Source: Bacteroidota bacterium | GTDB lineage: Bacteria; Bacteroidota; Bacteroidia; UKL13-3 | Assembly (NCBI GenBank): GCA_947477885.1 | Contig: CANJUD010000009.1 | Location: forward strand, 1 to 64,000 | Length of the DNA stretch: 64,000 nt | Direction: 5' to 3' | Shown: piece after piece, positions 1-64,000 of the stretch | Position numbering within the stretch: the stretch's first letter is position 1 | Layout of the letters: every line of letters starts with the position of its first letter | Position numbers and translations under genes: made by a program | The notes under the pieces: model-generated | Databases searched by the model: none | Seen by the model: only the letters and a program-made list of their open reading frames with translations | What the model was told of the DNA's origin: nothing

Positions 1-148
1 CAAAAACTAAAATAAAGACAGAAAGATTATGGAAAAATTATTATCGAAAACAACCTACAATTGTAAACCCATTGCAGGATTAAAAATGAACTGTAAACTA
101 ATAGCAGGATTAACTAACTAAACTGTAAACTTATTTTAGGACGAGTCA

Positions 149-274
149 TAATGCTGTCTGTGTTGTAGGCGATACTGTGTGTGTTGTAGGAGGGTCTGTC
201 TGCTCTGTAGCTAATGCTGTCTGTGTTGTAGGCGATGTTGTGTGTATTGTAGGAAGGTCTGTCTGTTAGGATAA
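149..274. repeat. Two tandem copies of a 63-base unit
   Basis: Each copy starts TAATGCTGTCTGTGTTGTAGG. The first runs from 149 to 211 and the second from 212 to about 274, with a few substitutions between them. The unit is itself built of TGTnTGTnnTGTAGG-like pieces, so it may have grown by slippage. No reading frame stays open through it. Confidence 0.7.
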
Positions 275-334
275 GAGGTCTGCTTATTTGTTTTTGTATA
301 TGACGCTAATTTTCGGGAAATGGTTGCATGGGGT

Positions 335-389
335 AAAAAAAAGTTTCTATAAACGTATAAAGGCCACCCTTTCGGACAGCCTTTATACG
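335..389 (-). terminator. Rho-independent terminator of the leftward T9SS cargo pair
   Basis: Arms CGTATAAAGGC (354-364) and GCCTTTATACG (379-389) are perfect inverted repeats. Read leftward, the hairpin is followed by a U-rich tract made by the A-run at 335-342. It lies about 100 bases beyond the stop of the gene at 494-2053. Confidence 0.7.
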
Positions 390-493
390 CTATGAAAACA
401 AACTTAAACCCTTTTGTTCAATTAAAATTGAACGAGGCAAATGTATGCGTATTTTTAAATTATACAATGAAATAATACTTGATTAATCAAATA

Positions 494-2053
494 TTATTCT
501 TTAACAACTTTCCCTGAAAATACAGCTCCATCTTTTGCTGTTATATCAACTAAATAAACACCCGCAGGGGCAAATTCTAATGAAGTTGTTAGTTGTGTTT
601 GTATACCGTCTAATAGGATTCGTTTTATTGCGGTACCATTTATATGCTGTAGTTTAAGCACATCACCTTGTTTGTGGGGAGGTAATATAATAGTTACTTC
701 ATTTATAGTAGGATTAGGAAATATAGAAAGTGTATTATGCCTTACTTGGTTTGAAGGTGGCAGAGAAATAGAGGTATTGGTATTACTACCTGTTACATAC
801 TTTTCTACACTTACTGTGTCTGATGTATAAAGATCGTAAGTATCATCCGTAACTTGTGAGGCACAAGGCCAGCTATACTTAGAGGAATCAGAGGGGATGA
901 AATTGGATGTGGTAAGGTCGGAATTGAACTTGAGCAGGTACACTGCTGATTTGCTCGCATCATAGGCTCCAACAACTATTTTACCATTTGGGCTAATAGC
1001 CATTGAGGTAATATTCATAGAAAAAGGGTTGTAAGTTTTTTTGTTTACAATATTGCCACCCGTATCCAGTTCTTCGATAGTAAGTGGTCCATAGCGGTTA
1101 CTAATGTTTTTAGTGGAGGCGTAAGCCACTATAAGATGACCATTAGGTAAAGCCAAGGTTTGATTGCCGATTAAATCTGAAGAGGTATCTGACACTATCT
1201 TTTCATATAGTATATTACCACTATGGGCATCATACGCAATGTAGCTAAGGTGATTGTATTTCACTCCATCATCTTGTATTGCCATTGTCCCATACTTATT
1301 TGAATCTATTTGGTACGCATATGTAGTCCAGCCCAAGCTTTTATAATTGCTTATTATCTTTGTGGAGCCAAAAACGGTATTTAAACTCTTTTTATCGACT
1401 CTGCTTATCCCAGGAATACTCATTATGAGTTGAGAGTCATTTGGACTTGGCACCCAATATGCACCATATGCAAGTAATTTTCCAGTATTGAAACATGGAA
1501 TCATGTATCTCCATTCTTCTCTATAATAGGCCCTACCTTGCTTAAAAGTTCCATTTTTATCTAACTTCCACATTGCTGTTTCATAATCTGTACCTATTTC
1601 AGCCACGGAATATATATAATCCGTATCTGCAAATGCAGAGTAAAATACAGTTGTGCTATCAGATATATATGCGACTTTTTTTATTGGATTTACACATTGG
1701 TCAAACGATATAAAGAGCGGGAATATTACATTGGATGGGTCAGGAGAATACACATTGGTGCGACCATACCAATAATAATGTGTAGAATCCAATACCTCAA
1801 GGCCAGAACCGAGAGAAACAGCCATAAGAGAATTGATATCCAATTTTTTTTGCCAACGTTTATTGCCAGAGGGGTCGAAACATTCTATGGTATTTGTGGG
1901 CTTGCCATAATAATTGATACTAGCAGTGAAAGCATGGTCGTTATACTTAAGACCAGAAATGCCACAACCAGTGCTTATTTTTTTATAAAAAGTTTGTGCC
2001 CTAGCCCCAAAGAGGGCTAGGCACAAAACTATTATTAGAGATAGATATTTCAT
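494..2053 (-). CDS. T9SS type A sorting-domain exported protein, function unknown
   Basis: A 519-residue protein with a clear signal peptide (MKYLSLIIVLCLALFGARAQ). The last 80 or so residues form a T9SS C-terminal sorting domain: SIFPNP motif near residue 440, then a beta-rich Ig-like stretch ending GVYLVDITAKDG...KVVKE. The body consists of regularly spaced beta-strand-like blocks (IAYDAHSG, AISPNGKIVVGAYD) that resemble a beta-propeller, but I cannot assign a family. The expected fate is export by Sec, crossing of the outer membrane through T9SS, cleavage by PorU and attachment to the surface. The start overlaps the stop of the upstream gene (TAATG), so the two are probably translationally coupled. 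Confidence 0.85.
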   Translation of the reverse strand: MKYLSLIIVLCLALFGARAQTFYKKISTGCGISGLKYNDHAFTASINYYGKPTNTIECFDPSGNKRWQKKLDINSLMAVSLGSGLEVLDSTHYYWYGRTNVYSPDPSNVIFPLFISFDQCVNPIKKVAYISDSTTVFYSAFADTDYIYSVAEIGTDYETAMWKLDKNGTFKQGRAYYREEWRYMIPCFNTGKLLAYGAYWVPSPNDSQLIMSIPGISRVDKKSLNTVFGSTKIISNYKSLGWTTYAYQIDSNKYGTMAIQDDGVKYNHLSYIAYDAHSGNILYEKIVSDTSSDLIGNQTLALPNGHLIVAYASTKNISNRYGPLTIEELDTGGNIVNKKTYNPFSMNITSMAISPNGKIVVGAYDASKSAVYLLKFNSDLTTSNFIPSDSSKYSWPCASQVTDDTYDLYTSDTVSVEKYVTGSNTNTSISLPPSNQVRHNTLSIFPNPTINEVTIILPPHKQGDVLKLQHINGTAIKRILLDGIQTQLTTSLEFAPAGVYLVDITAKDGAVFSGKVVKE

Positions 2054-4527
2054 TATGACCGAAGGACTATTTTGTATGCTATTAAATTACCGCTTTCATA
2101 TACAGCCACTATATAATAACCACTTGGGAAGCCACTAGTGCCCACTGATGTTGTAACGGTTTGCAGGGGTAGCAGCGTAATGTTCCCGCTGCTATAGTAT
2201 TCTTGCAGATACAAATCGTATATTTTTATCTGTATAGACCTTGTAGAGCCTATTGTATTTTGTGTAACAACAGAAAGAGGGTCGGTAAATGGATTGGGGG
2301 CACATGACAGGACTATATGGTGGTCTGTATCTGCTGGTGTATCGATATCAAAGTTACCATAATCGTAATCCATTGGTACATTCATATCGGAAAAGGTGAA
2401 CATTTCGAGACCCAATGTATCGGCAAGGTCGGAATATGAATATACAAAACCAACAGTTCCACGGGCTTTTGAAGCTGCGATGGAAGTGGTCTGCGTTAGA
2501 GAATCGAGTTCTCCAACATGATTTGCCATCCATGTGCTATCGCAATTATTGTTTTTGGCAGAAATTACCCAATCGTACCAATCGCACAAGCCCTGCCAGT
2601 CCTGATTGGATGCGGAGTCTGAACGCATGGTGTTAACTATGGTTTGTGCACTACTGGTTTCATTAAATGTTAGATGCCTTTGCAGCAGCAGATATGTGGA
2701 AATCTGGCTGGGATGTGCGGTTAACAAGGTGTCAATTGAATCTTTGTACTGAACCTGTGCCCCATTGTACATTAACATATAATAACCTTTTACCTGCATT
2801 GTAAGATAGCGTTCAAACTGACCCATATTGTAAAAATATTCTGGCATTTCAGATTCACTAACCCCACCTGATTCCAATGATTTATAGTTGCTATAGAAAC
2901 TGTCTATTTGATCATGGTAGGATGTGCTACTAATAGGAGGGCTAGGACAGTCCAAACTGTTAGCCGTTGATGTTCTTGTAATTGTTGCTGTTGGTCTGTA
3001 GTATTTGGGCTTCTCTATCGGGTTGTATATGTTGTAATAGTATTTTAATTTGCTTGTGGCATTTTGACCCAAGACTATATTGTCGTTGTAATAATAGCCC
3101 CCTTTGGAGGTTTTGAAAGGTATAAAGTCGAATAAGTTGCCTGCACCAAAGCCTGGATAGCCCTGAATAGGGTATATGCCAGAGACACTTGCCCCCACAC
3201 TGGTATCAAAAATATCATTTAGGTATGTTTCAAGAAAAGTATTAGCTGATATCTTTGAATTTCTGTTGTCGTTAACACTAATAATTCCGGTTGCCATTTT
3301 TGTAAAGCTGTTACACATTATTTCCCCTGTAACAACATTGCAACTTCCCAATTTAATACCTGCGTCAGAGTTTTGAGGAGTTGCATTATATGTTGTACTT
3401 CTCATAAAACTATTCCCAAAAATCTGATACAGTGATGAGCCATTCATGGTTACTCCATAAACACCCTTTCCGTACTGTCTTCCGAGGTCAAAAGTATTAC
3501 GACCTATCCAAGCAAGGTCTGTACCTTCGCACCAAATACCCCACATATTAAAAGTGAAACTGTTGCTATCAGCATTCAAAAAACCTGCATTGCCAAAAGG
3601 TGTTATAGAAAATATACCGATTCCTAATTTATCGAATGTAGAGTTAGCTATACTAACGTATGAGCCATTGGCAAATACCCCATAAAACAAAGCAACAAGA
3701 GGAGTGCTGCCCGAGGCCAATACTTTGTTTTGAAAACTACAATTATAAATATCATAACGCATCATAGTAGATGTGTCGAGATGGATGCCTATCTTAGCTT
3801 TTTTGTTCGTGCCTGGCATGGGCAATGTGCTTGTGAAAGAGGCTGTGTCTCTTTGTATGGATGTGGCCAGTGCTTTATTACTTAATATAAAGTAGCAATC
3901 TCTTATGGATGTTTGGTTAAAATCGGTATGTGCCAGGGAAGGATCATGCTTGAAGTATATGTCTCTTTGGTTACTATTTATGAAGTAAGCATTACGGGCA
4001 TACAGGTAACCACCTGAATCAAGAGTTACTGCGTTTGCTGAATACCTGAGTGTGTCAGTGCTTTTCAATATCAGTATGCCAGAACCAGCAGGCGTGTTTG
4101 TAAAAGTTGAGCTGTAACCATTGATAGCAAAACCTTCTAATTGTGCCGAATCATGGAGATATGCTGGGTCTCCTTTTACTATAATACCTAGCCAGTATCG
4201 AGGAGAATAAGTTGCATCATTTAGGCTGCGATTGTCATCTTCACTGCTTATGGTAGAACCTGTTATTTCAAGAACAGCCCCTTTTTCAACAGTGATTCTT
4301 TTACCCTGTTTCATTTTCAAGAACTTGCTGTCCAACTTAACCCAACAACCATTCTTAATCATTATATCACCCGAAGCATTGTTGCTAGTAGGCACAAGCA
4401 ATGTGTAGTAATTTACCCCTCCCGACACAGCAATGGTATTCGTGCTTGTGGTTAACTGGAAATTAGTTTGGGCAAAAGATGCTTTAGAAAATAAAGCTAT
4501 TGTAAAAATTAATATGATTTTTTTCAT
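2053..4527 (-). CDS. Right-handed beta-helix T9SS cargo protein
   Basis: An 824-residue exported protein. The signal peptide is MKKIILIFTIALFSKASFAQ. Residues of roughly 60-480 contain repeating short strands with Asn/Gly turns (NSTFDKLGIGIFSI, NSFTFNMWGIWCEG, GNSFMRSTTYN), typical of right-handed parallel beta-helix (pectate-lyase-like) folds. The C-terminus from about residue 740 (SCAPNPF through GYYIVAVYESGN) is a T9SS sorting domain. Beta-helix folds occur in polysaccharide lyases and in adhesins. No catalytic residues can be identified by eye, so an adhesin or structural role is as likely as an enzyme. It is the first gene of a two-gene operon with the cargo gene at 494-2053. Confidence 0.8.
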   Translation of the reverse strand: MKKIILIFTIALFSKASFAQTNFQLTTSTNTIAVSGGVNYYTLLVPTSNNASGDIMIKNGCWVKLDSKFLKMKQGKRITVEKGAVLEITGSTISSEDDNRSLNDATYSPRYWLGIIVKGDPAYLHDSAQLEGFAINGYSSTFTNTPAGSGILILKSTDTLRYSANAVTLDSGGYLYARNAYFINSNQRDIYFKHDPSLAHTDFNQTSIRDCYFILSNKALATSIQRDTASFTSTLPMPGTNKKAKIGIHLDTSTMMRYDIYNCSFQNKVLASGSTPLVALFYGVFANGSYVSIANSTFDKLGIGIFSITPFGNAGFLNADSNSFTFNMWGIWCEGTDLAWIGRNTFDLGRQYGKGVYGVTMNGSSLYQIFGNSFMRSTTYNATPQNSDAGIKLGSCNVVTGEIMCNSFTKMATGIISVNDNRNSKISANTFLETYLNDIFDTSVGASVSGIYPIQGYPGFGAGNLFDFIPFKTSKGGYYYNDNIVLGQNATSKLKYYYNIYNPIEKPKYYRPTATITRTSTANSLDCPSPPISSTSYHDQIDSFYSNYKSLESGGVSESEMPEYFYNMGQFERYLTMQVKGYYMLMYNGAQVQYKDSIDTLLTAHPSQISTYLLLQRHLTFNETSSAQTIVNTMRSDSASNQDWQGLCDWYDWVISAKNNNCDSTWMANHVGELDSLTQTTSIAASKARGTVGFVYSYSDLADTLGLEMFTFSDMNVPMDYDYGNFDIDTPADTDHHIVLSCAPNPFTDPLSVVTQNTIGSTRSIQIKIYDLYLQEYYSSGNITLLPLQTVTTSVGTSGFPSGYYIVAVYESGNLIAYKIVLRS

Positions 4528-5169
4528 TTTATAATTAATTAAGTGATATTATAATCTAGAAAAGATATTTTAACTAAGCCAAAGCCCCGCAAATATAATC
4601 AAAGCAGGGAATGCTTGTTCAATAAACTCAGTATTGAGTATATTGGAATGGTTTGTTTGGTTTCACTGTTTTGGGGTTAAGTTTGGTTTTTAATAGTTGT
4701 AACACTTATTTCTATACTACAAGAGGGTGTGAGCCTCTTGTCCATTGGATAAGTCGGTGCGGTCGTGCAAAATAAATGTGGTGCTTGTGCGTTTGCCAAT
4801 AGCATGGCAAAGCACCTCTTTTATTTTTGCGGAGCGGGGGTTGTCGTTCATTTTCCGTCTGTCGTTTTGTAGTCGATGGCTGTTTTTGCAATGACTGTTA
4901 ACGTGCGAATAGTGGCGATAAAACCTACACTACTAACTTTATTAAAAAGTAGTTAGGTGTTTTTTTAAGATTAAAAACCCAGCCGAGTTTTGGCTGGGTT
5001 TTTTACTTTTTAAAGCTTGTAATATCTTAGTGATAAAAGCCAAAGAAAGGAATCAAATCATTATCGCTTACTTTTGCAATACAATAGCACAAATACATTT
5101 TTTACTTTACCTATACAGATAATTATATAAAAGTGCAGCGTCAGCACGATAATCACTGACAAGATAGCA
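4528..5169. other. 642-base intergenic region with hairpins
   Basis: No coding region is convincing. It contains a short hairpin TTGCCA-ATAGCA-TGGCAA around 4794-4811, a bulged hairpin near 4928-4967 followed by seven T residues, and a strong terminator at 4978-5004. Two successive rightward terminators with no rightward gene before them suggest either an unannotated small RNA from about 4690 to 5000 or the remains of an interspersed repeat. Confidence 0.5.
4974..5004 (+). terminator. Rightward Rho-independent terminator without an obvious gene
   Basis: Arms CCCAGCC (4978-4984) and GGCTGGG (4992-4998) are followed by TTTTTT. The stem is preceded by an A-run, so it could work in both directions, but the leftward gene nearest to it starts at 4527. 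No rightward coding gene lies just upstream. Confidence 0.7.
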
Positions 5170-5733
5170 ATGACAATACAGAGACTACGAAAAAGTATAG
5201 GAGTAACTACTTGGTTATTTATTATTTCACTTCTATTTGCAAAATGCAACCGAAACACTTGCAAAGATACTCCGTGCCAAAATGGAGGCACTCCCGTTGA
5301 AAAAGCTGGCACCTGCAGGTGCAACTGCCCTACAGGACACACCGGTGAGTTTTGTGCCACTAGGGTTGACTATATGAAATGTAAAATTAACGGGGCCGAT
5401 TATAAAGCCATAATCGTATTAAGTGACACCACAACTGGCCCTGCGAGCACTTACCGCACTATTGGGGGCTTCACCACATTAGACACTACCGATGTGGTAG
5501 TTCTCAATTTTTATCAATCTTTGCCTGTCGGGACCTACCATACAAGCAATTTCAACTTCTTGGGATTGTACATGAAAAACAAGTCTACTATTTATCAAAG
5601 CACTAGTGGCACCTTGGTGCTGTCAGAAGTTACCAATCGCTATGCGGGCACTTTTGAATTTTTGGGTAGGCTTACTTCTAATCTCCAAGATACAATGATG
5701 GTAACAGAGGGGTCGTTTAGCCTTGAAAGGTAA
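5170..5733 (+). CDS. Lipoprotein with an EGF-like cysteine module
   Basis: A 187-residue protein. The N-terminus has a hydrophobic segment (TTWLFIISLLFAKC) that fits a lipoprotein signal with the acylated Cys near residue 26. Directly after it is a Cys-rich block, CKDTPCQNGGTP...CRCNCPTGHTGEFC (residues about 30-58), matching the spacing of an EGF-like module. The remaining 125 residues are beta-strand-like and match no family I recognise. The same layout (lipobox, one EGF-like unit, small beta domain) is common in envelope lipoproteins of Bacteroidota with unknown function. It converges on cinA, with stops 15 bases apart. Confidence 0.75.
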   Translation: MTIQRLRKSIGVTTWLFIISLLFAKCNRNTCKDTPCQNGGTPVEKAGTCRCNCPTGHTGEFCATRVDYMKCKINGADYKAIIVLSDTTTGPASTYRTIGGFTTLDTTDVVVLNFYQSLPVGTYHTSNFNFLGLYMKNKSTIYQSTSGTLVLSEVTNRYAGTFEFLGRLTSNLQDTMMVTEGSFSLER

Positions 5734-5747
5734 GAGATTGCATTGTG

Positions 5748-6998
5748 CTATTTCTCAATCTCCTTCCTCAGCATATCCAATGCTACCACACCTGAGCGGT
5801 GTATAGTGTTATGTCTATCACTACCCATGTGGAAATGCTTAGCTATCGTTTTCCCATTGGGGCAGGCTATAGCTATCCAACAAGTACCAACTGGTTTTTC
5901 TGCTGTTCCTCCGCTAGGACCTGCCACACCACTAGTAGCTATGGCATAATCGGTGTTCAATTCCTTTTTGCAACCTTCAGCCATTTCTATAATAGTTTGC
6001 TCACTAACAGACCCATGATCTATAATAGTTTGCCGCTTCACACCCAGTTTGTTTATTTTTACTTCATTATCATAAGCTACTACTGCCCCCTTAAAATAGG
6101 CCGAGCTTCCTGCCACTTCAGTAACAAGGTGTGATATATAACCTCCTGTAAAACTCTCTGCAATGCTCAGAGTCCATTTATTATCTGCAAAAATACGGCA
6201 TATGTATTTTTCTAAACTATCGTCGCCTTCACCGAAAAAATAAGAAAGGGCTTTATTTTTTATTTGCTGGGCAAAGGAGTCAATTTCTGCATCAAGTTTG
6301 TTTCCATCGTCGCCATAACCTGTTAGGCGTAACCTCACCTGACCAAGGCCTGGCAAGTAAGCAAGTTTTATATAAAGAGGTAAATTATCCTCCACGTCTT
6401 TTATCTTTTCGGCAAGAAAAGACTCCCCTATTCCTGCCGTTAACAAAGTGCGATGTCTAATACTCGGCATGGTAAAATGTTCTTTGAGCTTGGCAATTAC
6501 GCCATCTTCAAAGATAGTCTTCATTTCGGCAGGAACACCGGGCATACTTATATATACATTTCCGTCATAGTCAAACCACATACCTGGGGCAGTACCTGTG
6601 GTGTTTTCTATAACCGTGCAGTTAGCAGGCACAAATGCTTGTAGGCGATTCATTTCAATCATAGGCAAGTTACGAGTGCTGAATATTTCTTCCACCCTTT
6701 GCAAAGTAGCCTGGTGTAATATCATACCTGTATTGAAATATTCAGCCAACGTATTTTTAGTAATGTCGTCTTTTGTGGGGCCTAGTCCGCCAGTTATTAC
6801 AATTAAATCAGCTCTAGTTTTTGCTTCGCTAAGTGCATTTAAAATATGTTGCTTGTCATCACTCACACTACTAATTTGCTTTACGCGAATGCCTAAGTCA
6901 CTTAGCTTTTTGCCTAGCCAAGCCGAATTGGTGTCCACTATCTGACCTATTAATATCTCGTCGCCGATGGTAATGATTTCTGCTATTATTTCCCTCAT
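5748..6998 (-). CDS. cinA: CinA family protein (competence/damage-inducible protein A; NMN amidohydrolase type)
   Basis: The 416-residue reading begins at the ATG at 6998 (MREIIAEIITIGDEIL). Longer readings upstream would overlap the divergent gene at 7050 and carry no homology. The N-terminal half is a molybdopterin-binding-like domain (ITIGDEILIGQIVDTN; VITGGLGPTKDDITK). The C-terminal half is the CinA/PncC deamidase domain (IAESFTGGYISHLV; SSAYFKGAVVAYDNE; ATSGVAGPSGG). In this family the C-terminal domain deamidates nicotinamide mononucleotide, and the N-terminal domain has been linked to ADP-ribose pyrophosphatase activity. The usual SCTGG motif reads SFTGG here; the serine thought to be catalytic is kept. 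Confidence 0.93.
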   Translation of the reverse strand: MREIIAEIITIGDEILIGQIVDTNSAWLGKKLSDLGIRVKQISSVSDDKQHILNALSEAKTRADLIVITGGLGPTKDDITKNTLAEYFNTGMILHQATLQRVEEIFSTRNLPMIEMNRLQAFVPANCTVIENTTGTAPGMWFDYDGNVYISMPGVPAEMKTIFEDGVIAKLKEHFTMPSIRHRTLLTAGIGESFLAEKIKDVEDNLPLYIKLAYLPGLGQVRLRLTGYGDDGNKLDAEIDSFAQQIKNKALSYFFGEGDDSLEKYICRIFADNKWTLSIAESFTGGYISHLVTEVAGSSAYFKGAVVAYDNEVKINKLGVKRQTIIDHGSVSEQTIIEMAEGCKKELNTDYAIATSGVAGPSGGTAEKPVGTCWIAIACPNGKTIAKHFHMGSDRHNTIHRSGVVALDMLRKEIEK

Positions 6999-7049
6999 GT
7001 TGTTTAATTCTTTAATTTCGTGGCAAAATATTTGTAAAAAAGCCACATT

Positions 7050-7811
7050 ATGAAATATAAAATATTCACCAATTTTACAGTTGCCACTAGCACGCTCGTA
7101 CTGAGCGTTATGCTGCCCTTGCAATCCTGCACCGATGCACAAATGAAACAGTTCACCCAAAGTGCTGGCAGCGTGCTTGCTACCAATACGCTACTCACCA
7201 ACGGGGAAGCAATTAAAGGACTTCGAGAAGCACTTAGTGTAGGCATTAAAAATGCCAGTGGATTTGCAAGTGCCGCCGATGGATTCTTTAAAAATGCAGC
7301 CATCAAATTATTATTCCCACCTGAAGCACAGAATATAGAGACCAAATTACGTTCTCTTGGATTTGGTAATATGTGCGACAAGTTTGTAGAAAGCCTTAAC
7401 CGAGGTGCTGAGAAAGCGTCGGCCAGTTCAATTGATGTGTTTACAAGAGCTATCATGGAAATGAGTATTGCTGATGGTTTTAATATTTTAAAAGGCTATA
7501 ACGATGCGGCAACTGAATATCTCAAAAGTAAAACAACTTCGCAGCTCACCACCAATTTTAAACCTATAATTCAAACATCATTAGACCAAGTAAATGCTAC
7601 CAAATATTGGAGTGATATTGTTAACACTTACAATAAAATTCCTTTCATTACTAAAATGAATCCCGACCTTGCAGGATATGCAACCGATAAGGCTATTGGA
7701 GGTTTGTTTCATTTAGTAAGTACTGAAGAAAAAAAGATTCGTGAAAATCCTACAGCACGCGTTAATGATTTATTGAAGCGTGTATTTGACAAAAGCAATT
7801 GGCCTAAATAA
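7050..7811 (+). CDS. DUF4197 domain-containing lipoprotein
   Basis: A 253-residue protein. The signal ends in a plausible lipobox, LPLQSC, with Cys27. The rest is helical and matches the DUF4197 family as I know it: LREALSVGIKNAS, FFKNAAIKLLFPPEAQ, FTRAIMEMSIADGFNILKG, and the C-terminal DKAIGGLFHLVSTEEKKIRENP. The family is periplasmic, found in proteobacteria and Bacteroidota, and has no established activity. The gene diverges from cinA with 51 bases between starts. It is followed after an inverted-repeat element by a TPR gene on the same strand. Confidence 0.85.
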   Translation: MKYKIFTNFTVATSTLVLSVMLPLQSCTDAQMKQFTQSAGSVLATNTLLTNGEAIKGLREALSVGIKNASGFASAADGFFKNAAIKLLFPPEAQNIETKLRSLGFGNMCDKFVESLNRGAEKASASSIDVFTRAIMEMSIADGFNILKGYNDAATEYLKSKTTSQLTTNFKPIIQTSLDQVNATKYWSDIVNTYNKIPFITKMNPDLAGYATDKAIGGLFHLVSTEEKKIRENPTARVNDLLKRVFDKSNWPK

Positions 7812-7893
7812 CAAAAAAGGAGCAAGGGGCAAGGAATAATGACAATGACCTTTCCGCTAGTTCCTAGTTCCTTACCCCTTATTCCTAACTAAT
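7812..7893. repeat. Inverted-repeat element of the AAGGGGnAAGGAA type
   Basis: The gap between two rightward genes is filled by an imperfect palindrome. AAGGGGCAAGGAATAA (about 7825-7840) pairs with TTCCTTACCCCTTATTCC (about 7869-7886). A similar single arm, AAGGGGTAAGGAATAAG, lies at about 21791-21807 next to a shared CTGACGCAGAAT core, so this looks like one member of an interspersed family. Confidence 0.6.
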
Positions 7894-10266
7894 ATGAAGA
7901 AAATATTTACGATTAAAAACTTATTGCTTATTTGTTTTGCATGGATTGTTGATAGTTCTCACTCGCAAAATATAATCATATTTCAGCAGGCACAGCAGCA
8001 AAATGTATTGGTAAACTACAACTATGTGCAAATGACCCACAATGACTTTACCCGTCAAATTGTGCAAGGATTGGCTAACGATATTCCTAAAAATATATAT
8101 AATACTGAGTATGCTGTTAACTTTAATTATGATTTAAGATTGCTTCAAGTAAGTAACACACTATATAATATCACCATAAACCGCAAACCCACCACGGTGA
8201 ATGGCGATGTGGCCATAGGTACTTTCAGACTAGATGATGTGTTGGTACCTGATTTATTTTCTTTTGATATCCAGGTAATATTGCCTGGTGGTTATGCACG
8301 TTGGCAGCAGCACTATCAAGATGTGAAAAGTGCAACTGACGGATTGATTTTAAACATTAACAACTACGATACTTTAAATTTGGGTGGTGCAATTATTAAA
8401 ATCAATAACTTACAGCTGGGATACTCAACCCAAGCCCTTGCCGATTTTAATAGAAGACTGCTCGTAATAAAATCATATAAAACCGCTAATCCCCAGTACT
8501 TTGTAACCCGCCTAAAACAATTACCTTGGGGCAACATAGATAGTCTCGGCGCGGTTAGGCAGGTATACGATCAAGCTACCATATACAATAGGGAAATGAG
8601 TTCGGCTAATCTTCAGCAATTAGGTGCTGATCCTGAAGGCAAAATACAATCATTCAATGAACTTAGTAAATTGATTGCGGAGTATCAGCAGCAAATGAAT
8701 ATTATGAATGCTGATGCCCCTGCTTTATATTATAAGAAAGGCATGGACCAAATGGGAGCAAGCAATTATGATGGTGCTACAAAAAGTTTTAATCTTTGCC
8801 TAGGTGCTAATAAGATGTCGCAGCCCAATGCTTTTTTTCAATTGGCCAAAATAGATTACTTGCAAGGTCGTTACGATCCAAGTTGGGAAAAGCTTGAAAT
8901 GGTTCACGATAGAGTCCCAAGTAATTTGGAAGTTGAAATGCTAAGGCTAGGCAGCGATTTATTCAACACTTATATCAGTCAAGCCAAAGCACATATATCC
9001 AAGAAACAGTACAAAGAGGCGATAGAGAAAGTAACAAAGGCGCGCAATCCTTGTTTTACGCTCAACTTTACAAGCTGTACAGATACCGCTGACCATTATA
9101 ATAAATTGGCATGGCAAGGTATTTATAACCAACAGGTAGCTGATGCCAATGCCGCTATGAAAATGTCGAATTTTATTTTGGCTGAAGAGAAAGCTCAAGA
9201 TGCCAAACGAACTGCACGTAACAACCCAAAAGAAATAACTGATACCAAAAAAGCAGATGAAATATTGGGCAAGCTTAAGCAGAGCGAATATGATGGATTA
9301 GTATCTACTGGCAAAGCCGATATGACCGCAGCCGACAAAACCGAACAAGCACTATATGAACTGCAAGCCGCGCAAGCCCTGCAAGAAAAATATACTGTTA
9401 AACCAAGTCCTGAATTGCCCAAACTATTAAAAGCTGCTCACAAAATAGTAAGTATTAAAAAACTGAATTCTCTTAAAGCATCTTTAGGCACTTTAAGCAT
9501 AGCTGAAGCAAGTAAACAGTATAATACTATCTCACTGGAGATTATCAATTCAGGTATTGCAGGCGATGCCGATATCAAGAAAATATCTGCAGAACTGTCG
9601 AGCAAGCTGGGTAAAAAAGAATGCGATGATGCTAAAACTGATATTGACAATAAAATTAAAACTGCTCTAGAGTTTGAAAAAGCACTTAATTATACTGAAG
9701 CGAGCAGTGCATACAATACTGCTATAGGCATAGCAATTAAAGAGAAACACTGCCGCATCGATTCAGCTGATTTGGCAGCTGCTCGCAATCGTATTGCAGC
9801 TGGGGTTAGACACGAGGCCCTGCTTGCTGTTGCGGAGACAGACTTAAAAGAGGGCACCTATTTTAAAGTAATTGAAGACCTGGACCAAGCCGCTGCATAT
9901 TACAAAACACAGGTACTCGAAACCCTCAGCATCCCATTTACCGATAAAATAGATTGGGCCATCAAAAACCCCGATGCATCTTTCCATTATTACCTAGCGG
10001 ACTACTACTATAAAAAATCGCAGATAGACAATGCCTTCCAGATGCTTAAATCATCTCTGTCATTGGGAGTAGATTATAGGCTCACCAAAGATATGCAAAA
10101 CCACTTGGGTAAAGACCTCGCTAACAAAGACCACCAAACACGTGGCAATGCTCCCGATGTTTGGATGGCTCATTACATAGCCGATGGTGAAAAGGAACTA
10201 AAGTATTTCAAAAAAGCTTATCAAAAAGAGTGGAAAGCTTTAGAGAAAGCAAAGAAGAAGAAATAG
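7894..10266 (+). CDS. Exported tetratricopeptide-repeat protein
   Basis: A 790-residue protein with an N-terminal signal peptide (MKKIFTIKNLLLICFAWIVDSSHSQ). The first 200 or so residues are beta-rich (NFNYDLRLLQVSNTLYNITIN; DVLVPDLFSFDIQVILPGGYARW). From about residue 270 on it is helical, with TPR-like units such as ALYYKKGMDQMGASNYDGATKSFNL-type blocks and AFFQLAKIDYLQGRYDPSWEKL. The C-terminus is very Lys-rich. It probably sits in the periplasm and mediates protein contacts. No enzymatic motif is seen. It lies 28 bases upstream of the PNGase F-like gene and could be cotranscribed with it, though no functional link can be shown. Confidence 0.8.
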   Translation: MKKIFTIKNLLLICFAWIVDSSHSQNIIIFQQAQQQNVLVNYNYVQMTHNDFTRQIVQGLANDIPKNIYNTEYAVNFNYDLRLLQVSNTLYNITINRKPTTVNGDVAIGTFRLDDVLVPDLFSFDIQVILPGGYARWQQHYQDVKSATDGLILNINNYDTLNLGGAIIKINNLQLGYSTQALADFNRRLLVIKSYKTANPQYFVTRLKQLPWGNIDSLGAVRQVYDQATIYNREMSSANLQQLGADPEGKIQSFNELSKLIAEYQQQMNIMNADAPALYYKKGMDQMGASNYDGATKSFNLCLGANKMSQPNAFFQLAKIDYLQGRYDPSWEKLEMVHDRVPSNLEVEMLRLGSDLFNTYISQAKAHISKKQYKEAIEKVTKARNPCFTLNFTSCTDTADHYNKLAWQGIYNQQVADANAAMKMSNFILAEEKAQDAKRTARNNPKEITDTKKADEILGKLKQSEYDGLVSTGKADMTAADKTEQALYELQAAQALQEKYTVKPSPELPKLLKAAHKIVSIKKLNSLKASLGTLSIAEASKQYNTISLEIINSGIAGDADIKKISAELSSKLGKKECDDAKTDIDNKIKTALEFEKALNYTEASSAYNTAIGIAIKEKHCRIDSADLAAARNRIAAGVRHEALLAVAETDLKEGTYFKVIEDLDQAAAYYKTQVLETLSIPFTDKIDWAIKNPDASFHYYLADYYYKKSQIDNAFQMLKSSLSLGVDYRLTKDMQNHLGKDLANKDHQTRGNAPDVWMAHYIADGEKELKYFKKAYQKEWKALEKAKKKK

Positions 10267-10294
10267 CACCTATTTTTTATATAAATTTGCGGGG

Positions 10295-12262
10295 ATGAAA
10301 TTAATTTACTTTTTAACTTTTTTGCTGTTTGCTAATATATTATTGGCAGCCCCAGGTGATACCACCCATGTACAGTTCCATTATAAAACCAATTTGAACT
10401 GGTATGGGAATTATGATTTTAAAGGTGCCTTCCCAGCGGCAGGTAAATCGTGGAATAAGATTATGATGCGATACACTATGGGCTGTTCCTCAAGTGGCTG
10501 TTCAGGTTGGGATTATACTACCCATATCCAATATCTGAAACCAACAGGTACTATGGATTCCAATATTGCAGCCATTGACACAGTAAAAAAAGATACTACT
10601 TGGAATGTATATGAAGTAATTGAAAAATTTGAAATGGCCAGGGTAATCACACCTTATGGAACCTATATGAATGCTGGTAGTAATGGCTATAATAACAACT
10701 GGAGGCAAGCCCATTGGTATGATGTTACCGATTTTGTTTCTTTATTGCACGACTCATCCACTTTAAGGGCTTTCTATTCAGGATGGAGCAGTGGCTATAG
10801 TTGTACTTTAGATTTTTATTTCATTGAAGGCACACCGCCACGTCCAGTTTTATCCATTCAAAATGTTTGGGGAAAAGGCGGCAACAGCTATGGGTATGGC
10901 AAAAGCATTGATTTTGAAACCAATGTGATGCCACCCAAAAAAGTATTTATATTGCCTACTACCAAATCGGCTAAAATGACTTTTGTTCCTTCGGGCCACG
11001 GATTTGATAATTCGCAAACAGCTGCAGAGTTTTATGATGAAGCATTTGATGTAAAAGTGAACAATACTAAAATAGCCAATGACCATATATGGAACGATCA
11101 ATGCGGTCAAAACCCTGTGTTCCCGCAAGGTGGCACCTGGGTATATAATAGAGCCAACTGGTGCCCGGGTACCAAAGTAGGTGTGTTTAGTTACGAGATT
11201 GGCCCTAGTTTGCAAGCCGATACCAATACTTTGGATATAGACTTTGAACCTTATACCTGGTCAGGAAATCAAGTACCTAGCTATACAATTAGTTCAATGC
11301 TATACCAATATGGCAATTATCAATATACCAACGAAGCTTCCATCGAAGATATTATTTCACCTTCAAAGGATTCTAATTATATCAGGCTGAACCCTATTTG
11401 TTCAAATCCTGTAATCTCTATTAAAAACTACGGCAAAGACGATTTAACATCCTTGCAAATAAGCTATGGGCTTGCGGGCAATAGCAAACAAGTATACCAA
11501 TGGATCGGAAAAATAAAATTCGGTGAAACGCAAACCGTCAATCTACCATTCCTCAATTGGACAGGCGTAACCAAAACCAGTGTTTTTGAAGTAGTGATAG
11601 ATAAACCCAATGGAAAAACTGACGAACTAAATTATAATAACAGCCGAAGTTCAGGCGTATTACTTACGCAAAAACTTGATAACAAACTAGTAGTTTGGTT
11701 TAAAACAAATAACAATCCTGCAGAAAACACCTACTATTTTAAAGACGCTTACGGCAATATCCTGTTTTCAAAATCAGGATTCCCTGCTGCTACACTTATT
11801 AAAGATACCTTTACTTTGCCTGATGGCTGCATCAGTTTTGAACTTACCGATGATGGCAATGATGGAATTGATTGGTGGGCTAATAACAAAACCGCTGGCA
11901 GTGGATATCTTTGGATAAGAAACCTTTCAGGAACCTTCACCAAAAAAATCAATCCCGACTTCGGCAACAAAATAGTTTACAGGTTTAATACTACTTACGG
12001 GCTGCCTGTTGAAGAACAGAATGTAAATGATTTCAACTTCGACATTTACCCCAATCCCGCCAAAAGCTTTTTCACGATAGCTTCCCAAAGACTTAATGCC
12101 AATGCACAAGTTCAGATTTTTGACCTCGCAGGCAAACTTATAACTAACACCCAATTTGCGAATACTATCACCATAAACAGCGAGGGTTGGCACAAAGGAT
12201 TATATTTTGTACGGATTGAACAACAAGGTTCTGTTGCTACTTACAAAGTAGTGGTTGAATAA
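10295..12262 (+). CDS. PNGase F-related exported protein with T9SS sorting domain
   Basis: A 655-residue protein with a signal peptide (MKLIYFLTFLLFANILLAA). Residues about 45-320 resemble the two-domain fold of flavobacterial peptide-N-glycosidase F, which removes N-glycans from glycoproteins: GCSGWDYTTHIQYLK aligns with the CDEWDRYANVYVK region, ARVITPYGT with RFITPYW, and NRANWCPGTKVGV with DRAGWCPG. By that alignment, made by eye, the PNGase F residues Asp60 and Glu206 correspond to Asp73 and Glu245, but Glu118 corresponds to Ser162. Activity is therefore uncertain. The C-terminus (FDIYPNPAKSFF through GLYFVRIEQQGS) is a T9SS sorting domain, so the protein should be surface bound or secreted. 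Confidence 0.82.
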   Translation: MKLIYFLTFLLFANILLAAPGDTTHVQFHYKTNLNWYGNYDFKGAFPAAGKSWNKIMMRYTMGCSSSGCSGWDYTTHIQYLKPTGTMDSNIAAIDTVKKDTTWNVYEVIEKFEMARVITPYGTYMNAGSNGYNNNWRQAHWYDVTDFVSLLHDSSTLRAFYSGWSSGYSCTLDFYFIEGTPPRPVLSIQNVWGKGGNSYGYGKSIDFETNVMPPKKVFILPTTKSAKMTFVPSGHGFDNSQTAAEFYDEAFDVKVNNTKIANDHIWNDQCGQNPVFPQGGTWVYNRANWCPGTKVGVFSYEIGPSLQADTNTLDIDFEPYTWSGNQVPSYTISSMLYQYGNYQYTNEASIEDIISPSKDSNYIRLNPICSNPVISIKNYGKDDLTSLQISYGLAGNSKQVYQWIGKIKFGETQTVNLPFLNWTGVTKTSVFEVVIDKPNGKTDELNYNNSRSSGVLLTQKLDNKLVVWFKTNNNPAENTYYFKDAYGNILFSKSGFPAATLIKDTFTLPDGCISFELTDDGNDGIDWWANNKTAGSGYLWIRNLSGTFTKKINPDFGNKIVYRFNTTYGLPVEEQNVNDFNFDIYPNPAKSFFTIASQRLNANAQVQIFDLAGKLITNTQFANTITINSEGWHKGLYFVRIEQQGSVATYKVVVE

Positions 12263-12296
12263 TTCCCCCAACTTCTATTCTAACGACAATAGGCAT

Positions 12297-12326
12297 AAAA
12301 AAGCCCTATTCCGCTAGGAACAGGGC
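12297..12326 (-). terminator. Terminator of rpmE2
   Basis: Arms GCCCTATTCC (12303-12312) and GGAACAGGGC (12317-12326) pair with a single mismatch. Read leftward they are followed by six U residues (A-run 12297-12302). This lies 25 bases past the rpmE2 stop. Confidence 0.8.
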
Positions 12327-12350
12327 AATATTCTTGAACAGCAATAAACT

Positions 12351-12599
12351 TTACTTGTTTTCGTAACGTTTACGGAACTTATCAATCCTACCTGCTGTAT
12401 CAATCAGGTTCGATTTGCCAGTAAAGAAAGGGTGACTCTTGTCTGAAATTTCCAGTTTGAACAAAGGGTATTCGTTGCCGTCTTCCCATTTGATAGTTTC
12501 TTTGGTATCAACACCTGAGCGGGTGATGAACGAATAGTCGCACGACATGTCTTTAAATACTACGAGTCTGTAATTATCGGGGTGAATTCCTTTTTTCAT
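12351..12599 (-). CDS. rpmE2: 50S ribosomal protein L31, type B
   Basis: The 82-residue reading starts at the ATG at 12599 ([20 protein letters not shown]). The sequence continues through [12 protein letters not shown] and [31 protein letters not shown], the diagnostic type B L31 pattern. It lacks the CxxC zinc pair of type A L31, as expected for the zinc-independent form. A further upstream start would add 30 residues without homology. The protein binds the large ribosomal subunit near the intersubunit bridge. It is transcribed alone, divergent from the phosphoribosyltransferase gene at 12746. Confidence 0.95.
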
Positions 12600-12745
12600 T
12601 TTCTTGTTTAATTTTTTGGGAGTGCAAAAGTAAGCCATAACTCTAAATATACACAACAAATTTCTGAAGTTTTTTCTGGATACCTGCATAAGTTTTTAAG
12701 CATCGTATCCTTAAATGCTTCAAATTTGTTGCAAAAATAATACGT

Positions 12746-13249
12746 ATGCAAACAACCAAAGCAATTATGCACCACCAACAGGTGGAACAAAAACTTAACC
12801 GACTTGCTTGGCAGGTCTATGAAAAAAATACTGAAGTGTCTACACTAATTATAGCAGGAATTGACCAACGAGGTTATGCTATTGCACAGCAGCTGAAAAG
12901 CTACCTCAACGCAATATCAAATATCAAAATCGAATTGTTGAAGATAAACGTCGATAAAGAAAAACCATCTAACGAAACCACCTTGCTAGACAGAGATATT
13001 GCCAAATTTAGCAATTTCCCAGTGCTAGTGATCGACGATGTGCTCAACTCAGGACGCACATTGGTATATGCCTTATCTCCATTTATAAAAAATAAACATC
13101 CCCAAATAAGTACTTTGGTATTGGTAGACCGCAACCACAGGCGTTTCCCCGTATATGCCGATTTTGTAGGAATGTCATTAGCCACTACCATGCAAGAACA
13201 TGTTGAGGTTACTTTTCAAAATGGGCAGTTCGAAGTATTCTTGCAATAA
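12746..13249 (+). CDS. Phosphoribosyltransferase (PyrR-like)
   Basis: A 167-residue type I phosphoribosyltransferase. The PRPP-binding signature VLVIDDVLNSGRTLVYAL (residues about 93-110) is complete, with the two acidic residues and the following loop. The N-terminal LIIAGIDQRGYAIAQQL and the hood region YADFVGMSLATTMQEHVEV fit the PyrR/hypoxanthine-PRTase group. PyrR homologues convert uracil and PRPP to UMP, or regulate pyrimidine genes. The substrate cannot be decided here. It is the first gene of a tight run: the next start is 3 bases after its stop, linking it to the phospholipid genes that follow. Confidence 0.85.
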   Translation: MQTTKAIMHHQQVEQKLNRLAWQVYEKNTEVSTLIIAGIDQRGYAIAQQLKSYLNAISNIKIELLKINVDKEKPSNETTLLDRDIAKFSNFPVLVIDDVLNSGRTLVYALSPFIKNKHPQISTLVLVDRNHRRFPVYADFVGMSLATTMQEHVEVTFQNGQFEVFLQ

Positions 13250-13252
13250 CCG

Positions 13253-13824
13253 ATGAAACTTAAACATATTCCCAACGTGCTTTCATCATACAGATTGGTG
13301 GCACTGCCTTTTATCAGCTATGCTATTTACAGTGGCTATCGTGATATATTTTTCCTTTGCTCTTCATCAATTTGGCTACTGATATTTTAGATGGTTTCAT
13401 CGCCCGTCGATTAAAATGGGAAAGTGAGTTTGGAGCAAGACTCGATTCATTGGCCGATTTAGGGTCTTATGCTATGGCATTTTGGGGCATGCTAAGTTTG
13501 GAATATGCTTTTTGTAGCAACCATGCTAACTATTTCTTTATAATAATTGGGATAAAAATATTAACGCAGATTGTATCAATTATTAGGTTCCAAAAATTCC
13601 CAAGCCTGCATTTGTATTCTAATAAGTTTGCTGGTTATGTGCAAGGATTTTTTATGCTGTTCTATTATATGGGTTGGGAAGTGGAGCTTTATTTTACTTT
13701 TATGTTTTGTGTAACTTGTGTGGCTGAGGTTGAGGCGATATTGGTCCTGTTGTTCATTCCCGCTATGCGTTCCAATTTGCAGGGCATATACTGGATGCTC
13801 AAAAAAAATGGCAGAATCGCCTAA
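13253..13824 (+). pseudogene. CDP-alcohol phosphatidyltransferase with an apparent 1-base deletion
   Basis: Two frames together give one conserved protein. The first runs from the ATG at 13253 (MKLKHIPNVLSSYRLVALPF) and hits a stop at about 13389. The second is open from about 13357 to 13824 and holds the full family signature D-x2-DG-x2-AR-x8-G-x3-D-x3-D (DILDGFIAR...GARLDSLAD), followed by membrane segments. One extra T in the run near 13354-13358 would join IFF to LLFINLATDILDG and yield 190 residues, the normal length. The family transfers a phosphatidyl group from CDP-diacylglycerol to an alcohol such as glycerol phosphate or serine. The conserved second frame suggests a very recent mutation or a sequencing/assembly error rather than old decay. 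Confidence 0.85.
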
Positions 13825-13826
13825 CC

Positions 13827-14546
13827 ATGCTCACTGTAATTATTCAAATACTCGCCCTCTTCTTTGGGCTAAGCTTATTACCAGTTTTTTATATACTATT
13901 TTTCAAACAAAGGGGCAATATTTCTTTACCATTAAAATATTTATTATATCTCGCACTAGCCTTCGGCTCTATATATGTTATTCAGTTAGGTTATAGTGCC
14001 TATTGGGCTGCAGCGATAGCTGCAATTGGCTTTTTCGAAATTCTTACGCATATCAAACGCTATCCGCACAATAAGTTATTCCCTGTTATTATATATACAC
14101 TCTTTGCTGCCAATTTTACAATTGTGAACTATGTACAAATGCAAACCAATAATAACTATGACGCTGTATTATATGTATATACTCTGGTATTGGTTTTCGA
14201 CGGCATGTCGCAACTCGGTGGGCAAATACTTGGCAGGCGAAAGCTAACGCCCTTTATAAGCCCGCACAAAACCCTCGAAGGGCTAATAACAGGCATGGTG
14301 TTTTGCTATATTGCTAGTGCCGCTATTCAAATGCAGATACCTGATTTTTTTTTACCTTATATATATATCATTTCACCTTCCCTTATTAGCATAACAGCGC
14401 TAGGTGGCGATTTGCTGGCATCCTATTACAAAAGAGCTTGTGGTATCAAAGACTTTAGCAACCTGCTCCCAAGCCATGGCGGCATCCTCGATAGGTTTGA
14501 CGGGTTGATTGGTGCATCTTTGACATTGTGGTTATCCACATTCTAA
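13827..14546 (+). CDS. cdsA: Phosphatidate cytidylyltransferase (CDP-diacylglycerol synthase)
   Basis: A 239-residue polytopic membrane protein with about seven hydrophobic segments. The C-terminal signature SYYKRACGIKDFSNLLPSHG followed by GILDRFD matches the CdsA pattern S-x-x-KR-x4-KD-x-(x)3-L-P-x-HGG-x-x-DR-x-D exactly. The enzyme makes CDP-diacylglycerol from phosphatidic acid and CTP at the inner membrane. CDP-diacylglycerol is the substrate of the CDP-alcohol phosphatidyltransferase encoded 2 bases upstream, so the two genes form one biochemical step pair. Confidence 0.92.
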   Translation: MLTVIIQILALFFGLSLLPVFYILFFKQRGNISLPLKYLLYLALAFGSIYVIQLGYSAYWAAAIAAIGFFEILTHIKRYPHNKLFPVIIYTLFAANFTIVNYVQMQTNNNYDAVLYVYTLVLVFDGMSQLGGQILGRRKLTPFISPHKTLEGLITGMVFCYIASAAIQMQIPDFFLPYIYIISPSLISITALGGDLLASYYKRACGIKDFSNLLPSHGGILDRFDGLIGASLTLWLSTF

Positions 14547-14614
14547 AATAAATATACAGTGTTTTTAAATCCATTGATTTATTCTCAGGTAACTTATAAA
14601 TATTCCTACAGTAT

Positions 14615-14641
14615 TTTGAAGGCGCTTAAAAGTTATCTTTG
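14615..14641 (+). promoter_or_regulatory. Candidate promoter of acpP-fabF
   Basis: TATCTTTG at 14634-14641 fits the Bacteroidota -7 box TAnnTTTG. A TTTG lies at 14615-14618, giving a 15-base spacer, shorter than the usual 17-23. The acpP start is about 100 bases downstream. Confidence 0.45.
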
Positions 14642-14743
14642 TCTTTTAACCCAAGACCATATATTTTGTTAAAAAAAATATTTGTAGGATACACATTAAT
14701 AGGGGTTATTTGCACCCCAAATAATAACTAAAAAAATACCAAT

Positions 14744-14980
14744 ATGTCTGACATTACAACACGTGTAAAATCAATTATTGTAGATAAACTGGGTGTGGAC
14801 GAAAACGACGTCACCACTGAAGCCAGTTTTACAAACGACCTAGGTGCCGACTCTTTAGACACCGTAGAGTTGATTATGGAGTTTGAAAAAGAGTTCAACA
14901 TTGCCATACCCGATGATCAGGCCGAGAAAATCGCCACGGTTGGTCAGGCAGTCGATTATATCACTGCTAACGCCAAGTAA
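14744..14980 (+). CDS. acpP: Acyl carrier protein
   Basis: A 78-residue acidic protein with the phosphopantetheine attachment motif [10 protein letters not shown] (Ser37) and the usual helix pattern ([38 protein letters not shown]). It carries growing acyl chains in type II fatty acid synthesis. Length and order (acpP directly before fabF, 47-base gap) are standard for bacterial fatty acid loci. Confidence 0.97.
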
Positions 14981-15027
14981 GCGTTCGTTTTTAAAAATAA
15001 CTTCAGCAGCTAACATTAAGTTTTGCC

Positions 15028-16281
15028 ATGCAAAGCCGCAGAGTAGTAGTAACCGGAATGGGAGCATTGACCCCCGTTGGAAATACCGTTGCCGAGTATT
15101 GGCAGGGGCTTTTGGCGGGCACTTCGGGTGCTGCCCCTATCACTAGGTTCGATGCTAGCAAGTTTAAAACCCGTTTTGCTTGCGAATTAAAAAACTTCGA
15201 TGTGCTCAACCATATCGACCGGAAAGAGGCAAGGCGTATGGATCCTTATACCCACTATGGTATAGTTGCAGCAAGTGAAGCTGTAGTAGACAGTGGTATC
15301 GACAGTGAAGGCATTGATAAAGACCGAGTAGGTGTAATTTGGGGTTCGGGTGTAGGAGGTCTCAAAACATTTTTGGATGAGATTAGTGAATTTGCTAAAG
15401 GCGACGGTACTCCGCGTTTCAGCCCATTCTTTATTCCCATGATGATTTCCGATATTGCTGCTGGCTACATTTCAATCAAATATGGTTTTCGAGGTCCCAA
15501 TTTTGCCATTGCATCAGCTTGTGCCACCAGTACAAATGCCATTGCCGATGCGTATTTATATATACAAGCCAACCATGCCGATATTATAGTGACGGGTGGT
15601 AGTGAAGCATGCGTAAACGAGGCAGCAGTAGGTGGCTTTAATTCAATGAAAGCCATGAGCGAACGCAACGATGACCCCACAACCGCATCACGTCCTTACG
15701 ATTTGGATAGGGATGGTTTTGTGCTAGGCGAAGGTGCAGGATGCTTAATACTAGAAGAGCTGGAACATGCCAAAGCCCGCGGAGCAAAAATATATGCTGA
15801 GTTAGTTGGGTGTGGATTAAGCGGTGACGCTTATCACATTACAGCGCCTCATCCTGAAGGCTTGGGAGCTTTGAATGTGATGAAAAACTCACTACGTTTT
15901 GCAGGACTTAAACCAGAGGACATAGATTATATCAACACACACGGCACATCAACCCCATTGGGCGATCCACAGGAAGTTAAAGCTATTCAACATGTATTTG
16001 GTGAACATGCCTACAAGCTCAATATCAGTTCAACTAAGTCTATGACAGGCCATTTGCTTGGTGGTGCTGGAGCCATAGAAGCTATTGCAGCAATATTGGC
16101 AATCAAAAACGATATTATCCCCCCTACTATCAATCATTTTACAGATGATCCTGCAATTGACCACAAGCTTAACTTCACTTTCAACCAGCCACAAAAACGT
16201 TTGGTACGTGCAGCTTTAAGCAATACTTTTGGATTTGGGGGTCATAATGCCGCTGCTGTTTTCAAAAAATACGAAGAGTAA
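15028..16281 (+). CDS. fabF: Beta-ketoacyl-ACP synthase II
   Basis: A 417-residue condensing enzyme. The catalytic triad is visible: Cys165 in ASACATSTNA, His305 in NTHGTSTPLGD and His342 in KSMTGHLLGGAG. The glycine-rich C-terminus NTFGFGGHNAAAVF is complete. FabF extends acyl-ACP with malonyl-ACP in the cytoplasm. The start at MQSRRVVVTGMGALTPVGNT is the family's usual N-terminus. It is cotranscribed with acpP and lies downstream of the phospholipid genes, making this a lipid-synthesis block. Confidence 0.97.
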   Translation: MQSRRVVVTGMGALTPVGNTVAEYWQGLLAGTSGAAPITRFDASKFKTRFACELKNFDVLNHIDRKEARRMDPYTHYGIVAASEAVVDSGIDSEGIDKDRVGVIWGSGVGGLKTFLDEISEFAKGDGTPRFSPFFIPMMISDIAAGYISIKYGFRGPNFAIASACATSTNAIADAYLYIQANHADIIVTGGSEACVNEAAVGGFNSMKAMSERNDDPTTASRPYDLDRDGFVLGEGAGCLILEELEHAKARGAKIYAELVGCGLSGDAYHITAPHPEGLGALNVMKNSLRFAGLKPEDIDYINTHGTSTPLGDPQEVKAIQHVFGEHAYKLNISSTKSMTGHLLGGAGAIEAIAAILAIKNDIIPPTINHFTDDPAIDHKLNFTFNQPQKRLVRAALSNTFGFGGHNAAAVFKKYEE

Positions 16282-16333
16282 GTTTATACTTCCTTTCAAG
16301 ACCTTCTATTCACTTTAATTACTTTCTTTTATT

Positions 16334-16981
16334 ATGGATTTTATCTCGCCATATATTGCCAATTATGCCTTGCAATTCACTCAAGCGGAATCACATTTAT
16401 TGCTTGAACTTAATCGCTATACACATAGCCATATGGTTTTCCCTCGGATGCTATCAGGCCATATGCAAGGAAGAATATTAGCCATGTTTAGCAATATGAT
16501 ACGTCCGCAATACATATTGGAGATTGGAACCTTTACCGGCTACTCTGCTATCTGTCTGGCAGAAGGTTTAGCTAAAGACGGAAAACTATATACTCTTGAA
16601 GCCAATCCAGAATACTATCATATAGCAAAAGACTTTATAGCTAAAAGCCCATTTGTAAATAAGATTGAATTAATTTGCGATGATGCTAGCAATGCTCTAA
16701 AAACTTTGAAACATTCTTGGGATATTGTATTCATAGATGCAGACAAAATAAATTATCTAAATTACTACCAATCCATTATTGACAGTGTTAGGCCAGGAGG
16801 TTATGTTATAGCTGACAATGTGTTGTGGAGCGGTAAAGTAATCGACGCTGAAATGTTGCAAAAAGATGCAGAAACTAAGTCCATCCACCAGTTTAATGAA
16901 TATGTGTCGCAAGATGAAAGGGTGAATAACATTCTGCTACCTGTAAGAGATGGAATGATGGTGATGCAAAAAAAGCTCTAA
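16334..16981 (+). CDS. SAM-dependent O-methyltransferase (CCoAOMT-like class I)
   Basis: A 215-residue methyltransferase. SAM motif I is ILEIGTFTGYSAICLAEGL, followed by the acidic LYTLEANPEY and the post-motif WDIVFIDADKINYLNYYQ that binds the divalent metal in this group, then VRPGGYVIADNVLWSGKV. This is the bacterial caffeoyl-CoA/catechol O-methyltransferase-like family, whose natural substrates in Bacteroidota are mostly unknown. It starts 52 bases after fabF and is possibly in the same transcript. Confidence 0.88.
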   Translation: MDFISPYIANYALQFTQAESHLLLELNRYTHSHMVFPRMLSGHMQGRILAMFSNMIRPQYILEIGTFTGYSAICLAEGLAKDGKLYTLEANPEYYHIAKDFIAKSPFVNKIELICDDASNALKTLKHSWDIVFIDADKINYLNYYQSIIDSVRPGGYVIADNVLWSGKVIDAEMLQKDAETKSIHQFNEYVSQDERVNNILLPVRDGMMVMQKKL

Positions 16982-17063
16982 AAGAATGCAACGATATAAA
17001 AAATTTACTTGCATTCTAAATAAATTCAACGTTAATTTGTTGTTAATTTAAAAAGCGTTTACA

Positions 17064-18023
17064 ATGAAAAAGCAAATCTTGCCATTTGGGCTGTTGTTAT
17101 CTCTAACATTGCTATTTGCTTGCCATTTCGATGAGAAAGCAAACCCCGGACTTTCTAGTAATTTTAAAGCCAAATATGTGGTTATTGTATCTGTCGATGG
17201 CCCTAGGTGGAATGAAACTTGGGGCGATTCTAAACATACCTATATTCACTATCGTGAAAAACTGGCCAAGCAAGGTATTCTTTTCACTAATTTTCAAAAT
17301 ACAGGTTTTACTGCTACCAACCCAGGGCACTGTGCCATTGTAACTGGGAATCATGAAAATATTGACAATACAGGACAAGAACTACCTACTTACCCTTCCA
17401 TTTTTCAGCACTATCTTGAAGCCAGTGGTTATAGTAATTCTGCTTGCCAGATAATTGCCAGTAAAGACAAACTTGATGTGCTAGCCAACTGCAAAATGGG
17501 TTCCTATAGAAATAAATTTAACGCAGAAGTAGATATAGGAGTAAATGGCCAATTTATGGGATACCGTGAAGACAGTATTACTTTTCAACACGCTTTAAGT
17601 ATATTTAGTAACAAACATCCACGCCTCACACTTGTGCACTTCAAAGGGCCTGATATTATGGGTCATCAAAACAATTGGAGTGGCTATCTGGCTGCTATCA
17701 AAGAGACCGATAAATACCTATACGATTTTTGGAGTTATTTGCAGGCCGATCCAATCTATAAAGACCGAACAGCTTTTTTTGTAACCAACGACCATGGCAG
17801 GCACAACAACGACCATAATGATGGGTTTGTTAGCCACGGAGATGCTTGCACAGGATGTCGGCATATAGAGTTTTTAGCACTTGGTCCTGATTTTGCAAAA
17901 GCTCAAATTGTTGATCGAACTAACTATGACCAGCGAGACATATCAAAAACAATTGGCAAATTGTTGGGATTCAAAGTTCCTTATTCGCAGGGCAAAGAAA
18001 TTTATGAATTGGTTGGAAATTAA
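17064..18023 (+). CDS. Alkaline-phosphatase/nucleotide-pyrophosphatase-superfamily lipoprotein
   Basis: A 319-residue protein with a lipoprotein signal (LSLTLLFAC, Cys20). The metal-binding pattern of the alkaline phosphatase superfamily is readable: VIVSVDGPRWNET (first Asp), FTATNPGHCAIVTG (nucleophile Thr or Ser region), HFKGPDIMGHQNN (Asp/His), VTNDHGRHNNDH (Asp-His) and VSHGDAC (His). It is shorter than typical type I phosphodiesterases, so the substrate (phosphoester or sulfate ester) is open. It acts outside the cytoplasm. Its stop overlaps the stop of the convergent gene at 18020 within a TTAA. Confidence 0.85.
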   Translation: MKKQILPFGLLLSLTLLFACHFDEKANPGLSSNFKAKYVVIVSVDGPRWNETWGDSKHTYIHYREKLAKQGILFTNFQNTGFTATNPGHCAIVTGNHENIDNTGQELPTYPSIFQHYLEASGYSNSACQIIASKDKLDVLANCKMGSYRNKFNAEVDIGVNGQFMGYREDSITFQHALSIFSNKHPRLTLVHFKGPDIMGHQNNWSGYLAAIKETDKYLYDFWSYLQADPIYKDRTAFFVTNDHGRHNNDHNDGFVSHGDACTGCRHIEFLALGPDFAKAQIVDRTNYDQRDISKTIGKLLGFKVPYSQGKEIYELVGN

Positions 18024-19651
18024 TTAGTTTTCTTCTTCTCTCCCTTTTTTTCAGGTACTGGTACTTTTTCTTTCTTTTCCTCTTTATTCTCTTCCACCTT
18101 TTTCTCCTCTAATTTCTTCTTTTCTACCACCTCTTTCTTCTTCTTTTCCACTTCCACTTTTCCTTTCTTCTCAGCAGCCCACATATCTAATGTGTTTATG
18201 TAAAAACCACCAGCCATGCTTGGAGAATGCCCTATATTTACAAATGTGGTTTCACTGGTTGGCCAATACAAAGTGGGATTGGGATAATTATCGGGATCAC
18301 CCAGACTGCCTTTGCTCGACTTTACAATTCCCTCTGCATCTATTAAATAAAACTTGGCATCAGTACCATTCCCTGTCATTATATATACGCTTTGAATAAA
18401 TTTGCCACTATGCATTGTAGCTGCTGTATAAGCTTTTTGCCATTCCATTTTCCCTACTGCATCAAATCTGCTAATCATTACATTTCTCATATGAGTTTCA
18501 TAAGGAAGTTTGTATTCAAATTTATCACTAAGGTTATTGTATTTCAAAGCATCAGCTGGATTTTTAAACTGATAACTGACCAGATAGTATCCCCCAGTAT
18601 TATCAAAAAATATTCTACTTGTGGCAAAAGTATGCACTGTTCTATCTTTAGGGTCTTTATTCGGACTTCCTTTTACAACAGGCATTACTTCATTAACCAA
18701 ATCAAAAACTTCTGTGGTAGGAAATTCACCTTTTGATGGGTCGAAGAAATAGCTGAACACGCCATCGACAGCATCTAAATTTGATTTGCCAGAATAGTAT
18801 CCATTTACCAATACAAAATTATTTGGCATTACTTGGGCAACAAAATGCGATATGGTTTTCATATTATTCATTGGCATATCTGCTGATACGGTTAGATCTG
18901 CATTGTCTTTATAAAACATTTTGAAAACTTGGTCCACTTTTTTTTGTGTATTCAATTTAGCAAAACAGGCCAATACAAATACGCTCCCATCATTACCTAC
19001 TGTGGGAGATAAACGTACATTGTTTCCTTTAGGAATAGGTATTTCTATAATACGGGTTTGGTCAGTGGTATTTGCAAGTGCATCAAGCACACATACATGC
19101 ACATCTAATTTTTCTTCTTTGGCTACCATATACAAACGGTAAATAAAGAAAGCTACTTTGGTGCTATCAGGTGAATACGAATGTTCCACCCCAACAAACT
19201 CATCGGGCTTTTTGGTTTCTATCCCAACCAATTCGCGGCCCATTCCTCCATCAGGTTCTCCATCTTCCACACTCAAATAACCACCATAAATAGATAGTTT
19301 TTTATCTGCCTTTTCATAATAACTATTTATCATGAAAAGTTTGTCTTGGGCTTTTAGTACTTTGTGCAGTGTGTGTGGTTTGTTAGTCTCATTTAATAGC
19401 TTTACTTTCTTGCTACTTATTTTAGTTGCCTTGTTATCATACTCATCTATATAGCTTTCAGTACTGCCATTTGCATTGGTATTTTTGGAGGGGCAGATAA
19501 TCATATAGGTTTTACCCTTTGAGTATACGCAGAATGGAGATACCACACCATGTTGCATCAATATTTTGTTGCCAAAGCCAAATGCTTTTTGTGCATGAAC
19601 AAAGGTGTTGCTCAGCATAAGAGCAAGTGTGAAGGCAAATAGTTTTCTCAT
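18020..19651 (-). CDS. Exported protein of unknown function with a Lys/Glu-rich tail
   Basis: The 543-residue reading starts at the ATG at 19651, which places a signal peptide (MRKLFAFTLALMLSNTFVHA) at the N-terminus. A start at 19708 would bury it. Residues about 20-490 look beta-rich and resemble a WD/Kelch-like propeller (SYSPDSTKVAFFIYRLYM; RLSPTVGNDGSVFVLACF), with no family recognised. The last 50 or so residues are almost only Lys, Glu and Val (KVEVEKKKKEVVEKKK type). No T9SS sorting domain is seen. It lies 66 bases after the sigma factor/membrane protein pair and may belong to that operon. Confidence 0.7.
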   Translation of the reverse strand: MRKLFAFTLALMLSNTFVHAQKAFGFGNKILMQHGVVSPFCVYSKGKTYMIICPSKNTNANGSTESYIDEYDNKATKISSKKVKLLNETNKPHTLHKVLKAQDKLFMINSYYEKADKKLSIYGGYLSVEDGEPDGGMGRELVGIETKKPDEFVGVEHSYSPDSTKVAFFIYRLYMVAKEEKLDVHVCVLDALANTTDQTRIIEIPIPKGNNVRLSPTVGNDGSVFVLACFAKLNTQKKVDQVFKMFYKDNADLTVSADMPMNNMKTISHFVAQVMPNNFVLVNGYYSGKSNLDAVDGVFSYFFDPSKGEFPTTEVFDLVNEVMPVVKGSPNKDPKDRTVHTFATSRIFFDNTGGYYLVSYQFKNPADALKYNNLSDKFEYKLPYETHMRNVMISRFDAVGKMEWQKAYTAATMHSGKFIQSVYIMTGNGTDAKFYLIDAEGIVKSSKGSLGDPDNYPNPTLYWPTSETTFVNIGHSPSMAGGFYINTLDMWAAEKKGKVEVEKKKKEVVEKKKLEEKKVEENKEEKKEKVPVPEKKGEKKKTN

Positions 19652-19717
19652 TTTACTTTTGTAATGTTTAGTGGCAAAAGTAATATGAAAACGAAAACGA
19701 TTTGTCAATAACAGATT

Positions 19718-21034
19718 TTAAAGCCTTTTTTCGAGACCTAAAGTTATACCATAGGTGTGTGGTAATTGCTTCGCATAGGTATATCTGATAAGCGGCGTAA
19801 TAGCTCTTGAAAGATAAAGACCCGCATTGAAAGAGACAGATTTTGATAAATGAAGTCCGACCCCGGTTCTAACAGACATATTGAAAATATGAGATACACC
19901 CGCATAACCATCAATCTGGTTAACGGTAGTAAAACCTACATGGTCTACATCGAGCAAGCTGGCTTTGATGGCCGTTATTCGGCAATAACTAATGGATGGC
20001 TCAAAAAAGAAATTGTACTTTTTACCATAATTGTAATATCCAAAAGTAAGTGGCACTTCCCTGAAAAAATAATAATTGGTACCACCGTTATAATTCTGCC
20101 CAGCATAAATAGAATCAGTTTGTTTGGTAAATGTATAAGGGTATTTTTTCTTTACAAGTTCATCAATACCTATTGGAGGAGCTTCAAATGCAACATTCAC
20201 ATCGCGCTTGTTATAAATTAAATCCTCACTATAATGCGTAATACGAATACCTGTACCCACCATCAAATGCTTGCTGAAACAATATTTGATTGCAATACCA
20301 CCTGACAAGTTCCAATTATCATACTCTACACTGTTCCTTACTTTTACATAGTTTTTTTGGTCGGGTGTAGCATCAGAATTGGCGATTAGTGCCCTTCCAG
20401 ATTTATAAACATTATTAACCGATTCAAAAACCCAACTACAAGGTTTTTCAATGCTACTCTTATTATCTTGGGAGTTATTTTTAACTTCAGGTATTATAAC
20501 CTTTGGAGTTTGATAAGGCTTTATTTTATAACGATTGGGTGCTTCGGCCTTAAGGATTGAAGAGAAAAGCGTTGTTTTCTTAATACTATTTAAATTAGTC
20601 AAGTCAATATAATCATGAGTATTAAAATCAGTATTACTAATCTCTGAGGCCATAAGCACCTGTGCTCTTTCATTTAAAGAAGTATTTGCTGCACTAGTTA
20701 CGTTATTAGGTGGGTTCTGTATTACATTCCCAGCATTAGAATTATTCAAATTTAAATTGGAAGAGACCGCAATGTCATGCTGCTTAACTGCATCATTAAT
20801 ATTAGAAGGTTTTGTTAAAGTTTGAGTGAGGTCGACTTTTTTATCGTTGTTATTTATACAATATACTGCTATGCCTCCAACTAAACACATTGGAAGCAGC
20901 CACATCATCCATATAAGGCCAAGTCTTTTCTTCTCTTGGGGCAGTTCTGCCTCAATCCTACCCCACATATTACCAGGTGGCGTATGTTCGGCATCATCTA
21001 TTTTATGCCTGATGCTATTTTCGAAATTATCCAT
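19718..21034 (-). CDS. Single-pass membrane protein with a barrel-like C-terminal domain, coupled to a sigma factor
   Basis: A 438-residue protein. Residues 1-37 are cytoplasm-like (MDNFENSIRHKIDDAEHTPP), followed by one transmembrane helix (LGLIWMMWLLPMCLVGGIAVYC, about 39-60), an Asn/Ser-rich linker to about 210, then about 220 residues with alternating hydrophobic strands that resemble outer-membrane barrel proteins (LSGGIAIKYCFSKHLMVGTGIRI; the end is YGITLGLEKRL). Its start overlaps the sigma factor gene by 8 bases. Position and topology suggest an anti-sigma or surface-sensing partner, but the first 37 residues show no zinc-binding anti-sigma motif, so this is inference. Confidence 0.65.
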   Translation of the reverse strand: MDNFENSIRHKIDDAEHTPPGNMWGRIEAELPQEKKRLGLIWMMWLLPMCLVGGIAVYCINNNDKKVDLTQTLTKPSNINDAVKQHDIAVSSNLNLNNSNAGNVIQNPPNNVTSAANTSLNERAQVLMASEISNTDFNTHDYIDLTNLNSIKKTTLFSSILKAEAPNRYKIKPYQTPKVIIPEVKNNSQDNKSSIEKPCSWVFESVNNVYKSGRALIANSDATPDQKNYVKVRNSVEYDNWNLSGGIAIKYCFSKHLMVGTGIRITHYSEDLIYNKRDVNVAFEAPPIGIDELVKKKYPYTFTKQTDSIYAGQNYNGGTNYYFFREVPLTFGYYNYGKKYNFFFEPSISYCRITAIKASLLDVDHVGFTTVNQIDGYAGVSHIFNMSVRTGVGLHLSKSVSFNAGLYLSRAITPLIRYTYAKQLPHTYGITLGLEKRL

Positions 21035-21581
21035 TGCTTTGCTTTTGTTCTATCATTCTTGGTTTGGGGTCTATCATTTCTTGCAAACTTTTTTTAGCCC
21101 TTGCATATTGGCTTTTAGAAGTTCCTTCACTGATGCCGAGCATCTCTCCTATCTCGTAATGTTTATATCCTTCAACTGCATATAAATTAAATATTTGTTT
21201 ATACCCATCAGGCAGTTTATTTACCAAATCCATCACCTCAATTACTGACATGCTATCAATAACACTAGGTTCAGTAGCACTGTTATCAGGCACAAATTCA
21301 ACACTATCTATAATACTACGTTTATTGCGGCGATAATGTTGAATAGCAGTATTGATCATGATAGTTTTAATCCATGCTCCAAAGGGACCGATAGGCAAGT
21401 ATTTATTAATCCCGTTAAATACTTTTACAAAACCTTCCTGAAGAACATCTTCAGCATCCATGCGATCGGAAGCATAGCGGAAACAAACGGCAAACATCTT
21501 TGAAGCATATAACTTATAAAGTTTATGCTGTGCGGCCCTGTCGCCTCTTTTGCATCCTTCTATCATTTCAGCTTCGTCCAT
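21027..21581 (-). CDS. ECF-type RNA polymerase sigma-70 factor
   Basis: A 184-residue sigma factor with region 2 (ALYKLYASKMF-like helix; FRYASDRMDAEDVLQEGFVKVF, about residues 35-57) and region 4 (LPDGYKQIFNLYAVEGYKHYEIGEMLGISEGTSKSQYARAKKSL, about 122-165). No anti-sigma-like or SnoaL extension is present. It directs RNA polymerase to an unidentified regulon. The downstream partner overlaps it by 8 bases, implying stoichiometric expression. Many Bacteroidota encode several such factors beside membrane partners. Confidence 0.92.
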   Translation of the reverse strand: MDEAEMIEGCKRGDRAAQHKLYKLYASKMFAVCFRYASDRMDAEDVLQEGFVKVFNGINKYLPIGPFGAWIKTIMINTAIQHYRRNKRSIIDSVEFVPDNSATEPSVIDSMSVIEVMDLVNKLPDGYKQIFNLYAVEGYKHYEIGEMLGISEGTSKSQYARAKKSLQEMIDPKPRMIEQKQSNG

Positions 21582-21830
21582 GGCAAAATATTGTTATTAT
21601 TACCTCTTCTAAAAATGGTAACGATAACAAAGATAAAACAGTTGCATCAAACAAATATTTTTTTATTTTATTGTAACCAAGCTTTAAAAGTTGGCGTTAT
21701 ACCATTGAATTTCCCTGAAAAATGGGTTAGTGGTTTTGCCCCGCCAATGCTTTTCCCCCTGCATTTGACGGGGTTTTGTTTTTTAGTAATAAGGGGTAAG
21801 GAATAAGTAGTGAGTGGCTGACGCAGAATT
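21582..21830. other. Intergenic region with hairpin and repeat half-element
   Basis: Two structures are visible. One is a hairpin around 21738-21771 (CCCCGCC...GACGGGG) followed by a T-rich run on the + strand. The other is the repeat AAGGGGTAAGGAATAAGTAG, which runs into AGTGGCTGACGCA (21813-21825) and ends 6 bases before the rnhA stop. The same AGTGGCTGACGCA occurs at 41647-41659. Confidence 0.6.
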
Positions 21831-22286
21831 TTACTCCCTGTTCTCTTCAAAATACCGGTCAATGGGCAAATTAGAGCCCTGAGATGCAGCCACAGCCAAT
21901 TGGTCACATCGTTCATTCATCGGATGCCCAGCATGTCCTTTTATCCACTGCATTTTTACTTTATGTTGCGTAAACAAACTATAAAACTGGGCCCATAAGT
22001 CTGGGTTCTTTTTCCCTTTAAATTTTTTGTTAATCCAATCCAATAACCAACCTTTATTAATTGCATCACATACATATTTACTATCTGACCAAATGGTGAC
22101 ATCGGTGCCTTCATTTTTCAATTGCTCCAATGCAACAATGCAGGCCAGCAATTCCATTCTGTTGTTGGTGGTAAGTTTAAATCCGCCACTTAGCTCTTTC
22201 CTTTTTTCTTTGTAGGTGAGTATTGCACCGTAACCACCTGGACCAGGATTTCCGCTGCAAGCCCCATCTGTATATATATTTACCAT
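21831..22286 (-). CDS. rnhA: Ribonuclease HI
   Basis: A 151-residue enzyme of the normal RNase HI length. The catalytic carboxylates are present: Asp7 (IYTDGACSGNPGPGG), Glu45 (TNNRMELLACI), Asp68 (TIWSDSKYV) and Asp128 (NERCDQLA), with the conserved His in IKGHAGHPMN. It degrades RNA in RNA-DNA hybrids. It is transcribed alone, with the divergent TlpA-like gene starting about 100 bases away. Confidence 0.95.
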   Translation of the reverse strand: MVNIYTDGACSGNPGPGGYGAILTYKEKRKELSGGFKLTTNNRMELLACIVALEQLKNEGTDVTIWSDSKYVCDAINKGWLLDWINKKFKGKKNPDLWAQFYSLFTQHKVKMQWIKGHAGHPMNERCDQLAVAASQGSNLPIDRYFEENRE

Positions 22287-22391
22287 TAGATTGCAAAAAT
22301 ACTTAAATATATATACATGATACCGAATTTTATTTTTACATTTGTTGCGTCTTTGGCATCACAATTGACTTAAAGACAAAAAAACAAGACC

Positions 22392-22937
22392 ATGAGATTC
22401 CTAATCAACAAATTATCTAAAAAAACTAAGCCGATGCGTAAAAAAATAATTTTGCTCAGCCTGCTGGCCACTAGTGTATTCGCACTTCAAAGTTTTAAGC
22501 AAACGAAAAGATTGCCCGATGTAAAACTAAAAGATATTAATGGTATAGAAAAAAACGTGAGTGATTATGGCAAAACGGGGCGTATCACTATTATATCCCT
22601 TTGGGCAACTACATGTAAACCCTGTATTCAAGAAATAAATGCCATAAACGATTTGATGGATACATGGAAAATAAAATACAATGTGGACTTAGTGGCTGTT
22701 TCTACTGACAATGCCCGTACTTCATCAAAAGTTAAACCTTTTGTAGCCTCTCAAGGTTGGGATTTTGATGTATTGCTAGATGCCAATGAGGAGTTAAAAC
22801 AAAAGCTAAGCGTACCTTCTATACCCTATATGGTATTGGTAGACAAAAACGGGAATATAGTTGACGAACATAATGGATACTTGACTGGTGATGAATTTCA
22901 ATTAGAAGAAAAATTAAAAAAATTAACTGGACAATAA
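22392..22937 (+). CDS. TlpA-like thiol-disulfide oxidoreductase
   Basis: A 181-residue exported thioredoxin-fold protein. A second possible start at 22434 (MRKKIILLSLLATSVFA) gives a more typical signal peptide and 167 residues; the choice is open. The redox pair is Cys75-x-x-Cys78 in LWATTCKPCIQEI, followed by the conserved cis-Pro region VPSIPYMVLVDKNGNIV. Proteins of this kind reduce periplasmic disulfides, for example in cytochrome c maturation. A strong terminator follows. Confidence 0.88.
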   Translation: MRFLINKLSKKTKPMRKKIILLSLLATSVFALQSFKQTKRLPDVKLKDINGIEKNVSDYGKTGRITIISLWATTCKPCIQEINAINDLMDTWKIKYNVDLVAVSTDNARTSSKVKPFVASQGWDFDVLLDANEELKQKLSVPSIPYMVLVDKNGNIVDEHNGYLTGDEFQLEEKLKKLTGQ

Positions 22938-22961
22938 TATACTAATTAAAATATTTGATTA

Positions 22962-22988
22962 AGCCACTCCCCAATGAGTGGCTTTTTT
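22962..22988 (+). terminator. Terminator of the TlpA-like gene
   Basis: Perfect arms AGCCACTC (22962-22969) and GAGTGGCT (22976-22983) are followed by TTTTTT. It sits 25 bases after the stop at 22937. Confidence 0.9.
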
Positions 22989-23040
22989 ATTAGGTCATTT
23001 TTCAAATAGAAGTTCATCGCAAAACCTCATATTTTAACAC

Positions 23041-23048
23041 TAATTTTG
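23041..23048 (+). promoter_or_regulatory. -7 box candidate of trpS
   Basis: TAATTTTG fits TAnnTTTG and lies only 5 bases before the trpS ATG, which would give a leaderless or very short-leader mRNA. No matching -33 TTG is visible at the right distance, so confidence is limited. Confidence 0.35.
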
Positions 23049-23053
23049 CCGCA

Positions 23054-24061
23054 ATGAATCAAAAAGAAATTGTGGTAAGCGGCGTTAGGCCAACAGGGAA
23101 ATTGCACTTGGGAAATTACTTTGGTGCCGTTCAGCAGTTTTTGAAAATGCAGGAGCAGTTCGACTGTTATTTTTTTATTGCCGATTACCATTCTCTCACT
23201 ACACACCCTTCGCCTGATGGATTGCATAATAGTGTTAAACAAGTATTGGCCGAATACTTGGCCTGTGGGCTCGATCCTGACAAATGCACTTTATATATAC
23301 AAAGTGATTTGCCTCAAATACCTGAGTTATATATGATATTAAACATGAATGCATATATGGGTGAGCTGGAAAGGGTAGCATCTTTCAAAGAAAAAGTAAA
23401 ATCGCAACCCGATAATATAAATGCGGGTTTGCTTACCTACCCAGTATTGATGGCCGCAGATATTATTATGCATAAAGCTACCAAAGTACCGGTGGGTAAA
23501 GACCAAGAACAACACTTAGAAATGGCCCGAACTTTTGGCAACCGTTTCAATAGAATATATAATTGTGAGTGTTTCCCCGAACCCCATGCATTTAACTTTG
23601 GAGATAATTTGGTAAAAGTTCCGGGCCTAAGCGGAAAAGGGAAAATGAGCAAATCGGAAAACGAGAACTTTGCTATATTTTTGGCTGATGAGCCCGAACT
23701 TATTCGCAAAAAAATGATGCGTGCAGTTACTGATACTGGTCCAACCGAGCCTAACCAGCCAGTAACTGAGCCAGTACAAAATTTATTCGATTTGATGAAA
23801 TTAGTTTCAACAGCTGATACTTTGCAGCACTTTACAGAAACATATAATAATGCCACCATTCGTTATGGTGATTTGAAAAAACAATTGGCCGAGGATATGA
23901 TAGTATTTACACAGCCCATTCGTGAAAAAATAAATGTTATATTATCCAATACAAGTTTACTTGGGAAAGTGGCAAAGCAAGGAGCTGAGAAAGCCAATGA
24001 AAGTGCGAACAAAACCATGAAAGAAGTGAGAGAAATTATGGGGTTTAGAAAATTTTATTAA
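23054..24061 (+). CDS. trpS: Tryptophanyl-tRNA synthetase
   Basis: A 335-residue class I synthetase of normal TrpRS length. The HIGH-like signature is PTGKLHLGNYFGA at the N-terminus and the KMSKS motif is in LSGKGKMSKSEN. The tryptophan-specific region FFIADYHSLTTH and GKDQEQHLEMAR are present. It charges tRNA-Trp in the cytoplasm. It is followed after 8 bases by hisS, so the two synthetase genes and bshC form one operon. Confidence 0.97.
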   Translation: MNQKEIVVSGVRPTGKLHLGNYFGAVQQFLKMQEQFDCYFFIADYHSLTTHPSPDGLHNSVKQVLAEYLACGLDPDKCTLYIQSDLPQIPELYMILNMNAYMGELERVASFKEKVKSQPDNINAGLLTYPVLMAADIIMHKATKVPVGKDQEQHLEMARTFGNRFNRIYNCECFPEPHAFNFGDNLVKVPGLSGKGKMSKSENENFAIFLADEPELIRKKMMRAVTDTGPTEPNQPVTEPVQNLFDLMKLVSTADTLQHFTETYNNATIRYGDLKKQLAEDMIVFTQPIREKINVILSNTSLLGKVAKQGAEKANESANKTMKEVREIMGFRKFY

Positions 24062-24069
24062 TATACAAT

Positions 24070-25437
24070 ATGCAAGCATCTATCCCAAGTGGAACAAGAG
24101 ATTTTGGTCCTGTTCAGGCGCAAAAACGAAAATATATATTTAATACTTTAGAGCAGGTTTTTATTTTACATGGCTACCAGCCTATTGAAACGCCTGCAAT
24201 GGAGAATCTTTCTACATTAGCTGGTAAATATGGTGATGAGGGAGATCAACTATTATATAAAATATTAAATTCAAGATTGGGTGAATCGAAAAAAGCAGAT
24301 GAGGTAAAAGCAGAATTTGAATTAATGATGGGTGGAAAATCTTTTACTCCTTTATTAACTGAGCGTGCGTTACGTTATGATCTAACCGTTCCATTTGCAC
24401 GATTTGTGGCCATGAATCACAACAACCTGCCAATGCCTTTTAAACGCTATCAGATACAACCCGTATGGCGTGCTGATAGGCCACAGAAAGGACGCTACAG
24501 AGAGTTTTATCAGTGCGATGTGGATGTGGTTGGGAGCAATACTATATATAATGAAGCTGAATTGGTTTCTATATATAATATGGCTTTTGAGAAATTAGGA
24601 TTAAAACATTATCAGATAAAAATAAATCACCGCAAATTATTACAAGGAATTGCATTATATATAAATGCCGAGGATAAATTTATTGATTTAACAATTGCTA
24701 TTGATAAATTGGATAAAATAGGAGTGGACGGTGTGAGCCTAGAGCTTGTGAAACGTGGGTTTGAGCAAAGTCAGATAGAAAAAGTATTATCAATTTTTAT
24801 AATTACTGGAAGTGCGGCTGAAAAACTAAATCAGATACAAGAAACTATATCGAATCATTTTATAAAGGCTGCCGTTGAAGAATTAACTCAATTACTTGCA
24901 TTGAGTAAAAATGCAAAGATAGAAATCGATTTTACACTAGCTCGCGGATTAAACTATTATACAGGTTGTATTTTTGAAGTAGTGGTGAATGACCCTGCTT
25001 GCACATTTAGTGGAAGTATTTCAGGCGGTGGTAGGTATGATAATTTAACAGGGATTTTCGGATTACCTTATGTAAGTGGAGTCGGCATCAGCTTTGGTGC
25101 TGATAGGATTTATGATGTGATGGAAGAGTTGAATTTGTTCCCTGAAAGTATTATACAAAATAACAGTATCCTTATTTGCGGAATGGACGATGAAAGTGTA
25201 CACGCTGGTTTTGAATTGCAGAATATATTAATTCAAAATAATATTATATGTGAATTATATCCTGAAGCTGCCAAGCCTAAAAAAATGTTTGGCTATGCAG
25301 ATAAGAAAGGATTGAAAAAAGTAATCATTATAGGCGAGAACGAACGCCTTAGCAAAACATATACTGTTAAAGACATGACAGTGGGCGAACAACAAACAAT
25401 CTCATTTGAACAATTGTTGAATGAATTAACAGCATGA
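24070..25437 (+). CDS. hisS: Histidyl-tRNA synthetase
   Basis: A 455-residue class II synthetase. Visible signatures are the N-terminal PSGTRDFGPVQAQKR, motif 2 with RYQIQPVWRADRPQKGRYREFYQCDVDVVG, and the His-specific ARGLNYYTGCIFEV with SGGGRYDNL...GVGISFGADRI near motif 3. The C-terminal anticodon-binding domain (SILICGMDDES through KKVIIIGENE) is complete. The stop overlaps the bshC start by 4 bases (ATGA), indicating coupling. Confidence 0.97.
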   Translation: MQASIPSGTRDFGPVQAQKRKYIFNTLEQVFILHGYQPIETPAMENLSTLAGKYGDEGDQLLYKILNSRLGESKKADEVKAEFELMMGGKSFTPLLTERALRYDLTVPFARFVAMNHNNLPMPFKRYQIQPVWRADRPQKGRYREFYQCDVDVVGSNTIYNEAELVSIYNMAFEKLGLKHYQIKINHRKLLQGIALYINAEDKFIDLTIAIDKLDKIGVDGVSLELVKRGFEQSQIEKVLSIFIITGSAAEKLNQIQETISNHFIKAAVEELTQLLALSKNAKIEIDFTLARGLNYYTGCIFEVVVNDPACTFSGSISGGGRYDNLTGIFGLPYVSGVGISFGADRIYDVMEELNLFPESIIQNNSILICGMDDESVHAGFELQNILIQNNIICELYPEAAKPKKMFGYADKKGLKKVIIIGENERLSKTYTVKDMTVGEQQTISFEQLLNELTA

Positions 25438-27011
25438 AATCAATCTCGTTCAGCCCATTAGAAAAAGGTTATTATAATAACTTGGTTAAAGATTATATCA
25501 ATCAAACTGAGAACACAAAAACATTATATCATAACTATTTCGACAAAGCAGGATTTGAGAAAACTATTTCTGAGAGAAAATTCCCACAGGAAAATCGTGA
25601 AGTATTAGTACAACAATTATCAGAATCTTATATAAATTCTGCAAGCGAATCGCAACTACAAAATATAGAATTACTCAAAAGCGAAAATACCTATACCATT
25701 ACCACAGGTCATCAATTGTGCCTTGCTGCAGGGCCTTTGTACAGCATTTATAAAATTCTCACTTGTATTGTGTATGTTCAGAAACTAAAGACTTGGTTTC
25801 CCGACAAAAATTTTGTTCCTGTATTTTGGATGGCAGGCGAAGATCATGATATTGAGGAAATAAAATCGCTAAACATCTTTGGGAAAGATTATACTTGGGA
25901 TACGGCTCAAACTGGTCCAACAGGAAGAATGCAGACTGTAGGCATTGATAATTTATTAGATGAAATAAAAACATTGTTTGCCAATGATGAAAAAACGACA
26001 AGTATTATAGAAAAAATAAAACAGGATTATCATACATCCGATTTAAAACAGGGTACTTTCAATCTCATCAATGACTTGTTTAAAAATATGGGACTATTGG
26101 TATTAGATCCTGACAATGCAGCTCTCAAGAGCCTTTTTGCAAAATATATAATTGATGATATTATACATCACAAAAACTATAATCCACTTACCGAACAAAC
26201 AACTATTATAGAACAAAACTATAAACCACAATTATATATTCGTGATATAAACTTTTTTTATTTGCAACCAAGCAAACGCGAACGTATTATACAAGAAGAA
26301 AACAAGTATTATACTAATGATAAATCTAAGAGTTGGAGCGAGGAAGAAATTATTCAGGAGATAAAAGAACATCCCGAAAACTTCTCGCCCAATGCGGCTT
26401 TACGTCCTTTGTATCAAGAAACTATTTTACCCAATATAGCTTACACCGGCGGGCCTGGGGAATTGGCTTATTGGCTACAATTATATAAAATGTTTGGTGC
26501 AAATGATATAGATTTCCCTGTCCTGCTGCCTCGTTATTCTGCCATACTTATTAGCAAATCTGTAAATGAGAGAATTGAAAAATTGAAACTTAATAGCATA
26601 GATTTTTTGGAAGAAGAAAAAGCCATTATAGAAAAATATATAAGTCTGCAAGACAATTCTGATGAAATAAATTTCTCAGATGAGCTTGAAATATTATTTC
26701 AACTAAAAAGTAAAATATCACAACGAATAAATCCCATTGATCCAACGCTAATTCCGCAAGTCGATAATCTATTTAATAAAAGTATAGAACAACTAAATAG
26801 TATAGAAACCCGTCTTAAAAATACATCTCAAAAGAAATACGAAACGGATATCAATAAAATTAAGAAACTTCGCGAAGACCTATTTCCCCAAGGTTCTCCA
26901 CAGGAACGGATTCAAAACTACATACAATTTGCAATGAGATTTCCTTTGTCAGAAATATATGAATCGTTTTTGAAAAGTGATACAAATGGGAGTATCATTA
27001 TAGAAGAATAA
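25434..27011 (+). CDS. bshC: Bacillithiol biosynthesis protein BshC (putative cysteine-adding enzyme)
   Basis: A 525-residue protein matching the BshC family: TTGHQLCLAAGPLYSIYKIL, FVPVFWMAGEDHDIEEIKSLN, PNIAYTGGPGELAYWLQLYKMF and the C-terminal coiled-coil region (EQLNSIETRLKNTSQKKYETDI). BshC adds cysteine to GlcN-malate as the last step of bacillithiol synthesis, the low-molecular-weight thiol of Firmicutes and many Bacteroidota. bshA and bshB are not in this window. It is coupled to hisS upstream and touches the small gene at 27012 downstream. Confidence 0.93.
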   Translation: MKSISFSPLEKGYYNNLVKDYINQTENTKTLYHNYFDKAGFEKTISERKFPQENREVLVQQLSESYINSASESQLQNIELLKSENTYTITTGHQLCLAAGPLYSIYKILTCIVYVQKLKTWFPDKNFVPVFWMAGEDHDIEEIKSLNIFGKDYTWDTAQTGPTGRMQTVGIDNLLDEIKTLFANDEKTTSIIEKIKQDYHTSDLKQGTFNLINDLFKNMGLLVLDPDNAALKSLFAKYIIDDIIHHKNYNPLTEQTTIIEQNYKPQLYIRDINFFYLQPSKRERIIQEENKYYTNDKSKSWSEEEIIQEIKEHPENFSPNAALRPLYQETILPNIAYTGGPGELAYWLQLYKMFGANDIDFPVLLPRYSAILISKSVNERIEKLKLNSIDFLEEEKAIIEKYISLQDNSDEINFSDELEILFQLKSKISQRINPIDPTLIPQVDNLFNKSIEQLNSIETRLKNTSQKKYETDINKIKKLREDLFPQGSPQERIQNYIQFAMRFPLSEIYESFLKSDTNGSIIIEE

Positions 27012-27152
27012 ATGCAAGAAGGAATTGATTATTATATTGACCCCAATGGCAATCTAGTTTTCACCGAAGCCTATCATATCAAACGTGGATATTGCTGCGA
27101 GAATGGGTGCAGGCATTGTCCCTATAAGGATAAAACCAAAACAGAAAAATAA
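27012..27152 (+). CDS. 46-residue cysteine-rich protein (DUF5522-like)
   Basis: The ATG follows the bshC stop with no gap, and the reading ends at 27152. The sequence starts MQEGIDYYIDPNGNLVFTEA and contains YHIKRGYCCENGCRHCPYKD, the four-Cys CCxxxCxxC signature I associate with DUF5522, a short family of unknown function. The cysteine spacing suggests a metal site. Linkage to bshC suggests, but does not show, a thiol- or metal-related role. It is short and easily missed, but the motif and perfect coupling support a real gene. Confidence 0.85.
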   Translation: MQEGIDYYIDPNGNLVFTEAYHIKRGYCCENGCRHCPYKDKTKTEK

Positions 27153-27189
27153 TATATTATTATGGAATATTATATTAAAGAAATTTTCC

Positions 27190-27197
27190 TATATTTG
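27190..27197 (+). promoter_or_regulatory. -7 box candidate of the PLP enzyme gene
   Basis: TATATTTG fits TAnnTTTG and lies 24 bases before the ATG at 27222. A clear -33 TTG is not seen. Confidence 0.4.
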
Positions 27198-27221
27198 TCA
27201 ACTTCAATATAATATATAGTT

Positions 27222-28361
27222 ATGAAATTCGGTACCAAAGCAATTCACGCAGGCCAAGAGCCTGACCCAACTAATGGAGCTATTATGACTCCCATTTACC
27301 AAACTTCTACATACGTGCAAGAGAGTCCAGGCAGCCATAAAGGCTATGCATACGCACGAGGTAAAAATCCTACCCGCGATGCTTTGCAAAGTTGTTTAGC
27401 ATCTTTGGAAAATGCCCAACATTGTTTGTGTTTTTCCAGCGGCATGGGTGCTATTGATGCAGTGATAAAACTATTACAACCCGGAGACGAGGTTATTACT
27501 ACAGATGATTTGTATGGTGGCTCATATCGTATGTTCACCAAGGTGTTTGCTAAATTTGGAATTAAGTTCCATTTTGTAAATATGACAGATGCGAACAATA
27601 TCAAAAACTATATAAATGCCAATACCAAAATGCTGTGGGTGGAAACACCAACAAATCCAACTTGCCAAATAATTGATATAGCAGCATGTGCTGCCATCGC
27701 TAAAGAAAACAATATATTATTAGCAGTAGACAATACATTCGCCTCACCCTTTTTGCAAAACCCTTTGGACATGGGTGCACACATAGTAATGCATAGTGTT
27801 ACCAAATATTTGGGCGGACACAGTGATGTGATTATGGGTGCTCTATGTGTGAACGATCCTGTGATATATGAACAGCTTTCTTTTATACATAACTCCTGCG
27901 GTGCGGTGCCCGGACCACAAGATAGTTTCTTGGTGTTACGTGGTTTAAAAACTTTGCATATACGTATGGAACGCCATTGTTATAATGGAAAAATAGTGGC
28001 TGAATTTTTACGCAACCATCCCAAAGTTGACAAAGTATATTGGCCTGGTTTTACCGACAGTCCCAATTATGAAATTGCAAAAAAACAGATGCGTGATTTT
28101 GGTGGTATGATGAGTTTTACGTTGAAAGGTGATAACATGAACGAAGCATTTGCCATGGCATCTCGCACCAAAGTATTTAGTTTGGCGGAAAGCCTAGGCG
28201 GTGTAGAATCACTGATTGGCCACCCGGCAAGTATGACACATGCCAGTATACCTAAAGAAGAAAGATTGAAAGTAGGCGTTACGGATTCTTTACTTCGATT
28301 AAGTGTGGGGATAGAAGATATTGAGGATTTGCTTGAGGATTTGAAGCAAGCGATTGGGTAG
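27222..28361 (+). CDS. Cystathionine gamma-synthase/lyase family PLP enzyme
   Basis: A 379-residue member of the Cys/Met-metabolism PLP family. Lys195 in MHSVTKYLGGHSDVIMG binds PLP. Other family marks are TPIYQTSTYVQ, YARGKNPTRDALQ, FSSGMGAIDAV, TPTNPTCQIIDI, DNTFASPFLQNPLDMGA and the C-terminal SLAESLGGVESLIGHPASMTH. Cystathionine gamma-synthase and gamma-lyase cannot be separated reliably by eye; MetB-like naming is usual in Bacteroidota. It is expressed alone, 70 bases after the small DUF5522-like gene. A sulfur-amino-acid enzyme next to bshC fits thiol metabolism. Confidence 0.9.
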   Translation: MKFGTKAIHAGQEPDPTNGAIMTPIYQTSTYVQESPGSHKGYAYARGKNPTRDALQSCLASLENAQHCLCFSSGMGAIDAVIKLLQPGDEVITTDDLYGGSYRMFTKVFAKFGIKFHFVNMTDANNIKNYINANTKMLWVETPTNPTCQIIDIAACAAIAKENNILLAVDNTFASPFLQNPLDMGAHIVMHSVTKYLGGHSDVIMGALCVNDPVIYEQLSFIHNSCGAVPGPQDSFLVLRGLKTLHIRMERHCYNGKIVAEFLRNHPKVDKVYWPGFTDSPNYEIAKKQMRDFGGMMSFTLKGDNMNEAFAMASRTKVFSLAESLGGVESLIGHPASMTHASIPKEERLKVGVTDSLLRLSVGIEDIEDLLEDLKQAIG

Positions 28362-28370
28362 TGGGTATTG

Positions 28371-28433
28371 GGATATGGGATTTAGGGAACCTACGGTGAA
28401 CTATTCTGCGTCAGACCCCCAAATCCCATATCC
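28371..28433. repeat. Palindromic element with ATTCTGCGTCAG core
   Basis: GGATATGGGATTT (28371-28383) is the exact inverted repeat of AAATCCCATATCC (28421-28433). The loop contains ATTCTGCGTCAG (28403-28414), the reverse complement of CTGACGCAGAAT at 21818-21829. Confidence 0.75.
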
Positions 28434-28518
28434 TAATTCCCAAATCCTAAAAAATAACTTGTAATTTTAACACGAAATGTTAAAATTGCTAGGGGTTTTT
28501 GAGTTTGTGAAGATATAA

Positions 28519-28659
28519 AACCTACAAAGAAATTTGTAGTATATAATGGAGAGGAAAGTTTTCCTTTGCCTAATGATGCGGTGGCGATTGCCCCGTCCCG
28601 AAGAAGCTTCGGGATTATTCGGGAGGGGGAGTTGATAGAGAGGTTGAAGAGAGTATAAT
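28519..28659 (+). pseudogene. C-terminal fragment of a lost gene
   Basis: The frame from about 28519 reads KPTKKFVVYNGEESFPLPND... and ends ELIERLKRV-stop at about 28657-28659. The strand-rich FVVYNGEE piece resembles the end of DUF4143-type ATPases, but this is uncertain. Upstream, LGVFEFVKI continues it in another frame, so at least one frameshift separates them. A CCCGAAGAAGCTTCGGG palindrome (28597-28613) sits inside. No start or promoter remains. Confidence 0.45.
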
Positions 28660-28737
28660 AATTATTTGCAAAAAAACGGTACTTTATTTGGCAAAGATAC
28701 CAAGAATTGGTATCTTTGAAACAAAATTGAAACTCAA

Positions 28738-28992
28738 ATGGCAAAAAATACTTCAATCCTTTTAGGAGACTATTTTGACAGGCTTATTAACCAACAAATT
28801 CAAACAGGGCGATTTTCATCAGCAAGTGAAGTTGTAAGGGCTGCGTTGCGACTTTTTGAGCAAGAGGAAAGTAAGAAGATCGAGCTTATTAAAGAACTTA
28901 AAACAGGTGAGAAATCTGGTTTTGTAAAAAAGTTTGACCGAGGGGAATTTATCAAAAACCTTCATAAGAAACATATAGCTGATGAACTATAA
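28738..28992 (+). CDS. ParD/RHH-type antitoxin
   Basis: An 84-residue protein with the CopG/ParD ribbon-helix-helix pattern: MAKNTSILLGDYFDRLINQQ, then GRFSSASEVVRAALRLFEQEE, which is the hallmark of ParD antitoxins. The C-terminal half is charged and would wrap the toxin. It overlaps the toxin gene by 11 bases. Antitoxins of this type bind the promoter of their own operon and repress it together with the toxin. Confidence 0.92.
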   Translation: MAKNTSILLGDYFDRLINQQIQTGRFSSASEVVRAALRLFEQEESKKIELIKELKTGEKSGFVKKFDRGEFIKNLHKKHIADEL

Positions 28993-29281
28993 AATTAGTG
29001 TAAAAGCCGCTGAAGACCTAGAAAATATCTGGCTTTATACTTTTGAACATTGGTCGCTTGAGCAGGCAGACAGATATTTAAACCTTATTATAGATGAAAT
29101 AGAATACCTAGCTGAAAAGCCAGAAATTGGAAACGACCTTGCACACATCAGAAAAAATTACAAATGTTCTAAAGTAAAATCGCACATTGTCTTTTATAGA
29201 AAAATTGAAAAGCAAAACGAAATAGAAATCATCAGAGTTTTACACCAACGTATGGATATTGAAAACCGATTAAATGACTGA
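28982..29281 (+). CDS. ParE/RelE-superfamily toxin
   Basis: A 99-residue protein with the ParE fold pattern: ISVKAAEDLENIWLYTFEHWSLEQADRYL-type helices, EIGNDLAHIRKNYKCSKVKSHIVFYRK and the terminal EIEIIRVLHQRMDIENRL. ParE toxins poison DNA gyrase, while RelE relatives cleave mRNA; the ParD partner favours ParE. Start and antitoxin stop overlap, the usual coupling for this module. The pair sits among a gene remnant and repeats, which fits horizontal arrival. Confidence 0.92.
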   Translation: MNYKISVKAAEDLENIWLYTFEHWSLEQADRYLNLIIDEIEYLAEKPEIGNDLAHIRKNYKCSKVKSHIVFYRKIEKQNEIEIIRVLHQRMDIENRLND

Positions 29282-29410
29282 AATTGCTGGGGAAGTTGAA
29301 AGGTTTATAATAAACAAACACAAAAGATTTAAGAACAAGGATTAACGATTTTTGATTTTAGAAGTATATAATCCTGCGAAAAATAATAATTGTAAAATCC
29401 AAAATTATTC

Positions 29411-30451
29411 TTACCCCTTATTCGCCAACTGCCCGCAAGCTGCATCAATATCCTTCCCCCTGCTTCTGCGAAGATTTACTATAAGTTTTTTACTTTCCAA
29501 ATGTCGTACAAAAGCATTCAATCTTTGTTCGCTGGATTTTTGGAACAGGCCATCGCCGATGGAATTGTATTCTATCAGATTTATTTTGGTGGGGAATTTT
29601 CGGGCAAAGGCTGCAAGCTCGTTTGCATCTTCTATACTGTCATTAAACTTGTCAAAAACTATATATTCTAAGGTTGGTCGTGTTCCAGTTTTATTATAGA
29701 AATAACTTAATGCTTCTTCTAAAGTTGCCAATGTATTACTTTCATTAATCGGCATAATTTCATCACGCTTTCTATCATTGGCAGCATGGAGTGATAAAGC
29801 TAGATTAAATTTGGCTCCATCATCGGCAAGTTTTACAATCATTTTTGAAATGCCTGCTGTAGAAACTGTAATACGTTGTGGCGACATGCCCAACCCATCA
29901 GGACTGGTAATCATCTCAATACTTTTCATCACATTGCTATAGTTGAGCAATGGTTCGCCCATGCCCATATATACAATATTGCTCAGCGGTATATTATAAT
30001 GTTCTTCCGATTGTTTTTTAATTAATGCAACCTGGTCAAAAATTTCATAATGATCGATGTTGCGTTTGCGTTCCATTTTGCCCGTCGCACAAAATTTACA
30101 AGACAAACTACATCCAACTTGGCTACTGATGCAGGCCGTCATTCTGCTTTCGGTAGGAATTAAAACACCTTCTACAAAATATCCATCGTGCAATCGGAAA
30201 GCAGATTTAATAGTTCTATCATTACTTATTTGTTTGTGGTCGACTACTACAGGGTGAATAGGATAAGTAACCTCGAGCCAAGTACGAGTGGCAAGTGATA
30301 GGTTACTCATTTCATCATAAGTAGCAGCTTGCTTTTGCCATAGCCATTCATACAATTGTTTTGCACGAAATTTGGGCTCACCTTTCTCTAAGAATAATTG
30401 TTGTAATTCTTCTAATGAAAAGGTGCGAATATTTTTTCCGTGGGTAAACAT
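29411..30451 (-). CDS. rlmN: 23S rRNA (adenine2503-C2)-methyltransferase RlmN
   Basis: A 346-residue radical SAM enzyme. The cluster-binding CxxxCxxC is Cys114, Cys118, Cys121 in VGCSLSCKFCATG. The GMGEPLLNY motif and SLHAANDRKRDEIMPIN are typical, and the C-terminal catalytic Cys339 is in IDAACGQL. It methylates A2503 of 23S rRNA (and A37 of some tRNAs). The start codon abuts a 27-unit repeat array on its upstream side, so its promoter must lie in or beyond that array. Confidence 0.96.
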   Translation of the reverse strand: MFTHGKNIRTFSLEELQQLFLEKGEPKFRAKQLYEWLWQKQAATYDEMSNLSLATRTWLEVTYPIHPVVVDHKQISNDRTIKSAFRLHDGYFVEGVLIPTESRMTACISSQVGCSLSCKFCATGKMERKRNIDHYEIFDQVALIKKQSEEHYNIPLSNIVYMGMGEPLLNYSNVMKSIEMITSPDGLGMSPQRITVSTAGISKMIVKLADDGAKFNLALSLHAANDRKRDEIMPINESNTLATLEEALSYFYNKTGTRPTLEYIVFDKFNDSIEDANELAAFARKFPTKINLIEYNSIGDGLFQKSSEQRLNAFVRHLESKKLIVNLRRSRGKDIDAACGQLANKG

Positions 30452-30462
30452 GTTTTAGTAGT

Positions 30463-30651
30463 CAGTAAACAGTGGTCAGTAAACAGTAGTCAGTAAACAG
30501 TAGTCAGTAAACAGTGGTCAGTAATCAGTGGTCAGTAGTCAGTGGTCAGTAAACAGTGGTCAGTAATCAGTGGTCAGTAATCAGTGGTCAGTAGTCAGTG
30601 GTCAGTAAACAGTGGTCAGTAGTCAGTAGTCAGTGGTCAGTGGTCAGTGGT
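30463..30651. repeat. Array of 27 heptads CAGTnnn
   Basis: Twenty-seven consecutive 7-base units, every one CAGT followed by AAA, GGT, AGT or AAT, run without a single indel. AAA/AAT/AGT and GGT units often alternate. The array is followed by a 40-base spacer and a short inverted copy (30695-30728) whose reverse complement again reads CAGTAGTCAGTAAAC, so the whole can fold into a hairpin. It lies between divergent-side neighbours rlmN (starts 30451) and the transketolase gene (stop 30724). Confidence 0.95.
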
Positions 30652-30723
30652 CAGTGCCATACGGCAGAAAACATAGTGTGTTAGCCTGTGCGTAACTGAC
30701 TACCGTTTACTGACTACTGATTA

Positions 30724-31677
30724 CTATAATTTTCTTGCCATTACCTTTTTACAGGCTTCTATAATATTTTCTTTTTCGAGTCCGTATTTTTTCATGAGTT
30801 GTTCGGGGGTTCCGCTTTCGCCGAAGCTGTCGTTTACGGCAACCATTTCAGCTGGTCTGGGATTATTGAATGCTAATAATTGGCAAATACTATCGCCTAA
30901 TCCGCCATTGCGTTGGTGTTCTTCGGCAGTTACTAAACAACCTGTTTTGGCAACGGATTGCAGTACAGCTTCATTGTCCAAAGGTTTGATAGTATGTATA
31001 TTTATTAATTCTGCATCGATGCCTAGTTCCGCTAATATTTGAACTGCTTCAATCGCTTTCCAAACCAAATGACCGGTAGCAAAAATGCTTACGTCTTTCC
31101 CATCTTTTATTTTCCAAGCTTTTCCAATTTCAAATTTTTGTTCGGCTGGCCAAAAGTTGGGAACTACTGGGCGACCAAAACGTAAATATACTGGTCCTTC
31201 ATAATTGGCAATGGCCAGCGTCGCTGCTTTTGTTTGGTTGTAATCACAGGGATTTATCACGGTCATGCCTGGCAACATTTTCATGAGTCCGATATCTTCC
31301 AATATTTGATGCGTTGCACCATCTTCGCCCAAGGTAAGCCCGGCATGCGATGCACAAATTTTTACATTTTTGCCCGAGTATGCTACCGATTGACGAATTT
31401 GATCGTACACACGACCTGTACTAAAGTTTGCAAAAGTTCCAGTGAATGGAATTTTGCCCCCAATAGTTAAGCCAGCGGCGATGCCTATCATATTAGCTTC
31501 AGCAATTCCAACTTGTATAAAACGGTTTGGGAATTCATTTTGGAAAGCATCCATTTTGAGCGACCCAGTGAGATCGGCACACAGTGCAACGATGTTTTCA
31601 TTAAGTCGGCCAGCCTCTAAAAGTCCAGCACCAAAACCTGAGCGTGTGTCTTTGTTATCAATAACTTGTGGTAGCAT
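30724..31677 (-). CDS. Transketolase, C-terminal subunit
   Basis: A 317-residue protein containing the pyrimidine-binding domain (GFGAGLLEAGRLNENIVALCAD; the catalytic Glu in FIQVGIAEANMIGIAAGL) and the C-terminal domain (ISIFATGHLVWKA-like strand, VTAEEHQRNGGLGDSI, FGESGTPEQLMKKYGL). It corresponds to the second half of a full transketolase, as in archaea and many Bacteroidota with split enzymes. The thiamine-diphosphate domain half must be encoded elsewhere: the next gene upstream runs in the opposite direction. With its partner it would transfer two-carbon units in the pentose phosphate pathway. Confidence 0.9.
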   Translation of the reverse strand: MLPQVIDNKDTRSGFGAGLLEAGRLNENIVALCADLTGSLKMDAFQNEFPNRFIQVGIAEANMIGIAAGLTIGGKIPFTGTFANFSTGRVYDQIRQSVAYSGKNVKICASHAGLTLGEDGATHQILEDIGLMKMLPGMTVINPCDYNQTKAATLAIANYEGPVYLRFGRPVVPNFWPAEQKFEIGKAWKIKDGKDVSIFATGHLVWKAIEAVQILAELGIDAELINIHTIKPLDNEAVLQSVAKTGCLVTAEEHQRNGGLGDSICQLLAFNNPRPAEMVAVNDSFGESGTPEQLMKKYGLEKENIIEACKKVMARKL

Positions 31678-31778
31678 GTATAGGGATTATATAATGATTG
31701 GAAAATAAATTAAGCGTTGCAAAATTACAGGATAATATAGTGCCTTTGTGCGATAAAGGTAAATTTTTTAAAGCACTT

Positions 31779-31808
31779 TTGAACTGAAGCTTTGCGTTTG
31801 TATCTTTG
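31779..31808 (+). promoter_or_regulatory. Bacteroidota-type promoter of the lipoprotein gene
   Basis: TTTTG (31777-31781) and TATCTTTG (31801-31808) are separated by 19 bases, matching the -33 TTG / -7 TAnnTTTG consensus of the Bacteroidota primary sigma factor. The ATG is at 31819, so the leader would be only a few bases long. Confidence 0.65.
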
Positions 31809-31818
31809 CCCACTAGTC

Positions 31819-32262
31819 ATGAAAAAAGCCCTATACTCAATTACAGTAGCGATTTATTTTTTGTCACTAATATCTTGTGGCAATAAATTAATCAGTACCT
31901 CGTCAAAATATTTTGAAATACTTAATGCCACTGAGACACAATGGAGTGCCGGGACATTAGATGCCGGCAGGGGTGTGGACTATCATATATTTGTTTCAGA
32001 AATTGCTAAAGACACTCCAATATTTGATACCGCTTGGGTCGACCACCAAAAAATAGCTGTAGAGGCGAGCTTCATGGCAAAACGTAAAAATTTGCTTGAG
32101 GTACATATTGGTTATACGATTGACAACAGCACTTCAACCAAAGAAGTGTTGCCTCCATTTAATTATAAAGGCAAAGCATTAATCAGATATAAAATTAAAG
32201 GCCGGACCAAATATCTGCTAGTTAAAGAATTCGTATTACAAAAACCCGTTAATTTTCAATAA
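31819..32262 (+). CDS. Small lipoprotein of unknown function
   Basis: The reading from the ATG at 31819 gives 147 residues with a lipoprotein signal (MKKALYSITVAIYFLSLISC, Cys20). The mature part is beta-rich (ATETQWSAGTLDAGRGVDYHIFVSE; TKEVLPPFNYKGKALIRYKIKG) and not assigned to a family. A TTG start at 31792 would sit before the -7 box and is rejected. It lies 5 bases before the large T9SS cargo gene, so both share a transcript. Confidence 0.8.
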   Translation: MKKALYSITVAIYFLSLISCGNKLISTSSKYFEILNATETQWSAGTLDAGRGVDYHIFVSEIAKDTPIFDTAWVDHQKIAVEASFMAKRKNLLEVHIGYTIDNSTSTKEVLPPFNYKGKALIRYKIKGRTKYLLVKEFVLQKPVNFQ

Positions 32263-32267
32263 AAACA

Positions 32268-35200
32268 ATGATGAAAAAATTAGTATTATATATATATTGT
32301 ATTTCAGCTATCTGTAGTTCTTCGTTTGCACAAACAGTAACTATTGATGAAGTTGAGAAACAAACATTAAAAGATTATGAAAACAAACCCATACAAAAAG
32401 GGCAAGGCTATAGTGTATATAAACGCTGGGACAACTACTGGAGAGCTAGAGTAGGAGAAAACGGAACAATGCCTGCACAAGGACATCTATTTGAAGAATG
32501 GGTGAAAATGCAAACCAATAAGAGCAATGAACGCGGGAATAATGATTCAGGCAATTGGGTAAGTATTGGGTTTAATAGTTCAACTGGAGGATATAGTGGA
32601 ATTGGGAGAGTGAACTGTGTAGCTTTTCACCCAACAGATAGTAATATTTTTTGGGTGGGGACACCTGCGGGCGGCATATGGAAAACTACCAACTACGGTA
32701 AAAACTGGACCCCGCTTTCTGATTTTCTGCCACAGATAGGTGTATCGGATATTGTGGTTGATTATAAAAATACAAATGTAATATATATAGCCACCGGCGA
32801 CCGCGATTATGGTAGCTTTTGGGGTGCTCAAGGCCCTTACAAAGTTAGTGATACAAAGAGTGTGGGTGTATGGAAAACAATAGATGGTGGTGTTACCTGG
32901 AAAAAAACCGGACTCAATTATATATATACTGATTTTGCATTGGTGAACCGATTAAAAATGCACCCGACCAAACATAATACTTTATGGGCTGCAACCACAA
33001 CAGGCATATATATAACAAATGATTCGGGTGTTACATGGTCGAAAACTGCAAGTGCGTATTTTATTGATTTGGAATTGAAGCCCAATAATCCAAATACTAT
33101 ATATGCTGCTAGTTATGATGCAACAAATTCAAATTCTCAAATATATAGAAGTATCGATGGTGGATTAAACTGGACTCAGGTGAGTAACTTCACTGGTGCT
33201 AAACGTATCAATATAGAAGTGACACCAGCTTCGAACAATTTGGTTCATGCACTTATTTGCAACTCGAGCAAAGGACTTTTGGGATTATTTAAATCAACAG
33301 ACAGCGGCACAAATTGGACCCAATATATTGATGGTAGTGTTTCGGGGCAAAACTATTTGTGTAACAGTTACAATGCAAAAGTATCGGGTGGACAAGGAAC
33401 CTACGACTTGGCTTTTGCTATCAATCCAAAAAACGCAAACGAACTTTATTTAGGTGGTGTAATTACTTGGTATAGCACCAACGGCGGTGCTAGTTGGAAT
33501 GTTGGAAATTTTTGGTATGGAACTAATGGAACTTATCCAACGGTGCATGCCGATAAACATTATATGGCTTATCATCCATTAGCTAAAAGCCCAAAAAGTG
33601 TTTTGTTTGAAACCAATGATGGTGGTATATATTATACGAGAAGCCCTAACAGCTGGACGGACCTAACAAATGGACTAAATATAGGAGCCATATATAGATT
33701 AAGTGTTTCGCAAACAGCATCAGATGTGGTGTTATGCGGTCACCAAGACAATGGCACCAAGAAAAGAACTGCTACACTTTTCGACGATAGTAAGGGAGGT
33801 GATGGTATGGAATGTATTATAGATTATTCCAATGTAAACTATATGTATGCAAGCTCACAATATGGCGATATAGAACGCTCAAGCGATGGTTTTGCAACAC
33901 AGGGTACTAATATATCAGGCAATATTCCTGGTGCACCCAAAGGCGACTGGATTACACCTTATATCATGGATCCAAAAGATCCAAAAACTATATATGCTGG
34001 GTATACGGAAGTATATAAAACTACTGACCGTGGAACTACTTGGAGTGCTATTTCTTCGAACCTGACTGGCAGTACGACGCGCAATTTGAACACTATGGCC
34101 ATTGCTCCATCGGATGCCAAAACTATATATGGTGCTACTTGGGGAAATATGTGGAGAACCACCGATGGCGGAGCAACTACTACTTGGACAAAAATTACTG
34201 GAACACTGCCAATGACTGATGGAGCCATAACCTATATAACCGTAAACCCAACAGATCCAAAAACTGTATATGTAACAATAGGCAGCTATACACAAGATAA
34301 GAAAGTATATAAATCAGTGAATGGTGGTACCAATTGGAGTAATATATCTGGAACCAAATTGCCCAATGTGGCTGCAAACTGTATTATACACGATGGCAAA
34401 ACTACCAATGGCCTTTATATAGGAACTGACCTAGGTATCTATTTCCGCAACGATAACATGAGTGACTGGATTTATTTCAGTCGCAAATTACCGGTAGTTC
34501 CAATTGGTGAATTGGAAATACAAAAGAGCACGCAAAAGATTCGTGCGGGTACTTTTGGTCGTGGATTATGGGAAAGTAATATGTGGAATGCTACTGCCAT
34601 ACAACCACCCAAAGCTAAATGCACTGTGGACGACTCAACTATTTGCCAAGGAGGTACAGTAAAATACACAAGTATTACTGTAGGTGCAACTTCAGTATCA
34701 TGGATATTTGAAGACGGTTCTCCAGCAGCATCGCCTGATACAATTGTAACTGTAAAATATTTTAACTATGGAACTAAAAAAGTTACTTTTATTGCTACCG
34801 GTCCTGGAGGAAATGATACATTAGTAAGATATATAATCGTATATCAAAATCCTTCAAAACCTAGCATCCAGCAAAATGTTAATTTCCTCACATCGTCAGT
34901 CAATGCATCTAAATATAAATGGTTATTAAATGATACGATTATGGTAGGTGATACATTGAAAACTGCTTTCGCACCGCGAGATGCACAATATAAATTAACT
35001 ATTACTGATAGCAACGGATGCTCTGCAACTTCATTCCCACTGACATTTTCTTATACTCCCGGTGTGGGAATTTCTAATGTGGTATCAGAAAATTCTTTGG
35101 GATTATATCCCAATCCTGCTGCCCATAATTTTACTATTGATTATTGTCCAAGCAATTGTAATGAATTAAATTATAATTGGAGGATAACAGGGATTGATGG

Positions 35201-35339
35201 AAAAAATATAGAAACTGGAAAAGGAATATGTTGTAAACCTTTACAACTTTCAACCAAGAATTTATCTGATGGTATATATATAGTTGAGGTAGAACATCAA
35301 CATATTATATCACAAAGAAAACTTACGGTACAGCGTTAA
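32268..35339 (+). CDS. BNR/sortilin-like repeat and PKD-domain T9SS cargo protein
   Basis: A 1023-residue protein; signal peptide MMKKLVLYIYCISAICSSSFAQ. Residues about 85-790 hold many BNR-type blades of the S/T-x-D-x-G-x-x-W pattern (KTTNYGKNWTPLSD, KTIDGGVTWKKTG, RSIDGGLNWTQVS, KTTDRGTTWSAIS, KSVNGGTNWSNIS), which form sialidase/Vps10-like propellers. A PKD domain follows (about 795-870; VSWIFEDGSPAASPDT), then a linker, and the last 80 residues (NSLGLYPNPAAHNF through ISQRKLTVQR) form the T9SS sorting domain. A peptidase or glycan-binding role is possible. No catalytic residues were identified. The stop overlaps the convergent TPR gene stop in TTAA. Confidence 0.88.
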   Translation: MMKKLVLYIYCISAICSSSFAQTVTIDEVEKQTLKDYENKPIQKGQGYSVYKRWDNYWRARVGENGTMPAQGHLFEEWVKMQTNKSNERGNNDSGNWVSIGFNSSTGGYSGIGRVNCVAFHPTDSNIFWVGTPAGGIWKTTNYGKNWTPLSDFLPQIGVSDIVVDYKNTNVIYIATGDRDYGSFWGAQGPYKVSDTKSVGVWKTIDGGVTWKKTGLNYIYTDFALVNRLKMHPTKHNTLWAATTTGIYITNDSGVTWSKTASAYFIDLELKPNNPNTIYAASYDATNSNSQIYRSIDGGLNWTQVSNFTGAKRINIEVTPASNNLVHALICNSSKGLLGLFKSTDSGTNWTQYIDGSVSGQNYLCNSYNAKVSGGQGTYDLAFAINPKNANELYLGGVITWYSTNGGASWNVGNFWYGTNGTYPTVHADKHYMAYHPLAKSPKSVLFETNDGGIYYTRSPNSWTDLTNGLNIGAIYRLSVSQTASDVVLCGHQDNGTKKRTATLFDDSKGGDGMECIIDYSNVNYMYASSQYGDIERSSDGFATQGTNISGNIPGAPKGDWITPYIMDPKDPKTIYAGYTEVYKTTDRGTTWSAISSNLTGSTTRNLNTMAIAPSDAKTIYGATWGNMWRTTDGGATTTWTKITGTLPMTDGAITYITVNPTDPKTVYVTIGSYTQDKKVYKSVNGGTNWSNISGTKLPNVAANCIIHDGKTTNGLYIGTDLGIYFRNDNMSDWIYFSRKLPVVPIGELEIQKSTQKIRAGTFGRGLWESNMWNATAIQPPKAKCTVDDSTICQGGTVKYTSITVGATSVSWIFEDGSPAASPDTIVTVKYFNYGTKKVTFIATGPGGNDTLVRYIIVYQNPSKPSIQQNVNFLTSSVNASKYKWLLNDTIMVGDTLKTAFAPRDAQYKLTITDSNGCSATSFPLTFSYTPGVGISNVVSENSLGLYPNPAAHNFTIDYCPSNCNELNYNWRITGIDGKNIETGKGICCKPLQLSTKNLSDGIYIVEVEHQHIISQRKLTVQR

Positions 35340-37033
35340 AACTTCAATAGTTTTTTTGCATCCAATGCGGCTATATCTTTAGGATCTAAAGCTAGTACCT
35401 TTTTGAAATATGGAATCGCTTCTTCTTTTTTACCCAAATAAAAATGATAGAAACCTATATAACGATTTGCCTCAATAGTTTCCTTTTTATAACTTTCTCT
35501 TTTATATTTAATAGTATCAGAATCTATTATTTCTAAGAATTTTTCGTAGTGCGGTTTTGCATCACCCACTTTCACTTTTGGGTCTTTATTCGATTTGGTT
35601 CTGGCCAACCACAAATATCCTAGGGGCGATGTGGGACTAAGCTCTATCACCTTATTGAATGCTGCAATAGCACTGTCCTGACGTGTGCTATCAGTTTTAA
35701 CTATATAAGTATTTGCACGACCTAAAGTAAAATAATCATTCACTGATTGTTTGATTGCAACTTTATTATTTAATGTGTTTATTGCATCTAAATATTTTTT
35801 ATTACGCATATAGTTTTCGGAAAGAACACTATATATATCAGCCAATTTTTCTCGTTCTAGTTCATATTCTTTTTTGCTATCGGCATTATTCAACGCATTT
35901 ATTCTATAAACAGCTTTATTTAAATAATTACAACCCAAAGAGTCCTTTCCTAATTTAATTAACAATAATCCATAATACTTATAATCGTCATTAATAATCT
36001 TTTCGGAATTGGTTTGTTTCGCAAAAAACTTATCCATCTCATATATCCCCTTTATATATTCTTGTTTTGCTCTGGCTGTATCATCAGGTTTATTATAAGA
36101 TACTCCCAACTCGTAGTGCGAGTATCCCATTAACCTATATAAGTATGGACGAGAACTATCTTTTTGATGGATAGTGCTTATCTCGTCTATAGATTTTTGA
36201 TAGTCTTTGGTAAGAAATAAAAAACCTGCATATTTAACGCGTGCATATATATCATCGCCTACTATAGAAAGATATTTTTCGTAATTGGTACGGGCCTTTG
36301 TATAATTTTTTGCGAGGTTATTTAGGTAAGCCATTTCGCTGTAGAACGGGGCATAAGTGCTATCAATCATTAATCCTTCTTGTATAGTACCCACTGCTAC
36401 CATATAGCTTTCTTGGGTGCGTGCACTGGCGTACAATCTACCTTTTCTTAAATAGGCTTTTAAGCACTTACTATCTTTTTCTAATGCCATTTTATAGTTT
36501 TCAATAGGCTTGGATGAATTCTTTCTTTCAAGCCACAAATCGCCTATAGCCAAATTAATATTGGGATCCTTTGCATCAAGTTCTAATGCCCTATTTAAAT
36601 ATATTTCGGCTTGGTCCAAGTCTTTCACTGGCCCTGTTACAAGTGCTTCGCCAATATATAATAATACTTTTGCATTTTTATTTTTAGTGAGTGTAACTGC
36701 CTTTGCAAAATCTGCTTTTGCTTGTTCCAAATTTTTTCCGGCAATCTTTAATTTGCCTTGGCCTACTATACATAAAGCATTTTCTGGATTTTTAGCAATT
36801 CCTTCTATCAAGGTTTTTTCAGCTTGGTCTTCTTCGCCAGCTAAAAGATATACATCGCTCAAATAATAATTTAAATCGGCATTGCTAGGTTGCTGTTGGA
36901 TAAGGGTACTAAATGTTTGCTTAGCCTGTGCAAATTTGAATGCCTCGGTTTCTAAAACACCCTGCTGCATTGTTTGTGCCGATGCTATACAAATCATCAT
37001 TATAGTGGCGCTAAATAATAGAATCTTCTTCAT
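35336..37033 (-). CDS. Exported tetratricopeptide-repeat protein
   Basis: The 565-residue reading starts at 37033, where a signal peptide begins (MKKILLFSATIMMICIASAQ). A start at 37090 would overlap the preceding gene and hide the signal. Tandem TPRs cover most of it: FKFAQAKQTFSTLIQQQPSNADLNYYLSDVYL-type units, PINLAIGDLWLERKN, APFYSEMAYLNNLAKNYTKARTNYEKYL and the final IGFYHFYLGKKEEAIPYFKKVLALDP. It probably scaffolds proteins in the periplasm. It follows the PstS-like gene by 14 bases, in a three-gene operon. Confidence 0.88.
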   Translation of the reverse strand: MKKILLFSATIMMICIASAQTMQQGVLETEAFKFAQAKQTFSTLIQQQPSNADLNYYLSDVYLLAGEEDQAEKTLIEGIAKNPENALCIVGQGKLKIAGKNLEQAKADFAKAVTLTKNKNAKVLLYIGEALVTGPVKDLDQAEIYLNRALELDAKDPNINLAIGDLWLERKNSSKPIENYKMALEKDSKCLKAYLRKGRLYASARTQESYMVAVGTIQEGLMIDSTYAPFYSEMAYLNNLAKNYTKARTNYEKYLSIVGDDIYARVKYAGFLFLTKDYQKSIDEISTIHQKDSSRPYLYRLMGYSHYELGVSYNKPDDTARAKQEYIKGIYEMDKFFAKQTNSEKIINDDYKYYGLLLIKLGKDSLGCNYLNKAVYRINALNNADSKKEYELEREKLADIYSVLSENYMRNKKYLDAINTLNNKVAIKQSVNDYFTLGRANTYIVKTDSTRQDSAIAAFNKVIELSPTSPLGYLWLARTKSNKDPKVKVGDAKPHYEKFLEIIDSDTIKYKRESYKKETIEANRYIGFYHFYLGKKEEAIPYFKKVLALDPKDIAALDAKKLLKF

Positions 37034-37047
37034 GGTTATTATATATA

Positions 37048-38043
37048 TTATTCTTCTGTGTTTTCTTTTATTCGTATCTGTCTTTTCCAAACTACTAATG
37101 CCCCTGGGAATAATCCGCTTGATTGTATCAGCAATTGCCCCGGCCTGCTATTGATGTAATGGACAAACCCCGTGCCGAGACCTTGACGACCTTCTGCATT
37201 TACTGAATATACTGGCCTCATCAATACATAATGTTGCATATATAAATGGAGCTGTAATGGTTTATAATACTTTCTCTCAGGTATCACAGAGGTATCAGCT
37301 GGCATAATACCCATCACATTTACCTTGTCCATAAAGCTGCCCAATTTGGGGTCACGACCATCGCTAACCCAGTTTAAGCCAACAATACCTATCGCCTCAG
37401 GATGTGTAGCTACATACTCCACCACTTTTTTATTTTCATCCAAAGCTCCTACATTTTTGCCAAAAGGTTTTTTAACAAGATTTTGCATATAGCGAACGGT
37501 ACTGGATGAATCATTGTCAAAAACTATCTGGATGCCTTTTTTAGGCAGTTTGTTATTTAGCTTGTCCCACGTATTAATGTTCCCGTTTAGCACCTCCATC
37601 AGTTGCTCAAACTTTATACTATCTGGCATCGACGGATGCACTATCAATGCAATACCATCGTAAGCAAACAAGGTATAAGCTACCTCAAGTTTACGTTTTT
37701 TAAATGGTTCGTTTTCTTGATCGGTAAGTTTCCTGCTCATCAGTATCAATCGCACACTGTCTTTTTGAAGTAGTTCTATGGCCCTTTCTTCAGGTAAATT
37801 TAACAATGATATATGTGCCTGGTTTTTGCAATCATGCTCATAGGCTTCTATCAAGCGCTCTGCCAATGGTTGAAAACTTGGATCAGCAGCAATACTTATG
37901 ATGCCTGTTCTAGCTGTGTCATTATGCTTATAATCTTTGGGATTGTCGCTGCATGAGGCAATCATTAAAATTAAAAAACATAATAAAGCGAACTGAGAAG
38001 GACGAAGTATATATAACATCTGGGTAATGGGTTTCTGTTGCAT
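37048..38043 (-). CDS. PstS-like substrate-binding lipoprotein
   Basis: A 331-residue periplasmic-binding-protein-like lipoprotein; the signal ends in LILMIASC (Cys31). Features of the phosphate-binding family are GIISIAADPSFQPLAERLIEAYE near the mature N-terminus, DGIALIVHPSMPD, INTWDKLNNKLP, VFDNDSSSTVRYM (phosphate-loop-like) and AIGIVGLNWVS. No ABC permease or ATPase is encoded nearby. In Bacteroidota such proteins commonly occur in ExbB-ExbD-TonB operons rather than pst operons. That energising unit is absent from this side of the locus. A start at M9 (MLYILRPSQ) is also possible. Confidence 0.83.
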   Translation of the reverse strand: MQQKPITQMLYILRPSQFALLCFLILMIASCSDNPKDYKHNDTARTGIISIAADPSFQPLAERLIEAYEHDCKNQAHISLLNLPEERAIELLQKDSVRLILMSRKLTDQENEPFKKRKLEVAYTLFAYDGIALIVHPSMPDSIKFEQLMEVLNGNINTWDKLNNKLPKKGIQIVFDNDSSSTVRYMQNLVKKPFGKNVGALDENKKVVEYVATHPEAIGIVGLNWVSDGRDPKLGSFMDKVNVMGIMPADTSVIPERKYYKPLQLHLYMQHYVLMRPVYSVNAEGRQGLGTGFVHYINSRPGQLLIQSSGLFPGALVVWKRQIRIKENTEE

Positions 38044-38087
38044 GTGTTTTAAAACGCCCTTGGTAAATGAATAGTTGTACCGCTTTA

Positions 38088-38324
38088 TTATTCTGACGCT
38101 TTATTTACTTTGTAGGTGCGATATCCCCTCCAACCTCTGAAACATGCATATACTATTAATGCTCCGCCTATTACCATGCAATACATCGTTGGCAACCCGA
38201 AAAAATTGCTTTCAGGCTTAAATAGGAACAAGCAACCTAAAAATCCATACATAATAAAGGCTACAAAATGTATAAACATCATGGGCTTAGAATTTCCGAA
38301 GCCCGGTCTTTGATTTTCTGTCAT
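38088..38324 (-). CDS. Small two-helix membrane protein
   Basis: A 78-residue protein with two hydrophobic helices (MMFIHFVAFIMYGFLGCLFL, and MYCMVIGGALIVYACF) and charged ends (the C-terminus is GWRGYRTYKVNKASE). It matches no family I can name. It is the first gene of the leftward operon with the PstS-like and TPR genes (44-base gap), so it may be a membrane anchor or accessory factor of that unit. Confidence 0.7.
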   Translation of the reverse strand: MTENQRPGFGNSKPMMFIHFVAFIMYGFLGCLFLFKPESNFFGLPTMYCMVIGGALIVYACFRGWRGYRTYKVNKASE

Positions 38325-38483
38325 GGGGCAAAATTAAGGTTCACGTGGTTAATAAACTATAAAGAAGATAGCTTTAAAAATGAGAGTTCTCATTTTTTTT
38401 CAATCCAATTAAAACCATAACCCAAATTTTTACCGTAAGTGTATTCAAATTAAATTAATCAAAACATTTTAAAAATTAAAAAC

Positions 38484-39065
38484 ATGAAAAACTCATTCAA
38501 AAAAATCGCTGGTGTATTAATAATTGCAGCTATTGCTACCAATAGTGTTAACGCACAAACCAAAAAAGCTATGGCGCCAACCGTTACTGTCGGTGGTGAA
38601 GCTATGTTTCCTAAAAAGAACATTGTAGAAAACGCAGTAAACTCAAAAGACCACACCACTTTAGTAGCTGCCGTAAAAGCTGCTAACTTAGTTGCAACTT
38701 TACAAACCGCCGGACCATTCACTGTATTTGCTCCAGTAAACAACGCCTTCGAAAACCTTCCTGCAGGAAATGTAGAAACGATTTTGAAACCCGAAAACAA
38801 AGCTACACTTGTATCTGTTTTAACTTATCATGTAGTATCTGGAACTTATGATTTCAATGCACTAAAAGAACTAATCAAAAAAGGAAACGGAACGGGTAAA
38901 TTAAAAACTGTACAAGGTGAAGAACTAACTGTGATGATGAACGGCGAACATAATATACAAGTAAAAGATGGTAAAGGAACTGTTGCCAATATAAGTACTT
39001 ACGATGTATACCAAAGCAATGGTGTAATACATGTTATCGACAAAGTTTTAATGCCAGGCATGTAA
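38484..39065 (+). CDS. Fasciclin-domain exported protein
   Basis: A 193-residue protein with a signal peptide (MKNSFKKIAGVLIIAAIATNSVNA). The fasciclin (FAS1) domain spans about residues 45-190: KDHTTLVAAVKAANLVATLQ, GPFTVFAPVNNAFENLP, LTYHVVSGTYDFNAL and the terminal YQSNGVIHVIDKVLMP, including the conserved H-box-like end. FAS1 proteins mediate adhesion or matrix binding. The protein is probably periplasmic or surface exposed, but no lipobox is visible. A conserved-repeat leader lies between it and msrB. Confidence 0.92.
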   Translation: MKNSFKKIAGVLIIAAIATNSVNAQTKKAMAPTVTVGGEAMFPKKNIVENAVNSKDHTTLVAAVKAANLVATLQTAGPFTVFAPVNNAFENLPAGNVETILKPENKATLVSVLTYHVVSGTYDFNALKELIKKGNGTGKLKTVQGEELTVMMNGEHNIQVKDGKGTVANISTYDVYQSNGVIHVIDKVLMPGM

Positions 39066-39103
39066 TATATAATAAATATTCCAACTCACTAAATATTAAT
39101 ACC

Positions 39104-39141
39104 CAGCTAAAGTCTCACCCTCGGGGAGATTTAGAGGGGTC
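39104..39141. repeat. Short AGTCTC...GAGGGG repeat
   Basis: AGTCTCACCCTCGGGGAGAT followed by TTAGAGGGG (about 39111-39139) resembles the CCCCTGAGGGGAGACT element at 42147-42161. It probably belongs to an interspersed palindromic family. It sits in the leader of msrB. Confidence 0.45.
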
Positions 39142-39155
39142 AAAAAAACGAAACC

Positions 39156-39644
39156 ATGAAACTAAGAAACTGCCAGCTGATTATATTACCTTTATTGATG
39201 ATATATTGCAGCCCTGCACCCGAAGCCAAACAAGGCGTGAGCGACCAAAAGCCGCTTCCAAAAGTAGTAAAAACAAATGCAGAATGGAAGAAAAAACTCA
39301 CTGCCGATCAATATAATGTAACCCGTGAAAAAGGAACCGAAACTGCCTACACGGGGGCATATTGGGACAACCACGAAAAAGGAACTTACCAATGTATCTG
39401 TTGCGGATTGGATTTATTCAGCAGTGCACATAAGTTTGAATCGGGAACCGGATGGCCCAGCTTTTACCAACCTATTATAAAAGGAATGGTAACCAAACAA
39501 ACAGACAACTCCGCTGGAATGAGCCGTGACGAAGTAACCTGTGCCCGCTGCGATGCCCATCTGGGTCATGTGTTCGATGATGGTCCGAAACCAGCGGGGT
39601 TGCGGTATTGTATCAATTCTGTTGCGTTGGTGTTTGTGAAATAA
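39156..39644 (+). CDS. msrB: Exported peptide-methionine (R)-S-oxide reductase
   Basis: A 162-residue MsrB with a lipoprotein-like signal ([10 protein letters not shown], Cys18). Catalytic and zinc residues are visible: the two CxxC pairs in [11 protein letters not shown] and [13 protein letters not shown], the substrate motif GTGWPSF, and the resolving/catalytic region [11 protein letters not shown] near the C-terminus. It reduces methionine-R-sulfoxide in proteins. Export to the envelope would protect surface proteins against oxidation. No msrA is fused or adjacent. A terminator follows directly. Confidence 0.93.
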
Positions 39645-39670
39645 TATTATATATAATACTTCAAATAAAA

Positions 39671-39702
39671 AATCCACTATTATAATAATAGTGGATTTTT
39701 TT
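39671..39702 (+). terminator. Terminator of msrB
   Basis: AATCCACTATT (39671-39681) pairs perfectly with AATAGTGGATT (39687-39697), followed by a T-run to about 39702. A-residues on the left make it potentially bidirectional. Confidence 0.85.
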
Positions 39703-39717
39703 TAATTTGAAGCTACG

Positions 39718-39830
39718 CGTCATTCTGACGAGGAACGAGGAAGAATCCCATCGGGTATATGCTCGGGAATTTTATCTTGCCGAGCACACATTCTATGAGA
39801 TTCTTCGCGGGAAGCACGCTCAGAATGACG
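39718..39830. repeat. 113-base inverted-repeat element
   Basis: CGTCATTCTGA (39718-39728) is the exact inverse of TCAGAATGACG (39820-39830), and inner arms AAGAATC and GATTCTT also pair. CGTCATTCTGA...GAATC elements of this type are familiar intergenic repeats in Bacteroidota genomes. It lies between convergent msrB and the MuiA-like gene. Confidence 0.75.
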
Positions 39831-39883
39831 CTTCGCGGGGGGGCTTCTCGCTTCCGATAACTATCGTAATGACGGAATATATA

Positions 39884-41560
39884 TTATAGTCCTGCCAAAA
39901 CCCTACCCTTCGGGCTATGCACTTCAAAACTAAACACAATCTTTTTCGATTCCTTCGCACCTAGTTTATAATCCCATGATAGTTTACCGGTGAGTTCGTT
40001 ATACTTAGCTCCGTCACCATCTTTTAGTACCACTTTCACATCGGCGAGGCCCACTTGCACTAATGGGATTTGATCTTCAACACGCATATTTAAGCTTATA
40101 GCTTTTGTGTTCTTTATAATAACTTCATAAGTATATGTTTTTATTACTTCGTCATGAATAATTCTTTCTTTACTTTCATCTTTCAAGCGGCGTTTATGTA
40201 TTACAAAACTATTATCTCTTCCCATATTCAATAACATGGTATCACTAGTTATATCTGGATTGATAGCCGTAGTGCCCGCAAGGTTTCCATCAAAATATAT
40301 TTTGGCGTTTCCGGGTATTAAATTCAAATCTTCCCAGCCTGTTATTTGTGCCATTAAAAAGGCTTTGGTATCTAGTTTAGGAACCGCTGAGAAGAAATAT
40401 TTAGCAGGCAAATCTTTATTTTGGATAGCGACATAATGTTTCTGACCATCGTTGGGTATATTATATTTTAGTTTTAATTCAAACTCGGTTAATAATATAT
40501 TTTGTGATATGGTGGTATATTGTGACATATCTTCTGCCGCCACTTCATCCTTTGTTTCTAATTTATCATTATCGCTTACAGCACCTTGGTTACTTTTGTA
40601 TGCTTGTTTATTTTGAGCTCTTGGAATATTTTTCAAACCTTCATTATAATACACCTGCTGATTATATATATACCAAATAGGCAATTGTGGTTTTATACTA
40701 TTTTGATTGGGCGTTGCGGTCGATAATATAATACTTGCATCTTTCCAATCCAGTCCACTTTGTTGTTGTATAGTGGCGAGCTGTTTTAGTTGTACCATAT
40801 TGGTATTTCCATCTCCGTGCAGTTCATAAAAAGGAGTCCAGCTTGCATTGGCTATATAATATTGTAGCGTAAGTTGTGCACTGGTAGCCGCCTCTGCAAA
40901 CACTGATACCACTACCTGCGGAACAGGTTGTGCATCGGCCACTTCTTCACTAATTCCATTTTGCAGATTTAATAAATCTTGTTTGCGTTGCTCCAAATCG
41001 GTGGTGCTTTTTTGTATACGTTTTAACTCACGCGATATTTTTAATTCAGCTGCCATTATATTGTTTAATCGTTCACGCAAAAAATCTAATCCTTGTTGTA
41101 ATATGGGTAACGAATCTTTCTGCGATTCGCCTTTAATGGTTTTATTACTCATTAGCATTTTCTTTTCCAATTCCAAAGTATTATAACGATTTTCGGCATC
41201 GGTTTTCTTATATACATTTTCTTCCAGGCTATCCTCTATCATACTAATTTGCCTATTATATTTTCCATCCGATTTGGTAACCAAATGCTCTTTATACTTA
41301 AGCATATATTGTGTTTCTAAAATTACGAAGCTACCCTTGCCCGATACCTGCAAGCTCGCCTCCTGCAAGTGTGGCGACACGCCTTCAAATACTAATCTGC
41401 TATTGCCCGCCGGCAGCATCACATTTTCGCTACTGCTAAGCTGTGCACCTTGCAGGTATACTATAGCTTTTTTCACACTGCTTTTAATTGTTCTTTCTGT
41501 TTGTGCATGGGTATTAAAACATAATAATACGATTGCAATGGGGAGGATGTATTTTTTCAT
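39884..41560 (-). CDS. MuiA-like protein (DUF4140/DUF4139 domains)
   Basis: A 558-residue exported protein (signal MKKYILPIAIVLLCFNTHA). The N-terminal DUF4140-like domain is VKKAIVYLQGAQLSSSENVM through LQVSGKGSFVILE. A coiled coil follows (about 85-195, Glu/Lys/Leu-rich), then the DUF4139 domain (VVVSVFAEAATSAQLTLQYYIANASWTPFYELHGDG-type start, ending LSWDYKLGAKESKKIVFSFEV). The family is called mucoidy inhibitor A in enterobacteria. Its biochemical function is unknown. An envelope role is inferred from the signal. It is a single-gene unit with a 616-base upstream gap. Confidence 0.88.
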   Translation of the reverse strand: MKKYILPIAIVLLCFNTHAQTERTIKSSVKKAIVYLQGAQLSSSENVMLPAGNSRLVFEGVSPHLQEASLQVSGKGSFVILETQYMLKYKEHLVTKSDGKYNRQISMIEDSLEENVYKKTDAENRYNTLELEKKMLMSNKTIKGESQKDSLPILQQGLDFLRERLNNIMAAELKISRELKRIQKSTTDLEQRKQDLLNLQNGISEEVADAQPVPQVVVSVFAEAATSAQLTLQYYIANASWTPFYELHGDGNTNMVQLKQLATIQQQSGLDWKDASIILSTATPNQNSIKPQLPIWYIYNQQVYYNEGLKNIPRAQNKQAYKSNQGAVSDNDKLETKDEVAAEDMSQYTTISQNILLTEFELKLKYNIPNDGQKHYVAIQNKDLPAKYFFSAVPKLDTKAFLMAQITGWEDLNLIPGNAKIYFDGNLAGTTAINPDITSDTMLLNMGRDNSFVIHKRRLKDESKERIIHDEVIKTYTYEVIIKNTKAISLNMRVEDQIPLVQVGLADVKVVLKDGDGAKYNELTGKLSWDYKLGAKESKKIVFSFEVHSPKGRVLAGL

Positions 41561-41624
41561 GGTTGTATGTATTTTTTGGGTTGTATATCATGAAGGAAGG
41601 ATTGGTAAATGGGGGAATAGTAAA

Positions 41625-41659
41625 CAGTGGTCAGTAATCAGTAGTCAGTGGCTGACGCA
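41625..41659. repeat. Four CAGTnnn heptads plus AGTGGCTGACGCA core
   Basis: CAGTGGT, CAGTAAT, CAGTAGT and CAGTGGC follow one another (41625-41652), then TGACGCA. These are the same unit and vocabulary as the 27-heptad array at 30463-30651, and the core also occurs at 21813-21825. Confidence 0.8.
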
Positions 41660-41980
41660 TCCATTGTCTGAATCACGGATTAGACGGATTACGCAGATTT
41701 CACGGATTATAATATTGAAAGGAGGTTGCCTGTGGTTGTGGTGGTGAGCGGAGTCGAACCATCACCAACCACTACCGTGCTGCCCTCGCTATCTGATCTT
41801 TGATTAAACTGATTTTTATGATTGCCATGATTTTAGTAGTTGACGGCTTTGTGAGCATATTCCGCACACCGTGTCGAAAGACACTAGAGTTCATTGTTCC
41901 ACCAAGTCACCCTACGGAAGACTTGGCGGGAGCGGGTGTGAAATATTAAATTCAACAAATCTTGGTTCAATACATAGCAC

Positions 41981-42083
41981 GAACCGCATGAGGGATAGCA
42001 GCGGAAAGCCCACAGTGCAGGCTTCCGGAACGAGGACTTGCAGCGGATTAGCCCGACCCGATGCTTCAGAGGGGCATGCCCTA
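41981..42083. repeat. AGCGGA-type interspersed repeat
   Basis: GATAGCAGCGGAAAGCCC (about 41994-42010) and TGCAGCGGATTAGCCCGACC (about 42039-42058) are imperfect direct copies, and the stretch ends GGGGCATGCCCTA. Similar intergenic sequences occur in Bacteroidota genomes as I recall them. No open reading frame runs through. Confidence 0.5.
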
Positions 42084-42131
42084 ATATATATGTTAATACA
42101 ACGCCTGCACCGGCTTATTCCCCACCCCTCT

Positions 42132-42161
42132 ATTCGCCGCGGCGAATCCCCTGAGGGGAGA
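42132..42161. repeat. Palindrome ATTCGCCGCGGCGAAT with CCCCTGAGGGG
   Basis: A perfect 16-base palindrome (42132-42147) is joined to a second, CCCCTGAGGGG, ending at about 42158. It lies 15 bases past the stop of the leftward aldo/keto reductase gene, so it could also act as that gene's 3' hairpin. Confidence 0.7.
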
Positions 42162-42176
42162 CTTAAATAGTACAAT

Positions 42177-43160
42177 CTAATATAATGCTTGAACGGGTTT
42201 ATTGCCGAGTATCATATCAATCCGTTCATTCACCTCAGGCGTGAACAAGGCAATAGCATCCAATGCTTTTAAATTTTCTTCGAGCTGGCTTACTTTGCTG
42301 GCACCGAGGATGGCTGTGGAGACGTGCTCGTTTTTGAGTACCCAGGCCAGGGCCAATACGGGCAATGATATAGAAAGTTCTTCGGCAATAGTTACCAGTT
42401 GTTTTACTTTTTCAATACGGCCGGGCTGGAACATGCGTTCTTTGAGCCACTCCATGCCTTCTATTTGCAGGCGGGTATCGGTGGGTTCGGCAGTATTATA
42501 CTTTCCTGTTAATAATCCGCTGCCCAGTGGGCTCCAGATGGTGGTGCCCAAGCCTTCGTAATTGAATATATGCAGGAGATCTTTCTCCATCTTTTCGCGT
42601 TCGAACATATTATACTGTGGCTGTTCCATTACGGGGCCAATAAGGTGGTGGCGGGCCGCCTCGAGGTGTGCTTGCAATATTTCCTGGGCACTCCACTCGC
42701 TGGTTCCCCAGTATAATATTTTGCCTTGTTGTATGAGGGTGTTCATGGCCCATACCGTTTCAGCAATGGGTGTGGCTTTATCGGGGCGGTGGCAAAAATA
42801 TAAATCTATATAATCGACCTGCAACCGCCTGAGTGCAGCGTGGCAGCCTTCCATTATATGTTTGCGGCTAAGCCCAGTTTGGTTGGGCTTGCTATCCTCG
42901 TAACCAAAAAATACTTTACTACTTACCATATAACTGCTGCGAACCCAATTGGCTTTCTTAAGTATTTCGCCCATTACCAATTCGCTTTGTCCGCGGCTAT
43001 ATATTTCGGCATTATCGAAAAAGTTGATGCCGCTGTCGTAGGCTTTGTGCATGAGTTTTTCGGCGATGCCGTTTTCTATTTGCTTACCAAATGTGAGCCA
43101 GCTGCCAAATGATAGGGCACTAATTTGTATTCCTGTTTTTCCTAGTTTTCTGTATTGCAT
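42177..43160 (-). CDS. Aldo/keto reductase (potassium-channel beta-subunit type)
   Basis: A 327-residue TIM-barrel reductase. The catalytic tetrad is readable: Asp in FFDNAEIYSRGQSE, Tyr in the same segment, Lys in VSSKVFFGYED, His in LYFCHRPDKATP. NADPH-binding region SPLGSGLLTGKYN and the C-terminal VLALAWVLKNEHVSTAILGASKVSQLEENL are typical. The N-terminus MQYRKLGKTGIQISALSFGSW is the standard start. It reduces carbonyl compounds with NADPH; the physiological substrate is unknown. It is alone, with repeats on both flanks. Confidence 0.94.
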   Translation of the reverse strand: MQYRKLGKTGIQISALSFGSWLTFGKQIENGIAEKLMHKAYDSGINFFDNAEIYSRGQSELVMGEILKKANWVRSSYMVSSKVFFGYEDSKPNQTGLSRKHIMEGCHAALRRLQVDYIDLYFCHRPDKATPIAETVWAMNTLIQQGKILYWGTSEWSAQEILQAHLEAARHHLIGPVMEQPQYNMFEREKMEKDLLHIFNYEGLGTTIWSPLGSGLLTGKYNTAEPTDTRLQIEGMEWLKERMFQPGRIEKVKQLVTIAEELSISLPVLALAWVLKNEHVSTAILGASKVSQLEENLKALDAIALFTPEVNERIDMILGNKPVQALY

Positions 43161-43187
43161 GATGCAATATTAGTTAAAAAAACTTGC

Positions 43188-43268
43188 TGTCAGTCTGAGT
43201 TTATCGAAGACGACGAGGAGAAGTACTCGTCCTTTGGTTTGCCGCCCTTCGATAAACTCAGGATGACA
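43188..43268. repeat. 81-base hairpin element (TGTCA-CTGAGTTTATCGAAG)
   Basis: TGTCAGTCTGAGTTTATCGAAG-type left arm (43188-43209, core CTGAGTTTATCGAAG at 43195-43209) pairs with CTTCGATAAACTCAGGATGACA-type right arm (43247-43268), and inner GACGAG and CTCGTC also pair. It lies in the gap between the aldo/keto reductase and DUF817 genes. Confidence 0.8.
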
Positions 43269-43300
43269 AACCAGTAACCAAAACAAATTATATTTGACCC

Positions 43301-44152
43301 GTGGATACTTCTATATTCAAACTACAAACATGGCTGGAGCAGCGATTGCGGCCTCGTGCAGAAAATTCTGTGTGGCATAACCGCATCAATGAACTGCTCG
43401 TTTTTGGATATAAAAATGCAGTGTCGTGTTTGTTTCCGGTTATTATATTTTCATTGCTTGCTTTGTCTAAAATTATTCCTTTGAGTGCAATTCCGCGATA
43501 TGATTTTTTGCTTGCGTGTTGTTTGCTGGTGCAGGCAATATTATATATTACAAAACTGGAAACAGGACGAGAAGTGTTGGTGATTTGCCTGTTTCATATC
43601 ATGGGTTTGTGCATGGAATGGTTCAAGGTTTATCATCATTCGTGGAGTTATCCAGAAGATGCATATACAAAGTTTTTCGGCGTGCCATTATATAGTGGTT
43701 TTATGTATGCATCGGTGGCAAGTTTTATGTGCCAAGCTTGGCGACGTTTTGATCTTGAAATGGAACAGTGGTCTTTGCAATGGGCTGCACTCATTTTAGG
43801 CATTGCTATATATATAAATTTTTTCACACAACATTATATAGGCGATTATCGTTGGTGGCTTGCGGTACTGGTAATTGTGGCTTTCTTCAAATCAAAAGTT
43901 GCATTTACTACCAATACAGTACGCAGAAGAATGCCCGTGGTACTTTCATTTATTTTAATAGGATTTTTTATTTGGCTAGCTGAAAATATAGCCACCTTTT
44001 TCGGTGCGTGGAAATATGCACATCAGCACGATGCATGGAAAACAGTTCATGTACAAAAAATTGGTTCATGGGTATTGATGGCGATAGTAAGTTATATTAT
44101 AGTGGCTGAATTGAAGTTTGCGGAGAAGAAGTTGGGGAAGGTTACAAAGTAG
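43301..44152 (+). CDS. DUF817 membrane protein
   Basis: A 283-residue polytopic membrane protein that matches the DUF817 family as I know it: WLEQRLRPRAENSVWHNRINELLVFGYKNAVSCLFPV, FHIMGLCMEWFKVYHHSWSYPEDAYTKFFGVPLYSGFMYASVASFMCQAWRRF, and WLAENIATFFGAWKYAHQHDAWKTV toward the end. About seven hydrophobic segments are seen. The start is a GTG at 43301, preceded by TATATTTG (43290-43297), so the leader is very short. Function is unknown. Confidence 0.88.
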   Translation: MDTSIFKLQTWLEQRLRPRAENSVWHNRINELLVFGYKNAVSCLFPVIIFSLLALSKIIPLSAIPRYDFLLACCLLVQAILYITKLETGREVLVICLFHIMGLCMEWFKVYHHSWSYPEDAYTKFFGVPLYSGFMYASVASFMCQAWRRFDLEMEQWSLQWAALILGIAIYINFFTQHYIGDYRWWLAVLVIVAFFKSKVAFTTNTVRRRMPVVLSFILIGFFIWLAENIATFFGAWKYAHQHDAWKTVHVQKIGSWVLMAIVSYIIVAELKFAEKKLGKVTK

Positions 44153-44488
44153 GCGAAAAAATGTTTCGTCCTTACGGGACTTATAAGTATTTTCACTAAT
44201 CAGCATAAAAGTCCCACTAGGGACGAGATATTGGTAAAATAATGATCGCCCCCCCCTTGTCCTAAGTCCTGTAGGGACGCAATATTGGTTCACAATGTAT
44301 ATAACTTACTCATAGCTTGTGAATAGTCATACACCCATCATCCCTTAGTTTTGAAACTTGTACAAAAACACTTGGTTTTGGTGCATTATTGCAGTGAAAA
44401 CTATTGGCACGCCATTTGGCAAATAGCGAATCCCAATTTAAAAAATATTCACTGTCAGTTTTTCACACGCTGGCCTAACAAAAAAGAT
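44153..44488. other. Intergenic region upstream of lon
   Basis: It holds a repeat element with three related units (44167-44280) and the lon promoter region. TTGGCACGCCATTTGGC (44404-44420) resembles a sigma-54 -24/-12 site except for one base. No open reading frame with homology is present. The frame extending lon back to 44351 is judged noncoding. Confidence 0.55.
44167..44280. repeat. CGTCC...GGGACTT repeat cluster
   Basis: CGTCCTTACGGGACTT (44167-44182) is followed by the inverse-type AAGTCCCACTAGGGACG (44209-44225), and a third unit, AAGTCCTGTAGGGACGC (44264-44280). The last two are each followed by AxATATTGG. This is a known style of interspersed repeat in Bacteroidota, often in multiple copies. 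The spacing here is 40-55 bases. Confidence 0.7.
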
Positions 44489-46999
44489 ATGATGAGTAAC
44501 GACAATTTTATGTTTGATGAACTGATAGACGACGACAACGATAATACCCCCGAGTTTATACCTTTGATGAGCAATGAGGCCGAGGAAGACATGAGCAAAG
44601 AACCTTTGCCCGCCACCTTGCCCATCCTACCTTTGCGCAATACGGTGTTATTTCCGGGTGTGGTAATTCCTATTACTATTGGTCGTGATAAAAGTATAAA
44701 ACTGATTAAGGAATCTTATAAGAAAGATAAAATAATTGGAGCTGTTTCGCAAAAGGATTCGAATGTAGAAGACCCGAGTTTCAACGATTTGAACGAAGTG
44801 GGAACGGTTGCCAATATTATAAAGATGCTGCGTATGCCCGATGGAAATACGATGGTGATTATACAAGGCAAACGCCGTTTCAAATTGGAGAACGAAGTAT
44901 CGAGTGAACCATTTTTTGTGGGCTCCGTAAAACCATTTGTAGATAAGAAAGATGAGAAGTCGAAGGAGTTCACTGCTTTGATTTCTTCCATCCGCGATAT
45001 GGCTTTGCGTATTATTGATATCAATCCAAACATCCCTTCGGAAGCAGGTTTTGCAATGAAGAATATTAGCAGTCCCAGATTTTTGGTGAACTTTATTTCA
45101 TCGAATATGAATTTGGAGCTGGCCCAGAAGCAAGCCATCCTTTCCATGGACAATTTGGCAGACAGAGCTAAGGCTGTTATAGAACATCTGACCAAAGAAT
45201 TGCAGATGCTGGAAATGAAAATGGAAATACAAAGCAAAGTGCGTGGCGACATGGACAAGCAGCAACGTGAGTATTTCCTAAACCAACAATTGCGTCAGAT
45301 ACAAGAAGAGTTGGGACAAGATTCGCCCGATAAAGAACTGATAAATCTGCGTGAAAAAGGCAAAGAGAAAAAATGGAATAAAGAAATTGGTGAGGCTTTC
45401 AACAAAGAACTTGACAAACTACAACGCATGAATAATATGAGTCCCGATTTTTCTGTCGGACTCAACTATGCTCAAGTATTATTGGACTTACCTTGGAGTG
45501 AATATACAGTTGATAAGCTCGACCTAAAACGTGCAAGAAGGATATTGGACGAAGACCATTTCGGGATGGAAAAAGTGAAGCAGCGTATATTAGAATATTT
45601 GGCGGTGCTCAAATTAAAAGGAGATATGAAAAGCCCCATATTATGTTTGTTCGGCCCTCCGGGAGTTGGAAAAACTTCGCTGGGAAAATCAATTGCAAAA
45701 TCAATTGGACGTAAATATGTGCGCATGTCATTGGGCGGCCTGCATGACGAAGCAGAGATTCGCGGACACAGAAAAACATATATAGGTGCGATGCCCGGGC
45801 GTGTAATACAAAGTTTAAAAAAAGCAAAATCTGCCAATCCTGTTTTTATATTGGATGAAATAGATAAAGTAGGAAGAGATACGAGAGGCGATGTATCATC
45901 AGCATTATTGGAATTATTAGATCCCGAACAAAATAATGCGTTTTATGATAATTATATAGAATTAGAATTCGACTTAAGCAGAGTGATGTTTATTGCCACA
46001 GCAAATAGTTTGGATACTATACAACCAGCTCTTTTGGATAGGATGGAAATTATAGATTTGAGTGGATATACCATTGAAGAAAAAATCGAGATTGCAAAGA
46101 AACATTTGATATCAAAACAAAGAGAAGCACACGGATTGAATGCTCGTAATTTTAAAGTGAGCGATGCGGCGGTGAAAAAAGTGGTAGAAGGATATACAAG
46201 AGAATCGGGTGTGCGTGGATTGGATAAAAAAATTGCCGCACTTGCACGTGCACAAGCTAAAGAAATTGTAATAGGAAATAAACCAGAACCATCAATCGGA
46301 ATTGGCGAAGTGAGCAAACTTCTAGGTGCCGAAAAAGTAGAACTGGAAACATATAATGACAATGATGTAGCCGGCGTAGTAACAGGACTGGCTTGGACTC
46401 CCGTGGGTGGCGAAATTTTATTTATAGAATCTATATTAACCAAAGGTCGGGGCGGTTTAAAGTTGACCGGACAATTGGGCGATGTGATGAAAGAATCTGC
46501 AACCACTGCACTCACATATTTAAAAGCACATGCCACATATTTAAATATAGAACCCGAATCATTTAATCATTGGGATATACACATACATGTGCCCGCAGGT
46601 GCCGTGCCTAAGGATGGCCCATCTGCAGGTGTTACGATGTTGACTTCTTTAGCATCATTATTTACGCAACGAAAAGTGAAAAAGAAATTGGCGATGACTG
46701 GCGAAATAACTTTGCGCGGAAAAGTATTACCTATTGGTGGTGTTAAAGAAAAAATATTGGCAGCACGCCGTGCAGGTATTACAGAAATTATATTATGTAT
46801 TACCAACGAACGCGATGTAAAAGAAATCCCCGACCATTATTTGGAAGGCTTGAAAATACATTATGTAAGCAATATGCTCGAGGTTTTAGATTTGGCTTTA
46901 ACTGATGAAAAAGTAGAAAATCCAATTGATATAAAACCTTATGAAGCCAAAAAGAAAATTGGTTTTGGAATGGCGATGGAAGAAGATAGTTCTATATAA
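44489..46999 (+). CDS. lon: Endopeptidase La (Lon protease)
   Basis: The start at 44489 (or the next ATG at 44492) gives 836 residues, the usual Lon length. A start at 44351 would add 46 residues without homology. Lon N-terminal substrate domain: LPATLPILPLRNTVLFPGVV. AAA+ Walker A: FGPPGVGKTSLGKSIA; Walker B: VFILDEIDKVG. Protease domain: catalytic Ser712 in KDGPSAGVTML and LRGKVLPIGGVKEKILAARRAG, which carries the catalytic Lys. The N-terminus before the domain is strongly acidic (DELIDDDNDNTPEF). It degrades misfolded proteins in the cytoplasm. Confidence 0.96.
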   Translation: MMSNDNFMFDELIDDDNDNTPEFIPLMSNEAEEDMSKEPLPATLPILPLRNTVLFPGVVIPITIGRDKSIKLIKESYKKDKIIGAVSQKDSNVEDPSFNDLNEVGTVANIIKMLRMPDGNTMVIIQGKRRFKLENEVSSEPFFVGSVKPFVDKKDEKSKEFTALISSIRDMALRIIDINPNIPSEAGFAMKNISSPRFLVNFISSNMNLELAQKQAILSMDNLADRAKAVIEHLTKELQMLEMKMEIQSKVRGDMDKQQREYFLNQQLRQIQEELGQDSPDKELINLREKGKEKKWNKEIGEAFNKELDKLQRMNNMSPDFSVGLNYAQVLLDLPWSEYTVDKLDLKRARRILDEDHFGMEKVKQRILEYLAVLKLKGDMKSPILCLFGPPGVGKTSLGKSIAKSIGRKYVRMSLGGLHDEAEIRGHRKTYIGAMPGRVIQSLKKAKSANPVFILDEIDKVGRDTRGDVSSALLELLDPEQNNAFYDNYIELEFDLSRVMFIATANSLDTIQPALLDRMEIIDLSGYTIEEKIEIAKKHLISKQREAHGLNARNFKVSDAAVKKVVEGYTRESGVRGLDKKIAALARAQAKEIVIGNKPEPSIGIGEVSKLLGAEKVELETYNDNDVAGVVTGLAWTPVGGEILFIESILTKGRGGLKLTGQLGDVMKESATTALTYLKAHATYLNIEPESFNHWDIHIHVPAGAVPKDGPSAGVTMLTSLASLFTQRKVKKKLAMTGEITLRGKVLPIGGVKEKILAARRAGITEIILCITNERDVKEIPDHYLEGLKIHYVSNMLEVLDLALTDEKVENPIDIKPYEAKKKIGFGMAMEEDSSI

Positions 47000-47032
47000 T
47001 ATATATGTTGAAAATTATACATCATACTTTAA

Positions 47033-47052
47033 CCCTTCGACTTCGCTCAGGG
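47033..47052. repeat. CCCTTCGACTTCGCTCAGGG palindromic repeat
   Basis: An imperfect palindrome in the gap between lon and comM. CCCTTCGAnnnnnCTCAGGG elements are related to the 43188-43268 element (both contain CTTCGA and CTCAGG), so it appears to be a shortened copy. Confidence 0.5.
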
Positions 47053-47097
47053 CAGCAAGTACCGCTCACTAAGACTTGCAAAAATTTATTATAATAT

Positions 47098-48642
47098 ATG
47101 TTAGTTAAAACCTTTGGCAGTGCGGTATACGGTGTGAGTGCTACCACCATTAGTGTGGAAGTATATGTAGGCCAAGGCGAAAAGTATTATATGGTTGGAT
47201 TACCAGATAATGCGGTAAAAGAAAGTCAGCAAAGAATTGATACCGCACTACGCGAAACAGGATATAAAATGCCACGCCAAAAAGTGGTCGTAAATATGGC
47301 CCCTGCTGATATTCGCAAAGAAGGTTCTGCTTACGATTTACCAATTGCTGTGGGTGTATTAATGGCATCGGGTCAATTGGATCCAATACTTAATGTAGAG
47401 AAATATATTATAATGGGAGAACTCTCTTTAGATGGAGAAGTGAAACCCATTCGTGGCGCATTGCCAATTGCAATACAAGCCAAAAAAGAAAACTATGAAG
47501 GTATTATACTCCCTGCTCAGAATGCTAGAGAGGCGGCTATTGTAAGTGGATTAAAAGTATATGGTGTAAAACATATAAATGACGTGATTGATGTACTAGT
47601 GGGCAGCTCTAGTATTGAACCTTATATAATAAATACCCGAGAAGAATTTGCTGCAAACGAAAATCAATATAATATAGATTTTGCCGATGTACGTGGGCAA
47701 GAAAATATAAAACGTGCGATGGAAATTGCAGCGGCCGGTGGACATAATGTTATATTAATTGGCCCTCCAGGTTCAGGCAAAACGATGCTGGCAAAAAGAC
47801 TTCCCACTATATTACCTCCTATGACTTTGCACGAAGCATTAGAGACTACTAAAATACATTCAGTAGCTGGCAAATTGGGCAAAGAAACTGGTCTGATGCC
47901 GACAAGGCCGTTTCGTTCACCGCATCACACAGTTAGCAATGTAGCGCTCGTTGGCGGTGGCGGAAATCCGCAGCCTGGAGAAATATCATTGGCACATAAC
48001 GGTGTTTTATTTTTAGATGAATTGCCTGAGTTTGATAAGAAAGCTTTGGAGGTGATGCGTCAACCATTGGAGGATAGAAGTGTTGTGATATCTCGTGCAA
48101 AATATTCGATTGAATATCCTGCAAGTTTTATGTTGGTGGCGGCAATGAATCCATGTCCGTGTGGATATTATAATCATCCCGATAAAGAATGCACCTGCCC
48201 GCCCGGAATGGTAGGTAAATATTTGGGACGAGTATCAGGACCCTTACTCGATAGAATTGATATACATATAGAAGTTACACCCGTTGGTTTCGATCAATTA
48301 TCAGATAATAGAAAAGCGGAACCAAGCAAAAATGTGAGAGAGCGTGTGACTGTTGCCAGAGAAAGACAAAGCAAAAGATTTGAAGAAACTGCCGGAGTAT
48401 ATTGTAATGCACAAATGAGCTCATCTGAATTAAGAGAAATTTGCATTATACCTGTTGCAGGACAAAACTTATTAAAAACTGCTATGGAAAAATTAAACTT
48501 ATCAGCCCGTGCTTACGATAGAATATTAAAAGTGAGCCGCACCATTGCCGATTTGGACCAGAGTGAGGATATAAAAATAGAACACTTGGCTGAAGCTATT
48601 CATTACAGGAGTTTGGATAGGGAAGATTGGGCAGGGAAATAA
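47098..48642 (+). CDS. comM: YifB/ComM family Mg-chelatase-like AAA+ ATPase
   Basis: A 514-residue protein with an N-terminal Lon-protease-like domain ([21 protein letters not shown]) and an Mg-chelatase AAA+ domain: Walker [15 protein letters not shown], Walker [12 protein letters not shown], and the C-terminal Cys cluster region [38 protein letters not shown]. The ComM group promotes branch migration during natural transformation. The name YifB is used for uncharacterised members. It follows lon after 98 bases. Confidence 0.94.
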
Positions 48643-48746
48643 TCAGTGTGATGGAGACCAGAAAAAAGGTTCTATCCCTATCTTCCTTTTAACAAGAGTG
48701 CTCAAAAATTACTTTATTTAAATACCAAATTTAATAAAACAACAAA

Positions 48747-49670
48747 ATGAAAAAAATGAAATATTACTCTATGGCTTTTTATATAATAGCCTCAATGGGT
48801 GCGAAGGCACAAACCATGACTTACAATACCGAGAAAAATGAATCGGACAAACCCAATTTAATGGTGAATGTGCGTGTGCTTGATTTTAATCTTGGGCAGC
48901 CAACTCTTTCATTGGGTGAAGGGGCTGAAGCAAATTTTCATTTTACTTATTGGGATGGCAAAAAAGGTGTTATCAAAGCAACGAATGAAAGTCTGAACAA
49001 ATTAGCAAATTTCTCAAGTTTTAGATTGGGTGGCCGGTTTCATTTTATCAATAAAAAAGGTACGCATACGATGAAAGCTATAACAGGTACAGACTATGTT
49101 GCAGGAGGAACTGTTACGCATTTTTTACCCATGGAAGTTCCATGTCGCAGTATAGTGGCACTACATTTTGGATTGGAGCATTATAAAACTCCTGTAAAAT
49201 ATAAAAATGGATTTACTGGCGCAGGCCAGCTTGCCTCCAGCTCAACAACTGATTTGACAAAAGGTACTAAAAATAGTGAATGGGGTTCGGGCACTAATTT
49301 AAATGTATTCATGTTATACGGTGGTTTGTAGTTTGTGAAAATATTGAAAACCACAATGACTTCAGTCGGAGACAAATGGCACTTTAACTGGTGCCGCCAC
49401 GCATATATAGATTTCCTATTTGCTCCTGTTGTCAATTTTCAAAATATTATGCTGGGCACCAATAATTATATAGTGCAAGGAGCTGGCACTTCTGGTTTTG
49501 ATAAAAGTGCAATCGGTGCTAAATTTGGCATGAACGTGATGAATAGAAAAAAAATGAGTATGCGTTTTGAAATAGGTATATTACCAGGACTTGCTGGAAG
49601 AGGATTTTTTACTACTGCATCTTTTGGAATTCCTATTATAAAGCAAGTGCATTATAAAAAATTGTTTTAA
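48747..49670 (+). pseudogene. Outer-membrane beta-barrel-type gene interrupted by an in-frame stop
   Basis: The first reading (48747-49331) has a signal peptide (MKKMKYYSMAFYIIASMGAKA) and 194 residues ending NVFMLYGGL, then TAG at 49329-49331. The same frame stays open for another 113 codons to 49670 (FVKILKTTMTSVGDKWHFNW; then HAYIDFLFAPVVNFQNIM; ending SFGIPIIKQVHYKKLF) with the aromatic-alternating strands of an outer-membrane barrel. The two halves read as one protein of about 307 residues. A single point change would restore it. True nonsense mutation or sequence error cannot be separated here. Confidence 0.75.
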
Positions 49671-49675
49671 TATTT

Positions 49676-50617
49676 TTAATTCCGTTTAGCTAACATCCTC
49701 CTACCTAAAATAGAAAAATTGGAAGAGAATCTAAAATCGAAATAAGTTTGTTCAACTGCACCAAAGCCAATGTTAAATCGTGCAACTGCAGGTATCATAC
49801 TGCCTTCAAAGTCTAATATATAATCTCTACCTGAGTATTTTTTTATAACCTCATCCATCATATAAAATAGTGCACAGTTTTGTTTGGCTTGTCCTATAGC
49901 TGCACTCAGCATATAATATATTTGATTATCATATATTATAAACACTGAAACTGCTTCTATTTGTTTTGTGTCTGGATTATTATATATATATACTTCTTGA
50001 TTAAATTCTTTCAGCTTTAACAAACTTGAAAGCCTATCAAAGTCCGGCATTTGCACATGGGGTGTGCGATGGCCGTAGTTGCTTTTGTAAAAATCCAAGG
50101 CTATATCAATATCATTTTGTACAGTAATATTTGCTGCGGTGTTATATCCCTTTTTAATGCTTTGTTTACATTTGACACTATAGTTTTTAAATATAGTATG
50201 ATAATCATCTGCTAAATTTAGTATTTGGTTTGTTTTATTTTTTACTATATGTTTTTTATCAATGATTATTTCACCTTCATTAGTATGATTATAATAATTT
50301 AATTGTATATTGCCATACTTATAAAGTTTTGATATTAGTGCGAAAAAATCTACATGGTTTTTTGTATCATATTCTTTTGTATGAAAAACACCCAATTGCT
50401 GACAAAAGAAAGGTTGATACAAATACATCACACCAAGTCTTGTTTTAAAAGGCAAGGGCATCACAGCTTCATAATCATTATATACAATTGCATCGCATTC
50501 ACACGCAATGTTTAGGTAATTATATAATGCGTATATTTTTCTATTTGCAGCATTAGAAATACAGTTATCCCATTTACCTGGATCAATGTCTTTATGCTTT
50601 ACAAATTTTGCAGCCAA
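49676..50617 (-). CDS. GNAT/FemAB-like acyltransferase
   Basis: A 313-residue protein with the two-lobed pattern of FemAB/GNAT-type proteins found in Bacteroidota: WDNCISNAANRKIYALYNYL, EAVMPLPFKTRLGVMYLYQP at the first lobe, YHTIFKNYSVKCKQSIKKGY, and EAVSVFIIYDNQIYYMLSAAI and YILDFEGSMIPAVARFNIGFGA in the second. The substrate is unknown; relatives add amino acids to peptidoglycan or act in lipid or surface-polymer synthesis. It follows ispF by 11 bases and probably belongs to the porU-porV-ispF transcript. No signal peptide is present, so it is cytoplasmic. Confidence 0.75.
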   Translation of the reverse strand: MAAKFVKHKDIDPGKWDNCISNAANRKIYALYNYLNIACECDAIVYNDYEAVMPLPFKTRLGVMYLYQPFFCQQLGVFHTKEYDTKNHVDFFALISKLYKYGNIQLNYYNHTNEGEIIIDKKHIVKNKTNQILNLADDYHTIFKNYSVKCKQSIKKGYNTAANITVQNDIDIALDFYKSNYGHRTPHVQMPDFDRLSSLLKLKEFNQEVYIYNNPDTKQIEAVSVFIIYDNQIYYMLSAAIGQAKQNCALFYMMDEVIKKYSGRDYILDFEGSMIPAVARFNIGFGAVEQTYFDFRFSSNFSILGRRMLAKRN

Positions 50618-50628
50618 TTATAATACTA

Positions 50629-51108
50629 TTATTTTGATTTCAAAAGAGCCACAGCATAAGCTGTTACGCCTTCTTCTCTACCTACAAAACCTATTTGCTC
50701 ATTAGTAGTGGCTTTAATAGAAACTGCGTCTATATCTGTTTTTAAAATTGGAGCAAGTGTTTCCATCATGTTTGTTATATGCGGATTGATTTTAGGCTTT
50801 TCGAGACAAAGTGTACAATCTATATTTTCTACTTGCCAGTTTTTTTCATCAAGAAGTATGATAACTTTTTTTAATAGTTCTTTACTGTCAATTCCCTTAA
50901 AATCGGAACTAGTATCGGGGAAATGGAAACCTATATCACGCAAATTTGCAGCTCCTAATAAGGCATCACAAATAGCGTGGATCAAAACATCGCCATCACT
51001 GTGGGCTACTGTTCCTTTTATATGTGGAATTAAAACACCTCCTAACCACAGCTCCTCGCCTTCCTTCAAGCGGTGTACATCGAACCCAAACCCAACACGG
51101 ATTTTCAA
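50629..51108 (-). CDS. ispF: 2-C-methyl-D-erythritol 2,4-cyclodiphosphate synthase
   Basis: A 159-residue enzyme of normal IspF length. The metal site and signature are complete: GFGFDVHRLKEGEELWLGGV, AHSDGDVLIHAICDALLGAANLRDIGFHFPDT, and ATTNEQIGFVGREEGVTAYAVALL at the C-terminus. It makes the cyclodiphosphate in the MEP isoprenoid pathway, so the organism uses that route. It lies 8 bases after porV in one transcript, an unrelated function carried with the secretion genes. Confidence 0.97.
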   Translation of the reverse strand: MKIRVGFGFDVHRLKEGEELWLGGVLIPHIKGTVAHSDGDVLIHAICDALLGAANLRDIGFHFPDTSSDFKGIDSKELLKKVIILLDEKNWQVENIDCTLCLEKPKINPHITNMMETLAPILKTDIDAVSIKATTNEQIGFVGREEGVTAYAVALLKSK

Positions 51109-51115
51109 AACTAAA

Positions 51116-52312
51116 TTAAGGATTTGTAGTTGTGGAACTGGTAAAGTCGAAATGGATGGTGAACCTGAGGGTATTTTCCAAAGGGTTACGTTGTTGGATA
51201 GGAACTAAATATGCGAAATCAATTCCAAATACATTATACTTAAGACCTACACCAAATGTGAAAAATTTACGATTCCCTTTATTATAAGGTTCATGATGAA
51301 AACCTGCACGTAGTGCAAATTGTTTTTGATACCAATATTCAATACCAAGCATCCAATTAATTTCACTCATCTCTTCCTTAAATCCACCTGGTGCATCGTA
51401 AAACGATTGTATCATACCTTGGGGAACTGACACATTGGGATCTATGCCTTTAGTTACCTTGCCTGAAAGGGGGTCACGCTGGGGTGGTGTAGGTACCAGT
51501 AATTTATTAAATTCTATATTGGTGGCGAAAGTGTTAAACTCATCAAAATCAATTTTGGTACAAAAACCTGTACGCAGCATGGTAGGAATAAAGTCTCTAT
51601 TGGCAGAATTTGTATAGGTAATTTTATTCCCTACATTGGTTAGTGTAGCTCCCCATGAATAGCGAGCTTTATATTCTTTAAGTTTACCATTATGCTGCCA
51701 ATAGGCTGATAAATCTCCAGCACCAGCAATACCAGGCCTTGCCTGACCACCTCCTTGTGTTACTGTGCGGCCAGCCAAATTTGAATATATAAACCTAAGG
51801 CCAATTCCTACACTAAATTCATCACCCAATTTGCGGGAGTAACTTCCATCTAAAGCCCATTCGGCGGGCGTAAAAAGTTGCAACGGGTTTCCATTATTAT
51901 CGGTAAATTGTATACTGCCCAATGAGAAATATCGCATACCGGCACTCCATGCAGAACGGTCATCAATTTTTTGGTATCCTGAAAGGTAGTATAGCCATAC
52001 ATCGCTTACCAACGACCTAAGCCAAGGGGCACCACTGATAGCAAATGACTTTTTCTTATCGGCAAAAGCCAACTTTGAGGCATTCCAAAAAGCAGCATTT
52101 GCATCTTGGCTCACCGCTACTCCTGCATCGCCCATGCCACCTGCTCTTGCATCGGGGGTAATTGATAAAAATGGAACTGAAGTAGTAATGGTATTAAGTT
52201 TTCTAGCAAATGCTAAAACTGATGATGATGATGAGGGTGGCGTTTGCCCTTTTGCCGCCCATGCAAATAGGAACGAGCAGCAAATCAAAATAAAATTTTT
52301 ATTCTTTGTCAT
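51116..52312 (-). CDS. porV: T9SS outer-membrane shuttle protein PorV (LptO)
   Basis: The start at 52312 gives 398 residues and a signal peptide (MTKNKNFILICCSFLFAWAAKG). The mature protein opens SVPFLSITPDARAGGMGDAGVAVSQDANAAFWN, the diagnostic PorV N-terminus, and continues as an outer-membrane barrel of the FadL type (FSVGIGLRFIYSNLAG; ALRAGFHHEPYNKGNRKFFTFGVGLK). PorV carries cargo from the translocon SprA to the PorU sortase and keeps the sorting domain ready for cleavage. It lies 60 bases after porU in the same direction. Confidence 0.94.
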   Translation of the reverse strand: MTKNKNFILICCSFLFAWAAKGQTPPSSSSSVLAFARKLNTITTSVPFLSITPDARAGGMGDAGVAVSQDANAAFWNASKLAFADKKKSFAISGAPWLRSLVSDVWLYYLSGYQKIDDRSAWSAGMRYFSLGSIQFTDNNGNPLQLFTPAEWALDGSYSRKLGDEFSVGIGLRFIYSNLAGRTVTQGGGQARPGIAGAGDLSAYWQHNGKLKEYKARYSWGATLTNVGNKITYTNSANRDFIPTMLRTGFCTKIDFDEFNTFATNIEFNKLLVPTPPQRDPLSGKVTKGIDPNVSVPQGMIQSFYDAPGGFKEEMSEINWMLGIEYWYQKQFALRAGFHHEPYNKGNRKFFTFGVGLKYNVFGIDFAYLVPIQQRNPLENTLRFTIHFDFTSSTTTNP

Positions 52313-52372
52313 AAAATATGTTTGCAAATATAAGGTTTTGTAAAATGATATAAACTAGATTCAGTATCAACA

Positions 52373-55300
52373 CTATTGCAATATCACGAGTTTTTGTGTC
52401 TGATTTAATGTATTTCCCTGCCCGTCAGTCACTCGCAAACGGTATATGTAAACTCCGCGGCCTATTTTGTCGCCATAGTCATCACGGCCATCCCAAGTAA
52501 GGTTGTCAAAGTGCGATGGAGCTTGCTCAAAAGATGTCTGTAGGTTTTTGACTATTTGCCCACTCACACTGATAATCTGAATTTGCACATTCAGTTGCTG
52601 ACCAGCTTTGTTGTGGTCGAAATGAAAGGTAGTGAGATTAAAAAATGGATTGGGGTAATTGAGTAAATGACTCACTGATAAATTGGCATCATTAACCACA
52701 TAAAACTCAGTACTCGCTGTATTGGAATTATTATATACATCCCATGCTTTAAAGGTAAGTGTATGCTTACCCTCGCTTAAGTTAGGCATCGGGTAACGTA
52801 CTTCGCCGTGGGTAAAATCGTTTTGTTGTGCTTGGTAAAAGTCATTTACAATAAGACTCTTCCCATCATCCAGGGTAGCAGTAAGATTACGACCAACACC
52901 GTTACCTGAAGTATTGATACCACTTTCATCGAACAGTTTCACCAACATCAAAGGGTTTGCATTAGTGGTGCCTCCTGTTACCCACTTATCATCGTTCATA
53001 TACAATAATATTTCTGGGCCTTTGGTATCGGGTATTATAGAATCGGATGTACCTCCCAATACAATTTTATTGTTTACCCCCCAAGCCTGCCTGCTGTCGC
53101 TATTTGCATAAAAACTCAATTTACCAAAACCCGTTTTGTAGTTAATATCTTTAGGGACAATAAAACTAAATGTATACTTCCCACTAAGCACCGTTGCTTT
53201 GCCTTTATATATAATATTGTTCTGCTCAGTAAAAGTGGTTATGATACTACTTGGCTCATTGCCCAAAGTTTGATACGACGAGCGTTTATCATATATGGTA
53301 GGATATACAAAACCATTAAAGTTTGTTTCTAATTGGTTATTGCGGTCTCTAATTTCGCCTTCCATCGTAACCCGCATCAAAGCTTTTAACGTATCATTAC
53401 CAGTAGCTTTGCCGTTGATGGCAGTAATTACTACTGTATCGGTAGGTATCATCAAATTTAAAGAAGGATCTCCCAAAAGCATGAAATTTTTAACACCTTT
53501 TGCATTTTTTTTCATGTGCATATATGTTTCTCCGAGTGTTGGAAATTTCCCCGTTACTGCATCGATTTCAAAAACATTTTTATTAAAAAACCCTGCATTT
53601 ATAGGCTGATTTTGCCCTGTATTGGCAATGCGTGTGGTAGACAATATTGCTATGCCGCCGCCATTGGGGTTCAGCACCACCCACTCGCCTGCTGTAGTGA
53701 GTGTTATATCGTCCCATGGAGCAAAATCGCAAGTGGCTGCCATAAACAGTGGCAGGTTATTAAAATTTTTCAGCTCTTTTATTTGTGCAATATTGAATAT
53801 ATTTTCATGAGCCCATTGAGCTGGGCCCCCGTGCCCTGAGTAGTTTACAAACATGCAACCTCTTTGCAAATAATGATTAAAACTATTTTTTACATCAGGA
53901 TATGAAGGGACCCCATTATCGATCACCTTCTTATAGGCATCAAAATATAGTTTTGTAATGTTTTGATCTTGACAATTGTTTTCAATATTACTTGAAACAC
54001 TTTCGGCATTATTTAAATGCGAGTTGCCATCTTCATCATCTCCAAGTATTACAGACTTTGTACGCCAATCGCCAAATGACTTATTAGATTCAAAATTGAT
54101 GACTTTATCAACCATTTGTCTCGCTTGTTCTGCGGTATTTACTGGCAATCTGCCAACCCCTATATCTAATCCAAATTCTTTCGTATCTTCCCAATCGCCT
54201 TCTCCATCGTCTAAAAAACCATAATAATCATCGCTACAGTGGGAAGATTGACTATACGAATCGTCGCTCTCAAAAGTGGGCACAAAGTTGGTGTTACTAT
54301 AATAAGTTGGTTTCCCTCCATTGTCGTGCAGCACTTTATCATTCTTGTAATCGAATGAACCGTCGCCCATAATTAGTAAGTTTTTGGGCATCTGATCTGG
54401 AGTAGCAGCTCTATCGTATAGCATTTTCATAAAATCGCGAAATGCCGATATATCTTGTGCCCCGGCTGAAAACTCATTATATACTTGTTGCGGGGTAACT
54501 ACCACTACTTTCAAACCTTGTGCAATCCGATACTCGGCAAGGCGTATACTTTGGTTAACAAAATCGGGATGGCTTATTATAACCAAGTCCTTTTGCCCAG
54601 TAGCGTGCAAATTTTGATTGGCAATTTTACCTACCACTGCTGGGATTTTTAAAGAACTTGCATCAAAAACTACATATTCATGAATTAGGTTTTCATTCTG
54701 GTAGAAAACGGCTTTACCCCCCTGAATGGTATAATTTATTTTTTGAATATTATTTTGATTAGTTAAATCCCACACATTTGCGTTACCTCCATTTAAAACC
54801 TCAAACTGCATCCCCGTTGGCGACAAATAACTTTTTGAATCTCTAAAAAACATAGAACCACCTGCAAAATTCAATCCTTTCCGGTATTGTATTTCGTAGT
54901 AGTTGAGCCAGCCTATAGATGAAAGCATTGGCTTGGCGTAGCTATAGTTTAAGGTTGCTTGCTCGGTATTTATTTTTGTGTGCTTAGTTGCATTAACGGT
55001 AGTATAATAATCAGCCCCTTGGCCTGGATAAGTATATGGTAGTAAATGGTCAAAAATACTTTGCCCATTAAGCACCACCCCCATACTGCTAGATTCAAAT
55101 GAACGGGCATTTACTTCCGAAGTAATGATAATATCTTCACTATTAATAATGCCTGAAAGTGTTTCATTAAAAGTATAATCAACTGTTTTGTCAAATTTCT
55201 CACCCAAAAATACACGTCCTGATTTGAATGGGTTTTCTAAATCCTGCTCATGTGCTAGCATCTCATCAAAAGTATTAACCAATAAAGGCGATGAACCCGC

Positions 55301-56164
55301 TGATGTGAAAAGTCCTTGAATCCTTTTTCCAGATGTATTACCTGCAGAAATAAAATAAAAAGCCCCATCACTATAATAGTTCTGCTGATGTGTAAACCGT
55401 TGTTGACTCGTATCATAGTTCCATACAGTTTGACCTTTGCCATAAAACATGATATAGTCCCCATTATCAAATTTGCCGTCCTGCTCTCCAACTATTGTTA
55501 TCGCAATTTCTTCTAGGTCATCGTTATGTTTTGCATTGTTTTTCTGTGGCAACATCCCGCCTCCATTACCAAACATCTTTATATTCCTTGGATCTATTTG
55601 GTCGACATTAATACCCAAATTTTTAAGAAATTGATAATCCATTTTATATACAGCATTGCTAAATATTTGTATTTTATACCAATCTCCTGCTGCTAATTCT
55701 GATTGTGACTTCCATTTATTTCCCCTGCTGGTTGCCATAGGCAGATCACTTTGAATAGTGTACGCAACAGTGATTTTTTTTATGCGTTCAATTTGCCCGT
55801 TGGTTTGATTTTTTCTAACCGCTGGCATATCTAATGAAAAGTGGTTTTCTTTGCGAACGATGAATTTTTTAACCTGCTCCGATATATTTACCAGTGCCCA
55901 TTTTATGTCTGGAAAATCGTTGGCATCAAAAGGTTCATATTCTATGGTTTTAATAGCAGTAATAAGTTTTTTATTGGCTCCTGCCTTTTCGGATATATAT
56001 AAATACGGGCAATTATCTTTGGGTGATAAAAAAATCAATTCTTGAGCTTGTAGGCTATTTTTTTGCCAAGATATATTATAGCTTTTTTCAAAGCTTTGAG
56101 CCACTGCAAAATTGTATAACAATATACAAATACATGTGAGCAAAATTATTTTGCCCTTAATCAT
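52373..56164 (-). CDS. porU: T9SS sortase PorU (C25 cysteine peptidase)
   Basis: The 1263-residue reading starts at 56164, giving the signal MIKGKIILLTCICILLYNFAVA; an upstream start at 56197 adds 11 residues. The C25 gingipain-like peptidase domain contains the His in FVNYSGHGGPAQWAHENIF (about residue 777) and the nucleophile Cys in PLFMAATCDFAPWDD (about 813). The preceding segment carries LIMGDGSFDYKN and GVGRLPVN. The C-terminus (LLNYPNPFFNLTTF through GVYIYRLRVTDGQ) is itself a sorting-domain-like module. PorU cleaves the sorting domain from cargo at the outer membrane and links it to a lipid. It is the first gene of the leftward operon. Confidence 0.95.
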   Translation of the reverse strand: MIKGKIILLTCICILLYNFAVAQSFEKSYNISWQKNSLQAQELIFLSPKDNCPYLYISEKAGANKKLITAIKTIEYEPFDANDFPDIKWALVNISEQVKKFIVRKENHFSLDMPAVRKNQTNGQIERIKKITVAYTIQSDLPMATSRGNKWKSQSELAAGDWYKIQIFSNAVYKMDYQFLKNLGINVDQIDPRNIKMFGNGGGMLPQKNNAKHNDDLEEIAITIVGEQDGKFDNGDYIMFYGKGQTVWNYDTSQQRFTHQQNYYSDGAFYFISAGNTSGKRIQGLFTSAGSSPLLVNTFDEMLAHEQDLENPFKSGRVFLGEKFDKTVDYTFNETLSGIINSEDIIITSEVNARSFESSSMGVVLNGQSIFDHLLPYTYPGQGADYYTTVNATKHTKINTEQATLNYSYAKPMLSSIGWLNYYEIQYRKGLNFAGGSMFFRDSKSYLSPTGMQFEVLNGGNANVWDLTNQNNIQKINYTIQGGKAVFYQNENLIHEYVVFDASSLKIPAVVGKIANQNLHATGQKDLVIISHPDFVNQSIRLAEYRIAQGLKVVVVTPQQVYNEFSAGAQDISAFRDFMKMLYDRAATPDQMPKNLLIMGDGSFDYKNDKVLHDNGGKPTYYSNTNFVPTFESDDSYSQSSHCSDDYYGFLDDGEGDWEDTKEFGLDIGVGRLPVNTAEQARQMVDKVINFESNKSFGDWRTKSVILGDDEDGNSHLNNAESVSSNIENNCQDQNITKLYFDAYKKVIDNGVPSYPDVKNSFNHYLQRGCMFVNYSGHGGPAQWAHENIFNIAQIKELKNFNNLPLFMAATCDFAPWDDITLTTAGEWVVLNPNGGGIAILSTTRIANTGQNQPINAGFFNKNVFEIDAVTGKFPTLGETYMHMKKNAKGVKNFMLLGDPSLNLMIPTDTVVITAINGKATGNDTLKALMRVTMEGEIRDRNNQLETNFNGFVYPTIYDKRSSYQTLGNEPSSIITTFTEQNNIIYKGKATVLSGKYTFSFIVPKDINYKTGFGKLSFYANSDSRQAWGVNNKIVLGGTSDSIIPDTKGPEILLYMNDDKWVTGGTTNANPLMLVKLFDESGINTSGNGVGRNLTATLDDGKSLIVNDFYQAQQNDFTHGEVRYPMPNLSEGKHTLTFKAWDVYNNSNTASTEFYVVNDANLSVSHLLNYPNPFFNLTTFHFDHNKAGQQLNVQIQIISVSGQIVKNLQTSFEQAPSHFDNLTWDGRDDYGDKIGRGVYIYRLRVTDGQGNTLNQTQKLVILQ

Positions 56165-56389
56165 TGTTTTGGGAATTTTCTGTTGAATCATAAACATATA
56201 TTACTTAGATAATCTTTCAATAATTGTGGCATCTAAGCATAAAACGAGTAGCAAAGAAACCTTAATAAAGATGGACTACAAAGTAAAAAATTACGCGATA
56301 ATGAAATATTTTGATTTTTTGATTTTTTGAAGCAACCATTTTCATGCTCCAGATGTCTAGAAGATACATAAAATTAAAAAAAGGTTGCA

Positions 56390-57436
56390 ATGAACAAAAA
56401 AATATTTTTCAATTCACTTGTTTCGTGTGCTCAAAAAAACAATATTTATATATTTAGTAACCGCACTTGCAAGCTTTTATTCTTTATTTTCTTTTTTATA
56501 GTTTGCCTAGATGCAAATGCACAAGATCCCCAGCTCAGTCAATTCTACGGCAATCCTATATACACAAATCCTGCCTTTGCTGGCACAAGTGGCGATTGCG
56601 GGCGTGTAGTAATGTGTTATAGAAACCAGTGGCCCGGCTTGGCTCGCACTTTCGAGACCCAAACAGTTAGTTGGGATAGGGATTATAATGCCGGAGGTCT
56701 AGGATTAATGGTTACAAACGATGTGGCCGGAGTTGGACGCTTGCGTAGGGTTACAGCTAGTGCTGTCTATTCCTATAATACAAAAATTAGTCAAAATATG
56801 AATCTGCGATTCGGCATGCAGGCATCATATTACCAGCAAAGCCTTGACTGGAATAAGCTTACTTTCAGCGATATGATTGACCCTAGATCTGGCTTTACAC
56901 CTGGCATACCAACCAAAGAAATCACCCCTACCCAAACCAAATCTTTCCCGAATTTTAGTGCAGGAGCGGTATTGTTTTCCGAAAAATACTTTATAGGTTT
57001 GGCAGTGCACAATCTTATAGAACCCAATGAGTCCTTTTATAATGCCACAGGCCCTGGCACCAATCTACCCAGAAGATATACTATTCATGGCGGCATGACA
57101 ATTCCAATTGGTTCCAGACAGTATGATTTTTCAATTTCACCCAGTATGCTGTTCATGGTGCAGAAACAGTTCACCCAAATAAACTTTGGCTTCTATATCA
57201 ATAAATCTTCGTTCATTACCGGTCTTTGGTATAGACAAACACGCCCTAATAGTGATGCCTTAATGGTGTTGGTGGGTTTCAAAACTCCCTCTTTCAAAGT
57301 AGGCTATAGCTACGATCTCACCGTGTCAAATGCTCGTTCGGCAGCTAGCGGATCGCATGAGGTTGCCTGTGGCATAAATATTGGCTGTGGAACACGCCGC
57401 CCAATCAATACCGGTGAGTGCCCAATGGCTTTTTAA
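56390..57436 (+). CDS. PorP/SprF family T9SS outer-membrane protein, copy 1
   Basis: A 348-residue protein. The signal is atypically long: after MNKKIFFNSLVSCAQKNN comes the hydrophobic LLFFIFFFIVCLDANAQ. The PorP/SprF signature follows: PQLSQFYGNPIYTNPAFAGTSG, then CYRNQWPGLARTFETQTVSWDRDY. The remainder is barrel-like and ends in a short Cys-containing tail (ACGINIGCGTRRP). Members help surface display or attach SprB-type proteins and often sit beside T9SS genes. It shows extensive identity to the next gene, so it is a tandem duplicate. Confidence 0.9.
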   Translation: MNKKIFFNSLVSCAQKNNIYIFSNRTCKLLFFIFFFIVCLDANAQDPQLSQFYGNPIYTNPAFAGTSGDCGRVVMCYRNQWPGLARTFETQTVSWDRDYNAGGLGLMVTNDVAGVGRLRRVTASAVYSYNTKISQNMNLRFGMQASYYQQSLDWNKLTFSDMIDPRSGFTPGIPTKEITPTQTKSFPNFSAGAVLFSEKYFIGLAVHNLIEPNESFYNATGPGTNLPRRYTIHGGMTIPIGSRQYDFSISPSMLFMVQKQFTQINFGFYINKSSFITGLWYRQTRPNSDALMVLVGFKTPSFKVGYSYDLTVSNARSAASGSHEVACGINIGCGTRRPINTGECPMAF

Positions 57437-57582
57437 TATCTAATTTTTACTTATTTCCAACCCCTAATTTTTATAGTCTTATGAAAAAGTGTCCAATAGA
57501 AAGGAATAATGCGAACAAAAAAACACCTTTAAAGGTGCTAATTTCTTGCATTGATAAAGAAAATATGTATATTTGCAGGGAT

Positions 57583-58587
57583 ATGTTTAGTAGATACACT
57601 TTCAAACTTTTGATCATCAGTTTCTTAGGATTCGTTTGTACACTTGATGCAAATGCCCAAGACCCTGAGTTCAGTCAATTTTATGGTAACCCATTATACA
57701 CCAATCCTGCATTTGCTGGAGCTAGCGGTGGTTGTGGGCGAGTAGTGATGTGCTACCGTAACCAGTGGCCTGGCCTAGCCCGTACTTTCGAAACACAAAC
57801 AGTTAGTTGGGATAGAGACTATACGAACTTGGCAGGAGGCTTAGGGTTAATGGTAACCAATGATGTAGCTGGTGTTGGCCGTCTACGTAGAATTACGGCA
57901 AGTGCCATTTATGCATACAATACCAAAATTAGCTATGATATCAATCTGCGATTTGGTATGCAGGCATCATACTACCAGCAAAGTATTGACTGGAGCAAAC
58001 TAACTTTTAGTGACATGATTGACCCAAGAACTGGGTTTGTTGATGCGAAAGGAAATAACAATACTACGCAGGAAATAACACCTACACAGACCAAAACTTT
58101 CCCAAATTTTAGCACAGGTGCAGTATTATACTCTGACAAATATTATGTAGGTATAGCAGTTCACAATCTTATAGAGCCCAATGAATCATTTTATAATTCT
58201 ACTGGGCCCGGCACTAATTTACCGCGTCGTTATACAATACATGGTGGCATGACAATACCTTTAGGTGCAAGACAACAAAACTTTACTATTTCTCCCAACA
58301 TGCTATTTATGGTGCAGAAACAATTTACCCAGATAAATTTTGGATTCTATATTAATAAATCCTCTTTCATTACTGGTCTTTGGTATAGACAAACACGCCC
58401 TAATAGCGATGCTTTGATGGTATTGGTAGGATTTAAAACCCCCACTTTCAAAGTTGGATATAGCTATGACCTTACGGTTTCGAATGCCCGTGCCGCAGCC
58501 ACTGGCTCGCATGAGGTTACCTGTGGAATAAATATAGGCTGCAATAGCCATTCGGGTTCTAAAATGCTTGTTTGTCCTGATTTTTAA
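57583..58587 (+). CDS. PorP/SprF family T9SS outer-membrane protein, copy 2
   Basis: The start chosen at 57583 (MFSRYTFKLLIISFLGFVCT) puts a signal peptide next to a TATATTTG -7 box; upstream starts (57481 or 57418) are possible because copy 1 has a matching long leader. It has 334 residues from this start. The core PEFSQFYGNPLYTNPAFAGASG and CYRNQWPGLARTFETQTVSWDRDY match copy 1 almost exactly. Copy 2 carries a 9-residue insert (VDAKGNNNTTQ-type) near the middle and ends CGINIGCNSHSG. A single outer-membrane role with copy 1 is likely, or the two have specialised. Confidence 0.9.
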   Translation: MFSRYTFKLLIISFLGFVCTLDANAQDPEFSQFYGNPLYTNPAFAGASGGCGRVVMCYRNQWPGLARTFETQTVSWDRDYTNLAGGLGLMVTNDVAGVGRLRRITASAIYAYNTKISYDINLRFGMQASYYQQSIDWSKLTFSDMIDPRTGFVDAKGNNNTTQEITPTQTKTFPNFSTGAVLYSDKYYVGIAVHNLIEPNESFYNSTGPGTNLPRRYTIHGGMTIPLGARQQNFTISPNMLFMVQKQFTQINFGFYINKSSFITGLWYRQTRPNSDALMVLVGFKTPTFKVGYSYDLTVSNARAAATGSHEVTCGINIGCNSHSGSKMLVCPDF

Positions 58588-58656
58588 TATTTTTTATTTT
58601 TTGCACAATAATTATTAAAAGATTACGTTATAAGTTCAATATAAATTAAATCACCA

Positions 58657-60156
58657 ATGAAAAGATTGCTATTTGCAACAATTACAGTTTCCGGTTTAAT
58701 GCTCATGGCCTCATGTGGAGGCGAAGCACCACCAAAGACCAAATCGAGTGCTACAGGTTGGCAATACAACAACAAGCAATGGGGTGGATTTGAATCTACC
58801 AACTATAAAGGCCAACAAACTGGCCCTGGTTTAGTATTTATCGAAGGCGGCACATTTACCATGGGTAGCAGCGAAATGGACGTAGGCTATGAACACAACA
58901 ATTTCGAAAGACGTGTTACAGTTCAAAGTTTTTATATGGACGAAACCGAAGTTCGCAATCAGGACTATCGTGAATATTTGTGGTGGATTACCCGAGTGTT
59001 TTCTGTTGAAGATGAATACTCAGAATACTATAAGAGAAACCTTCCAGACACTTTAGTATGGAGAGACAAGTTAGCTTTTAACGAGCCTATGGTGAAATAT
59101 TATTTCCGTCACCCCGCATATGATGACTATCCATTAGTTGGTGTTAGTTGGGTTCAAGCAAACTCTTATGCAGCTTGGCGTACTGACCGCGTAAATGAAA
59201 ATATCCTAGTAAAAGAAGGCTATATAAAGCTTCAACCTGAAAAACAATCAGACGCCGATAACTTTAATACTGAAGCCTATTTGGCAGGCCAAGTTGGTGA
59301 CAATGTAGTTAAATTTACTCGTCAAAAAAACGACCTGCGACCTGGTAAATCTACTGGCAAAAAAACAAAGAGGTTATTGAAAATGGAAGACGGTGTGTTT
59401 TTACCTGAATACCGTTTACCAACAGAAGCAGAATGGGAATATGCAGCTTATGGATACAAAAGCCAATCTTTCAATGAGAATATTGACAACAAAAAAATAT
59501 ATCCTTGGCAAGGTTTAACTACCCGTAATACTTATACTGAAAAGGATAAAGGTAAATTTATGGATAATTTCAAACGTGGCCGTGGTGACTTTGCAGGGGT
59601 AGCCGGCAGACTTAATGACCGTTCATTTATTACTACCCAAGTAAAACCTATTACTAAAAGTGATAAAGCATATTCATTCGCCAATGATTTTGGTTTATAC
59701 CATATGGGAGCCAATGTATCTGAATGGGTAATGGATGTATACAGACCTATGTCATTAGAAGATTTCACAGATTTTAACTCTTATAGAGGTAATGTATTCC
59801 AACAACAAAAAGTTGATGCTAGCGGTGCGAATGTAGATAAAGACAGTTTGGGTAAAATGATAACAGAACCTGTTACACCTGAAAACGCAGCTAACAGACT
59901 TAATTATGATAAAGCCGATAACATCGGATACAAAGATGAAATAAACTACCAAGGAGGGGAACAACAATATGATTATTCTGTAAACTCTCTGCTTAGGAAT
60001 AGCGTGCGAGTAGTTAAAGGAGGCTCATGGAACGATTTAGCTTACTATATGGCTCCAGGTACTCGCAGATATCTAGAAGAAGAGAGAGCCATGTGTTGGC
60101 TTGGTTTCAGATGTGCCATGATACGTGTGGGCGATCCGATACAAAAGAAAAAATAA
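58657..60156 (+). CDS. gldJ: Gliding-motility/T9SS lipoprotein GldJ
   Basis: A 499-residue lipoprotein (MKRLLFATITVSGLMLMASC, Cys20). It belongs to the formylglycine-generating-enzyme-like fold (FGE-sulfatase domain): GLVFIEGGTFTMGSSEMD, FYMDETEVRNQDYREYLWWITRVF, YPLVGVSWVQANSYAAWRTDRVNE, PEYRLPTEAEWEYAA and VRVVKGGSWNDLAYYMAPGTRRYLEEERAMCWLGFRCA. The DYREYLWW and long central insert separate GldJ from the related GldK. GldJ stabilises GldK in the periplasmic ring of the T9SS and is needed for gliding. Placement opposite porU with porP genes between matches T9SS gene clusters in gliding Bacteroidota. A perfect terminator follows. Confidence 0.9.
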   Translation: MKRLLFATITVSGLMLMASCGGEAPPKTKSSATGWQYNNKQWGGFESTNYKGQQTGPGLVFIEGGTFTMGSSEMDVGYEHNNFERRVTVQSFYMDETEVRNQDYREYLWWITRVFSVEDEYSEYYKRNLPDTLVWRDKLAFNEPMVKYYFRHPAYDDYPLVGVSWVQANSYAAWRTDRVNENILVKEGYIKLQPEKQSDADNFNTEAYLAGQVGDNVVKFTRQKNDLRPGKSTGKKTKRLLKMEDGVFLPEYRLPTEAEWEYAAYGYKSQSFNENIDNKKIYPWQGLTTRNTYTEKDKGKFMDNFKRGRGDFAGVAGRLNDRSFITTQVKPITKSDKAYSFANDFGLYHMGANVSEWVMDVYRPMSLEDFTDFNSYRGNVFQQQKVDASGANVDKDSLGKMITEPVTPENAANRLNYDKADNIGYKDEINYQGGEQQYDYSVNSLLRNSVRVVKGGSWNDLAYYMAPGTRRYLEEERAMCWLGFRCAMIRVGDPIQKKK

Positions 60157-60175
60157 TCTGAATTAAGATAAAAAA

Positions 60176-60207
60176 AGCCGTTTCTAAATTTAGAAACGGC
60201 TTTTTTT
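60176..60207 (+). terminator. Terminator of gldJ
   Basis: A 26-base perfect palindrome (60176-60201) built on AGCCGTTTCTAAA and its inverse, followed by TTTTTT. It lies 20 bases after the gldJ stop and separates the T9SS cluster from guaB. Confidence 0.95.
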
Positions 60208-60271
60208 ATGCAGAGACTTTGAGAGAAAACCCCTAATTTTGCACGGCAAATAACCATAATGGTTTTTGCTT

Positions 60272-61735
60272 ATGACACAACAAAAAATTTGGGGAGAAGG
60301 ACTAACATTCGATGATGTTTTGGTTCTCCCAGCATACTCTCAAGTATTGCCCCGCGATGTATCTACTCGCACAAAACTTACCCGCAACATTTCTATCAAT
60401 GTTCCCATTATCTCTTCAGCAATGGATACTGTTACTGAAAGCCGCCTAGCTATTGCACTAGCGCGCGAAGGAGGCTTAGGTATATTGCACAAAAACATGA
60501 GCATTGAACAGCAAGCTGAACAAGTGCGAAAGGTGAAACGAAGCGAAAGTGGTATGATACTCGACCCCATCACTTTGCCAATCACCGCTACCCTTCATGA
60601 GGTACAGCGACTAATGCGTGAAAATAAAATTGGCGGTATTCCCATAGTCGACAGTCATGGTAAATTGCAGGGAATACTTACCAACCGCGATATGCGTTTT
60701 GAAAGAAATATGGAAAAGAAGGTAGAGGAAGTAATGACCAAAGACCGCTTGATTACAGCCCCACTTGGAACGAGCATGCAACAAGCAGAAAGTATATTAC
60801 AAGAGTACAAAATAGAAAAGCTTCCTGTGGTAGATAAGGATGGGAAACTAGCAGGCCTGATTACGTATAAAGATATTTTGAATGTAAAACACCATCCAAT
60901 TTCTTGCAAAGACGAACACGGCAGACTAATGGTTGGGGCAGCCGTCGGGGTTACTCCAGACACACACGATCGCATTGCAGCACTAGTAAAGGCTAATGTT
61001 GACGTAATAATTATAGATACTGCACATGGCCATTCACAAGGAGTTCTTGATGCGGTGAGGGCGGCTAAAAAACAATTTAGCAGTTTGCAGATAATCGCAG
61101 GAAATATCGCCACGGCTTCAGCGGCTAAAGCTTTATTAGATACGGGAGTTGATGGCATTAAAGTAGGTGTGGGCCCAGGCAGTATTTGCACCACACGCAT
61201 AATTGCTGGCATTGGAGTGCCCCAACTAACGGCTATCATGGAAGCCGCCAATGCTATAAAAGGCAGTGGAGTACCTATTATTGCTGATGGCGGCATCAGA
61301 TACAGCGGAGATATGGTAAAAGCACTTGTAGCAGGAGCCTCATGCATTATGGCCGGCTCTATGTTTGCGGGAACAGAAGAAAGCCCTGGAGAAACAGTTT
61401 TGCTTGATGGCCGCAAATTCAAAAGTTATAGAGGGATGGGCAGTATAGAAGCTATGAAAGAAGGTAGTAAAGACCGCTATTTTCAAGATGCGGAAGAAGA
61501 AATTGCGAAACTAGTTCCTGAAGGGATTGTAGGAATTGTGCCATTTAAAGGTAATTTAGCTGAAGTAGTTTATCAATTTGTTGGCGGCCTCAGAGCAGGA
61601 ATGGGATATGCAGGTTCATCAGATATTGAAACGCTACAAAATGCCCAGTTTGTAAAAATTACTGCTGCTGCTATGAAAGAAAGCCACCCACATGATGTTA
61701 CTATTACCAAAGAAGCTCCAAACTATAGTAGATAA
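60272..61735 (+). CDS. guaB: IMP dehydrogenase
   Basis: The start at 60272 (MTQQKIWGEGLTFDDVLVLP) gives 487 residues, normal for bacterial IMPDH. The catalytic loop with Cys306 is GVGPGSICTTRIIAGIG, and the flap region GMGSIEAMKEGSKDRYFQ is complete. Two CBS domains are inserted (about residues 95-210; LHEVQRLMRENKIGGIPIVD, and ILQEYKIEKLPVVDKDGKLAG). It converts IMP to XMP with NAD, the first committed step to GMP. A TTG six bases upstream is judged not to be the start. Confidence 0.97.
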   Translation: MTQQKIWGEGLTFDDVLVLPAYSQVLPRDVSTRTKLTRNISINVPIISSAMDTVTESRLAIALAREGGLGILHKNMSIEQQAEQVRKVKRSESGMILDPITLPITATLHEVQRLMRENKIGGIPIVDSHGKLQGILTNRDMRFERNMEKKVEEVMTKDRLITAPLGTSMQQAESILQEYKIEKLPVVDKDGKLAGLITYKDILNVKHHPISCKDEHGRLMVGAAVGVTPDTHDRIAALVKANVDVIIIDTAHGHSQGVLDAVRAAKKQFSSLQIIAGNIATASAAKALLDTGVDGIKVGVGPGSICTTRIIAGIGVPQLTAIMEAANAIKGSGVPIIADGGIRYSGDMVKALVAGASCIMAGSMFAGTEESPGETVLLDGRKFKSYRGMGSIEAMKEGSKDRYFQDAEEEIAKLVPEGIVGIVPFKGNLAEVVYQFVGGLRAGMGYAGSSDIETLQNAQFVKITAAAMKESHPHDVTITKEAPNYSR

Positions 61736-61793
61736 ATCTAACATCTGCTAGCTTTGCTATTACTCTAATTGTAGACCTTTTCGAGGGTGTTAT

Positions 61794-61835
61794 AAATAAA
61801 GAAGCCCGCCAAATATTTGGCGGGCTTCTTTATTT
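61794..61835. terminator. Bidirectional terminator between guaB and a T9SS cargo gene
   Basis: A perfect 42-base palindrome centred between 61814 and 61815 (left arm AAATAAAGAAGCCCGCC...), with T-runs on both sides. It terminates rightward guaB and leftward transcription of the gene that ends at 61853. Confidence 0.95.
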
Positions 61836-61852
61836 AATTTACAATCATATCC

Positions 61853-64000
61853 TTATTGCTTTACAACTCTTAAAACAGTGCTAGCAGTATTGCTTTCCAC
61901 ACGCAAAGTATAAACTCCATAAGGTAGATTTTCAGTAGGCAATATAGTAGTTCCATTTGCTTGCGAGTGCATTACAAGTTTACCTTCCATATCATATATG
62001 CTAATACGTGCATTCCCTTCAAGTTCTATGGTAAGTGTATTGTTAAATGGCACAGGCCAAGCTTTAACAGCTTTGCTGAGATTTGAAGCTACGTTTACAA
62101 CGCCAGTATTTTGATTGATACGCAAAGGTGAATTTAGTGAATCACTCAATGTTACCAGACAGGTAGTTGACAATGAGACATTAGAGGCCGCGACCCATCC
62201 CGTAGGTGCATTTCCTGTGCTTCTAACTGTAGGATTATATGTGGTAAATGTACTTCCGCCATTGGTACTTCTATTTAATCGAAGATAATTGCGGTTTGAA
62301 CCATTCAGTTCAACAGAATCATACGTAATAAGCATTGTGCTTGCTACCAATCCAGAGCTGTTAGATGCTGAGATATTATAGTTACGCTTAATGCTAATTC
62401 CGCCTGAGCCATTAGTATAATAATCATGATAACGACTGATAGTGACTGTTCCAGGATTATTGTTGGTGGACAATACTAGGCCTAGTGATCCTATATTGGT
62501 ATTAGACAATGCACTTGCGAAGTAAGTAGATATTTGAAGTGATCCTGAACTGCCTCTGAATGTTTGGCCTGGGCCTTCTATAATATTCGCAGAACTGCCG
62601 AGTGTAACCACATAACCGTTCAGGTTAACAAATCCTTTTGTGAGCGATATAAGGTTGTATATATTACAACCTTGGCCAAGAGAAATACCTGCGGGACGCC
62701 ATATAGATACTCTGTATTGGCTGCCCATTTTAAGGTTATTAATAGCAGATGCCGTAGCATTACCATATATACTCAATAAACCTGCTGTGCTAACGCTATT
62801 ATTTAACGAGCCACCACCAGTTGTTACGCCACTTGTTGCGGTATTTATGGTACCAATAGTTGCACTATATCCATTTATATCAAATACCCCAGTGTCTAGT
62901 GTTAATATTCCATCGCATGTCATGTCTCCACCTAGTCTTACACCTTTTGGTCTGTGAATATATACTGGAGCTTTTGTTTGTACTCTTAATCCCACAACCA
63001 TAGCTGCACCAGTATCGCCTAGTATACTTAAGATACCATTACCCGTGGTATTAACAAGATTTCCTATTCCATAAACAGCAATACTATCTGTACTGGCAGT
63101 TGTCCCCAAATTAAAGTTTACACCTTGATAAGTAAGTGTGCCAGGAGTAAGACCAAGGTTGCCTGTTACGGTCATATTATTAACAGCACGAATACTGAAT
63201 GCTGAAACCAGCTCTATATTTTTATATATATTACTCGAACCAGCTATAGTTTGTGAAGCAGCACCCGCAAACATCATTTTACCTGTTCCGGTGTGTATGC
63301 CATTGTTCATAATGTCTTTGGAAATCACAACAATATTTCCTCCATCATTTAATGTAGTACCTGTGCCTATCACAAGCTGAATATTAATTTTGGTATTTCC
63401 TAACATCGTATATGTTCCCGCTCCATTAACTGCAAGTAGGGCATGGGTATCAGCTGGAAGTGATTGTGGTAAGTAGAATACAATTGCTCCTCCCTGATGG
63501 TCCAAACTACCTAACCGGTTATAAGTACCTTGCACATTAAGCATTCCACCAGTTATGATCGTAATCGTTGCTCCACTATCAATTAGGATATTTCTACAAT
63601 TAGAAACTCCTACAACTGTAGGCATATAGGTGGTAACAATTGAAGGTATTTTCACATTGTCTGAAGAAAGAGGTATGGAATTAGATGCCCAGTTTGCAGG
63701 GGTGCTCCAAAGAGTTGAAACGCCACCAATCCAATCGCATGGAGCTAGAAGAGTTATTTTATAGTCTTCTGCTTCTCCATTTGCAAAAGTGGCACAGGCA
63801 TCAGCTGAAGTAATAACGGTAGATGTGTCAGTAGTTCTGATACGCATTCCTGCAGTACCTGCAACAACTGAAGAAGGCATGATCAGATTATAATTAATTG
63901 TATCTCCAGAGGCCACATTGCTACTAATTAATGAGTACTCGGATGTTTCATAAATTCCATTACGGTTATAGTCAATCCACATAGCAACTTTTTGGGCCTT
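61853..64000 (-). CDS. GEVED-domain T9SS cargo protein (5' end beyond the window)
   Basis: At least 715 residues; no stop or start limits the 5' side before position 64000, so the protein continues beyond the window. The visible N-terminal part is a GEVED domain: KVAMWIDYNRNGIYETSEYS through ANGEAEDYKITLL. The middle consists of repeated short beta units (TVTGNLGLTPGTLTYQGVNFNLGTT; SISLTKG-like strands), like the repeat-rich stalks of Bacteroidota adhesins. The C-terminus (AWPVPFNNTLTIELEGNARISIYDMEGKLVMHSQ through GVYTLRVESNTASTVLRVV) is the T9SS sorting domain. A surface protein, probably adhesive. Confidence 0.85.
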   Translation of the reverse strand, partial: KAQKVAMWIDYNRNGIYETSEYSLISSNVASGDTINYNLIMPSSVVAGTAGMRIRTTDTSTVITSADACATFANGEAEDYKITLLAPCDWIGGVSTLWSTPANWASNSIPLSSDNVKIPSIVTTYMPTVVGVSNCRNILIDSGATITIITGGMLNVQGTYNRLGSLDHQGGAIVFYLPQSLPADTHALLAVNGAGTYTMLGNTKINIQLVIGTGTTLNDGGNIVVISKDIMNNGIHTGTGKMMFAGAASQTIAGSSNIYKNIELVSAFSIRAVNNMTVTGNLGLTPGTLTYQGVNFNLGTTASTDSIAVYGIGNLVNTTGNGILSILGDTGAAMVVGLRVQTKAPVYIHRPKGVRLGGDMTCDGILTLDTGVFDINGYSATIGTINTATSGVTTGGGSLNNSVSTAGLLSIYGNATASAINNLKMGSQYRVSIWRPAGISLGQGCNIYNLISLTKGFVNLNGYVVTLGSSANIIEGPGQTFRGSSGSLQISTYFASALSNTNIGSLGLVLSTNNNPGTVTISRYHDYYTNGSGGISIKRNYNISASNSSGLVASTMLITYDSVELNGSNRNYLRLNRSTNGGSTFTTYNPTVRSTGNAPTGWVAASNVSLSTTCLVTLSDSLNSPLRINQNTGVVNVASNLSKAVKAWPVPFNNTLTIELEGNARISIYDMEGKLVMHSQANGTTILPTENLPYGVYTLRVESNTASTVLRVVKQ

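Follow-up and report, generated by a model that had tools for sequence, protein, structure and literature searches.

The run of CAGTNNN heptads between the transketolase and rlmN genes of a Bacteroidota bacterium is probably an over-extended arm belonging to a non-coding palindromic repeat that is dispersed in the genome; its copies lie between genes and are built of about four 7-bp units per arm around a hairpin core. Elements of this family are found at many gene borders of the genome, the arm described here is expanded compared to the same border in sister species, and at several shared borders one heptad has been exchanged for another in both arms. We consider it probable that such copies spread, lengthen by slippage and are rewritten from one another. 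The stretch analysed, hereafter the window, consists of the first 64,000 nucleotides of contig CANJUD010000009.1. Its relevant features are as follows.

29411-30451, minus strand: rlmN (TIGR00048, 367.8 bits for a cut-off of 290).
30456-30655, plus strand: expanded left arm, TAGTAGT followed by 27 CAGTNNN and a final CAGT (29 heads); at most 5 units per arm at this place in sister species G001 and G002.
30652-30694, plus strand: core and spacer, in which a poorly conserved spacer follows the REP-like hairpin GCCATACGGC (30656-30665).
30695-30726, minus strand: right (inverted) arm of five heads, one of them imperfect (CGGT), with TAGT at its outer end.
30724-30726, minus strand: TAG with which the transketolase C-terminal gene stops, contained in the outer TAGT of the element; same in G001 and G002.
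30724-31677, minus strand: transketolase C-terminal-domain gene (best match NCBIfam PRK05899.2-5, 276.9 bits, below the full-length cut-off).
41618-41658, plus strand: truncated element of the family, a five-head left arm and core tag GGCTGACGC without right arm.

The initial annotation had reported 27 perfect heptads with four suffixes and no frameshift, and this is exact: positions 30463-30651 hold 27 CAGTNNN units with zero frame slips, the suffixes being GGT (12), AGT (6, or 7 if the TAGTAGT unit at 30456 is included), AAA (6) and AAT (3). The true array is longer, as it opens with this TAGTAGT and closes with a CAGT head at 30652-30655, whose GCC “suffix” is in fact the opening of the core GCCATACGGC. 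Among 100 simulated 64-kb sequences (first-order Markov, composition of the window), the longest chain of CAGT heptads had 3 heads, versus 28 observed. The array is non-coding, as had been stated, because TAA and TAG recur in it. Its inverted partner is real as well, since the reverse complement of 30695-30726 reads TAGTAAT CAGTAGT CAGTAAA CGGTAGT CAGT. The initial description, of one array accompanied by a short arm, holds for the array, but the actual unit is a palindrome organised around a conserved core; this element spans 30456-30726 (271 bases), and the 27 copies form its expanded left arm. It was correctly placed between the rlmN start and the transketolase stop: 4 bases lie between the rlmN start (30451, minus strand) and the left edge of the element, and the transketolase TAG falls inside the right arm. 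No TAnnTTTG promoter motif was found within the element, and Rfam gave zero matches at gathering score over the 64 kb window. We also observed that a complete parDE toxin-antitoxin pair (PF03693, PF05016; window 28738-29281) adjoins rlmN, and that the genome has a second RlmN-like gene (G000:C16:25930-26958), 62% identical to the one in the window; two such genes are present in both sister species too.

Searching the whole genome for further arrays, as had been suggested, was fruitful: chains of four heads gave 328 + 248 matches, versus 57 + 93 in the reversed control. About 1 Mb of the genome was then read, and 48 two-armed inverted elements (9 in the reversed control) were counted in these 994 kb, a density that is biased upward because the stretches were picked mostly for core or array matches. 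The same stretches contain 62 left-hand and 63 right-hand arms, which make up these 48 pairs and a remainder of single arms. The most frequent arm has five heads, TAGT(NNNCAGT)4, that is, four heptads (64 of 125 arms); 21 of the 125 are long, with 7 to 80 heads, and the overall range is 3 to 80. In short arms, T is the first base of 62 of 90 outer heads and of 27 of 338 inner ones, and the suffixes AGT (303), GGT (176), AAA (142) and AAT (133) make up most of the 849 units. The hairpin core flanked by the arms is GCCATWCGGCGTCAGC, with a 3-bp GCC/GGC stem and a loop ATWC, followed by GTC. Allowing at most 2 mismatches, CAGTGCCATACGGC has 67 copies in the genome (10 in the reversed control). 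The core tag GGCGTCAGC was counted 61 times (0 reversed). The smallest complete element, of about 81 bp, reads TAGT(NNNCAGT)4, a 17-bp core and (ACTGNNN)4ACTA, the commonest form of this core being GSCTGACGCCGWATGGC (reverse complement GCCATWCGGCGTCAGSC).

Gene context was derived from simple ORF calls, by which some 90% of the sequence is coding. Of 75 arrays with usable context, 74 lay outside ORFs, at 51 tandem, 15 convergent and 8 divergent borders. Divergent borders were less represented than in the background (8/74 versus 96/512), a trend only (p=0.10). Many elements occupy the whole gap from the stop of one gene to the start of the next, and in 16 places, transketolase included, the TAG of the element is itself the stop of the flanking gene. 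Among stops abutting an element, TAG was found in 20 of 41 cases, versus 163 of 764 overall (p=0.0002). Around 25 intact elements, we saw no duplicated target sequence longer than a possible TA. One element is located directly upstream of the tmRNA gene (L036 1613-1988).

The initial annotation had raised the possibility of a slippage-prone switch of rlmN expression, that is, phase variation through changes in array length. The 28 tandem heads situated 4 bases from the rlmN start, and the variation of their number among species, would suit such a role. However, dozens of unrelated borders carry the same element, including one beside tmRNA, the array is outside the reading frame, and rlmN is a housekeeping gene. 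Nothing links the array to the rlmN frame or promoter, and we regard a phase-variation switch as very improbable. If the element is transcribed with its neighbours, it would appear in the tkt-rlmN transcript as a long RNA hairpin separating the two coding parts; its effect on rlmN is expected to be mild at most, not that of a designed switch.

CAGT is not the only heptad head associated with the core. Arms made of AAGGNNT, ACATCGT, TTAATGG and GGATTCR were found beside it: GGCGTCAGC also adjoins AAGGNNT, ACATCGT/AAATCGT and CATTAAC arms, and GCCATACGGC is found between GGATTCR arms in the same genome. Strong period-7 regions number 40 in the genome, of which 16 are of a non-CAGT type; periods 4-6, 8-11 and 13 gave 0. 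Within short arms, adjacent identical units were scarce (23 observed versus 35.7 expected). In several long arrays identical units two apart were in excess (52 versus 19.6 expected in an array of 66 units), and repetition by 14-bp steps was seen in several of them. Expansion in 7- and 14-bp steps is what local polymerase slippage would produce, and work cited by PMC4679880 and PMC4692102 identifies heptads as a preferred unit of slippage in the genomes of bacteria. Slippage alone, with no dispersing element, is nevertheless contradicted as a full account by the recurrence of a common core and of common unit sets at unrelated borders, and is most improbable.

We next compared these borders with those of two sister species of the same genus, G001 (MAG JANYDJ01, whose record is labelled Flavobacteriaceae) and G002. 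The tkt-rlmN element is present in all three species, with no more than 5 units per arm in G001 and G002. The 28-head array is therefore an expansion in the present lineage, and the amplifying repeat that had been put forward as one reading of the array is borne out. Over 65 orthologous spacers comparable between species, a period-7 signal was found in 16 here and 11 in the relatives, for 0 to 1 with periods 5, 6, 8 and 9. Recognisable arms were absent from the relative at several borders (e.g. L212:12338, L232:13854, L201:6784). As the compared species are only about 80-90% identical in DNA, no empty site was resolved to the base.

At other borders an element was present in both species, with different heptads. 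At L193:7114, both arms change from CAGT to AAGG in L249, and the core variant GGCGTTAGC is common to both. At L204:5978, CAGT is replaced by AAGG in L250, with the outer TAGTAAT unit and the suffix order GGT-AAT-AGT retained. CAGT becomes TAGT at L193:6441 (compared to L249) and TAGTCGT at L195:6656. In these four cases the other heptad occupies both arms, while the core between them, and its orientation, are common to both species. At L200:14676, CAGT is replaced by GAGT in L162, where the core is unrecognisable. The shared core variant GGCGTTAGC leads us to favour inheritance followed by rewriting of the arms over fresh insertion; slippage of copies does not by itself explain the exchange of a heptad in both arms. 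The retained outer units, at a few sites, suggest that rewriting may reach outward from the core. Alternatively, it may be that the stop codon contained in the outer unit holds it in place.

The arms had been predicted to form a long hairpin, and RNA folding agrees: z was −4.7 for the 271-base element, −7 to −12 for six intact elements of this genome, and −3.4 and −6.1 for two switched elements of sister species. Exact complementary runs were longer between native arms (16.0) than between swapped arms (13.8), a difference reached in 5 of 5000 permutations. Duplex energy was no better for native than for swapped arms, so complementarity beyond the heads is partial: some elements do have this additional pairing, and others have lost it. 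When scored in a fixed register from the core or from the outer end, unit-for-unit pairing appeared depleted, a result that we replaced because folding shows a shift by one heptad in several elements. An intrinsic terminator was also considered and is not favoured: in most listed elements the right flank is A-rich, not T-rich, so that on the strand being read the hairpin is not followed by a run of T.

These folds, together with the way elements fill stop-to-start gaps, could point to a conserved regulatory hairpin or protein-binding site kept by selection at gene ends. The arms would then covary because pairing is needed, and they do change jointly at shared borders (CAGT/ACTG, TAGT/ACTA, AAGG/CCTT, GAGT/ACTC). 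Selection for a hairpin or for a binding protein could thus be what keeps both arms in step. Against this, presence of the element differs among close relatives, the number of heads goes from 3 to 80, core orientation is about even (21 versus 19), and no shared gene class was apparent in the borders read, on a non-statistical inspection. We hold this explanation to be rather unlikely.

A REPIN-type element would also be palindromic, intergenic, dispersed and without clear target duplication; it would be mobilised by a REP-associated tyrosine (Y1) transposase of the host genome. The genome does contain four Y1 genes, one of which scores above the RAYT cut-off (102.8 versus 80). However, none of the four has an arm or a core within 1.5 kb; G002, which is 96% complete, has 14 two-armed pattern matches and zero Y1 genes; and relatives within the bacterial family that have 10-15 Y1 genes have none or nearly none of the elements. 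A Y1 transposase is therefore not needed, and mobilisation by such an enzyme appears distinctly unlikely. No mobilising enzyme was found; the search for a transposon with TAGTNNNCAGT ends, as a MITE would require, covered the Y1 family.

We thus favour, as the probable history, a dispersed palindromic repeat whose copies would spread as hairpin DNA, would be tolerated at gene borders only, where they often provide the TAG stop of the upstream gene, and would then be inherited. Arms would lengthen through slippage in 7- and 14-bp steps, and recombination or gene conversion between copies, with the common core as anchor, would replace their inner units. In a bolder version of the last step, the core would be recognised by a machinery dedicated to copying or recombination, and other copies would serve it as source for rewriting the 7-bp units of the two arms; each lineage would then have a heptad “dialect” of its own at inherited sites. 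We think this unlikely; if true, core-directed rewriting would be a bacterial counterpart of the concerted evolution of satellite DNA, with a unit length fixed at seven.

Among 396 Bacteroidia genomes, two inverted CAGT arms were detected in 57. The strongest two-armed counts were those of this genome (93, control 3) and of G035, from another family (64, control 0), whose arms have other suffixes and lack this core. The junction of CAGT with the core, CAGTRGCTGACGC, was enriched only in this genome (11 + 11) among the 396, a sample without the two sister species, which also carry it. Elsewhere it gave at most 4 matches, near background; we therefore dropped it as a class-wide signature, and do not press a match in G323, a member of another family. 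In the named genome collection, the exact core pattern was found at 3 loci of the sister MAG JANYDJ01 and as isolated matches in unrelated genomes, where heptad arms were absent at the five matches inspected.

Intergenic heptads are known from Xanthomonas, cyanobacteria and Beggiatoaceae, with no agreed cause. The nearest counterparts known are heptamers of the GGGNATC class in Xanthomonas and Nostoc. As described by Rehm et al. 2015 (PMC4692102), the units are GGGNATC (GGGAATC) in Xanthomonas and GGGGAYT in Nostoc, with a preference for four units and tails of up to 26; 89-93% are intergenic. Most of these lie between aligned ORFs, close to stop codons or overlapping them, and few are at divergent borders. 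The same paper reports 70-75 convergent inverted pairs per Xanthomonas genome, no link to insertion sequences, and borders shared by sister species with differing lengths; the repeats are read there as quadruplex formers, and the four units are tied to quadruplexes. The 7-bp unit, four-unit mode, inverted pairs, intergenic position, stop-codon overlap and variation of length among sister species are all found in our element. Unlike those heptamers, its units (CAGT followed by AGT, GGT, AAA or AAT) have no G-tracts of three and cannot form quadruplexes, and to it belong a conserved hairpin core, several unrelated heptads per core and in-place swaps between species. Because the main unit is not G-rich, the four-unit preference seen here cannot rest on G-quadruplexes, and the same anatomy with such units argues against the quadruplex account of this preference.

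In MacGregor 2015 (PMC4679880), TAACTGA heptads are described in Beggiatoaceae, cyanobacteria and five Bacteroidetes as intergenic tandems of up to 43 copies, direct repeats (one indirect, in the BOGUAY genome) lying mostly just upstream of starts. They resemble ours in being intergenic heptad tandems, and their reverse complement, TCAGTTA, is a CAGTTAT-type heptad; they differ in that no core or inverted-arm anatomy is described for them. In what is accessible of these two papers, we found no mention of a shared core, of more than one heptad per core or of in-place switching of arms. Our search of the open-access literature on cyanobacterial short tandem heptads found no description of their anatomy. 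REP and REPIN-RAYT systems are likewise dispersed, intergenic, hairpin-capable and non-coding palindromes, but do not have arms of heptad tandems or variable arm length, and the present element does not depend on a Y1 enzyme. CGTC-tagged REPs (PMC3733652) have an 8-9 bp stem, a 4-5 nt loop, CGTC at one end and a CCA tail, with no known transposase. A short palindrome followed by CGTC is also present in our core (GGCGTC), whereas its stem is 3 bp and the CCA tail is missing; heptad arms are not described for CGTC REPs. A core with interchangeable heptads that are switched in place offers a direct test of spread, expansion and rewriting.

Some further repeats were noted in or near these elements. 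A second palindrome, TCCCGATANNTATCGGGA or close variants, is nested in the cores of L185, L193, L225, L230 and L233 (12 matches on both strands, 0 reversed). In stretches of G002, including L096, palindromes CCCGCCGCGGCGGG lie within or between heptad arms, and CCGCCGCGGCGG was counted 22 times in 279 kb of that genome (0 reversed), both strands being counted, so that a palindrome counts twice. Finally, L194 contains at about 11830-12150 (plus strand) tandem 78-bp units comprising GGCGTCAGC and CCAGGTGGTTGGTCACAAGACACAACCACAGGC, and a similar motif adjoins other elements (L201, L240).
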